Assembly (NCBI GenBank): GCA_035574235.1
Contig: DATLZA010000063.1
Span: 1 to 36,021, forward strand
Direction of reading: 5' to 3'
DNA: 36,021 nucleotides
Origin: Planctomycetota bacterium
Lineage (GTDB): Bacteria; Planctomycetota; MHYJ01; JACPRB01
Below, piece by piece: positions 1 to 36,021 of this stretch (position 1 is the first letter of the stretch; each line of letters starts with the position of its first letter). Under the pieces are notes generated by a model. It made no database searches. It had not been told where the DNA came from and saw nothing but the letters and a program-made list of their open reading frames with translations. Both the position numbers and the translations under genes were made by a program.

Positions 1-158
1 GCCCGCATCCGCGCCGCCCGCTCCGGCCACGGCGCCCGCCGCCAGGACCGGAACGCCTCGTGCGCGCGCTCCACCGCCCGCGCCGCCTCCTCGGGCGTCG
101 CCGCCTCGTACTCCGCGAAGACCTCCCCCGTCGCCGGATCCGTCGAAACGAGCTTCAT
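1..158 (-). CDS. Aldehyde dehydrogenase, N-terminal fragment (gene runs off the window start)
   Basis: Translating the minus strand from the ATG at 158 gives 52 residues with no stop, beginning MKLVSTDPATGEVFAEYEAA and continuing into an Ala/Glu/Arg-rich helix containing AFRSWRRAPWPERAARMR. This is the typical N-terminus of NAD(P)-dependent aldehyde dehydrogenases of the succinate-semialdehyde dehydrogenase group: 'NPATGE' strand, then a helix with 'AFxxWRxxPxxERAxxLR'. These cytosolic enzymes oxidise an aldehyde to a carboxylate. The catalytic Cys and Glu lie outside the window, so substrate and completeness cannot be judged. A GGAGG lies just before the ATG, and a TTGTCA/TAGGGT promoter sits directly upstream, divergent from the gene at 235. 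Family assignment is quite secure; the substrate is not. Confidence 0.8.
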   Translation of the reverse strand, partial: MKLVSTDPATGEVFAEYEAATPEEAARAVERAHEAFRSWRRAPWPERAARMR

Positions 159-164
159 GCCTCC

Positions 165-216
165 ACCCTAGCAGACCCGCGGGGGGCTTGACAACGGCCC
201 CGTATTGCTGTAATTT
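165..216. promoter_or_regulatory. Divergent promoter pair sharing one -35 box
   Basis: Plus strand: TTGACA (188-193), 17-bp spacer, TAATTT (211-216), about 18 nt before the ATG at 235. Minus strand: TTGTCA (194 to 189), 18-bp spacer, TAGGGT (170 to 165), 6 nt before the ATG at 158. TTGACAA read backwards is TTGTCAA, so the same 7 bp can serve as -35 for both directions. If the minus promoter is used, its GGAGG would lie upstream of or at the transcript start, so either a leaderless mRNA or a different start point is implied. Confidence 0.6.
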
Positions 217-234
217 CTGTTTAGACTGAAATAT

Positions 235-1056
235 ATGAATATCGAGAATTTCGGAGGACTCCCGCGGTGGGCCCTCATGGCGGCGATCGCGCTGGGACTC
301 TTCGCCGCCTTCAAGATCCTTTCGGCCGCGGCGGCCCTGCGGGCGGGCGTCCGGCCGCCCGCGGGACGGCTCCTGGCCTACCTTCTCCTCTGGCCGGGAA
401 TGGACGCGGAGGCGTTTCTCGGCCCCGCCCGCGTCCCCCCGCCTCCGCCGGCCGCCTGGGCGGGAGCCGCGGCCCGGATCCTCCTCGGAGCCGCCCTCCT
501 CTGGGGAGTCCTCCCCCGGATCCCGTCCTGGCCCGCGGCGCTTCGCGCCTGGATCGGACTCGTGGGGCTCGCCTTTCTCCTGCACTTCGGCCTCTTCCGC
601 CTGGCCGCCCTCTTCTGGCAGGCCCGCGGCGTGCGGGCCGAGCCCCTCATGGACGCCCCCGCCCGGGCCCGGTCGCTCTCCGAGTTCTGGGGACGCCGCT
701 GGAACCGCGCGTTCCGCGACCTGGCCCATCGCTTCGTCTTCGAACCCGTCCGCCGCCGCGCGGGCCCCGGCGTCGCGGGCGGCGCGGCGTTCGCGGTCTC
801 GGGACTTCTCCACGATCTGGCCCTGTCCCTCCCGGCCGGCGGCGGATGGGGCCTTCCCACGGCCTACTTCCTCCTCCAGGCGCTCGGCATCCGCCTGGAA
901 CGCTCGGCCTGCGGGCGGCGTCTCGGCCTGGGCCGCGGATTCCGGGGATGGCTTTTCGCCGCCGCCTTCACCGCGGGACCGGCCGCCGCGCTCTTCCATC
1001 CGCCCTTCCTGGAGCGGGTCGCGATTCCCTTCCTCCAAGCCTTGGGAGCCTGGTGA
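235..1056 (+). CDS. Wax-synthase-like membrane-bound O-acyltransferase (MBOAT)
   Basis: 273-aa protein with about six or seven hydrophobic segments. Residues 149-160 read SEFWGRRWNRAF and residues 188-195 VSGLLHDL. This pair matches the plant-type wax synthase subgroup of MBOAT enzymes ('FWGRRWN' followed by an 'SGLxHE/D' block holding the catalytic His, here His193). Such enzymes esterify an acyl-CoA with an alcohol or other acceptor inside the membrane. The natural acceptor cannot be read from sequence. The ATG at 235 follows a strong sigma-70-like promoter with only a short leader and no clear Shine-Dalgarno; a GTG at 267 with a better ribosome site is out of frame. The next gene starts one base after its stop, so the two are probably one operon. 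Family call is good, function is inferred. Confidence 0.72.
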   Translation: MNIENFGGLPRWALMAAIALGLFAAFKILSAAAALRAGVRPPAGRLLAYLLLWPGMDAEAFLGPARVPPPPPAAWAGAAARILLGAALLWGVLPRIPSWPAALRAWIGLVGLAFLLHFGLFRLAALFWQARGVRAEPLMDAPARARSLSEFWGRRWNRAFRDLAHRFVFEPVRRRAGPGVAGGAAFAVSGLLHDLALSLPAGGGWGLPTAYFLLQALGIRLERSACGRRLGLGRGFRGWLFAAAFTAGPAAALFHPPFLERVAIPFLQALGAW

Positions 1057-1057
1057 C

Positions 1058-1492
1058 ATGATCGACGTCGAAACGCTCTTCCGCACGGCGCTTCTCCTGG
1101 CCGGCGCGGGCCACTTCGTCCTCCTCGGCGCCAGCGTCCAGGTCCCCGCGCGCCTCCGGTGGCGCGAGGAGCTCGCGCGCCTGTCTCCCTTCAACCGGAA
1201 GCTGATGTGGACCTACGGCGGGTTCACCGTGCTGACGATCGTGGCGTTCGGCACCCTCACGCTGATGCTGCGCGAGGAAATGCTCCGCGGGGACCGGGCG
1301 GCCGTGGCCCTGGCCGCCTTCATCGGCCTCTACTGGCTCGCCCGGATCCTCGTGGACGTCTTCTGGCTGGGACATTCCGGATGGCCCCGCGGACGCGCCC
1401 TGGTCGTGGGCCACGCGCTCCTGGCGGCGCTTTTCGCCTTCCTGGCGGCGACCTATCTGGGACTCGTCCTGCGGCAGATCGCCCTGAGGTGA
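1058..1492 (+). CDS. Small integral membrane protein, partner of the MBOAT gene
   Basis: 144-aa protein that I do not recognise. It has four clear hydrophobic segments (about residues 8-27, 50-72, 82-100 and 118-140) separated by short Arg-rich loops, and a conserved-looking 'LSPFNRKLMWTYGGF' stretch after the first helix, suggesting a compact four-helix bundle. Its start codon is one base after the MBOAT stop, and no promoter is visible between them, so co-expression and possibly physical partnership with the acyltransferase is likely. No catalytic motif, signal peptide or cysteine cluster is seen. It ends 7 bp from the end of the convergent gene at 1500. Confidence 0.7.
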   Translation: MIDVETLFRTALLLAGAGHFVLLGASVQVPARLRWREELARLSPFNRKLMWTYGGFTVLTIVAFGTLTLMLREEMLRGDRAAVALAAFIGLYWLARILVDVFWLGHSGWPRGRALVVGHALLAALFAFLAATYLGLVLRQIALR

Positions 1493-1499
1493 GCGGGCC

Positions 1500-2039
1500 C
1501 TACCGCCCGGCCGGCGCTTCGTCCCGCTGGAAGGACGACAGCGTCACCGTCACGGAACTGAAGGCGTCGCCGGCGAACGCCAGCGTGAGGCTCTTCGTCT
1601 TCACCGAGGGACGCTCCTCCTCGAGGAGCCGCAGAAACTCCACGACCGGCGCGCGCGCCAGGGGCGCGTCCTTCTGCCCGCGAAGGGCCACCCGGTAGGC
1701 CGTCTCCTTCCAGCCGCGCGGGGAAAGATCCTGCTTTCCCTCGACGGTGAACGCCCCCTGGGGAATCCCCGCCTGAGCGCGCTTCTTGTCCATGAACTGA
1801 AGCAGATCCTCCGCCCCCGACGCCGCCGGCCGCGGCCCGCGCCGCTTGGCCTCCTCGATCGCGCGCTTCATCGTCGCCATCTCGCGGTACTCCGCGAGCG
1901 CCCGCTCGAACTCGGCCTTCGCCCGCCCGGCGTCCCGCCGCAGCCAGAGGACCCCTCCCGCCAGCGCGAGCGCCACCGCGCCCGCCGCCACGAGGGCCGC
2001 CGTCGACGTCCCGCCCTTCTCCTTCGCCGCGCCCGCCAC
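1500..2039 (-). CDS. GspM/PilO-like single-pass membrane protein
   Basis: 179-aa protein starting at a GTG (2039) preceded by GAGGA at a good distance and separated by two bases from the stop of the PilM/GspL-like gene. A longer reading through that gene in another frame exists but is a shadow. Residues 13-33 form one transmembrane helix, residues about 36-70 are charged and helical (probable coiled coil), and the C-terminal 90 residues form a small mixed alpha/beta domain in the periplasm. This order (short cytoplasmic tail, helix, coiled coil, ferredoxin-like domain) is that of GspM and PilO, inner-membrane partners of GspL and PilM/PilN in type II secretion and type IV pilus machines. Sequence identity to named families is weak, so the call rests on architecture and position. 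Confidence 0.6.
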   Translation of the reverse strand: MAGAAKEKGGTSTAALVAAGAVALALAGGVLWLRRDAGRAKAEFERALAEYREMATMKRAIEEAKRRGPRPAASGAEDLLQFMDKKRAQAGIPQGAFTVEGKQDLSPRGWKETAYRVALRGQKDAPLARAPVVEFLRLLEEERPSVKTKSLTLAFAGDAFSSVTVTLSSFQRDEAPAGR

Positions 2040-2041
2040 CG

Positions 2042-3670
2042 CTATCCTCGCTTCGTCGCCCGCAGCGTGAACTTGTACATCCCGCCTTCCGCCTGCGCCA
2101 GGCCGCCCACCCAGTCCGCGCTGCGGAACAGATCCACCGACCGGATCTCCGCCCGCAACACGTCCGCGAACTGGAGATTGCGCACCTTGCCCGACAGCGT
2201 CAGCGTCAGGCTCTCGTTGCCCGGGTTCGTGCTCTGCTGGATGTCCAGGGACTCCAGCTCCAGATAAAGCGGCCCGTCGCCGAGCGTCTGGTTCCCGTAC
2301 TTCTGCTGGAACGACGCCAGCGCCCCGAACAGGAGCCTCCACGCCTCGCGCGCCGACACCCGGATCGGCAGATCCACCGCCGACGTGTCCACCCGAAGGA
2401 ACATCTCCTTGAGCTTCGGATAGGCCTCGAGCGCGTCCCGCAGGGTCTCGCCCGTCACGAGCTCGCACAGCTCCCGCTGCCGCTCCCGCACGGTCGCCAG
2501 GTCGCGCCCGTAGTCCGAGCGGCGGAAATGGAAGTGAAGCCCCATCGCCGCCAGGAGAACAATCACGAGCTCCAGCGTCACCAGCGCCGTCGTCTTCAGG
2601 CCCTCGTACTTGCGGCGGTAGAGAAACTCCTCCTGCCGGAAGTCCATCCCCAGCGCGTCCACGCCCGCCCCCTTGAGGGCCAGGCCGAGCGCCGCCGCGA
2701 ACTTCGAAGAATGCGCCCGGATCTCGGAGGGGGCGGACGGGTCGATCGCCTCCAGCGGATTGAACGTCCGCGCCGGAATCTGCGCGGCCTCCTCGATCCG
2801 CCGCCGCGCCTCCTCGTCCTCGAAGCCGCCCGAAAGCAGGATGTGCGAGGGATTGGCCGTGGCGGCCTGCGCGAGCAGGAACCGCGAAATCTCCCGGGCC
2901 AGGATCCCGACGAGCGCGTCCTGGACGTCCCGCCCGAGATCGGCGAACTTCCGGGATTGCTCCTCGTCCAGAACGACGATCGCCTCCCCCCCTTCCTCGC
3001 CGCCGCCTTCAGGGACCGGCGCGGGGCGGCCCGGCTCCGCCCGCCCCGCGGGAAGGGAAAAGTGGATCGTGCGGATCGAACGCGGCCGCCCTCCCTCGAC
3101 GAAGACGAGCTTGGTGAACTTCGAAGCCCCGTGCACGAGAAGGTGCGGCGTCTGAGCGTCGATTCCGCCGGCGTGCTTCATGGCGTTGAAAAGGGCCGCC
3201 ACGTCCAGATCGAGCGCCACGGGATCCACGCCCGCCTTCTGGTAGGCCTTCAGCCGACGCTCGAGCGCGGCCTTGGGCACCGCCGCCGCCAGCAGAAGCG
3301 CCCCCTTCTCGGTTTCGTCCGTCTTGTAGTGCGAAACGACGAGCTGCTCGATCGTGAAATTGTGGATCTGGCTTTCCATCTCGAAGCGGACGGTCTTGCG
3401 GATCTGATCGTCGCTCTTGAACGGAAGCGAGACCTCCCGCAGGATCGCCTCCGCCGAATCCACCGAACCCACGGCGCGCCCGCGGGGAATCCCGGAGTCG
3501 GACAGGGCCCGGCGGAGGGCCTCGGCCGCGCGCTCCTCCCAGGGGCGCTCCGCGTCCGCTTCGATCGGCGCCTCGTGAGCCTTGAGGATCCGCGTGCGGC
3601 GCCCCTGAACCTCGAGCGCCAGAAGGCGCACCGCGTCCTGCCCGAGCTCGATGCCGACGGAACGTGCCAT
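2042..3670 (-). CDS. pilM: PilM-PilN/GspL-like assembly-platform protein
   Basis: 542 aa. Residues 1-335 form a cytoplasmic actin-like ATPase-fold domain of the PilM/GspL type (N-terminal SVGIELGQDAVRLLALE strand pair, 'LPFKSDDQIRKTVRFEMES' near 82-100, 'ILLSGGFEDEE' near 277-287). A linker MDFRQEEF (342-349) resembles the conserved segment that joins PilM to PilN or lies before the GspL helix. One transmembrane helix follows (about 360-382), then a coiled coil and a periplasmic ferredoxin-like domain to the end. In type IV pili PilM and PilN are normally separate; here, as in GspL, they form one chain. The next gene is a GspM/PilO-like protein and the upstream gene is dapF (6-bp gap), so all three are likely one transcript. 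No pilin, ATPase or secretin gene is nearby. Confidence 0.75.
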   Translation of the reverse strand: MARSVGIELGQDAVRLLALEVQGRRTRILKAHEAPIEADAERPWEERAAEALRRALSDSGIPRGRAVGSVDSAEAILREVSLPFKSDDQIRKTVRFEMESQIHNFTIEQLVVSHYKTDETEKGALLLAAAVPKAALERRLKAYQKAGVDPVALDLDVAALFNAMKHAGGIDAQTPHLLVHGASKFTKLVFVEGGRPRSIRTIHFSLPAGRAEPGRPAPVPEGGGEEGGEAIVVLDEEQSRKFADLGRDVQDALVGILAREISRFLLAQAATANPSHILLSGGFEDEEARRRIEEAAQIPARTFNPLEAIDPSAPSEIRAHSSKFAAALGLALKGAGVDALGMDFRQEEFLYRRKYEGLKTTALVTLELVIVLLAAMGLHFHFRRSDYGRDLATVRERQRELCELVTGETLRDALEAYPKLKEMFLRVDTSAVDLPIRVSAREAWRLLFGALASFQQKYGNQTLGDGPLYLELESLDIQQSTNPGNESLTLTLSGKVRNLQFADVLRAEIRSVDLFRSADWVGGLAQAEGGMYKFTLRATKRG

Positions 3671-3676
3671 GCGGTT

Positions 3677-4516
3677 TTAACGCCGCCGGCGGAGCCCGGT
3701 TGGCCACTCGCCGGTGAAGACCTCCACGGCCGGCCCCGTCATGTACACCCGGCCGTCCTCTCCCACCTCGATCTCGAGCGTCCCGCCCCGGAGCTCCACC
3801 CGGACGCGCCGCTCCGCCAGACCCGCCGAGGAGAGGGCCACCGCCGTGGCGCACGCCCCGCTCCCGCAGGCCAGGGTCTCCCCGCTCCCCCGCTCCCACG
3901 TCCGCTGCCGCACGCGGTCCCGGGCGAGGACCTCGACGAACTCGACGTTCACGCGCGAGGGGAAGTCCGGGTGCCGTTCCAGGGCCGGGCCCCGGGTCGT
4001 CACCGGCGCCTCTTCCGCCGAAGGCACGGGGATCACGAAATGGGGATTTCCCATCGACACCACGAAACCTTCGAAGCCGTCCGCCTTCTCGCGCAGCACC
4101 GTGCGCGCCCCGTCCGCCCGCACGTGGAAGGACGGCGGCACGGGGCGCGGCGGACCCATGTCCACCGTCACCCGGTCCACCCGGCCGCCGCGAACGTGCA
4201 GGCGCAGCCGGACCACGCCCGCCCGGGTTTCGACCGCGATCTCCCGGCGCCGGGTCAGCCCGTGGTCGTAGACGTACTTGCCGATACACCGGATGCCGTT
4301 GCCGCACATCTCGCCTTCCGAGCCGTCGGCGTTGTACATGATCATCCGGAAGTCCGCCTTCCGGGAGGGAGCGATGAGAATGAGGCCGTCCGAGCCCACC
4401 CCCGTGTGCCGGTCGCTGATCGCCCGGGCCAGCTCCGCCGGGCGGGCCACCTTCTCGCGGTGGAGATCCACGTACACGTAGTCGTTGCCCGCGCCGTGCA
4501 TCTTGGTGAATTTCAT
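3677..4516 (-). CDS. dapF: Diaminopimelate epimerase
   Basis: 279 aa, the usual family length. It converts LL- to meso-diaminopimelate in lysine and peptidoglycan synthesis, in the cytosol, without a cofactor. All family signatures are present: MHGAGNDYVYVD at the N-terminus, GSDGLI (41-46), the first catalytic Cys71 in EMCGNGIRC, the NxHF-type segment MGNPHF (155-160), RVNVEF (188-193), and the second catalytic Cys217 in GETLACGSGACA. The ATG is 8 nt downstream of a near-perfect promoter (TTGACG, 17 bp, TACGAT), so the message is probably leaderless. It heads an operon with the PilM/GspL-like and GspM-like genes, an unexpected pairing of cell-wall precursor synthesis with envelope machinery. 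Identification is secure. Confidence 0.97.
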   Translation of the reverse strand: MKFTKMHGAGNDYVYVDLHREKVARPAELARAISDRHTGVGSDGLILIAPSRKADFRMIMYNADGSEGEMCGNGIRCIGKYVYDHGLTRRREIAVETRAGVVRLRLHVRGGRVDRVTVDMGPPRPVPPSFHVRADGARTVLREKADGFEGFVVSMGNPHFVIPVPSAEEAPVTTRGPALERHPDFPSRVNVEFVEVLARDRVRQRTWERGSGETLACGSGACATAVALSSAGLAERRVRVELRGGTLEIEVGEDGRVYMTGPAVEVFTGEWPTGLRRRR

Positions 4517-4524
4517 GGCGGCGT

Positions 4525-4573
4525 ATCGTAGCCGGGGCCTTCCTTGACGTCAACCGGCCCTCCCGGCTACCGT
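4525..4573. promoter_or_regulatory. Divergent leaderless promoters sharing the palindrome TTGACGTCAA
   Basis: The perfect 10-bp palindrome TTGACGTCAA (4544-4553) provides a TTGACG -35 box on each strand. Minus: 17-bp spacer, TACGAT (4530 to 4525), then 8 nt to the dapF ATG. Plus: 18-bp spacer, TACCGT (4568-4573), then 7 nt to the GTG of the RNase HII-like gene. Both transcripts would begin at or next to the start codon, and RNA polymerase could occupy only one direction at a time. Confidence 0.68.
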
Positions 4574-4580
4574 ACGGGGC

Positions 4581-5372
4581 GTGACCCTCACGGTCGGGAT
4601 GGACGAGGCGGGGTACGGTCCGAAGCTCGGCCCCCTCGTCGTCGCGGCCGCCTGGGCGCGCCGACCGTTGCCGTCCTGCGTCCGGATCGCCGACTCGAAG
4701 AAGATCTTCTCGCAGGCCCGCGGCGCGGGGACCCTGGAGCCGGCGGTGCTCGGGTTCCTCCCGGCCCGGACCTTCGAGGAGCTCCTGGGGCGGCTGGGCG
4801 CCCGCAGGCCCTCCGCTCCCTGGTATCGGCGGCCGCTTTCCCTGGCCCCCCGCCCTCCGCTGGACGGCCTCGAAGGCGCGGCGGCCGTGATCCTCGACCC
4901 GGCGGAGTACAACGCCGCGCTCGACGGCCGCAGCAAGGCGGATCTCCTCTTCGACGCGGCCGAGGAGCTTTTTCTCCGCGTGCTCTCGACGGAAACGCGG
5001 CCGGTCCGCTTCCTCGTGGGCAAGCACGGCGGGCGGCGCTACTACCTTTCGCGCCTCCGCCGCGGGATCGCCCCGGACGCCGTCGTTCTGGAGGAAACGT
5101 CCGGCCGCTCCGCCTACGCGGCCCCCGGCGTGACGGTCGAGTTCCTGGAAAGCGCGGAGGACCGCCACGAGCTCGTGGCGCTGGCCTCGATGATCGCCAA
5201 GTACGTGCGCGAGTGCGCGATGAAGCTTTTCAACGACTGGTGGGCCGAGCGCTGCCCGGGGCTGCGTCCCACGGCCGGCTACGGGACCGACGGCACCCGG
5301 TTCTTCCGCCGCATCGAACCCCTGTTGCCCTCCCTGGGACTTTCGGCGGACGCGGTCCTCCGGCGCCGCTGA
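4581..5372 (+). CDS. RNase HII-like protein with altered catalytic acidic residues
   Basis: 263 aa starting at GTG. The N-terminus VGMDEAGYGPKLGPLV matches the RNase HII 'DEAGRGPxxGPVV' block (Asp8, Glu9), followed by DSKK (38-41), and the C-terminal half carries HELVALASMIAKYVRE (196-211) and PTAGYGTDGTRFF (230-242), equivalent to the HII 'ASxxAKxxRD' and 'GYGTxxH' segments. RNase HII cuts RNA in RNA-DNA hybrids using an Asp-Glu-Asp-Asp tetrad. Here the third Asp position falls in FLVGKHGGRRYY (no Asp) and the fourth is Glu211. The fold is therefore clear but canonical catalysis is doubtful; it could be a changed nuclease or a non-catalytic nucleic-acid binder. Leaderless promoter shared with dapF. 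Confidence 0.72.
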   Translation: MTLTVGMDEAGYGPKLGPLVVAAAWARRPLPSCVRIADSKKIFSQARGAGTLEPAVLGFLPARTFEELLGRLGARRPSAPWYRRPLSLAPRPPLDGLEGAAAVILDPAEYNAALDGRSKADLLFDAAEELFLRVLSTETRPVRFLVGKHGGRRYYLSRLRRGIAPDAVVLEETSGRSAYAAPGVTVEFLESAEDRHELVALASMIAKYVRECAMKLFNDWWAERCPGLRPTAGYGTDGTRFFRRIEPLLPSLGLSADAVLRRR

Positions 5373-5406
5373 CGGCCCGCTTCCGCCTCCCTTCCGCGCC
5401 GCCTTC

Positions 5407-5415
5407 TGCTATACT
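5407..5415 (+). promoter_or_regulatory. Extended -10 element TGCTATACT
   Basis: TGC followed by TATACT, an extended -10 box, with no recognisable -35. It lies about 32 nt before the ATG of the WYL regulator, leaving room for the strong GGAAGGAG ribosome-binding site at about 5436-5443. The identical 9-mer occurs before thyX and, on the minus strand, before the small ORF upstream of pyk. Confidence 0.55.
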
Positions 5416-5447
5416 CGTGCGACCTATTCGGACATGGAAGGAGCCCC

Positions 5448-6443
5448 ATGCGGCGGAAGGAGCGCGGCGCGCAGCTTCTGCGGATCCTGAAGCTCATCCG
5501 GCTCTTCGAGCACTCCCGGTTCGGACTCACGATCGCCGAGCTTCAGCGCGAAACGGGCGTGACCCGTCGGACGATCTACCGGGACCTGGCGCTTCTTGAA
5601 GAAGCCGGCTATCGCTTCGTCCGCGAGGGCGCCGGGGCCGGCGAGGCGCGCAAGTGGCGCTTTCCGCCGGGCCTGCAGAAGGCCCCCGGCAAGCCTTACA
5701 CGGAGTCCGAGCTCCTGTCGCTCTACTTCTGCATGAACCTGCTGCAACCCCTGCGGGGAACCCCCCTTCGGGACGGGATCGAGTCGCTCGTCTCCAAGAT
5801 CGAGGCGACGTTTCCGAGCGACGAGCGCGAATACCTGGGAGATCTCGTCTTCACCCACGTGGCCAAACTGACGCCTTCGAAGGACTATCGGCGCCACGCC
5901 GCGACCGTGAGCGCCCTCTCCCGGGCGTGTCTCGAGCACCGCAAGGTGGAACTGACCTACCGGGCCACCGACGACCAGTCGAAGACCTACGCCTTCTCCC
6001 CCTACTGCATCGCCTACTACGGCGGCGACCTCTATACGATCGGCTGGAGCGACCTGCGGCAGTCGATCCGCACGCTGCGCGTGGACCGGATTCTTTCGAT
6101 CCGTCCCACGACGCAGAAGTTCCAGCGGCCGGAGGACTTCGACCCCGAGGACTACCTGGGCCGGAGCTTCGGGATGTACTCCGAGGGCGAACAGACGCGC
6201 GTGGCCATCGAGTTCGACCGCGAAGCCGCGCGCGCGGTTCAGGAGCGCGAATGGCACCCCACCCAGCGGGTCGAGCCGCGCCCGGGAGGAGGGATTCTGC
6301 TTCGGATGACCGTGCAGGGCCTGCCGGAGGTCGCCCGCTGGGTTCTGTCCCACGCGCCCTACGCGCGGGTCGTGGATCCTCCCGAGCTGCGCGAGATGGT
6401 GGCCCGAAGCGCCGCGGCCGCCGCCCGGGCCCACGGAGGCTGA
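5448..6443 (+). CDS. WYL-domain transcriptional regulator (HTH-WYL-WCX)
   Basis: 331 aa. Residues about 9-62 form a winged helix-turn-helix of the HTH_11/DeoR type (LTIAELQRETGVTRRTIYRDLALLEEAGY). The WYL core follows at about 165-235, with LTYRATDD, ALYTIGW-like GDLYTIGWSD and a downstream IRTLRVDRI strand, and the C-terminal WCX extension covers about 245-325 with the typical HPTQRVEPRPGGGILLRM. WYL proteins usually sense nucleic acid or nucleotide ligands and often control DNA repair, phage defence or stress genes. This one has its own extended -10 promoter and a strong Shine-Dalgarno, unlike its leaderless neighbours. It precedes thyX by 45 bp with a separate promoter, so a regulatory link to thyX is only a possibility. 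Confidence 0.88.
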   Translation: MRRKERGAQLLRILKLIRLFEHSRFGLTIAELQRETGVTRRTIYRDLALLEEAGYRFVREGAGAGEARKWRFPPGLQKAPGKPYTESELLSLYFCMNLLQPLRGTPLRDGIESLVSKIEATFPSDEREYLGDLVFTHVAKLTPSKDYRRHAATVSALSRACLEHRKVELTYRATDDQSKTYAFSPYCIAYYGGDLYTIGWSDLRQSIRTLRVDRILSIRPTTQKFQRPEDFDPEDYLGRSFGMYSEGEQTRVAIEFDREAARAVQEREWHPTQRVEPRPGGGILLRMTVQGLPEVARWVLSHAPYARVVDPPELREMVARSAAAAARAHGG

Positions 6444-6452
6444 CCGAACCGG

Positions 6453-6480
6453 TTGCCCCCCGCGCCCTCCGTGCTATACT
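6453..6480 (+). promoter_or_regulatory. Promoter of thyX
   Basis: TTGCCC (6453-6458), 16-bp spacer, TATACT (6475-6480) with an upstream TGC extension. Only 8 nt separate the -10 box from the ATG at 6489, so the transcript is expected to start at or beside the start codon. A TTG at 6453 could extend the protein by 12 residues, but it lies in the -35 box and the extension has no ribosome site. Confidence 0.62.
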
Positions 6481-6488
6481 GCGGCACG

Positions 6489-8051
6489 ATGAGGTTCGAT
6501 CCCGAACCGGAAGTCGAGCTGCAGAACGCCTTCCGGGATCCCTACAATACCGTCGTCGCGGCCGCCCGCACCTGCTATTCCCCGCGCGTCGTCACCCCCG
6601 AGGACGTCGCCCGCGACGAGCGCGCCCGCCGGATCCGCGACCGCATCTACGACTCGATCTACGAGGCCGGCCACCACACGACGATCCAGCATCCCACCTT
6701 CCTCTTCGTGCTGCGCCGCGTCTCCCGCCAGTTCCTCTGGAGCTTCCTCCACGCGCACCCCTTCTACAACTCCGAGCAGGTCAGCCAGCGCTACGTCGAA
6801 GTCAAGCCCGAGAATTTCGCCACGCCGCCCCTCGAAGGCCGCGCCCGGGACGTCTACCGCGCCGCCATCGGCCGCATGATGCAGGCGTACTTCGACCTGA
6901 TCGAAAAAATCGGCCCCGACGTGGAGGCCGAATACTTCAGGCTCTACCCCGCCCGCCGGCGCTCGAAGGAGAAGTGGGAAAGCGCCATCCACAAGCGCGT
7001 CCTCGAAGTCGCCCGGTACGTCCTGCCCGTGGCCACCCACGCGCACCTCTATCACACCGTCTCGGGTCTCACGCTCCACCGCTACCGCCGGCTCTGCCTC
7101 CAGTTCGACACCCCGCTCGAAAACCGGCGGGTCGTCGAAAAAATGGTCGCCGCCGTCGAGGCGCTCGACCCCGACTTCTTCCGCGGGACGAACGACCCGG
7201 TGCCGCTCGAGGAAACCCTCGAATACCGCGCCTTCGTCGAGGCCGGACGGGCCCAGGGCGGCCCGGGCGGCGAGGACTTCATCCGGGAGTTCGACCGGGA
7301 TCTCGGGCCCTGGCGCTCGAAGCTCGTGGACCATAAGGCCCGCGGGGAGGCGACCCTCGCTCAGGCGGTCCGCTCGGTGCTCGGCCTTCCGCGCGAGAAA
7401 CTCCCGGACGGCGCGGCGATCGACCTCGTCCTCAATCCCGCCCGCAACCGGATCCTCGGCGAGTCGCTCGTCCTGACGACCCTTTCCAAGCTCTCGCGGA
7501 CGATGAACCATCCGCATTTCACGTTCCGCAAGAAGCTCTCCCACACCGCCGACTCGCAGGATCAGCGCCACCGGATGGTGCCCGGCTCGCGTCCGATCCT
7601 GCGCGCCCACTTCGTCCCCGGCCGACCGGATTACGTGCTGCCCCCCGTCCTCGAACGCAACGCCGCGGCCGCCGAGTCCGTGGCCGGGCTTTTCCGGCAT
7701 GTCTGGCGGGCGATCGACGAGCTTCTCGGGCTCGGCGTTCCCTGGGAGTTCGCGCAGTATCTGCTCCCGAACGCCTTCCCCATCCGCTTCGAGGAATCCG
7801 GAGATCTCCTGCACTTCCACCACAAGTGGACCACGCGCCTGTGCTACCTGGCGCAGGAGGAGATCTGGCGCTGCTGCGTCGAAGAAGTCCGGCAGGTTTC
7901 CGGGATCCATCCCCTCATCGGCCGGCACCTGGCGGCGCCCTGCGCCCTGCGCAAGACGGCCGGAGCCACGCCCTACTGCCCGGAAGGAAACCGGTTCTGC
8001 GGCGTGCGCGTCTGGGAGCTGCCCGTCGAACGCTACGAACGGGTGATCTGA
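6489..8051 (+). CDS. thyX: Tandem-domain flavin-dependent thymidylate synthase (ThyX-like)
   Basis: 520 aa, about twice the length of ordinary ThyX, which makes dTMP from dUMP using FAD and methylene-tetrahydrofolate. Both halves show ThyX features. N-half (1-about 235): FLFVLRRVSRQFLW, then SEQVSQRYVE (95-104), and ARYVLPVATHAHLYHTVSG (175-193). C-half (about 300-520): SQDQRHRMVPGSRP (356-369) and QYLLPNAFPIRF (423-434). The RHR triad of the signature RHRxxSxNExSxRY is HAH (88-90) in the N-half, which keeps the NSEQVSQRY part; the C-half keeps RHR (360-362) but lacks SxRY. The two halves thus look complementary rather than duplicated. Leaderless promoter. Convergent with the next gene (9 bp). 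ThyX family membership is strong; enzyme activity is inferred. Confidence 0.85.
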   Translation: MRFDPEPEVELQNAFRDPYNTVVAAARTCYSPRVVTPEDVARDERARRIRDRIYDSIYEAGHHTTIQHPTFLFVLRRVSRQFLWSFLHAHPFYNSEQVSQRYVEVKPENFATPPLEGRARDVYRAAIGRMMQAYFDLIEKIGPDVEAEYFRLYPARRRSKEKWESAIHKRVLEVARYVLPVATHAHLYHTVSGLTLHRYRRLCLQFDTPLENRRVVEKMVAAVEALDPDFFRGTNDPVPLEETLEYRAFVEAGRAQGGPGGEDFIREFDRDLGPWRSKLVDHKARGEATLAQAVRSVLGLPREKLPDGAAIDLVLNPARNRILGESLVLTTLSKLSRTMNHPHFTFRKKLSHTADSQDQRHRMVPGSRPILRAHFVPGRPDYVLPPVLERNAAAAESVAGLFRHVWRAIDELLGLGVPWEFAQYLLPNAFPIRFEESGDLLHFHHKWTTRLCYLAQEEIWRCCVEEVRQVSGIHPLIGRHLAAPCALRKTAGATPYCPEGNRFCGVRVWELPVERYERVI

Positions 8052-8060
8052 CCGGCGCCG

Positions 8061-11000
8061 TCACCGCGCCAGCTCGTCTCCCGTAGGATGGTATTCGAGG
8101 CCGTCGATCGGCTTCTTGTCCTTGTCCGCCAGCCGGATCGCCAGCATCCACTGCTTGTCCTTGTTGGACACCTTGACGAGCAGCCGGTTCCATCCCTCCT
8201 TGAGCTTGACGGGGACCGCTACTTCGTCGGCCTTCTTGGCGGATTCCCCGGTGTGCACCGCGGAGCCGTTCAGCCACACTTTGCACGCGTCGTCATAACC
8301 CAGGAGCAGCTGGGCGGACATCGACAGCGGCGACTTCACGTGAATGAGAAGATACGCGGAGACGCCGTCCTTGGGCTTGAACAGCTGGTCGAGGTCGAAA
8401 AAAGCCGCCTTTCCGGCCCCCTGCGGGCGAACGAACGCGTCGGCGATCTTCCACCGCACGCCCCCGTCCTTTCCGGCCAGCTCCTTGTCGAGCTCCAGGG
8501 CGCTTTCCGGCGGCTGGACGTCCTTGATCCCTCCGGCGAACGGCCCCACGACAAGCCATTCGACCGGCTCCGCCTGCCCCACGATCCGCTGCCCGGCGGG
8601 CTTCTCCGCGTACTCGCGCGCCAGGGCCTTCGTCTCCGCGTCCGTCGGCACGGCGGTGCGCGTCGAGGAAATGAGAATGTACCCCACGGCGAAGCCCCCC
8701 TGGTCGGTCAGAAGCCGCACCGACTTGGGACCGGGGGAGGCGTACGTCTTCGGCAGCGGAATCGGGATCCACTCCCAGCGGGACGGCTCCTTGGGGTGGG
8801 GCTCCTTGGAGTTCTTCGGCGCGTGGGCGGCATGCTCTTTTTTCAGATTCGAGATCCCGTGGGGGACGGGCGCGGCGAAGTTTCCCCCCGGCTCCAGCGA
8901 CGCCGTCTTGCTCCGGTCCCGCGGGTGGGGCACGGTCCCCTCGCTCGTCTGGTACAGCACCGAGAAGGTTTCCGCGCAGCATCCGCCCACATAGGCCCAG
9001 CACCGATAGGAAACCCCCGGCAGCGCGTAGAACTCCGCCTCGACGTAGTTGTCCCGGGCCAGGGTGAAATCGATGTCTTCCTTCGAAATCCACGCCTGAT
9101 CGATCCGCTCCGGATCCATCTTGGGATGCCGCCCCAGCCGGAACGTCGAACCCGTCGGGACGCGCAGGTCCGCCGGGAAGAAGACGTATTCCCGCCCCAT
9201 CTCGCTGCGGCGCACGATCACCGCCTGATTGCGGCGGACCACCGCGGTCGCCGCGTACTCGTTCTTGAGGAGCTTGTATTTGTCGAAGGCGGCCCCCCAG
9301 GAACGGACGTCCCGCCAGTCGAGCTCCGCCCCGTGCAGGAGATCGCGGGCTTCGAACTCGCGGGCGGAAGGCTTGGGCGCCTTCTCGCGCGCTTCCTTGG
9401 CGAAGGACCAGTACCGCTCGGGGATTTTCCCCGCCGCACGGCCGCCGAACTTCTTGGCGGCTTCCACGTCCCCCTCGATCAGGCACAAGAGCGCCGCGGC
9501 CCGCCGGTCGGCCTCCGACGTGCGGCCGCCGGGCCCCGTGAAGTGCTCCGCCAGCGACGCCGCGGAAAGATGCGCGAACTCCACGAAGCAGCGGGTGCGC
9601 TTCTCCTTCTCCTTGTCCTTCTCGACCACCTCGAGCTCCGCCCTCTGGTCGTAGACCTGGACGACGGTCCCCGTCACCTTGCGGAATTCGCCGGGCCGAT
9701 GCTGGTACTCGAGCGTGACCGTCCCGCCCTTGGCCATCGCGGGGAGCATCTTCCCCGTCGTCTCCTCGACGAGCGCGCGGACCGCCCGGAGGGCCTCCTG
9801 ATCGAAGTCGGCCTCGGCCTTGATCTCGTCGCGCTCCTTCTCCTCCTCTTCCGCGAAATCCCGCACGGCTTTCAGAAGCCGGGCGGAGGCGCCGTCGTAA
9901 TCGCGCCCGAAGGCCAGCCCCATCGCCTCCTGCCAGCGGGGCAGGAATTTCTGCATCGCCGGGGAGAGCGGCTTGGGCGCGGGCGCTTCCGGCGCGGCGG
10001 ACGCGTCGGCCGGAGCCTCGGCCGTCCGGGCCTCGGCCGGCGCCGGCTCCCCGGGCTTGGCCGCCGCCAGCGCCTTCTCGAGCTCCTCGGCGTACTCCTT
10101 GAGGCCCCACTTGGCGACTTTCGCCCGGGCGGCGCTCACCCCTTCCTCGTTGCCCCGACGCTTCTGGTAGAGGGCGTCCTCCTTGAGGCTGTTGAACCGA
10201 TCCTTGATCGTGGTTCGTATGCCCTCGAGCTGCCGGTCGAACGGCGCGCGCAGCTCAGGGGCCTCGTACTTGTCGCGCTCCTTCTCCCAGGCCGCCAAAA
10301 GGTCGCTGAAAAGCTCCTCGACCCGCAGCCCCTGGTTCTGCTGATTGAGCTCGAAGACGCGCTCTTCGACCTTCCGGGCGATGCGCTCCATCTCCGCGCG
10401 GGCCTCGTCGGCATACCGCGTGTCCGCGCCCCCCTTCTCGAGAACCTGCTTGAACCTCAGATACTGCCCGCCCCAGTCGTCCCGGTTGGTCTTCCGGTAG
10501 GCGACCGCGTCCAGCATCGCCTGGGCCGCCGCCTGTTCGGGAGTCGGCGCCGGCGCGGGCGCGGCCGCGGGTGAGGTCTCGCCGCCCTTCGCGGCGGAGG
10601 GACCGCTCCCCTTCTTCTTCCCGCCGCTCAAGAGGAGAACGAGCGCCACCCCCAGCACCAGAAGCCCCCCTCCGCCAGCCCCCGCGAAAATCAGAATCTT
10701 CTTCTTTTTCGGGGACGTCTCCGCGGCGGCCTCTTCGGGCTCCAGGTCTCCTTCGACATCCTCGCCGGCCGCGGCCCGCGAGATCGACCGGGTGGACGAG
10801 GACGGCCGCGGAATGGGACGCGTCTGCCGCGCGGTCGCGCCCGCGGGGCGTTGAATCTGCGTCGTCCCGCGGCGCCGCTCGGAAGCGGGCGTGGCTTGAG
10901 GGATCGGACCCGTGCGGCGCCTCGTCGTCTCCCCGCCGGACGGGGGCCGAACCGGAGCCAGGCGCGTGGCCGTTCCGGTGCGCCCCGCCGGCTTCTTGGG

Positions 11001-11165
11001 ATTGAGGATCGCCTCCTGCTCTTCCGCGGAGAGGTCCCCGACCAGATCGTAGACGCACTCCGAACAGCTGAACTTGTCCTGATAACGGTAGGCGACGCCT
11101 TTTTCGAAGTCCTCGGTCTGGAGGCGCTGAGAGCACTTCCAGCAGTACATGATTTCCCGGCCCAT
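8061..11165 (-). CDS. Large zinc-ribbon, single-pass membrane protein with C-terminal beta-sandwich domain
   Basis: 1034 aa, no named family recognised. Layout: zinc ribbon at the N-terminus (Cys8, Cys11, Cys34, Cys37); Pro/Arg/Thr-rich disordered linker to about 150; one transmembrane helix (about 157-180) after a KKKK stop-transfer patch; Pro/Ala linker; alpha-helical charged region (about 210-420); a central globular part; and a C-terminal beta-rich domain of about 165 residues opening with WLVVGPF and containing LGYDDACKVWLNGSAV and KEGWNRLLVKV. The 'WLVxGPF ... DDxxKVWLNG' pattern is common in large planctomycete-type extracellular proteins. Expected topology: ribbon inside, about 850 residues outside. 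A start at Met6 (11150) is possible; neither has a strong ribosome site. Function unknown, perhaps cell-surface sensing or scaffolding. Confidence 0.8.
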   Translation of the reverse strand: MGREIMYCWKCSQRLQTEDFEKGVAYRYQDKFSCSECVYDLVGDLSAEEQEAILNPKKPAGRTGTATRLAPVRPPSGGETTRRRTGPIPQATPASERRRGTTQIQRPAGATARQTRPIPRPSSSTRSISRAAAGEDVEGDLEPEEAAAETSPKKKKILIFAGAGGGGLLVLGVALVLLLSGGKKKGSGPSAAKGGETSPAAAPAPAPTPEQAAAQAMLDAVAYRKTNRDDWGGQYLRFKQVLEKGGADTRYADEARAEMERIARKVEERVFELNQQNQGLRVEELFSDLLAAWEKERDKYEAPELRAPFDRQLEGIRTTIKDRFNSLKEDALYQKRRGNEEGVSAARAKVAKWGLKEYAEELEKALAAAKPGEPAPAEARTAEAPADASAAPEAPAPKPLSPAMQKFLPRWQEAMGLAFGRDYDGASARLLKAVRDFAEEEEKERDEIKAEADFDQEALRAVRALVEETTGKMLPAMAKGGTVTLEYQHRPGEFRKVTGTVVQVYDQRAELEVVEKDKEKEKRTRCFVEFAHLSAASLAEHFTGPGGRTSEADRRAAALLCLIEGDVEAAKKFGGRAAGKIPERYWSFAKEAREKAPKPSAREFEARDLLHGAELDWRDVRSWGAAFDKYKLLKNEYAATAVVRRNQAVIVRRSEMGREYVFFPADLRVPTGSTFRLGRHPKMDPERIDQAWISKEDIDFTLARDNYVEAEFYALPGVSYRCWAYVGGCCAETFSVLYQTSEGTVPHPRDRSKTASLEPGGNFAAPVPHGISNLKKEHAAHAPKNSKEPHPKEPSRWEWIPIPLPKTYASPGPKSVRLLTDQGGFAVGYILISSTRTAVPTDAETKALAREYAEKPAGQRIVGQAEPVEWLVVGPFAGGIKDVQPPESALELDKELAGKDGGVRWKIADAFVRPQGAGKAAFFDLDQLFKPKDGVSAYLLIHVKSPLSMSAQLLLGYDDACKVWLNGSAVHTGESAKKADEVAVPVKLKEGWNRLLVKVSNKDKQWMLAIRLADKDKKPIDGLEYHPTGDELAR

Positions 11166-11330
11166 ACCCCGCCTTCGAACAGGAATCGGCTTCGATCGGT
11201 CCGCGCCGACCTGCTCTCTTACCCCCTTCTGTGAGAATACCCGAGCGTGCCTTTATCTAACGTCCCGAGACGCCGGAACGTGACAGCCCCGCCGATCCCG
11301 AAACGCCGAACTTCTCCGGGCAGGTATGTA
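11166..11330 (-). other. Intergenic spacer between two minus-strand genes
   Basis: 165 bp with no open frame of note. TATTCT (11239 to 11234) on the minus strand could be a -10 box for the large membrane protein, but no convincing -35 accompanies it. No hairpin followed by a T-run is seen, so I cannot place a terminator for the archaemetzincin gene. Confidence 0.3.
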
Positions 11331-12071
11331 TTATGCCTTCCTCGCCGCGGCGTCACCATACCTTTTTGGACCCGCCGCCGTCTCCCGAAAGAACTTCTCC
11401 AGCGCCCGCTCCCGCGCGGACGGGTCGAACCCCAGGTTCCATCGGAGCTTGCGCGCATCCACGGGACAGGGCTCCAGAGGATGGCGGTCGGCCTCCGCCA
11501 GCGAATTGGCGCCTTCCATCACGCACTCGTAGAAGATGCAGTGCCGGATTCCGAGGACGTGTCCGAGCTCATGGGTCGTCAGGCGAAGCGCGCGGCGGAG
11601 GAACAATTCCCCGTCCGGCGTCGCCAGCCGCGCCAGGGACGCCACCCCCGCCGGGCCGCCCAGACGACTCTCCCCGAAAACGAACCTCATGCCCAGGGCC
11701 CCGAGCGGCCGGTCCGTCACCCCCAGCACGCCCAGCGCGTCCGCCGGCGTTCCCCGCGAAAGCTCCCCGAGAAGCCGCGTCGAATCGAGCGTTCCTTCGG
11801 CCACGGGGAGGGATTCGAGCAGGCGCGCCGGCGCTTGAAAGAAGGCTTCCACATACGCCCTCAGGAGTTCCAGGAGCGGCCCCCAAAGCCGTTCGGCGTC
11901 GCCCAGCGGACGAAGATAGAACACCTGCCGCCCCGGCGCGCGCCGGTTGGCGCAGGTGGCCGCATAGTCGTCGAACGTCTGGCCTTCCTCGGGAAAGACC
12001 GCCCGCCATTCTCCCGGCCGCGGGGGGCGTTGCCGGCGGGGCGCGCGCCCGCGCTCGAACTCCACGCTCAT
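11331..12071 (-). CDS. Archaemetzincin-like zinc metalloprotease
   Basis: 246 aa from the ATG at 12071. The metzincin core THELGHVLGIRHC (166-178) supplies zinc ligands His167, His171, His177 and catalytic Glu168. It is followed by the archaemetzincin-specific pattern C-x4-C-x-M-x16-C (Cys178, Cys183, Met185, Cys202). In the family consensus a CxxC closes the structural zinc site; here the segment is CPVD, so the fourth Cys is missing. The N-terminal part (PGEW ... FDDYAATCANRRAPGRQVFYLRPLGD) resembles the region that precedes the protease core in AMZ proteins. Cytosolic; no signal peptide. Archaemetzincins are aminopeptidase-like proteases common in archaea and patchy in bacteria. An upstream ATG at 12155 is possible but its 28 codons look non-coding and a TACAAT box (12104 to 12099) lies inside them. 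Confidence 0.82.
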   Translation of the reverse strand: MSVEFERGRAPRRQRPPRPGEWRAVFPEEGQTFDDYAATCANRRAPGRQVFYLRPLGDAERLWGPLLELLRAYVEAFFQAPARLLESLPVAEGTLDSTRLLGELSRGTPADALGVLGVTDRPLGALGMRFVFGESRLGGPAGVASLARLATPDGELFLRRALRLTTHELGHVLGIRHCIFYECVMEGANSLAEADRHPLEPCPVDARKLRWNLGFDPSARERALEKFFRETAAGPKRYGDAAARKA

Positions 12072-12169
12072 GAGATCGCCCCCGACGGCATGCGCCTCAT
12101 TGTAGTAAATACGGACGATTCGGAACGTCGAATCGCGATCCGTCCGCACTTTCATCGGAGAGAGCTCTC

Positions 12170-13228
12170 ATGTCGCTTGCCGCTGCGATCCTCGCCGCCG
12201 CCCTGGCGGCTTCCCAGGAACGGGTCGATGTCGTCGCCGGAGGAGGCACGCTCCCGGACAACGGACCGGCCACGGAAGTGCGGCTCCAGGAGCCGTTCGC
12301 CGTGGACTTCGACGCCGCGGGGGCGATGTACATCGCCGAAATGTCGGGCCAGCGAATCCGGCGGGTGGACCCGTCCGGACGCCTCGCGACCTTCGCCGGC
12401 ACGGGCGTCCAGGGCGACGCCGGGGACGGCGGTCCCGCCGCCCGCGCGAACTTCAACGGCATTCATCACATCTCCTTCGGCCCGGACGGTCTGCTGTACG
12501 TCGCCGACACGTGGAACCATCGGGTCCGCCGGATCGATCCTCGAGCGGGCGCCATCCATCCCTTCGCGGGAACCGGCGAGAAGGGCTTCTCCGGCGACGG
12601 CGGCCCGGCGGCCCAGGCCCGGTTCGGAGGCGTCTATTGCCTGGCCTTCGACCCGAAGGGGGAACGCCTGTACGTGGCCGATCTGGACAACCGGCGGATC
12701 CGCGCCGTGCATCTCAAAACGGGGCAGGTGACGACGGTCGCCGGCAACGGCCGCAAAGGCGTTCCGGAAGACGGCTCCCCCGCGATCGCGCAGCCGCTCG
12801 TCGATCCCCGGGCCGTGGCGGTGGACCGCAAAGGCAATCTCTACATTCTCGAGCGCGGCGGGCACGCGCTGCGCGTGGTCGACCCCTCCGGCGCGATCCG
12901 CACGGTAGCCGGCACGGGACAGAAAGGCTTTTCGGGAGACGGCGGACCCGCCCGCGAGGCGGCGCTCAACGGACCCAAGCACCTGGCGGTGGACGCGCAG
13001 GACAACGTTCTCATCGTGGACACGGAAAACCACGCGATCCGCAAGTACCTCGCCAAGGAGGGGCGAATCGTGCGCGTGGCGGGCACGGGCCGGCGCGGCG
13101 CGGGCGGCGTCGGAGGGCCGCCGTCGGGCGTCGACATGGCGCGCCCGCACGGGGTCTACGTCCACCCTTCCGGGGCGCTCTACGTGGCCGACAGCGACAA
13201 CCACCGGGTGCTCCGGATCGGGAAGTAA
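12170..13228 (+). CDS. Secreted NHL-repeat (beta-propeller) protein
   Basis: 352 aa. A short signal peptide (MSLAAAILAAALAAS, cut near residue 15) is followed by six NHL-type repeats of about 50-60 residues. Each has a turn of the kind AGTGxxGxxGDGGPAxxA (clear copies around residues 23, 75, 128, 185, 243 and 300) and a strand segment 'GxLYVADxxNHRVRRI'. These build a six-bladed propeller, usually a binding platform in the periplasm or outside. No catalytic motif is added. GGAGAGAG upstream of the ATG is a usable ribosome site. It is divergent from the archaemetzincin gene and 59 bp before the next gene, which has its own promoter. The ligand cannot be predicted. Confidence 0.85.
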   Translation: MSLAAAILAAALAASQERVDVVAGGGTLPDNGPATEVRLQEPFAVDFDAAGAMYIAEMSGQRIRRVDPSGRLATFAGTGVQGDAGDGGPAARANFNGIHHISFGPDGLLYVADTWNHRVRRIDPRAGAIHPFAGTGEKGFSGDGGPAAQARFGGVYCLAFDPKGERLYVADLDNRRIRAVHLKTGQVTTVAGNGRKGVPEDGSPAIAQPLVDPRAVAVDRKGNLYILERGGHALRVVDPSGAIRTVAGTGQKGFSGDGGPAREAALNGPKHLAVDAQDNVLIVDTENHAIRKYLAKEGRIVRVAGTGRRGAGGVGGPPSGVDMARPHGVYVHPSGALYVADSDNHRVLRIGK

Positions 13229-13252
13229 TCCCGGCCGCGGCCCTGAAAAGAC

Positions 13253-13280
13253 TTTCGCGGCGGCCCGGCGTCGCTAGAAT
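13253..13280 (+). promoter_or_regulatory. Leaderless promoter of the cysteine-rich protein gene
   Basis: TTTCGC (13253-13258), 16-bp spacer, TAGAAT (13275-13280), then 7 nt to the ATG at 13288. A second ATG at 13279 overlaps the -10 box and is therefore unlikely to be transcribed. The -35 is weak. Confidence 0.5.
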
Positions 13281-13287
13281 GTCCGCC

Positions 13288-14406
13288 ATGCCCGACACGC
13301 CCACCGCCGTCAAGACCCGCCTGCGCGAAGCCGTCGCCCAAGCCGCCGCCCAGGGCCTCGACCGAACCGTCGAGGAGATCGAATCGGCCCTCGTCTCGGC
13401 CTGGCTTCTCGAGCGCCGGGGAGCCCTCGAACCCCGCGACGTCCCCGATTTCGTCGCGGCGGTCGAATCCGCGCTCCGCAGGATCGCCCCGCCCCCGCCG
13501 CGCAAGGTGAAATTCTCCGAGCCCCTGCGGAAGATCCTGCCCCTTTCCGAGGCCGCCGTCCGGCCCGCCTTCGACGCGGCCCTCCTCCTCCTGGCCCTCG
13601 CCCAGGTCGGCGACTTCACCGAAGAGCCCGACAAGCGACGCCGCGAGCACGAGCTGTTCCTGGACGACTGGCGCCGCATGATCTGGGAATCCGCGCGGAT
13701 CTCCGACTGGGCGCGGTTCCGCCGGCTCGTGGGGCGCGAGGAACGCGTCCTCGAAGGCCGCCTCTCCCGGGACGTGGCCCTGCAGACCCTCGAGGCCATC
13801 GCCCGCCGGCGGGCCGACAACCTCACGCCGCTGCCCGACCTCTCCGTGGTCGCCTGCGCCCGCTGCGGCCAGAACCGCGGCCGCGACCGGATCCGCTGCG
13901 CCCGCTGCCGCGGCACCTTCTGCACCCGGTGCCTGGGTCCGTCGCCGGATCTCTGCCTGCCCGACTACGCCGCCCGCTACGCGACGATCGACCCCGAACG
14001 CCGCCGCCGCCTGGCCGACGAGGCGCGCGCCCTCCTCAAGGAACTCCGCCTCGACGCTCACGCCCGCAACGACGCCTTCGCCCGCGCCCTGAAAGAGAAA
14101 GGCGTGGACGTGATCTTTTCGGAAACGGCGCCCCTCGAAGGCGAGGAGTCCCCCGGCGTCCACGGCCGCTTCAAGTTCGTCCTGCGCGACCGCGAAGGCC
14201 CTTCCGCCAAGCGCGCCCTCTTCGGGGCGCTCGCCCGGGCCCACGCCCGCGGCGCGGGCGTGGACGCCGCGCCCGCGGAAGTGGATTACTTCACCGACGT
14301 CTGCCTGGGACTGCCCGTCGAGGAAGCGCTCGGCGCGTCTCCCGGCCCCCCGCCGCCTCCGCCGGCCCCGGAGGGCGCAGGTCCCCCGCTCAGCGCGCCT
14401 TCGTAG
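13288..14406 (+). CDS. Cysteine-rich zinc-ribbon protein of unknown function
   Basis: 372 aa, not recognised. The N-terminal 180 residues are alpha-helical and charged, with no signal peptide. The middle holds three CxxC pairs plus one further Cys in a short space (Cys190/193, 204/207, 212/215, 223), enough for two zinc sites, in a pattern like a ribbon or treble-clef finger (CARCGQNRGRDRIRCARC). After this comes a helical segment, an alpha/beta stretch (about 255-345, including VHGRFKFVLRDREGP) and a Pro-rich tail. It is probably a soluble cytosolic nucleic-acid- or protein-binding protein, but that is inference from the zinc module. Its last 17 bp overlap the end of the convergent MBL-fold gene. 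Confidence 0.7.
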   Translation: MPDTPTAVKTRLREAVAQAAAQGLDRTVEEIESALVSAWLLERRGALEPRDVPDFVAAVESALRRIAPPPPRKVKFSEPLRKILPLSEAAVRPAFDAALLLLALAQVGDFTEEPDKRRREHELFLDDWRRMIWESARISDWARFRRLVGREERVLEGRLSRDVALQTLEAIARRRADNLTPLPDLSVVACARCGQNRGRDRIRCARCRGTFCTRCLGPSPDLCLPDYAARYATIDPERRRRLADEARALLKELRLDAHARNDAFARALKEKGVDVIFSETAPLEGEESPGVHGRFKFVLRDREGPSAKRALFGALARAHARGAGVDAAPAEVDYFTDVCLGLPVEEALGASPGPPPPPPAPEGAGPPLSAPS

Positions 14407-15400
14407 CGTACGTCCGGCGCGTGCCCTTGGAGGGGACCTCGACCGTGTAAGCCTTGCCGGAGGGCTCCACCGCCAGGCGGATCCCCGCCCCCTCGCAGCG
14501 CTCGCCGTCGTTGGCCACGCACTCCGGCGGCGCGTTGTCCCCCGCGCCGGTGGCCACATTGCGGTGCACCTGGAACACGTCCTTCAGGCCCGCCACCGCG
14601 CGGAGCCGCCGGTAGGTCTCGGCGCTGCCCCCTTTGCGCGGACCGTTGTTGATCACCGCCACCGTGGGCGCCGCCGCGGCCAGAAGCGCCGGATGGTTCG
14701 AAATGTCCAGGCCGTGATGCGTCACCTGATAGACATCCACGGCGCCCACCCGGTCGGCGGGACAGACGAGCTTGTGCTCGACGTTCCAGGTCAGATCGCC
14801 GAGATTGAGAAACCGGAATCCCCGGAACTCGAGGACGAATCCGAGGCTCCGGGCGTTGTCGGAGGCGTCCTCCGGTCGCGCCGGATGCTCCGGATTGGCC
14901 GCGCAGGGGCGGACCTGCGGCGCCCCGGGCGGCTCGCCGAGCACCCGTCCGTGCGCGCTCACGATCCGCACCGCGGCGCCCTTGAGCGGGACCTCGTCCC
15001 CGGGCGCCAGCACCACCGACTTTCCCCCCGTCACGCGAAGGTACGCCTCCTTGAGCTTGGGGTCGATGTCCCGCGGGGAGCCTTCGGGAAACCCGTGATC
15101 GTAGAACCGGGCGATCGGAACCCTCCGGGCCAGCTCCTCGAGTCCGCCCCAGTGGTCCACATGCCAATGGCTGACGAGAAAATGATCGATCCGCGACAGT
15201 CCGGCCTCCCGCACCGTCCGCGCGATCCGTTCCGCGTCCCGCTCTCCCGGCCACCCGCAATCCATGAGAAGCGATTCCCCCTCCGGGGTCACGATCAGCG
15301 TCGCGGCGCCCCCCTCGACGTCGATCCAGCGGATCTCCAGCCCCTTCTCCTGGGGAGTCGCCCCGACCAGCCCCAGCGCCAGGATCGCCAGCGTCCTCAT
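14390..15400 (-). CDS. Exported MBL-fold hydrolase (ComEC-type metallo-beta-lactamase domain)
   Basis: 336 aa. Signal peptide at residues 1-15 (MRTLAILALGLVGATPQ), so a periplasmic or lipid-facing enzyme. The metallo-beta-lactamase signature is SHWHVDHWGG (His78, His80, Asp82, His83), preceded by LLMDCGW (45-50) and followed by the second metal-site segments FLNLGDLTW and VTHHGLD, as in the stand-alone ComEC-like hydrolases that act on phosphoesters or nucleic acid. The substrate is unknown. GGGGGAGGAAGG before the ATG is a strong ribosome site. It starts 14 bp after the pyk stop and shares its promoter. The gene end overlaps the convergent cysteine-rich gene by 17 bp. Confidence 0.83.
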   Translation of the reverse strand: MRTLAILALGLVGATPQEKGLEIRWIDVEGGAATLIVTPEGESLLMDCGWPGERDAERIARTVREAGLSRIDHFLVSHWHVDHWGGLEELARRVPIARFYDHGFPEGSPRDIDPKLKEAYLRVTGGKSVVLAPGDEVPLKGAAVRIVSAHGRVLGEPPGAPQVRPCAANPEHPARPEDASDNARSLGFVLEFRGFRFLNLGDLTWNVEHKLVCPADRVGAVDVYQVTHHGLDISNHPALLAAAAPTVAVINNGPRKGGSAETYRRLRAVAGLKDVFQVHRNVATGAGDNAPPECVANDGERCEGAGIRLAVEPSGKAYTVEVPSKGTRRTYATKAR

Positions 15401-15414
15401 GCCTTCCTCCCCCG

Positions 15415-16704
15415 TCACACGGTGGCCACGTGGATCAGGTTCGTCGTCCCGGGACGGGCGAAGGGCCAGCCCGCGGTGACGACCACCGTCGCCCCCTCCG
15501 GAACCCGCCCGCGGATGGACTCGCGAAAGCGGTCCAGGACCGGCGCGTCCTCCGTGAACCACGGCGCGAGAATCGCCTCCACGCCCCACACGAGGGACAG
15601 CCGCCGCCGAACGACGTCCGAATTGGTCAGCACGAGAATCGGAATGCGCGGCCGGTAGCAGGCGATCTTGCGCGCCGTGAAACCCGTGCTCGTCAGGACG
15701 ACCAGGGCGCTGGCGCCGACCCGCTCGGCCAGGCCGCTGGCGGTGTGGGCCAGCGCATCGGCCGCGTCCGGACCCAGCACGTCCCCTCGCGGGGCGACGA
15801 GAGGCTCCGCCTCTTCGAGGATCCTCCGCATGACCCGCACCGCCTCGAGGGGATAGTTCCCGACCGCCGTCTCCTCGCTCAACATCACCGCGTCCGTCCC
15901 GTCGAGCGCCGCGTTGGCCACGTCGGTCGCTTCCGCGCGCGTGGGCTGCGGGCTGTCCACCATGGACCGCAGCATCTGGGTGGCCGTGATCACCATCTTT
16001 CCCTCGCGGTTGGCCATCGCGATCACGCGCTTCTGGACCACGGGGACCCGCTCGATCGGAATCTCCACCCCGAGGTCGCCCCGCGCCACCATGACGCCGT
16101 CGGCCGCGCGCACGATCTCCTCGATTCTCCGGACCGCCTCGGGCTTTTCGATCTTGGCGATCACCGGAAGCCCGCACGCGCGCACCTCGTCGAGATCCGA
16201 GGCGCGGCGCACGAACGACAGCGCGACGAAATCCACTCCCTGCGCCACGCCGAATTCGAGATCCGCCCGGTCCTTGTCCGTGAGGGACGGAATGTCGAGC
16301 TCCGAGGACGGCAGGTTGATGCCCTTGCCCGCCGGGATCTCTCCGCCGACGACGACGCGGCTGCGGCGCGCGTCGATGACCTCGAGCTGCATGAGCCCGT
16401 CGGCCAGAAGGACGGGATCCCCGCGGCGCACCGTCGGCGGAAGATCGATCTCGACGACGTCGCCGGGCCGCCCCCGGACGGGCCGCGACAGCCTCAGTTT
16501 CGGGCCGCAGAGATCCTGCAGGATCCCCACGGGACGATCCCCCGCGAGGCGACGGATGGACTTGATGAGCGCCCCGTGCTGCTCGTGGGTGCCGTGCGAG
16601 AAATTCAGGCGGAAGACGTCCACCCCCGCCTCGATGAGCGCCCGGATCTTGTCGGAGGAGCTCGTCGCGGGGCCGAGGGTGGCAACGACGCGGGTTCGGC
16701 TCAT
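15415..16704 (-). CDS. pyk: Pyruvate kinase
   Basis: 429 aa, somewhat shorter than the usual 460-480 because the C-terminal domain is trimmed. It makes pyruvate and ATP from phosphoenolpyruvate and ADP. Seen: N-terminal TRVVATLGPATSSSDKIRAL, FRLNFSHG (substrate loop), ILQDLCGPKLRL, a compact B domain with LPSSELDIPSLTDKD, the catalytic Lys region VIAKIEKPEA, the metal-binding GVMVARGDLGVEIP, MVITATQMLRSM and DGTDAVMLSEETAVG. The start ATG overlaps the TGA of a 44-aa ORF (ATGA), suggesting translational coupling, since no other ribosome site is obvious. The exported MBL-fold gene follows after 14 bp. Identification is secure. Confidence 0.96.
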   Translation of the reverse strand: MSRTRVVATLGPATSSSDKIRALIEAGVDVFRLNFSHGTHEQHGALIKSIRRLAGDRPVGILQDLCGPKLRLSRPVRGRPGDVVEIDLPPTVRRGDPVLLADGLMQLEVIDARRSRVVVGGEIPAGKGINLPSSELDIPSLTDKDRADLEFGVAQGVDFVALSFVRRASDLDEVRACGLPVIAKIEKPEAVRRIEEIVRAADGVMVARGDLGVEIPIERVPVVQKRVIAMANREGKMVITATQMLRSMVDSPQPTRAEATDVANAALDGTDAVMLSEETAVGNYPLEAVRVMRRILEEAEPLVAPRGDVLGPDAADALAHTASGLAERVGASALVVLTSTGFTARKIACYRPRIPILVLTNSDVVRRRLSLVWGVEAILAPWFTEDAPVLDRFRESIRGRVPEGATVVVTAGWPFARPGTTNLIHVATV

Positions 16705-16835
16705 GGGGATCGGCGAAGGCGGCGCGCCGGACGGGCCCGGAGGCGGCGCCGCAGCGGGATCCGCTTCTCCTCCCGCGGGTTGGCGTAGTCCCACACCGCC
16801 GGACGCTCGGACCGGTGCTCGCGTCTCGGAATCAT
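16701..16835 (-). CDS. 44-aa arginine-rich small ORF overlapping pyk
   Basis: An ATG at 16835 opens a 44-codon frame, MIPRREHRSERPAVWDYANP continuing through REEKRIPL into an Arg-rich tail, whose TGA overlaps the pyk ATG (ATGA at 16704-16701). It begins 10 nt after a TGCTATACT -10 box, exactly where a transcript would start. No family is recognised. The basic tail and the aromatic 'AVWDYANP' patch could bind nucleic acid or a larger protein, or the ORF may serve only to couple ribosomes into pyk. No homology evidence is available here, so it is a candidate based on promoter placement and stop-start overlap. Confidence 0.5.
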   Translation of the reverse strand: MIPRREHRSERPAVWDYANPREEKRIPLRRRLRARPARRLRRSP

Positions 16836-16845
16836 GGGCGCGCGC

Positions 16846-16874
16846 AGTATAGCACCGGGGCCGCGGCAACCCAA
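16846..16874 (-). promoter_or_regulatory. Promoter for the small ORF, pyk and MBL-fold operon
   Basis: Minus strand TTGGGT (16874 to 16869), 17-bp spacer, TATACT (16851 to 16846) with a TGC extension. The small-ORF ATG is 10 nt downstream. It is back-to-back with the oxidoreductase promoter; the two -35 boxes are only 8 bp apart. Confidence 0.6.
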
Positions 16875-16882
16875 CAAAGAGT

Positions 16883-16910
16883 TTGATTTGCCCGACCGCG
16901 CGGATATCTT
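16883..16910 (+). promoter_or_regulatory. Leaderless promoter of the MocA-type oxidoreductase gene
   Basis: TTGATT (16883-16888), 16-bp spacer, TATCTT (16905-16910), then 8 nt to the ATG at 16919. This favours the ATG over an in-frame upstream start at 16883, which would lie in the -35 box. Confidence 0.6.
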
Positions 16911-16918
16911 GGGTGCCC

Positions 16919-18205
16919 ATGAGCCCCCCCTCCGCTCCCCGCCGCCTGCGCGCGGGCATGGTCGGCATGGGCATGATCTTCGAGGAGACCTACCGGCCCC
17001 TCTTCGAAGCCCTGCACGCGTCCGGCCTTTACCGCCGCGACTTCGGAGACGTCGACGTGGAGCTCGCGGCCGTGGCCACCCGCACCGGCGAGCGCGCCCG
17101 GCGCTACAAGGCGCAGGCCCGCGGCCGGGTGGCCGATTTCACCAGCTTCGAAGGGCCGGACGCCGCCGCGCGCCTCGTGGACTCGGACGTCGACTTCGTC
17201 TGCGTGGCCACCCCGGACGACCGGCACTTCGACGTCGCCCGCCGCGCCCTGGCCGCGGGGCGCCACGTGCTCATCGAGAAGCCCTCGGTGCTGCGCCTTC
17301 AGGAACTCGACGCGCTGACCGCCCTGGCCCGCGAGAAGGAAGTCCTGGCCAAGGTCGTCTATCACAAGCTCTGCGACCCGGACCACAAGAAGCTCCGGAC
17401 CCTCGTGGCCGACGGCGAGCTCCGTCACGTCAACAACGGCTACTGCTCCCTTCTGGAACCCAAGAGCATTTCGGGCGGACAGTTCGCCGAATGGATCCGC
17501 GGCCGCAACCCCGGCACCTACGTGGCCGTCCATTACATCAAGCTCATCGACTTCACCTTCGGCGGACGGCTCAAGACCGTCACCTGCGCCGGCCAGCGCG
17601 GCATCGTGGGCCCCCCGGACGGAAACACCTGGGACTCGACGCAGCTTCGTCTCGTCTACGAGTACCCCGACGGCCGCGAGGCGGCTTTCGACATTCACAC
17701 GAGCTGGGTGAACCCCGACAACTTTCCGGGCTACGTCGAACAGGAGGTCCAGTTCCGCTTCGACAACGGCGTCTGGAACGGACACTCGCGCAAGCGGGGC
17801 GTGGAGCTGACGGTCGAGGGACGCACGCCGCAGCCCCTCAAGATCACGCTCAACACCCATTACAACGGCACGTTTCTCGAGCCCTGGGGGGAACGCAGCC
17901 AGCGCGGATACGGGATCGAGGTCCTGCGCCGGTTCGTCGAGGAGGTCGCCTACGTGGAGTACGGCGGCCCCCGCGAGAGCCGCCGGGAACGCCTCGCCCG
18001 CATGCGCGCGCTGGCCTACAACGACCTTTCGGCCGACCGCCAGGTGGTCGCCGCGGTCCATGCCATGGAGGCCCTTCTCGCGCACGCCGCGCGCGGCGAG
18101 CCCGACGGCGTGGTCCGCGTGGAGCGGGACGGACGCCTGAACCTCTATCTGCCGGGCCGCGCGGAGCCCGTCGTGCTCTACGCGCGGCAGGAATCCCCGC
18201 CATGA
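16919..18205 (+). CDS. Gfo/Idh/MocA-family NAD(P)-dependent oxidoreductase
   Basis: 428 aa. The N-terminal Rossmann domain starts with RAGMVGMGMIFEETYRPLF (11-29), has the strand VDFVCVATPDDRHFDVA (about 101-117), and the hallmark EKP motif (VLIEKPSVL, Glu120-Lys121-Pro122), whose Lys takes part in catalysis. The remainder is the alpha/beta dimerisation and substrate domain (for example HYIKLIDFTFGG). Enzymes of this family oxidise or reduce a sugar, inositol or sugar-nucleotide hydroxyl/keto group. The substrate is unknown; the protein is longer than the usual 340-380 aa. The stop overlaps the start of a class III aminotransferase (ATGA), so a keto product could be handed on for amination. 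No sugar-transfer genes are nearby to narrow this down. Confidence 0.88.
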   Translation: MSPPSAPRRLRAGMVGMGMIFEETYRPLFEALHASGLYRRDFGDVDVELAAVATRTGERARRYKAQARGRVADFTSFEGPDAAARLVDSDVDFVCVATPDDRHFDVARRALAAGRHVLIEKPSVLRLQELDALTALAREKEVLAKVVYHKLCDPDHKKLRTLVADGELRHVNNGYCSLLEPKSISGGQFAEWIRGRNPGTYVAVHYIKLIDFTFGGRLKTVTCAGQRGIVGPPDGNTWDSTQLRLVYEYPDGREAAFDIHTSWVNPDNFPGYVEQEVQFRFDNGVWNGHSRKRGVELTVEGRTPQPLKITLNTHYNGTFLEPWGERSQRGYGIEVLRRFVEEVAYVEYGGPRESRRERLARMRALAYNDLSADRQVVAAVHAMEALLAHAARGEPDGVVRVERDGRLNLYLPGRAEPVVLYARQESPP

Positions 18206-19584
18206 CGATCGAGCATCCCGGAGAGCCCCGGTCCAACGACGTGCGCCGCCTCATCGGCGAGCGCGAGCCCAAGGGGTTGCGCACCTACACCCCCACCCAG
18301 CTCGTCATCGCCAAGAGCGCCGGCGTCTTTCATTGGACGCCGGACGGACGCAAGCTCTACGACTTCACGTCGGGAGTGCTCGTGGCCAACCTGGGCCACA
18401 ACCCGGCCGACTGGCACAAGCGCTTCCTGCGCTACATGGGCTGGGCCGACCGGCCCGCCGGAGGAGCGTTCTTCGAAGCGGTGCCGTTGACGGCGTACAA
18501 CGCCATCACCCAGGTCGAGGCCGAGGCGGTGCGGCGCCTCACGGCGTGCCTCCAGGCGCGCCCCGGCGGCCGCCGGCTGGAACAGGTCCTCTGGGCGGCC
18601 TCCGGATCCGAAGCGGTCCAGAAGGCGCTCTGGGCGTCGCTCGCCTTCAACCCTTCCCGCGACCGGATCCTGGCCACGCGCGACGGCTTCCATGGGAAAA
18701 AGGGGCTCGCCGAGGCGGTCACCGGAAACGAAAACGACCGCAACCGCGACCCGCGGGTCCGCTTCATCCGCTTTCCGAAACAGGAGTGCGCCGACCTTTC
18801 CCTGCGCGGGGCGCCCTACGATCCCTCCCCCGTCCTGGCGGAACTGGAGGCGATTCGCGCCGAAGGACGCGGCGTCGCGTGCCTGATCACGGAACCCTAT
18901 CTTGGGGGCGGCGGATCGTACCATCCCCCCAAGAGTTACCTCCAGGCGCTCCAGGACTGGTGCCGACGGAACGACGTGATCTTCATCCTCGACGAGATCC
19001 AGTCCAACTTCGGCCGCACCGGGAAGCTCTTCGCCTTCGAAACCTACGGCCTGGAGCCCGACATCGTGGTCCTCGGAAAGGGGCTCGGAAACGGCGTGCC
19101 CGTCGCCTGCGCGGTGGGACGGGCGGACGTGCTGGGCTCTCTCGGCTACGGAGAAGGCTCCGACACCTACAGCGCCAACCCGCTGGGCTGCGCCGCCGTC
19201 CTGGCGACGCTCGATCTCTACGAGCAGACGGACATCCTCGAACGCGCGCGGCGCGTCTCGCGCGTCCTGGAGGCGGGCCTCGTCGAGCTCAAGAAGACGC
19301 CGCTCATCCGGCACGTGCGGGGCGAGGAGGGCGGAATGGTCTGGGGACTGGAGGCCGCGGAGGCGGCGGGCCGGCCGGCCGCGGAGGTGGCCAACGCGCT
19401 CGTGCTGGCCGCCTACCGGGGCGACGGCCGCGGCCGCGGAGTCCACCTCCTGGGGCCGCTGTCCCAGAAGGTCATCCGGGTGGCGCCTCCCCTGGTCCTC
19501 TCGGAAACGGAAGCCCGCGACGCCCTGGAGGCTCTGACGGCCTGCTTCCGCGAAACCGAGCGCCGCCTCTCCGGAAAACCCTAG
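18202..19584 (+). CDS. Class III pyridoxal-phosphate aminotransferase
   Basis: 460 aa, normal length. Typical features: LYDFTSGVLVANLGHNP near 52-68, the cofactor phosphate-binding WAASGSEAVQKAL (131-143), ILDEIQSNFGRTGK (262-275, Asp264 binding the pyridine nitrogen), and IVVLGKGLGNGVPVA, with Lys293 forming the Schiff base. Class III enzymes move amino groups between omega-amino acids, diamines, acetylornithine or similar donors and a keto acid or aldehyde. Which substrate applies is not visible. It overlaps the oxidoreductase gene by four bases, so the two form one operon and probably a two-step oxidation-transamination route. The stop TAG shares the palindrome CTAG with the stop of the convergent gene. 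Confidence 0.92.
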   Translation: MTIEHPGEPRSNDVRRLIGEREPKGLRTYTPTQLVIAKSAGVFHWTPDGRKLYDFTSGVLVANLGHNPADWHKRFLRYMGWADRPAGGAFFEAVPLTAYNAITQVEAEAVRRLTACLQARPGGRRLEQVLWAASGSEAVQKALWASLAFNPSRDRILATRDGFHGKKGLAEAVTGNENDRNRDPRVRFIRFPKQECADLSLRGAPYDPSPVLAELEAIRAEGRGVACLITEPYLGGGGSYHPPKSYLQALQDWCRRNDVIFILDEIQSNFGRTGKLFAFETYGLEPDIVVLGKGLGNGVPVACAVGRADVLGSLGYGEGSDTYSANPLGCAAVLATLDLYEQTDILERARRVSRVLEAGLVELKKTPLIRHVRGEEGGMVWGLEAAEAAGRPAAEVANALVLAAYRGDGRGRGVHLLGPLSQKVIRVAPPLVLSETEARDALEALTACFRETERRLSGKP

Positions 19585-21632
19585 TCTTTCTTCTTGCGAA
19601 AAAGATCCTTCAGGGACTCGGCCGCCGATTCGATGTCCTTCTTTACGTCCTTGGCGTCCTGGGCGTCCGTCCGGGTCTTCCGGAGCGCCTCCTGCAGGGC
19701 GCCCGTGTCGCCGGTCCGCAGCGCCCGAAGGGATTCCTCCTGAACGGCCTTGAAGTCCCCTTCGAGCGGTACCGCCTTCTCCAGGCCCGCCTTCTTCACG
19801 GAATCCAGCCGCTCCCCGATCCGGTCGATATGGGCCTGAAGCTCCTTGCGGCCCAGCATCTCGAGCCCCTTGCGCGCAATCTCCAGAAAGGGCGCCTGAG
19901 CCTGCACGGACGGGGCGCTCACCGGACCCACGACCGCCGCCCCCACGACCACGGGAAGTTTTTCGCCGTAGGCGTTGATCCCCTGAACGGCCGCCGCGGA
20001 AGTGCGCTCGTCCAGCCCCAGAATCCGCGGGCGGTCCTTCCGCAAGGACACGCGCAGCCGGTCCACGCGCAGGTTCACCGAAGCGTCGATCGCGCCGCCC
20101 GCGACCGCTCCCGTCACGGCCGTCGAGGCGATCCCTTCCTCCACGACCACGGGAAGGCTTTTCTCGTACCACGGCCGGAGCGCCGCAAGCGGAACCGCCG
20201 AGACGCCGAAGTCCACCGACGCCCGCTCGGGCAGGATCGAAAACCGAAAGGCGATCCCCCCGGAAGCGCCCCCGTCCAGCTTGCCCGTCCCCTCAAGCGC
20301 GAGCGGCGCTCCGTTCCAGCCCGGACGGGCCGAAAGCTCCGTCCCCCGCGCGGACAGGTGGGTGATCGCCGGGACCGCGGCGGAACCGGGAGGGGCCGCC
20401 CGGTCGTCGATCTGGAGAGCCACGTTCCGCGCCTCGATCCGCTCGACGCGCACGAGCGGCGCCGAGCGCTCGAATTCCCACCGCCGGGAGGGGTCATAGG
20501 GAAGCCGCGGCCGTTGCTCCGGACGAGCCTTCCGGGCCGCTTCTTTCTCCCGCGCCGCCTTCTCCCGGTATGCGGCGAACCGCCGGAACGCCTCCGCCCA
20601 GTCCGCCTCCCGGCCGCGTTCGGCGAGCCAGGCGACGAATTCCTCCCACGCGGCCCGCTCGCCCGGAGACGCCGCGCCGGAAGGCTTCGCCGCGGGCAGC
20701 TCCGTGACGTTCAGCTTCCCGTCCTCACGGCGCACGACGCGAAACGAGACGTCCTCCACGCGCAGGTCCTCGACGTGAAACCGCCCGCGCAGAAGATCGG
20801 TGAAATGAAGATCGGCGTGGAACCGCCCCACGCGGACCATGTCCCGGCCCGTGTCGGAGGGATCGGGGAGCTGGAAGTCCGTGAACTCGAGGGTCTGGCC
20901 GAAAAACGCGTACCGGATGTCTCCGAACGTGCAGCGCACGCCCAGGGCGCGACTCACGGCCCCGCCGGCAAGATCCCGGATGGCGAACTCCGCATAAAAT
21001 CCCGCCCCGATCGCCAGCGCGGCGCCGAGGAGCGGAACCGCCGCCAGCATGTACGCCCGAAAGGGACGCAGCAGGATAAAACGGGGCTTCCGCTCTTCGA
21101 GTTCCTTGTCCCGACCGGCGAAGATCCAGTGGAGCGCCCGAAACGCCCGGTACTGCATCCCCCGCCGGTACCAGGCCGACTCCCCGATCCACCGGGAAAT
21201 CCGATCCCGGTATCGCCGCACGCAAAGACCCGTCGCCGCCGCCACGAGCGCCGCCGCCGGAAGGGCCATCGCGTACGCCCCCGCCACGACATAGCGGTCA
21301 TAGCCCAGGTAGGCGAGAACCGGCGCCTCCGCCAGCGCCCGCACGACCGACTCCGCGGCCGGAACGCCGCCGCCGAGCATCGTCTCGCCCAGCCGGAAAG
21401 CCGCCGGACCCAGAAGTAATCCCACCGGCTTGAACGCCCCGAACGCGAGAAGGAACATTCCCATGCTGCAGTTGAAAAGCACCGCCAGCCCGAAGAGAAG
21501 CCCCCCGTGCAGGCCGGCCGGCGTGAGCCCGGCAAGCGCGCCGAAAAAAGCGCCCGCGGCGATCTGGCCGGGCGTCAAGTCCGACTTCAGCTGACGAATC
21601 GTCTTTCGGAGGAAGTTGATCAGCCCGAACAT
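19581..21632 (-). CDS. Fusion of a DUF2062/TIGR03546-like membrane domain with a TIGR03545/AsmA-like protein
   Basis: 683 aa from the ATG at 21632, which has GGGGGGAC upstream; further in-frame ATGs exist but lack such a site. Residues 1-150 resemble the small TIGR03546/DUF2062 membrane family (SDLTPGQIAAGAFFGALAGLTP, then several helices). After a basic linker, one further helix (about 191-213) leads into a long periplasmic region resembling TIGR03545 and AsmA-type proteins, with repeated beta segments (VRCTFGDIRYAFFGQTLEFTDFQL; VHVEDLRVEDVSF-like) and a helical, Lys/Glu-rich tail. These two families are usually separate neighbouring genes; here they are one chain. AsmA-like proteins bridge the envelope and may move phospholipid to the outer membrane; that role is inferred. 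Confidence 0.75.
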   Translation of the reverse strand: MFGLINFLRKTIRQLKSDLTPGQIAAGAFFGALAGLTPAGLHGGLLFGLAVLFNCSMGMFLLAFGAFKPVGLLLGPAAFRLGETMLGGGVPAAESVVRALAEAPVLAYLGYDRYVVAGAYAMALPAAALVAAATGLCVRRYRDRISRWIGESAWYRRGMQYRAFRALHWIFAGRDKELEERKPRFILLRPFRAYMLAAVPLLGAALAIGAGFYAEFAIRDLAGGAVSRALGVRCTFGDIRYAFFGQTLEFTDFQLPDPSDTGRDMVRVGRFHADLHFTDLLRGRFHVEDLRVEDVSFRVVRREDGKLNVTELPAAKPSGAASPGERAAWEEFVAWLAERGREADWAEAFRRFAAYREKAAREKEAARKARPEQRPRLPYDPSRRWEFERSAPLVRVERIEARNVALQIDDRAAPPGSAAVPAITHLSARGTELSARPGWNGAPLALEGTGKLDGGASGGIAFRFSILPERASVDFGVSAVPLAALRPWYEKSLPVVVEEGIASTAVTGAVAGGAIDASVNLRVDRLRVSLRKDRPRILGLDERTSAAAVQGINAYGEKLPVVVGAAVVGPVSAPSVQAQAPFLEIARKGLEMLGRKELQAHIDRIGERLDSVKKAGLEKAVPLEGDFKAVQEESLRALRTGDTGALQEALRKTRTDAQDAKDVKKDIESAAESLKDLFRKKKD

Positions 21633-21669
21633 GTCCCGTCCCCCCTTCCCGCCCATGAGGCGGCCGGCC

Positions 21670-21675
21670 AGCATA
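21670..21675 (-). promoter_or_regulatory. Possible -10 box (TATGCT) of the DUF2062/AsmA-like gene
   Basis: TATGCT reads on the minus strand from 21675 to 21670, about 37 nt before the preferred ATG at 21632, leaving room for the GGGGGGAC ribosome site. I see no convincing -35 box, so this is tentative. Confidence 0.35.
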
Positions 21676-21732
21676 CCACGACCTCCGACTCCGCCGGTAG
21701 AAATCCCGGGATCCGGGGGAACAGGCTCAGGC

Positions 21733-21761
21733 TTGGCCCGCGGCGGGGTCGAAAGTAGAAT
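21733..21761 (+). promoter_or_regulatory. Leaderless promoter of the first halogenase-type flavoprotein gene
   Basis: TTGGCC (21733-21738), 17-bp spacer, TAGAAT (21756-21761), then 7 nt to the ATG at 21769. This fixes the start at 21769 rather than upstream in-frame codons. Confidence 0.62.
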
Positions 21762-21768
21762 CGGCCCC

Positions 21769-23391
21769 ATGTCCGAAAAGACGGCGGAGCGGTACGACGT
21801 CATCATCCTCGGCGGCGCGCTCGCCGGAGCGGCGACCGCCCTCCTGCTCCGCCGCCGGTTCCCGCACCTCCGCGTGCTTCTCCTCGAACGCCGGCCGGTC
21901 TTCGACTGGAAGGTGGGCGAATCGACGGTCGAGACCTCCGGATACTTCCTCTCCCGGGTCCTGCGCCTGTACGACTACCTCTCCCGCGAGCAGCTTCCCA
22001 AGCAGTCTTTCCGCTACTGGTTCCATCACGGCGAAGCGGGCGACCTCCGCACGGCCAGCGAAGTGGGCCCGTACCAGCTCGCGCGCCTGCCGGCCTTCCA
22101 GCTCGACCGTGCGGCCCTGGACGAGCACGTGCTGGCCCTGGCGGTGCGCGAAGGGGCCGAGCTCTGGCGGCCCGCCCGCGTCGTCGAAGTCCGCCTGCCG
22201 GAGGAGACCGGCGGCCAGGAGGGCGTGATCCTCGCCGAGCGCGACGGACGTCCGGTCGAGCTTCGCGCGGGCTGGATCGTGGACGCCAGCGGCCGTGCCG
22301 CGATCGTGGCGCGCAAGCGCGGATGGCTGCACCCCCTGGCGGAGCACCCCACGCGGGCCGTCTGGGCGCGCTTTCGGGGCGTGGCCGACCTCGACGGTCC
22401 CGAAATCTCGGGCACGGACCCGGACGACTCCTTCGCCCGCACCAGCGTCGCCGCCCGGCGCCTGGCCACGAACCACTTCATGGGCTACGGCTACTGGATG
22501 TGGTTCATCCCGTTGCGGGGAGGCGAGACGAGCGTGGGCGCCGTGTGGGACCGCCGCCTCGTCGAGCCGGAAGGGGATTCGGCGGAGGAGCGCCTGCACT
22601 GGTTTCTCCGGGGCAATCCGCTGACGCGCCGCCTCATGGAGAAGGCCGAGGCCGTGCCCGGAGACCTGCGCGCGTACGCCCATCTGCCCTACCTCGTGGA
22701 CCGCGTCGCGGGACCCGGGTGGTCGCTCGTGGGGGACGCGGCGGGGTTCCTCGATCCCTTTTACAGCCCCGGGCTCGACCAGCTTTCCTTTTCCGTTTCC
22801 TGGACGCTGGAACTGATCCGCCGCTCGCTGGAGCGCCCCGAGCCGGAGGCTTTCGCGCGCGAGGTCGCCGCGCACAACGAAGCGTATGTGCGCTACCTGC
22901 GCTTCTTCTTCGAGTCGATCTACCGGGACAAGTATTACCTGATGGGCGACTTCGACACGATGACGGCGTCGTTCCTCATCGACACGTCGCTCTACTATTT
23001 CTTCACCGTCTGGCCTCTCTACAAGCGCGGCGGGCGGGGGCTCCTGAATCCGCCGTTTTACGACCCCTACGCCCGGTTCGCGTTCCCGCTGATCCGATTC
23101 TACCAGCGCCGCCTGATCGCCATCGCCCGGCGGAAGGCGAGGCTGGGCACCTACGGACGGCGCAACACGGGGCGGCGGCCGAAGCTGGTGGGATTCTCCC
23201 TGGGGATCGGAGCCGTCCTCATGTTCCTCAAAGGCCTGCGCTTCTGGCTGCGCGCCGAGCTCGAGAACGCCTGGACGCTGATCTCCCGTCCCCGCCCCCG
23301 GCCCGACCTCATGCCCGGACCCCGGCGGACGCCCGCTCCGGCGGCCTCCCGCGCCGAACCCGCGCTCGAGGAAGCGACCCGGCAATCTTGA
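21769..23391 (+). CDS. FAD-dependent halogenase-type oxidoreductase (tryptophan-halogenase superfamily)
   Basis: 540 aa. FAD-binding GGALAG (15-20) begins a Rossmann domain; then DWKVGEST (46-53) in the position of the halogenase 'GEA/ST' block with a nearby Lys48, the 'GWIVDASGR' strand (168-176), WMWFIP (243-248) matching the WxWxIP motif of flavin-dependent halogenases, and SLVGDAAGFLDPFYSPG (319-335). About 130 extra C-terminal residues include basic and hydrophobic stretches. Enzymes of this group halogenate or otherwise oxidise an aromatic or carrier-bound substrate using reduced flavin; a good fraction are monooxygenases or reductases, so halogenation is not proven. A second, shorter relative lies at 27082. 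Its diiron-protein neighbour starts 36 bp later with its own -10 box. Confidence 0.8.
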   Translation: MSEKTAERYDVIILGGALAGAATALLLRRRFPHLRVLLLERRPVFDWKVGESTVETSGYFLSRVLRLYDYLSREQLPKQSFRYWFHHGEAGDLRTASEVGPYQLARLPAFQLDRAALDEHVLALAVREGAELWRPARVVEVRLPEETGGQEGVILAERDGRPVELRAGWIVDASGRAAIVARKRGWLHPLAEHPTRAVWARFRGVADLDGPEISGTDPDDSFARTSVAARRLATNHFMGYGYWMWFIPLRGGETSVGAVWDRRLVEPEGDSAEERLHWFLRGNPLTRRLMEKAEAVPGDLRAYAHLPYLVDRVAGPGWSLVGDAAGFLDPFYSPGLDQLSFSVSWTLELIRRSLERPEPEAFAREVAAHNEAYVRYLRFFFESIYRDKYYLMGDFDTMTASFLIDTSLYYFFTVWPLYKRGGRGLLNPPFYDPYARFAFPLIRFYQRRLIAIARRKARLGTYGRRNTGRRPKLVGFSLGIGAVLMFLKGLRFWLRAELENAWTLISRPRPRPDLMPGPRRTPAPAASRAEPALEEATRQS

Positions 23392-23418
23392 CCCCGGCCC
23401 GGGATCCGGACATATAAT
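23388..23418 (+). promoter_or_regulatory. Promoter of the diiron-protein gene
   Basis: TTGACC (23388-23393, overlapping the stop of the preceding gene), 19-bp spacer, perfect TATAAT (23413-23418), then 9 nt to the ATG at 23428. The long spacer is compensated by the consensus -10. Confidence 0.6.
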
Positions 23419-23427
23419 GCTGCCCTC

Positions 23428-24153
23428 ATGACGTCCGCGACGCGCGAGATCCCCCTTTCCGACCGCGAACCGCGCTACCGGGAAACGGTCGTCCAGATGC
23501 TGCGCTCCCAGGCATGGCGGGAGCTTTCCGCGGCCCAGCTTTTCGGCCACGGGCTCCAGTTCGTCGAAGACATCCCCTCGCTCCGCTTCATCACCCGGCA
23601 TGTCGTGGAAGAAACGGAGCACTATGTCGCCGTCGCCGATCTCTACCGGCGGCACGTGGGAGAGTCCATCGAACCCTGGGTCCACGAGAAGCTCCGGCAG
23701 AAACCGATCCCCATGGCGGAAAGTTTCCTTGAGCTCGGCATCGCCCAGTGGCTCTACGACCGCGGAGGCTTCTGGCAGCTTCGCGAGTACGTGGACTCCA
23801 GCTGGGCGCCCTACCGTGAAATCGTGGGCAAGATCATCGCTCAGGAAGAAGGTCATCAGGACCACGGCGAGCGGATCGCCGTGCCGCTGTGCCGCCGGGA
23901 GAAAGACCGCGCCAAGGTCCAGCGCCTCTTCGAGCGCTGGCTTCGCCTGGGTCTGGTCTGCCTGGGACGCCCCAACAGCGAAGGGAACCGCTACGCCATC
24001 GCCGTGGGGCTCAAGAAGCGCGACTCCGGCGAGTGCATAAAGGACTACATCCGGGACATCCTGCCGGCCGTCCGCGAAGCGGGCCTCCGCCTTCCTCCCA
24101 AAGAGAGCCTGGGGCTCGAACTTCCCGCCGACCTCGAGTGGCCGGTGGAGTGA
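23428..24153 (+). CDS. Ferritin-like diiron protein (phenylacetyl-CoA epoxidase PaaA/PaaC-like)
   Basis: 241 aa, almost all alpha-helical. Metal-ligand pattern of ferritin-like diiron oxygenases is visible: Glu47 in LQFVEDIPS, ExxH at 62-65 (VVEETEHY), Glu in SFLELGIAQ (Glu102), and ExxH at 140-143 (IIAQEEGHQDHGERI). The last block (EEGHxxHG) is characteristic of the PaaA/PaaC group, which activates oxygen to epoxidise or hydroxylate a CoA- or carrier-bound substrate. No PaaB/D/E partners are in the window, so it is a stand-alone relative and not the phenylacetate pathway. Its position between two halogenase-type flavoproteins hints at shared work on one oxidised lipid or pigment, but the separate promoter makes that an inference. 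Confidence 0.78.
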   Translation: MTSATREIPLSDREPRYRETVVQMLRSQAWRELSAAQLFGHGLQFVEDIPSLRFITRHVVEETEHYVAVADLYRRHVGESIEPWVHEKLRQKPIPMAESFLELGIAQWLYDRGGFWQLREYVDSSWAPYREIVGKIIAQEEGHQDHGERIAVPLCRREKDRAKVQRLFERWLRLGLVCLGRPNSEGNRYAIAVGLKKRDSGECIKDYIRDILPAVREAGLRLPPKESLGLELPADLEWPVE

Positions 24154-24215
24154 GGTCCTCCCGCCGCCGACGCGCGCCCCTTCGCCGGGGACCGACTCCA
24201 CGTTCCGCCGGCTCC

Positions 24216-24244
24216 TTGATTTTGTGGCTACAGGTGGCTACCAT
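24216..24244 (+). promoter_or_regulatory. Promoter and direct-repeat operator of the toxin-antitoxin pair
   Basis: TTGATT (24216-24221), 17-bp spacer, TACCAT (24239-24244), then 6 nt to the ATG at 24251: leaderless. The spacer and -10 contain two direct copies of GTGGCTAC (24224-24231 and 24234-24241), exactly 10 bp apart (one helix turn), and the second copy sits in a near-palindrome GGTGGCTACC. That is where an antitoxin dimer would bind for autorepression. Confidence 0.6.
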
Positions 24245-24250
24245 TCCCTT

Positions 24251-24541
24251 ATGAGAGCCGTCGGGGTCAAGGAACTCAAGAACCGCTTGAGTGAATATGT
24301 CCGCCTGGCCGCCTCGGGAGAGGTGGTGCTTGTCACCGACCGCGACAGAGTCGTGGCGGAACTGAGTCCGCCGCGTCCCGACCGCAGCCCGCGTCTGGAG
24401 GACGCCCTCCTGGCCGAAGCCGTGCGAAAGGGATGGGTAACGCCCCCGTCGTACCCGGATCTGCCGCTCCCTCCCCGCCGCCCCGTCGCGCCCCTGCGGA
24501 CGATCCTCCGGGAACTTGAGAAGCTTCGCCGGGATCGATGA
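24251..24541 (+). CDS. vapB: Phd/YefM-fold antitoxin of a VapC toxin
   Basis: 96 aa. The N-terminal MRAVGVKELKNRLSEYVRLA with VVLVTDRDRVVAELSPP is the Phd/YefM DNA-binding fold ('xxxELKxxLSxYLxxVxxGExVxVTxRGxPVAxLxP'). The Pro/Arg-rich C-terminal half (LPLPPRRPVAPLRTILRELEKL) is the disordered part that would wrap the toxin. The ATG at 24251 is chosen over a GTG at 24224 because the latter is inside the promoter and operator repeat. The gene overlaps the toxin start by four bases. It would neutralise VapC and repress its own promoter via the GTGGCTAC repeats. Confidence 0.88.
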   Translation: MRAVGVKELKNRLSEYVRLAASGEVVLVTDRDRVVAELSPPRPDRSPRLEDALLAEAVRKGWVTPPSYPDLPLPPRRPVAPLRTILRELEKLRRDR

Positions 24542-24924
24542 CGTACGTCGATACGTCGGTGCTGCTCGCCTTTATCTTCGCGGAGGACCGGGTTCCGCCC
24601 GATTCCTTCTGGAAAGGTCCCCTGACGTCAAGCCGCCTGGCCGAGTATGAAGTCTGGACGAGCATCCATGCTCGAAAAAGCCGCCGTGAACACGCCGACG
24701 CCGCCCGAGCGCTGCTGGGCCGTCTCGCCTGGGTGGAACTGGCTCCCGCCGTCCTGGCCCGAGCCCTGGAACCTTTTCCGATCCCGGTCCGCACTCTGGA
24801 CGCCCTCCACCTGGCTTCGATGTGTTTCCTCCGGGAACGGACTCCTTCGCTCGAAGTCGCCACCTACGACGAAAAGCTGGCCGCCGCCGCCCGCTCTCTC
24901 AAGCTCAAGGTCGTCGCTCCCTGA
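24538..24924 (+). CDS. vapC: PIN-domain ribonuclease toxin VapC
   Basis: 128 aa, normal VapC size. MTYVDTSVLLAFIF opens a PIN domain with Asp5. The other acidic residues are Glu36 (SSRLAEYE), Asp88 (RTLDALHLAS) and Asp111 (ATYDEKLAAAA), completing the four-acid metal site. VapC toxins cut a tRNA or rRNA when freed from the antitoxin, stopping translation. ATGA overlap with the antitoxin gene keeps the pair together. The pair lies directly before the polyketide/fatty-acid-like cluster, 73 bp from the phosphopantetheinyl transferase start. No transposon ends or tRNA flank it. The RNA target cannot be inferred. Confidence 0.9.
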   Translation: MTYVDTSVLLAFIFAEDRVPPDSFWKGPLTSSRLAEYEVWTSIHARKSRREHADAARALLGRLAWVELAPAVLARALEPFPIPVRTLDALHLASMCFLRERTPSLEVATYDEKLAAAARSLKLKVVAP

Positions 24925-24959
24925 ACCCGGCGTCTCCCCGCCGGCGTCCAACCCCCGGC

Positions 24960-24989
24960 TTGACGGCGTCCGGCGCCGTGGCCTAAGAT
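24960..24989 (+). promoter_or_regulatory. Leaderless promoter of the phosphopantetheinyl transferase gene
   Basis: TTGACG (24960-24965), 18-bp spacer, TAAGAT (24984-24989), then 8 nt to the GTG at 24998. This is the first promoter of the biosynthetic gene string. Confidence 0.65.
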
Positions 24990-24997
24990 CCTTACGC

Positions 24998-25609
24998 GTG
25001 ATCGAAGCCGCCCGCCTCGAAGAAGCCCTCCGCGAGTCCTGGCAACTCCCCTTCCGCGCCGTCGTCACGCCGGACCCCGTCCCGGCCGACCGCCTCACCG
25101 CCGGCGAGACCCGGCTCCTGAAGGAGATGAAGAACGCCCGGCGGCGCGACTCCTGGCTGCGCGGCCGCAACGCCCTCAAGACCCTCCTCGAAATCCTCGG
25201 CGAGAACCCCGATACCTCGCTCGTCCGCGTCCCCCACCCGCGTCTGTCCCTCTCCCACAGCGGACCGTGGGCCGTAGCCCTGGGAACGGCCTCGCCGGGA
25301 ACCGCCGGCGTCGGGGTGGATCTCGAACTGCGCGAGCCCCCCCGCGTCGAGTCCATGAGATTCTTCCTCGCCCCCGAAGAGCAAGCCCGTCTCCGCCACG
25401 CCCCCGCCCGGACGCTCCTTCGGCTCTGGACCGTCAAGGAGGCCATCTTCAAGGCCGATCCGGACAACGCCCTGGCCTCCGTTCGCGGCTACGTCCTCGA
25501 AGATCCCGAGGCCCCCGAGGGACGCGTCCGCACGGGCCCGAAAACCTTCCTCTACCGGACCTTCGAGGTTCCCGGCGGGTTCCTGACCGCGGCGCTCCTG
25601 CGCGCCTGA
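24998..25609 (+). CDS. 4'-phosphopantetheinyl transferase (Sfp/AcpT type)
   Basis: 203 aa from the GTG at 24998; the reading frame is open far upstream, inside vapC, but that part is a shadow. Key motifs: LSLSHSGPWAVAL (84-96), GVGVDLE (104-110, metal ligands Asp108 and Glu110), and LWTVKEAIFKA (143-153, Glu148 and the Lys pair 147/152). The enzyme moves the phosphopantetheine arm of coenzyme A onto a conserved Ser of a carrier protein. The ACP at 33114 is the natural partner. It leads the cluster from its own leaderless promoter; the acyl-AMP ligase follows after 49 bp with another promoter. Family assignment is secure. Confidence 0.92.
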   Translation: MIEAARLEEALRESWQLPFRAVVTPDPVPADRLTAGETRLLKEMKNARRRDSWLRGRNALKTLLEILGENPDTSLVRVPHPRLSLSHSGPWAVALGTASPGTAGVGVDLELREPPRVESMRFFLAPEEQARLRHAPARTLLRLWTVKEAIFKADPDNALASVRGYVLEDPEAPEGRVRTGPKTFLYRTFEVPGGFLTAALLRA

Positions 25610-25617
25610 GCGGAGGA

Positions 25618-25646
25618 TTGCGCCCCGGCGGGAGGGGCGGTAAGAT
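25618..25646 (+). promoter_or_regulatory. Promoter of the acyl-AMP ligase and following genes
   Basis: TTGCGC (25618-25623), 17-bp spacer, TAAGAT (25641-25646), 12 nt before the ATG at 25659. GGAGG at 25612-25616 lies upstream of the -35 and cannot act as its ribosome site. Confidence 0.58.
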
Positions 25647-25658
25647 TCACGGGCCGCC

Positions 25659-27089
25659 ATGCTGTCCGAGGCCGCACGACGATCCCCCCTTCTTTCCGCC
25701 CTGGGGCGCCAGGCGCGCGACCGCGCCCGGCGGCCCGCGCTCGCCTCGGAATCCGAGGGGCTCGACCTCACGTTCGCGGACCTCGCCGCCCGCATCGACG
25801 CATGGACGCACGCTCTTCAGGCGGCCGGCGTCCGCCCCGACGCGCCCGCCGCCCTGGCGACCGGCAACCGCGCCGCCTTCGTCGAACTCTTTTTCGCCCT
25901 GCGCGCCCTCGACGTGCCCGTCCTGACGGTCGACGACTCCCTGCCCCCTCCGGCGACGCTCGAAATCGCCCGCCGCATGGGGGCCGGCCGGCTCCTCCAC
26001 CGCCGCGCCGCCGCGCTCGGAGGCGCCCCCCTGCCGGGAGCGCCCGACCCCGCGGTCTTCCTGCGCTCCCTCGACGGCGCCCGCCCCGCGCCCGCCGGGA
26101 CCGCGCTCATCAAGCTCACCTCCGGCAGCACCCTCAACCCGCGCGGCGCCTGCTTCACCGAGGAAGCGCTCGCGGAAGGCATCGACCACATCGCCCGGGG
26201 CATGGAGCTCGGACCCTCCGACCGCGTTCTCCTTTCGATCCCCCTGAGCCACTCCTATGGGTTCGACAACGGCGTCCTCTCGCTGGCCGCCGCGGGAACG
26301 CCCCTGGTCCTCCAGGACGACCTCCTCCCCGCCGCCCTCCTGCGCACCCTGCGCGACCGCGCCGTCACCTTCTTCCCGACGGTGCCGGCCCTCGTCCGGC
26401 TCCTGGCTCAGGTCGAATGGCCGCGCGACCTGCCCCTGCGCGCCGTGATCTCGGCGAGCGCCCCCCTGGCCGCCGAACACGCGCGGGCCTTCCGGCGCGC
26501 CTCGGGACTTCCGGTGCGGCAGTTCTACGGCGCCACGGAATGCGGCGGAATTTCCTTCGAAGCCCGGCCCGACGATCCCGAAGCCGAAGGCACCGTGGGC
26601 TTCCCGCTGCCGGGCGTGGACGTCGAAACCCATCCCGAAGAGGGCATTCGCGTCCGGTCGCGCGCCAACCGCTTCGCCCTCCTGCCGGAAGGCGGCCCGG
26701 TCCCCACCGCCGTGGCCACCGGCGACCGCGGCGAGTGGACCCCCGAGGGCCGCCTGCGCCTCCGGGGACGCATCCTCCCGCTCGGCAACGTCGGCGGCGT
26801 CAAGATCGACCTCGGCGCGATCGACGCGTTCCTCCGCGCCCTCCCCGGCGTCTCCGACGCGGCCGTCCTTCCCGTGGAAGACCCTTCGAAGGGACACCGG
26901 CTGGTCGCCTGGGTCGAATCGGAAACGCGCCGGCCCGAGGAAATCCTCGACCTCTGCCGGACCCGCCTGGGACCCCGCGAGGTTCCGGGGGAAATCCGCG
27001 TCCTGCCCCGGCTTCCCCGCACCTCCCGGGGCAAGCTCGACCGGGCGGCGCTCGCCGGCCGGGCGGAAGGAGATCCCTGCCATGCATGA
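25659..27089 (+). CDS. Acyl-AMP ligase (ANL superfamily) of the biosynthetic cluster
   Basis: 476 aa, slightly short for the ANL superfamily. It activates a carboxylic acid with ATP and passes it to CoA or a carrier protein. Motifs: LIKLTSGSTLNPRG (150-163, the ATP phosphate loop), SIPLSHSYGFDNG (substrate pocket), FYGATECGG (adenine/Thr-Glu motif), ATGDRGEW ... RLRGR (ribose and hinge) and the catalytic Lys459 in PRTSRGKLDR. The substrate is not predictable, but equivalents in aryl-polyene clusters load an aromatic or short starter acid on the ACP. It overlaps the following flavoprotein gene by 8 bp. Proper ANL features with all core motifs make the family certain. Confidence 0.9.
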   Translation: MLSEAARRSPLLSALGRQARDRARRPALASESEGLDLTFADLAARIDAWTHALQAAGVRPDAPAALATGNRAAFVELFFALRALDVPVLTVDDSLPPPATLEIARRMGAGRLLHRRAAALGGAPLPGAPDPAVFLRSLDGARPAPAGTALIKLTSGSTLNPRGACFTEEALAEGIDHIARGMELGPSDRVLLSIPLSHSYGFDNGVLSLAAAGTPLVLQDDLLPAALLRTLRDRAVTFFPTVPALVRLLAQVEWPRDLPLRAVISASAPLAAEHARAFRRASGLPVRQFYGATECGGISFEARPDDPEAEGTVGFPLPGVDVETHPEEGIRVRSRANRFALLPEGGPVPTAVATGDRGEWTPEGRLRLRGRILPLGNVGGVKIDLGAIDAFLRALPGVSDAAVLPVEDPSKGHRLVAWVESETRRPEEILDLCRTRLGPREVPGEIRVLPRLPRTSRGKLDRAALAGRAEGDPCHA

Positions 27090-28356
27090 CGTGGCCGTCA
27101 TCGGCGGCGGCCCGGCCGGCTCCACCGCCGCCTACGTCCTGGCGCGCGAAGGCGTCCGCACGGTGCTCCTGGAGCGCGAGCGCTTCCCGCGGCATCACAT
27201 CGGCGAGTCCCTCCTTCCCCGCGCCGGCGGCCTCTACCGCCGCCTGGGACTGCTCCCCGTCCTCGAGCGGGAGGGCTTCACCCCGAAGTACGGAGCGTTC
27301 GTCGTCTCCAACGACGGCGGCGTCGAACTCGAAATCAACTTCTTCAACAACGCTCAGCGCAATCCCGACCTCGTCGCCTGGGAGGTGGAACGCGAACGCT
27401 TCGACCACCTCCTCCTCGACCACGCCCGCCGCGCCGGCGCCGAGGTCCGCGAAGGGGTCGCGGTCCTCGACGCCGACGCGCGCGAGGACGCCCCCTGCCG
27501 CCTGCGGCTGCGCGACGACGCCGGCCGCGAATCCTCCCTGGAAGCGCGCTGGATCGTGGACGCCAGCGGGCAGAGCTCGCTGCTGGCCAAGCTGCATGAC
27601 CTGCGCGTCCGGCACCCGTCCCATCGGAAAATCGCCGTCTACGCCCGGTACAAGGGAATGCCGCGCCGCGAGGGCTTCCGCGCCGGAAACGTGGATCTGG
27701 TCCTCGGACCCGGCGGCTGGTTCTGGCTGATCCCCCTGCGCGACGACCTGACGAGCGTCGGGTTCGTCTCGGACGTGGCGCGCTGGAAGGCGACCGGCCT
27801 GTCCCCGGAGGCGCTGCTCGAGGACGCGATCCGCCGCTCTCCCTTCGTCTTCGGCCGGCTCCGGCACGCCCCGCGGGTCACGCCCGTGTGGACCGCCAGC
27901 AACTACAGCTACTCGTCCCGCCGCCTGGCCGGCCCCGGGTTCGTCCTGGTCGGAGACGCCGCGGAATTTCTGGATCCCATCTGGTCGACCGGCGTCATGC
28001 TCGCCATGCGCAGCGGCGAACGCGCCGCGCTCGACCTGGCCGCCGCCCTCCGCTCCGGCCGCCCCCTCCGCGCGGACGTGTTCGACGATTACGAGCGGAC
28101 CTTCCGCCGGTGGACGAAGCACCACTTCGCGATGATCGAGGCGTTCTATTCCCCCGGCTTCGCCGAAGTCTTCCTCAACCGCCGCGAGACGCTCGGCATG
28201 GCCGAAGCCGTCACGGCGCTTCTGGCGGGCCAGTCGGAACAGGGCTGGCTCGATCGGCTCCGCGTCCGCCTCTTCCTCCTCCTCATCCGCCTCAACCGGC
28301 GATTCAAGTTCCTCAAGGATCCCCGAAGCCCGGAGGCCGCCATCCCCCATGCCTGA
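27082..28356 (+). CDS. Halogenase-type FAD-dependent oxidoreductase of the cluster
   Basis: 424 aa. FAD-binding GGGPAG (8-13), ERERFPRHHIGESLLPRAG (31-49, the 'GES/A' block of halogenase-like enzymes), WIVDASGQSS (157-166), WFWLIP (213-218, the WxWxIP motif), and VLVGDAAEFLDPIWSTGV (288-305). No transmembrane segments, though the C-terminal tail is basic and amphipathic. Members of this group in xanthomonadin- and flexirubin-type pigment clusters halogenate or hydroxylate the aromatic head; others reduce or oxidise carrier-bound chains. Which reaction applies is open. It starts inside the AMP-ligase gene (8-bp overlap, strong GGAAGGAG ribosome site) and overlaps the dehydratase gene by 8 bp. 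Confidence 0.85.
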   Translation: MHDVAVIGGGPAGSTAAYVLAREGVRTVLLERERFPRHHIGESLLPRAGGLYRRLGLLPVLEREGFTPKYGAFVVSNDGGVELEINFFNNAQRNPDLVAWEVERERFDHLLLDHARRAGAEVREGVAVLDADAREDAPCRLRLRDDAGRESSLEARWIVDASGQSSLLAKLHDLRVRHPSHRKIAVYARYKGMPRREGFRAGNVDLVLGPGGWFWLIPLRDDLTSVGFVSDVARWKATGLSPEALLEDAIRRSPFVFGRLRHAPRVTPVWTASNYSYSSRRLAGPGFVLVGDAAEFLDPIWSTGVMLAMRSGERAALDLAAALRSGRPLRADVFDDYERTFRRWTKHHFAMIEAFYSPGFAEVFLNRRETLGMAEAVTALLAGQSEQGWLDRLRVRLFLLLIRLNRRFKFLKDPRSPEAAIPHA

Positions 28357-28834
28357 TCCCGAATCGCTTTCCTTCGAGGAGGTCCGCCGCCTCCTTCCGC
28401 AGGCGCCGCCGTTCCTCATGGTGGACCGCGTGGAGGAGCTCCACCCGGGAGAGCGGATCGTCGCCGTGAGAAACGTCACGGGCAACGAGCCCTACTTCCA
28501 GGGCCACTTCCCCTCGCTCGCGGTGATGCCGGCCGCGCTCATCCTGGAAGCCCTCGCCCAGGCGACGATCCTCCTCACGCGCCGGACCGCCGAACGCGCC
28601 GGCGCCCCCGGGGGCGCCGGGGACGAAATCCATCTTTTCGGATCCGTCAAGGCCCGCATGCACCGGCCCGTCTTCCCGGGAGACGTCCTGCGCCTGGAGG
28701 TCCGGCTCCTCAAACTCTATGGAGAAGGCGGCGCCGCCGAAGGGAAGGCGATCGTCCAGGGCACGGTCTGCACGGAAGCGGAAATGTACTTCGTCCGGAC
28801 GCGGCGGGACGCCCTCCTGCGGCGCGGGTCATGA
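28349..28834 (+). CDS. FabZ-like 3-hydroxyacyl-ACP dehydratase
   Basis: 161 aa. Hot-dog fold dehydratase: LLPQAPPFLMVDRVEEL (15-31), NVTGNEPYFQGHFPSLAVMP (42-61, catalytic His53), ALILEALAQ (63-71, catalytic Glu67), and a long terminal strand. FabZ proteins remove water from 3-hydroxyacyl-ACP to give the 2-enoyl chain. The usual 'LPHRYPFL' His is replaced (LPQAPPFL). In aryl-polyene clusters enzymes like this set the conjugated double bonds. The gene overlaps its neighbours on both sides (8 and 4 bp). Secure family, inferred pathway. Confidence 0.9.
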   Translation: MPDPESLSFEEVRRLLPQAPPFLMVDRVEELHPGERIVAVRNVTGNEPYFQGHFPSLAVMPAALILEALAQATILLTRRTAERAGAPGGAGDEIHLFGSVKARMHRPVFPGDVLRLEVRLLKLYGEGGAAEGKAIVQGTVCTEAEMYFVRTRRDALLRRGS

Positions 28835-29505
28835 GGCGGACGGCGGCGGCGCTTCTGGCGGCGCTGGCGGCGTGCGCGGGACTTGCGCCGCTGGATCCCG
28901 AATCGGCCCGCGCGCTTGCCGCGCTGCCCGTTCCCGAAGGCCCCTTCGTCCGCGCGAAGGTCCGCCTCGAATTCGAAAGCCCCGCCTTCTCCGGACGCTT
29001 CGAAGGCGTCGTCCTCGCGCGCCCCGGACCCGAACCGGCCGTCCGCGCCCAGTTCTTCCCGGACGTCGGCGGAACGGCGGTCGATCTGGCGGCCCGGCCG
29101 GACCGCGTCGCGGGCCGCTTTCCGCCGACCGGCGAGGCGATCCTCATGAACCTGCCCGGCGAGGCGCGCCCGCATCCGCTGGCGCTTCTTGGAGCGACGC
29201 TTCTGGAGCGCTTCGCTCCCGCGACGGCGGAACGCGCGCGCGGGGTCCGGCGTGAGAACGGCGAAACGTGGGTGGCCCTCGAAGGCGCGGCGCGGGGCGT
29301 GCGGGTGGAGGTCCTGCTCCCCGGGGGCGCCCGCCGCCGGTTCTCCTGGATGCCGGGCGTCCGCTGGGAAGAACGCTCGACGCCCGGCCGCTCGATCGAG
29401 ATCGAAGCGCCGCGCCTGCGGGCGCGCGGCGAAGTGCTCGAGATCGACCGGCGGCGCGAGGTTCCGGAGGGCGTCTTCGACTGGACGCCCGGGGGGCGGC
29501 CGTGA
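28831..29505 (+). CDS. Lipoprotein of the biosynthetic cluster (LolB/DUF-like)
   Basis: 224 aa. The N-terminus MRRTAAALLAALAACAG is a lipoprotein signal with lipobox LAAC (Cys15), so the protein is lipid-anchored, probably to the outer membrane. The rest is beta-rich (RAKVRLEFESPAFSGRFEGVVLARPG, then repeated short strands), like the half-barrel of LolA/LolB-type proteins, though identity is too low to name it. Aryl-polyene clusters encode a small lipoprotein next to the MMPL exporter; this gene occupies that slot. ATGA overlap with the dehydratase and GTGA overlap with the exporter. It could receive the lipid product at the outer membrane. Confidence 0.72.
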   Translation: MRRTAAALLAALAACAGLAPLDPESARALAALPVPEGPFVRAKVRLEFESPAFSGRFEGVVLARPGPEPAVRAQFFPDVGGTAVDLAARPDRVAGRFPPTGEAILMNLPGEARPHPLALLGATLLERFAPATAERARGVRRENGETWVALEGAARGVRVEVLLPGGARRRFSWMPGVRWEERSTPGRSIEIEAPRLRARGEVLEIDRRREVPEGVFDWTPGGRP

Positions 29506-31949
29506 GGCCGCGCCTGGCGGAGACGGTCGTCCGGCGCCCGCGCGCGGTGCTCGCCGTCGCCTTCGGGGCGGCGATGGCCGCCTCGGGGCTCCTCGCGCGC
29601 CTGCGCGTCGATCCCGACCTCGAACACCTCCTGCCGAAGGACGATCCCACGCTGCGTCTCACACGCCATCTCCAGGGCGAGGCGCCCCCGAGCCGGACGC
29701 TTTTCATCATCCTGCGCGGCGACGATCCCGTGGAGCTCGAGGCGGCCGCGGCGCAGGCGTCCGCGGCCCTGCGCGGCTCGCCCTGGCTGGCCCGCGTGTG
29801 GGCCACAAGGCTCGAGCTGGCGGGGCCGCGCGCGGACTGGCACCGCCGCGCGCCGCTCTACGCGCTGCCCGGGGAAACGCTCGACGCTTTGGCGGACCGC
29901 CTGGCCGGGCCGGGCCGCCGCCGGGAACTCGAGGCCGCGCGCCGCCGGGTCGCGGAAGACCCCCTGGCCGGCCGTGAGCTCGTCCTTCGAGATCCCCTGG
30001 GAGTGCGCTGGATCTACGAGGAAGCGGCCGACCGCCTGGCGCGCCGTTTTCCGTTCCGGACGCGGCCGGGCTCGCCGTACTTCGTGATCGAAGATCCGCC
30101 TCTCGCCCTTCTTCGGGCGGTGGGGAAGCGGGATTCCTTCGACCTCTCCTTTTCGGACGCGCTTCTGTCCGACGTCGAAGGGCGCCTGAGCGGGGCGCTG
30201 GGGGCCCGGCCGGTCCGCGCGGAACTCGCCGGAGGGTACGTCAGCGCGCGCCACCACGCGGGGGCCATGCGGCGGGACATGCAGGTGCAGATCGCGGGGT
30301 CCGCGATCCTCGTGACGATATTTCTGACCCTTTTTTCGAGGAGCCTTCCCGGACCGATCCTCATGCTCCTGCCCGTGGGCTGGGCGCTCCTGGGGTCGCT
30401 GGCGCTCGGCGGAGCGCTCCTGGGCCCGCTGACGCCCCTGGCGATCAGCGCGGCCGCCATGCTCATCGCCCAGGGAATCGATTTCCCCGTCCACCTCCTC
30501 TCCCGCTTCCGCCAGGAGCGCATCGCGCGCGACCCCGCCGACGCGGCGGCGGAGGCCGCCGCCTCCCTGGGGCGTCCTTTCGTGGGCGCGGCGGCGACGA
30601 CGCTGGCGGCCTTTCTCCTGCTCCTGGCCAGCCGGTTCCCCGGATTCCGGCAGCTGGGCGTGCTTCTGGCGCTGGGCCTGGCGCTCTGCCTGGTGGCGTC
30701 GATGACGGTCTTTCCGGCCCTCCTCGTCCTGGCCGATCGCGCGGTTCGGCCGGCCGGCGGAGGCGCCTCCTGGATCGGTCGCTTCGCCGCCGCACTCCAA
30801 AACACGCGGGCCCGCCGGCCCCTGGCGATCCTGGCGGGGGTCCTGCTTCTTGGCGGATGGGGGATCTTCGCCGCGCGCGGGCTCCGCGTCGATCTCGATC
30901 TTCGGAATTCCATGCCGCCCGGGGATCCGGGACTGGCCGCCCTGGAGCGTCTCGAAAGGGACCTGGGAATGTCGTTTACTCCCGTCTTCGCCCTCGTGGA
31001 CGCCTCGATGTCTCCGGACGAACTCCGGTCCCGCGTCTCTTCGATCCGCGGGGCGGCCGCCGCGGACGGCCCGCAGGAGCTTTTTCCTTCTCCCGAAGGC
31101 CGGGAGAGGGCCGAACGTTTCCTCCGGACCACGCAGGGATGGATCGACGGCGCACTGCGCGATCTGGCGAGTCTGGGCTTCCGTCCCGCGCCGTTCCGGC
31201 CGGCGCTCGAGGAGTTGGAACGGACGCTCTCGGCGCCGCCGCCGGATCTTTCGACCCTCGACCGGCCGGAATTCGAAGCGCTCCGCCGGAGCGTCCTCTA
31301 TGAAGAGGGGGACCGCCGGTCCTGGGTCGTGACGCTTTTCCCGCGCCGGGCGCTCTGGGATCCCGGCGTCCGCGCCGAGTTCGACCGCGAAGCGCGGGCG
31401 GCGCTGGGGGAGACGGTTCGGCTTTACGGGGCGTTCCATCTGCCCGACCACTACGCGCGGGCGCTGTCCGGAGATTTGGTCCGAATCACTCTGGCCACGG
31501 CGGCGGCGGTGGCGATTCTCACGATTCTTTCCGTCGGCGCGATCCGCGACGGCCTGGCGGCGCTCCTTCCGGCCGCGGGAGCCGTGGGAGCGGCGCTCGG
31601 CGTGTGCGCCCTTTCCCATGGGGCGCTCACCCTGATGAACATGGTGGCGGTCCCGATCGCGCTCGGCATCGGCGTGGACGCGGGGATCCATTACGTCTGC
31701 CGCCTTCGCGAGCGGCCGGACCGGGACGCGGCGGCCGCGCTGGCCGACGTCGCGCCCGGCCTGTGGGGCGCGGCGGGAACGACGCTGCTGGGGTTCGGCT
31801 CGATCGCCTTTTCGGACACGCCCGGTCTGGCGTCCCTGGGGCTCCTCGTCTGCGCCGGCATGGCCGTCTCCCTGACGGTCGCGATCTTCCTCCTCCCGCC
31901 GCTCTTGCGCCGAAGGCTTGACGCGGCGGCTTCGGGGGGACGACAATAG
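29502..31949 (+). CDS. MMPL/RND-family lipid exporter
   Basis: 815 aa from a GTG overlapping the previous stop. Typical RND layout with two halves: a first helix (about 14-32), a periplasmic loop, five helices (about 262-415), a helix at about 441-458, a second loop, and five helices (about 660-806). The MMPL hallmarks are present: AQGIDFPVHLLSRFRQE in the first membrane block and GIGVDAGIHYVCRLRE in the second (Asp residues for proton coupling). RND exporters of this type move lipids such as mycolates, aryl-polyenes or hopanoids out of the inner membrane. Flanked by two lipoprotein genes and a LolA-like gene, so outward lipid traffic is the natural reading. Confidence 0.9.
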   Translation: MRPRLAETVVRRPRAVLAVAFGAAMAASGLLARLRVDPDLEHLLPKDDPTLRLTRHLQGEAPPSRTLFIILRGDDPVELEAAAAQASAALRGSPWLARVWATRLELAGPRADWHRRAPLYALPGETLDALADRLAGPGRRRELEAARRRVAEDPLAGRELVLRDPLGVRWIYEEAADRLARRFPFRTRPGSPYFVIEDPPLALLRAVGKRDSFDLSFSDALLSDVEGRLSGALGARPVRAELAGGYVSARHHAGAMRRDMQVQIAGSAILVTIFLTLFSRSLPGPILMLLPVGWALLGSLALGGALLGPLTPLAISAAAMLIAQGIDFPVHLLSRFRQERIARDPADAAAEAAASLGRPFVGAAATTLAAFLLLLASRFPGFRQLGVLLALGLALCLVASMTVFPALLVLADRAVRPAGGGASWIGRFAAALQNTRARRPLAILAGVLLLGGWGIFAARGLRVDLDLRNSMPPGDPGLAALERLERDLGMSFTPVFALVDASMSPDELRSRVSSIRGAAAADGPQELFPSPEGRERAERFLRTTQGWIDGALRDLASLGFRPAPFRPALEELERTLSAPPPDLSTLDRPEFEALRRSVLYEEGDRRSWVVTLFPRRALWDPGVRAEFDREARAALGETVRLYGAFHLPDHYARALSGDLVRITLATAAAVAILTILSVGAIRDGLAALLPAAGAVGAALGVCALSHGALTLMNMVAVPIALGIGVDAGIHYVCRLRERPDRDAAAALADVAPGLWGAAGTTLLGFGSIAFSDTPGLASLGLLVCAGMAVSLTVAIFLLPPLLRRRLDAAASGGRQ

Positions 31950-31953
31950 CCGC

Positions 31954-32373
31954 ATGAGAAACCTCAGAACGGCGGCCTTCGGTCTCCTGGCCCTCGCGGC
32001 GGCGGGATGCGCCACCCGCTCCGAGATCCGCAGCCTTCCCATGGACGCGGGTGTGGCCCGGACCTACGACAAGCCCTTCGATCGCGTGCGCATGGCCTGC
32101 CGGGACGCCCTCGGGGAGCTGGCGTTCAACATCAAGGAAGGCGAGAAGGACACGGGCTTCATCGATGAGACGCATTATCGGATCATCGGCACGCAGGGAC
32201 TGGCGGCCGGGACGATGGGTCGGATCGCGCGGATCATGATCGAAAACCAGAAAAGCCAGTGCGCCGTCTGGGTCGTGGTGCGGAGCAAGGTGGAAAGCCG
32301 CGAGGCCGAGCCGGCCGATCAGGCGATCGCGGAGGATCTGCACAAACGGATCGCCGCGCGGCTTGCGAAATGA
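31954..32373 (+). CDS. Small outer-membrane-type lipoprotein
   Basis: 139 aa. Signal MRNLRTAAFGLLALAAAGC with lipobox AAGC (Cys19). The mature part is a compact alpha/beta domain (RTYDKPFDRVRMACRDAL, then DTGFIDETHYRIIGT and CAVWVVVRSKVE), like the small DUF3568-type lipoprotein folds. The longer reading frame upstream, from 31918, is a shadow of the exporter end. The start lies 5 nt after the exporter stop and the gene overlaps the next one by four bases (ATGA). It may be a periplasmic or outer-membrane accessory of the exporter; specific function unknown. Confidence 0.75.
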   Translation: MRNLRTAAFGLLALAAAGCATRSEIRSLPMDAGVARTYDKPFDRVRMACRDALGELAFNIKEGEKDTGFIDETHYRIIGTQGLAAGTMGRIARIMIENQKSQCAVWVVVRSKVESREAEPADQAIAEDLHKRIAARLAK

Positions 32374-33038
32374 TCGCTCCGATGCTCGCCGCCCTTCTGG
32401 CGGCGCCTCAGGAGGACGCCGCCGCGCGGGAGGCGCTCGCCCGGCTGGCGGGACGCCTGAAGGAGGCGCGGACCCTTTCGGCCCGCGTGATCCAGGAGCG
32501 CCGGACCGCGCTCCTCGAGGAGCCGCTCCGGTCGTCCGGCACGCTCTATTACCGCCGCGAGCCGGCGCGGCTGGTCCTCGTGCTCTCCGATCCCCGGTCC
32601 ACGATCGTCCACCTCGACCGCTCGTCCTACCAGGTCTACCGGCCCGACGAAAAGCGCCTGGAACGCTTCGACTTCGAGGATCCCGGAATGGCGCCGCGCC
32701 TCCTGGCGGCCTTCGAACCGCGGTCCGAGGAGATCGGGAAGGCCTTCCTCGTGCGCCGCGGCGAGGCCGGGCCGGGCGAGACGGAGATCCTCCTTGAGCC
32801 GCGCGACGAGAAGCTCGCGCGGCGGGTCCGCCGCCTGGCGCTGCGCACGGACGCCGAGGGAGGACTCCGCCGGATCGTCTTCACCGACCCGGAGGGAGAC
32901 GAGGTCTCCTTCGCGCTCTCCGAGGTCCGGGTCAATCCCGAGCTGCCCGCGGACGTCTTCGAGCTTCGCGTTCCCCCGGACACCCGGATCCTCCGGCATG
33001 CGGTCCCGGCGGAGAAGGACGCCGCCCGACCGCGCTAA
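32370..33038 (+). CDS. LolA-like periplasmic lipid/lipoprotein carrier
   Basis: 222 aa from the ATG overlapping the previous stop. A short signal (MIAPMLAALLAAPQ) leads to LolA-type beta sequence: a helix (ALARLAGRLKEARTLSARV), the strand pair SSGTLYYRREPARLVLVLSDP and STIVHLDRSSYQVYRPDEKRL, and a C-terminal set of strands with VNPELPADVFELRVPPD, the usual end of LolA-type domains ('xLxPxxFxFxxPxG'). LolA ferries lipoproteins across the periplasm; versions inside aryl-polyene and related clusters are thought to carry the lipid pigment instead. Genomic slot and fold agree; substrate is inferred. Confidence 0.85.
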   Translation: MIAPMLAALLAAPQEDAAAREALARLAGRLKEARTLSARVIQERRTALLEEPLRSSGTLYYRREPARLVLVLSDPRSTIVHLDRSSYQVYRPDEKRLERFDFEDPGMAPRLLAAFEPRSEEIGKAFLVRRGEAGPGETEILLEPRDEKLARRVRRLALRTDAEGGLRRIVFTDPEGDEVSFALSEVRVNPELPADVFELRVPPDTRILRHAVPAEKDAARPR

Positions 33039-33041
33039 TCC

Positions 33042-33070
33042 TTGATTCTCCGCCCGGCCGGCGGTTTACT
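33042..33070 (+). promoter_or_regulatory. Internal promoter before the ACP gene
   Basis: TTGATT (33042-33047), 17-bp spacer, TTTACT (33065-33070), starting a transcript at about 33077 with a roughly 37-nt leader, unlike the leaderless promoters elsewhere. The leader contains CCCCTGCGGGG (33090-33100), a short hairpin without a T-run. Confidence 0.45.
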
Positions 33071-33113
33071 TGGGCACCTGAAGTCTCCGCCCCTGCGGGG
33101 AAATTTCGCGATC

Positions 33114-33389
33114 ATGACCCAGGACGACGCCGAGCTTCGAGTTCGCATCAAGGCGCTCCTCGTCCAGTGCGCGCGCCTGAAGGTCGCGCCCTCGGACATC
33201 GGCGACGACCAGCCGCTGTTCGACCCGGAGAAAGGTCTGGGCCTGGACTCGATCGACGTCCTGGAATTCGTCGTCCATCTGGAACGCTCGTTCGGCGTGA
33301 CGATCCCCGACCGGGAGACCGGCCAGCGGGTGCTCCGTTCCGTCTCCACGATCGCCGAGTTCGTCCGATCGAACGGCCGCGCGCCGTGA
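33114..33389 (+). CDS. Acyl carrier protein
   Basis: 91 aa from the ATG at 33114 (an earlier in-frame start reads through promoter sequence). Acidic four-helix carrier fold with the phosphopantetheine Ser46 in GLGLDSIDVLEFV; the helix after it (LERSFGVTIPD) and the closing helix (STIAEFVRS) are typical. It carries the growing chain on a thioester and is the expected substrate of the phosphopantetheinyl transferase at 24998. Overlaps the acyltransferase by four bases (GTGA). The pairing with a dedicated AMP ligase, dehydratase and two ketosynthases marks it as pathway-specific and not the primary AcpP. Confidence 0.93.
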   Translation: MTQDDAELRVRIKALLVQCARLKVAPSDIGDDQPLFDPEKGLGLDSIDVLEFVVHLERSFGVTIPDRETGQRVLRSVSTIAEFVRSNGRAP

Positions 33390-34312
33390 GGAACGAGGCC
33401 CTCTGGAGGCACAGCCGCCACTGGCTGAACGTCCGGCCGGTCTACGCCTTCGGCCGGTGGGTGCTGGAGAACTTTCCCCTCTTCGTGGGCTACGGAATCA
33501 CCTGGGGCGTCACGGAGACGGCCTACCGCTTCAGCCCCGAACAGCGCCGAGGACTCACGGGCAACGTCCGCCGCGTGCTCCAGGCCACGCGCCCCGGGCT
33601 TTCCCCGGAGGCCCTCGAGCGCCTCGTGGGCGCGCTCGTGCACCGGATATTTCTCAACCGGGGCGTCTGGTTCGCGGACCTCTCCGTCATGGCCGGCCGG
33701 CGGCGCCTCGAAGACCTCTTCCACTTCGAGCTCGAGGGCAACTGGGAGGCCCTTTCCCGCGCGCGGGCGGCCGGACGCGGGGCGATCCTCGCCTCCGCGC
33801 ATCTCGGAAATTGGCACGCCGGAAGCGTCATCGTCGCGCGCCACGGGATCCCCGTGCGGGCGGTCATGTACCACAATCACGCCAGCGACTCGATGGACCG
33901 CGGAGTCGCCCGGCGCGGCGGCGTCCGGCAGACCTTCGTGGAACCGGACCCGATCGCCATGATCGAAGTCGTCCGCGCGCTCCGCGGCGGCGAGATCGTC
34001 GCGATGCTCGCCGACAAGCCGTGGGACAGCCGTTCGGTCCCCGTTCCCTTCTTCGGGCGGCCCAGCCGGTTCCCGGTCGGTCCGGTGCGGATCGCGCGTC
34101 TGGCGGAGGTCCCGATCTTTCCGGCCTTCTGTCTCTGGGATCGCCCGCGCCGGTACCGCGCGGTGCTCTGCGATCCGATCGAAGTCCGCGGCGGCGACCC
34201 CGAGGCCGCCGAGCGCGGGGCGCTCGAGGCGTTCGCGCGCGTCCTGGAGCGGTTCGTCGCGAGCCACCTGCCTGTCTGGTTCAACTTCACGCCCGCCTGG
34301 GAGGATCCATGA
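33386..34312 (+). CDS. LpxL/HtrB-like acyltransferase with unusual HX4H motif
   Basis: 308 aa from GTG (GTGA overlap with the ACP gene). Lipid A acyltransferase-type fold: hydrophobic N-terminal helix (about 20-42), AILASAHLGNWHAGSVI (133-149) in the place of the HX4D/E active-site motif, then LADKPWDSRSVPVPFFG (about 212-228) and the FPVG ... FPAFCLWD region. LpxL-type enzymes transfer acyl chains from ACP onto a lipid. Here the acidic partner of His139 is replaced by His144, which would change the catalytic dyad. Beside the ACP and exporter it is best placed to attach the finished chain to a lipid anchor. A non-standard or altered mechanism is inferred. Confidence 0.83.
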   Translation: MRNEALWRHSRHWLNVRPVYAFGRWVLENFPLFVGYGITWGVTETAYRFSPEQRRGLTGNVRRVLQATRPGLSPEALERLVGALVHRIFLNRGVWFADLSVMAGRRRLEDLFHFELEGNWEALSRARAAGRGAILASAHLGNWHAGSVIVARHGIPVRAVMYHNHASDSMDRGVARRGGVRQTFVEPDPIAMIEVVRALRGGEIVAMLADKPWDSRSVPVPFFGRPSRFPVGPVRIARLAEVPIFPAFCLWDRPRRYRAVLCDPIEVRGGDPEAAERGALEAFARVLERFVASHLPVWFNFTPAWEDP

Positions 34313-35541
34313 CGCCTCCGCGGCGCGTCGTCGTCACCGGCTTGGCCTACGTCACGGCGCTCGGGTTCAATCACGAGGATCACGAACCGGCGCTCCGTGG
34401 GGGACGATCCAGCGCCCGTCCGATCTCGCGCTTCGACACGTCCGGATTCCGCACGCGCCTGGGGGCGCAGGTGGACGAGGCGCGGCTCGAGGAGCGCCTT
34501 CGCGACGCGGGCCTCCCCGCCCGCCGCCGGAGGCTGGCGCTCGAGACGCGGATGCTGGCGTGGGCGGTCGCGGCGGCCCTCGAGGATGCCGGCATGGGCC
34601 GGGCGGGCCCGCCCCTTCCGCTCGTGGTCGGAACCACCCTCGAGGGCTTCGCCCAGGGGGAGCTCTGGCACGCCGAGCGGCGGCTCGATCCGACGCGGGC
34701 GCGGCCCGGTCGCCTGCGGGAAGTCCTCTCGGGCGGGCAACTGGCGGCGGTCGTGGACCTCCTGGGGCGGCCGCTGGAGGCGCAGGTCGTCTCGAACGCC
34801 TGCGCCACGGGCGTGAGCGCGATCGGCCGGCTCTTCCGGAGGATCCGCTCGGGCGCCGCCGAGGCGGGGCTGGCCGGCGGCTACGACGTCCTGGGACGTT
34901 TCATCCACCTGGGGTTCGACTCCCTGGGGGCGCTGACGGCCGACCGGTGCGCCCCCTTCGACCGGACCCGCTCGGGATTTTTCATCGGCGACGGCGCGGC
35001 GATCCTCGTCCTGGAATCCCTCGACTCCGCGCGGCGCCGCCGCGCGCGCGTGCGCGGCGAGATTCTCGGCTGCGGGGAATCGGCCGAAGCGCACCATCCC
35101 GCGCACCCCCGGCCCGACGGCGCCGGCATCGCCCGCGCCATCGCGCGCGCCCTGGAGTCGGCCGGGATCCGGCCCGAGGACGTCGATTACATCAACGCGC
35201 ACGGAACGGGCACGCCGGCCAACGACGTCGCCGAGGCGCGGGGAATTCTCCGGGCGTTCGGGGAAGAGGCGGGACGACGCGTTCCCGTCAGCTCCACGAA
35301 GGCTCTGGTGGGGCACACGCTCGGAGCCGCGGGGGCGGTCGAGCAGTGCTTCTCGCTCCTGGCCCTGGAGCGCGGATTCCTCCCGCCGCAGGCCCACCTG
35401 CGGGAACCCGATCCGGGGTGTCCTCTCAACCTCGTGCGCGATCCGGCCGCCGGCCGCCCCCGCATCGCGCTCAACCATGCGTTCGGGTTCGGAGGAGCCA
35501 ACGGGGTGCTTGTCGCGCGCCGCTGGGAGGAGGAGGCGTGA
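34309..35541 (+). CDS. Beta-ketoacyl synthase (FabF-like) with intact triad
   Basis: 410 aa. Thiolase-fold condensing enzyme: RRVVVTGLAYVTALG at the N-terminus, active-site Cys165 in VSNACATGVSAIG, His298 in NAHGTGTPANDVAEA, Lys331 and His336 in SSTKALVGHTLGAAGA, and the C-terminal NHAFGFGGANGVLV. The Cys-His-His triad is complete, so it can extend the ACP-bound chain with malonyl units. The overlap with the acyltransferase (ATGA) and with the following KS-like gene (GTGA) suggests a KS/partner heterodimer. Secure family; chain length not known. Confidence 0.93.
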   Translation: MTPPRRVVVTGLAYVTALGFNHEDHEPALRGGRSSARPISRFDTSGFRTRLGAQVDEARLEERLRDAGLPARRRRLALETRMLAWAVAAALEDAGMGRAGPPLPLVVGTTLEGFAQGELWHAERRLDPTRARPGRLREVLSGGQLAAVVDLLGRPLEAQVVSNACATGVSAIGRLFRRIRSGAAEAGLAGGYDVLGRFIHLGFDSLGALTADRCAPFDRTRSGFFIGDGAAILVLESLDSARRRRARVRGEILGCGESAEAHHPAHPRPDGAGIARAIARALESAGIRPEDVDYINAHGTGTPANDVAEARGILRAFGEEAGRRVPVSSTKALVGHTLGAAGAVEQCFSLLALERGFLPPQAHLREPDPGCPLNLVRDPAAGRPRIALNHAFGFGGANGVLVARRWEEEA

Positions 35542-36021
35542 AGGGCCCCGCCGGAATCGTATCCGCGTCGCTCTCCTTTTGGGAAGGCCCGGTTCCGGCG
35601 GATCTCGAGGCGCGCCTGCCTCAGCCCAACAGCCTTCGGCGCGGGGGGGATGCGGCCCGCGCGGCCGTGGCGGCCGCGGCGGACGCCTTCCGCGCCGCCG
35701 GGGTGCGCGTCTCCGAACGCACGGGGGCGTACGTCGGCCAGCAGCAGATCCCCTTGGCTTACTGCGCCGAGTTCCTGGAGCAGTCCTACCGGGAAGGCCC
35801 CCGATTCGCCAGCCCCCTTCTTTTTTCCGAGTCCGTGGCCAACAACGCCGCCACGCACCTCTCGCTCACCTTCGGCATGACGGGACCGCTTCAGACCTTC
35901 ATCGGGAGCCGCGCCGCCGGCCTTCAGGCGCTGGCCGCGGCGGCCGAGGACCTCGCCGAGGGCATCGTGGACGCCGCGCTCGTCGTGGTCCTGAGCTTCT
36001 CCCACGAACTGACGGGCGCGG
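35538..36021 (+). CDS. Ketosynthase-like chain-length-factor-type protein, N-terminal part (runs off the window end)
   Basis: 161 residues seen from the GTG at 35538, no stop before the end. The fold is ketosynthase-like: AGIVSASLSFWEGPV at the start, ESVANNAATHLSLTFGMTGP (98-117), and the nucleophile-elbow region TFIGSRAAGLQAL (120-132), which aligns to the 'xACASGLxAI' of true ketosynthases but puts Arg125 where Cys belongs. It is therefore probably a non-condensing partner (chain-length-factor type) of the intact KS encoded just before it with a four-base overlap. The His residues lie outside the window. Part of the same transcript as the cluster. Confidence 0.8.
   Translation, partial: MKGPAGIVSASLSFWEGPVPADLEARLPQPNSLRRGGDAARAAVAAAADAFRAAGVRVSERTGAYVGQQQIPLAYCAEFLEQSYREGPRFASPLLFSESVANNAATHLSLTFGMTGPLQTFIGSRAAGLQALAAAAEDLAEGIVDAALVVVLSFSHELTGA

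Follow-up and report, generated by a model that had tools for sequence, protein, structure and literature searches.

A fused two-domain ThyX protein with its active-site residues divided between the two halves

Flavin-dependent thymidylate synthase (ThyX) normally works as a homotetramer with four equivalent active sites. In the DNA examined here, a stretch of 36,021 nucleotides from a Planctomycetota bacterium (the window), a single gene at 6489–8051 (+ strand; ATG at 6489, stop codon ending at 8051) encodes a protein of 520 amino acids with two ThyX domains. Very probably it is a flavin-dependent thymidylate synthase that arose from two fused and since specialised ThyX subunits, and that acts as a dimer with split active sites. 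The gene lies downstream of one for a WYL-type regulator (5448–6443). By eye, a TTGCCC (6453–6458) and a TATACT (6475–6480) element can be seen with a spacing of 16 bases, the second ending about 8 bases 5′ of the ATG; the transcript is possibly leaderless.

Division of residues between the two halves

In solved ThyX tetramers, three subunits contribute to each active site (PMC6514825, PMC3498832, PMC11940539). In the Mycobacterium tuberculosis enzyme (Mtb), subunit A gives Arg95-His96-Arg97 and Arg199 to each site, subunit B gives Ser71 and Arg190, and subunit C gives Arg87, Ser105, Arg107 and Tyr108 (PMC6514825). PBCV-1 ThyX has Gln75 and Arg182 on one monomer, and Ser88 and Gln89 on another (PMC3498832); in Thermotoga maritima ThyX (Tm), His53 is supplied by a third monomer (PMC11940539).

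Both halves of the fused protein exceed the curated cut-off of the Pfam Thy1 model (PF02511; 24.8 bits), the N-terminal domain (6525–7172, +) with 97.1 bits (E 9.8e-28) and the C-terminal one (7320–7913, +) with 63.2 bits (E 2.3e-17). Comparison with single ThyX by hhalign gives 99.3% and 97.1%, respectively, and the NCBIfam equivalog model for thyX (TIGR02170) is narrowly passed by the fused protein (89.1 bits; cut-off 87.9). An AlphaFold monomer built from an alignment of 104 sequences (pLDDT 92.8, pTM 0.90) was used instead of a poor model from 16 sequences (pLDDT 65.7). Its best 50 PDB matches are all ThyX, with TM-scores by target of 0.67–0.76 and one half superposed; no fused ThyX was found among the PDB matches listed.

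For residue-level comparison, 104 distinct fused proteins were aligned, and their halves were mapped by profile comparison on T. maritima ThyX, the reference sequence of which was verified against the PDB. Three elements of the active site occur in the N-half only. The first is H62-H63-T64 (6672–6680, +), corresponding to Tm His53 (folate) and Thr55/Mtb Ser71 (FAD); H62 and T64 are found in 104/104 N-halves, and the C-half lacks an equivalent. The second comprises R80 (6726–6728, +; Mtb Arg87, dUMP), which is likewise invariant and is replaced by His in the C-half, and the dUMP loop NSEQVSQRY (N94–Y102; 6768–6794, +), including S99 (Tm Ser88/Mtb Ser105), R101 and Y102. Both S99 and R101 are present in all 104 N-halves, and position 102 is Tyr in 101 and Phe in three. 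The third is R176 (7014–7016, +), found in 104/104; it corresponds to Tm Arg147/Mtb Arg172, and its C-half counterpart (position 423) is variable and never Arg.

The C-half, in turn, carries QDQRHR (Q357–R362; 7557–7574, +), corresponding to Gln75 and the FAD-binding RHR triad; Q357, R360, H361 and R362 occur in 104/104 C-halves and in no N-half. The same holds for R450 (7836–7838, +; Mtb Arg199/Tm Arg174, dUMP activation), invariant in the C-halves and facing a variable position (203) in the N-half. In place of RHR the N-half has H88-A89-H90 (6750–6758, +), conserved as H-[SAQ]-H in 104/104. This pairing assumes that the N-half carries one inserted residue; otherwise H90 opposes the RHR histidine. 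Both RHR arginines are gone from the N-half under either alignment. Overall, H88, H90, S99, Q100, R101, Q357, R360, H361 and R362 are invariant across the homologues.

A sequence-only reading of the gene had placed HAH at 88–90, NSEQVSQRY at 94–102 and RHR at 360–362, with no SxRY in the C-half, and had interpreted this as complementary motif loss. All of these positions are as claimed, and the loss is real: the same split recurs in all 104 homologues, none of which has the complete RHR...SxRY motif within one half, and the motif is completed by combining both. The losses also go beyond this motif, as the equivalents of Gln75, Arg87, Arg199 and His53 are split too.

Sorted by the subunit that supplies them in known structures, the residues fall into a consistent pattern. 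The A-role residues (equivalents of Gln75, the R, H and R of the triad, and Arg199) are found in 104/104 C-halves and 0/104 N-halves, the B-role residues (His53, Ser71) in 104/104 N-halves and 0/104 C-halves, and the C-role residues (Arg87, Gln103, Ser105, Arg107 and Tyr108, the last as Tyr/Phe) in 104/104 N-halves and 0–2/104 C-halves. Thus, 13 of 14 positions contacting FAD, dUMP or folate are found in one half or the other and restricted to it, all as this assignment predicts, although the 13 form about six sequence blocks and hence are not independent, and at one of them 2/104 C-halves also carry Arg. The fourteenth, the B-subunit FAD contact Mtb Arg190 (Tm 165), is missing in both halves (Leu194/Leu441); a nearby arginine, Arg198, is invariant. 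The same division counts were obtained for 29 sequences found by profile, that is, without selection by motif pattern. The earlier proposal of a composite active site is thus well supported by the solved enzymes, in which RHR and the SxRY serine lie on different subunits, and all other tested contacts but one agree.

It might be argued that the N-half alone is the enzyme, with HxH doing the work of RHR, and that the C-half survives merely in a structural or regulatory role. The N-half does have the stronger Thy1 match and most of the named contacts, including the equivalents of SxRY, Arg147, His53 and Thr55. However, Gln357, RHR and Arg450 are present in 104/104 C-halves, along with many further invariant residues, and a mere remnant would not retain precisely the arginine that activates dUMP along with the triad that binds FAD; such a role for the C-half is therefore improbable.

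The C-half and its tail also contain four cysteines that the sequence-only reading did not mention, C452, C485, C497 and C504 (7842–8000, +), each in 104/104 sequences. They belong to a conserved C-half tail, PC-x2-R...P-x-CPEG-x-R-x-CG-x3-W, and are absent from ten aligned ordinary ThyX of the same phylum and from T. maritima ThyX. Their invariance points to a possible metal site, with structural zinc as the likeliest occupant. C452 lies two residues from the dUMP-activating Arg450. A rather unlikely alternative is that the cysteines bind an Fe-S cluster near the flavin, that a ferredoxin-like partner rather than NADPH reduces the enzyme, and that dead sites have been freed for structure or control. 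We know of no metal in any thymidylate synthase.

Predicted assembly and mechanism

In a 222 tetramer, the subunit roles are related by symmetry; if site 1 is formed by (A,B,C), the others are formed by (B,A,D), (C,D,A) and (D,C,B). With a C-half as A and N-halves as B and C, D is a C-half; sites 1 and 4 are then complete, and sites 2 and 3 have neither RHR nor SxRY. From this symmetry we infer that a single arrangement can accommodate all residues and that it gives a pair of chains two live sites.

Two fused chains would pair to give the usual four-domain ThyX body. To each live site, the C-half would bring RHR and the equivalents of Gln75 and Arg174, which would hold FAD and activate dUMP. 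A first N-half would provide Arg80 and, from the dUMP loop, Ser99, Arg101 and Tyr102, and a second N-half the folate/FAD helix with His62 and Thr64. The dimer would thus contain two live and two dead sites, its FAD content would be close to one per 58-kDa chain, and a lone chain would have no activity. Since D2 geometry and the division of residues together leave each chain pair with two complete sites and two dead ones, the dimer should be obligatory, and the fused protein is probably active only as paired chains.

The sequence-only reading had envisaged a single composite site at each interface, and a changed oligomer. The first part does not survive in the predicted pseudo-222 domain tetramer with its two live and two dead sites. 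The second holds for the number of chains: as both chains must lend their N-halves to every live site, the protein would be a dimer rather than a tetramer, but with the domain architecture probably unchanged.

Compared with ordinary ThyX (PF02511, TIGR02170; T. maritima TM0449 and the M. tuberculosis enzyme), the fused form has the same fold and the same set of FAD, dUMP and folate residues, would likewise build its sites between subunits, and replaces ThyA. It differs in having two domains per chain, split active-site residues and four extra cysteines, and, unlike the homotetramer with its four equivalent sites, two of its four sites are predicted to be dead. ThyA (PF00303) likewise makes dTMP, but has an unrelated fold, uses no FAD and is absent where the fused gene is present.

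A sole thymidylate synthase

Profile searches of the window's source genome (4.06 Mb, 99.3% complete) found no Thy1 match besides the fused gene, and no ThyA. The notion of a second thymidylate synthase elsewhere in this genome, which together with lost FAD and dUMP contacts had been put forward as the sign of a non-ThyX role, was consequently dropped. The same picture emerges from other genomes. In a sample of the window's phylum, ThyA is found in 0/35 genomes with the fused gene and in 158/357 others (Fisher p 5.5e-9, which is optimistic as the genomes are related; the spread over phyla is independent of this value). It is also absent from all 38 fused-gene genomes examined from mostly other phyla. 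The fused gene is accompanied by no other ThyX in 34/35 and 38/38 of these genomes, respectively; over all 73, including the window's, ThyA is found in none and 72 have no ThyX besides the fused one. The lack of ThyA throughout, and of another ThyX in nearly all, supports a real thymidylate synthase, and the simplest reading of these gene inventories is that the fused protein is the working, sole de novo enzyme.

The one case among the 73 with an ordinary ThyX beside the fused gene is G159 (contig C145, 8922–9521; a 220-aa frame); given 4% contamination, this ThyX may be foreign. Several genomes of the phylum (G008, G011, G017, G019, G033 and others) have partial ThyA matches, covering model positions ~106–230 in open reading frames of ~260–300 aa; these represent a divergent ThyA-like family.

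Dihydrofolate reductase (DHFR) is required alongside ThyA, and is dispensable with ThyX. It is above the cut-off in only 1 of the 35 fused-gene genomes, as expected with ThyX.

Conceivably, the fused protein acts on another nucleotide or base rather than converting dUMP to dTMP, with thymidine obtained by salvage. ThyX-like UMP methylases provide a precedent (PolB; PMC5003785), and the genome of the window encodes a thymidine kinase. Against this stand the missing ThyA and other ThyX, the retention of nearly all dUMP contacts across the two halves, and the fact that roughly two thirds of the 35 genomes yielded no thymidine kinase; a switch of substrate is accordingly very improbable. Thymidine kinase in some fused-gene genomes does make salvage possible as an added supply beside the presumed synthase.

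Distribution, origin and significance

The fused gene is widespread. A single-sequence search of genome contigs gave no relatives, but a search with an alignment did. In a first set of 60 genomes, made up of the window's own and 59 relatives, 16 carry it, as do 35 of 392 genomes of the window's phylum in the profile search. A pattern-plus-tblastn scan of named genomes yielded 546 relatives, of which 80 were kept, with titles from Omnitrophota, Elusimicrobiota, Planctomycetota, Myxococcota, Acidobacteriota, Nitrospirota, Spirochaetota, Chloroflexota, Bacteroidota, Ignavibacteriota, Bdellovibrionota and Pseudomonadota. In all, the 104 distinct full-length relatives with the same division come from at least 12 bacterial phyla. 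A search of phages and viral contigs found no fused ThyX.

Among cultured bacteria, Thermomicrobium roseum DSM 5159 carries the gene on a complete large plasmid (WP_012643046.1, 557 aa). Its product shares the fused architecture, the division of residues and the four cysteines; it is 45% identical, follows the division despite a variant motif, DAQNQRHR, and has an annotation, ‘FAD-dependent thymidylate synthase’, that is silent on fusion; the literature search turned up no paper on it. In Leptospira interrogans, the ThyX LA_1533, a candidate for the fused type, is listed with the mutated genes of an attenuated strain (PMC3789758).

Two relatives have interrupted frames: a fused thyX at locus L091 has an in-frame TAG at the conserved Ser192 (near locus base 4600), through an error in the metagenome-assembled genome, decay or readthrough, and one in G085 has a frameshift. 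Such cases might suggest that two neighbouring thyX genes were misassembled or have recently decayed, but the open frame and invariant motifs in 104 sequences from so many phyla, along with the complete T. roseum record, make this explanation negligible.

Not every genome with two Thy1 matches contains a fusion. In G006 and G034, the two matches belong to one ordinary ThyX into which a large, intein-like segment is inserted; there (L029 and L028, respectively), and probably in G035 (L012), ThyX is split directly after RHRTAC by an insert with an HNH-like segment. In G051, which has no ThyA match, a single-length ThyX (L013) has KYQ where RHR is expected, and ~27 extra residues precede its SxRY loop; other genomes of the same family, such as G111, G156 and G170, show two partial Thy1 matches, perhaps from the same cause.

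A tree was built from 20 halves of each type together with 11 single ThyX. In it, N-halves and C-halves each form one clade (100/99) on a long branch; the separation of fused halves from singles is supported at only 92/65. This would fit one old fusion followed by specialisation, with long-branch attraction possible. Since long branches meet, duplication of one gene and joining of two both remain as origins.

Databases name these proteins ‘FAD-dependent thymidylate synthase’. A literature search for fused, duplicated or taxon-specific ThyX found no description, with subscription journals thinly covered, so that absence is not proof. The proteins are thus known as database entries, whereas the split site, the logic of subunit contributions and the cysteines seem not to have been described.

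If the proposed reading is true, this form of the enzyme would make DNA thymidylate in a large part of the uncultured bacteria and in some cultured ones, among Planctomycetota, Omnitrophota, Elusimicrobiota, Myxococcota, Acidobacteriota and others. Should the Fe-S proposal hold as well, it would be a metal-containing thymidylate synthase. Evolution would have pulled apart the three-subunit site of ThyX, providing a natural test of which subunit supplies which residue. One type of site could be mutated without the others, which is impossible in a homotetramer, and the fused form would suggest that two of the four ThyX sites suffice for life.
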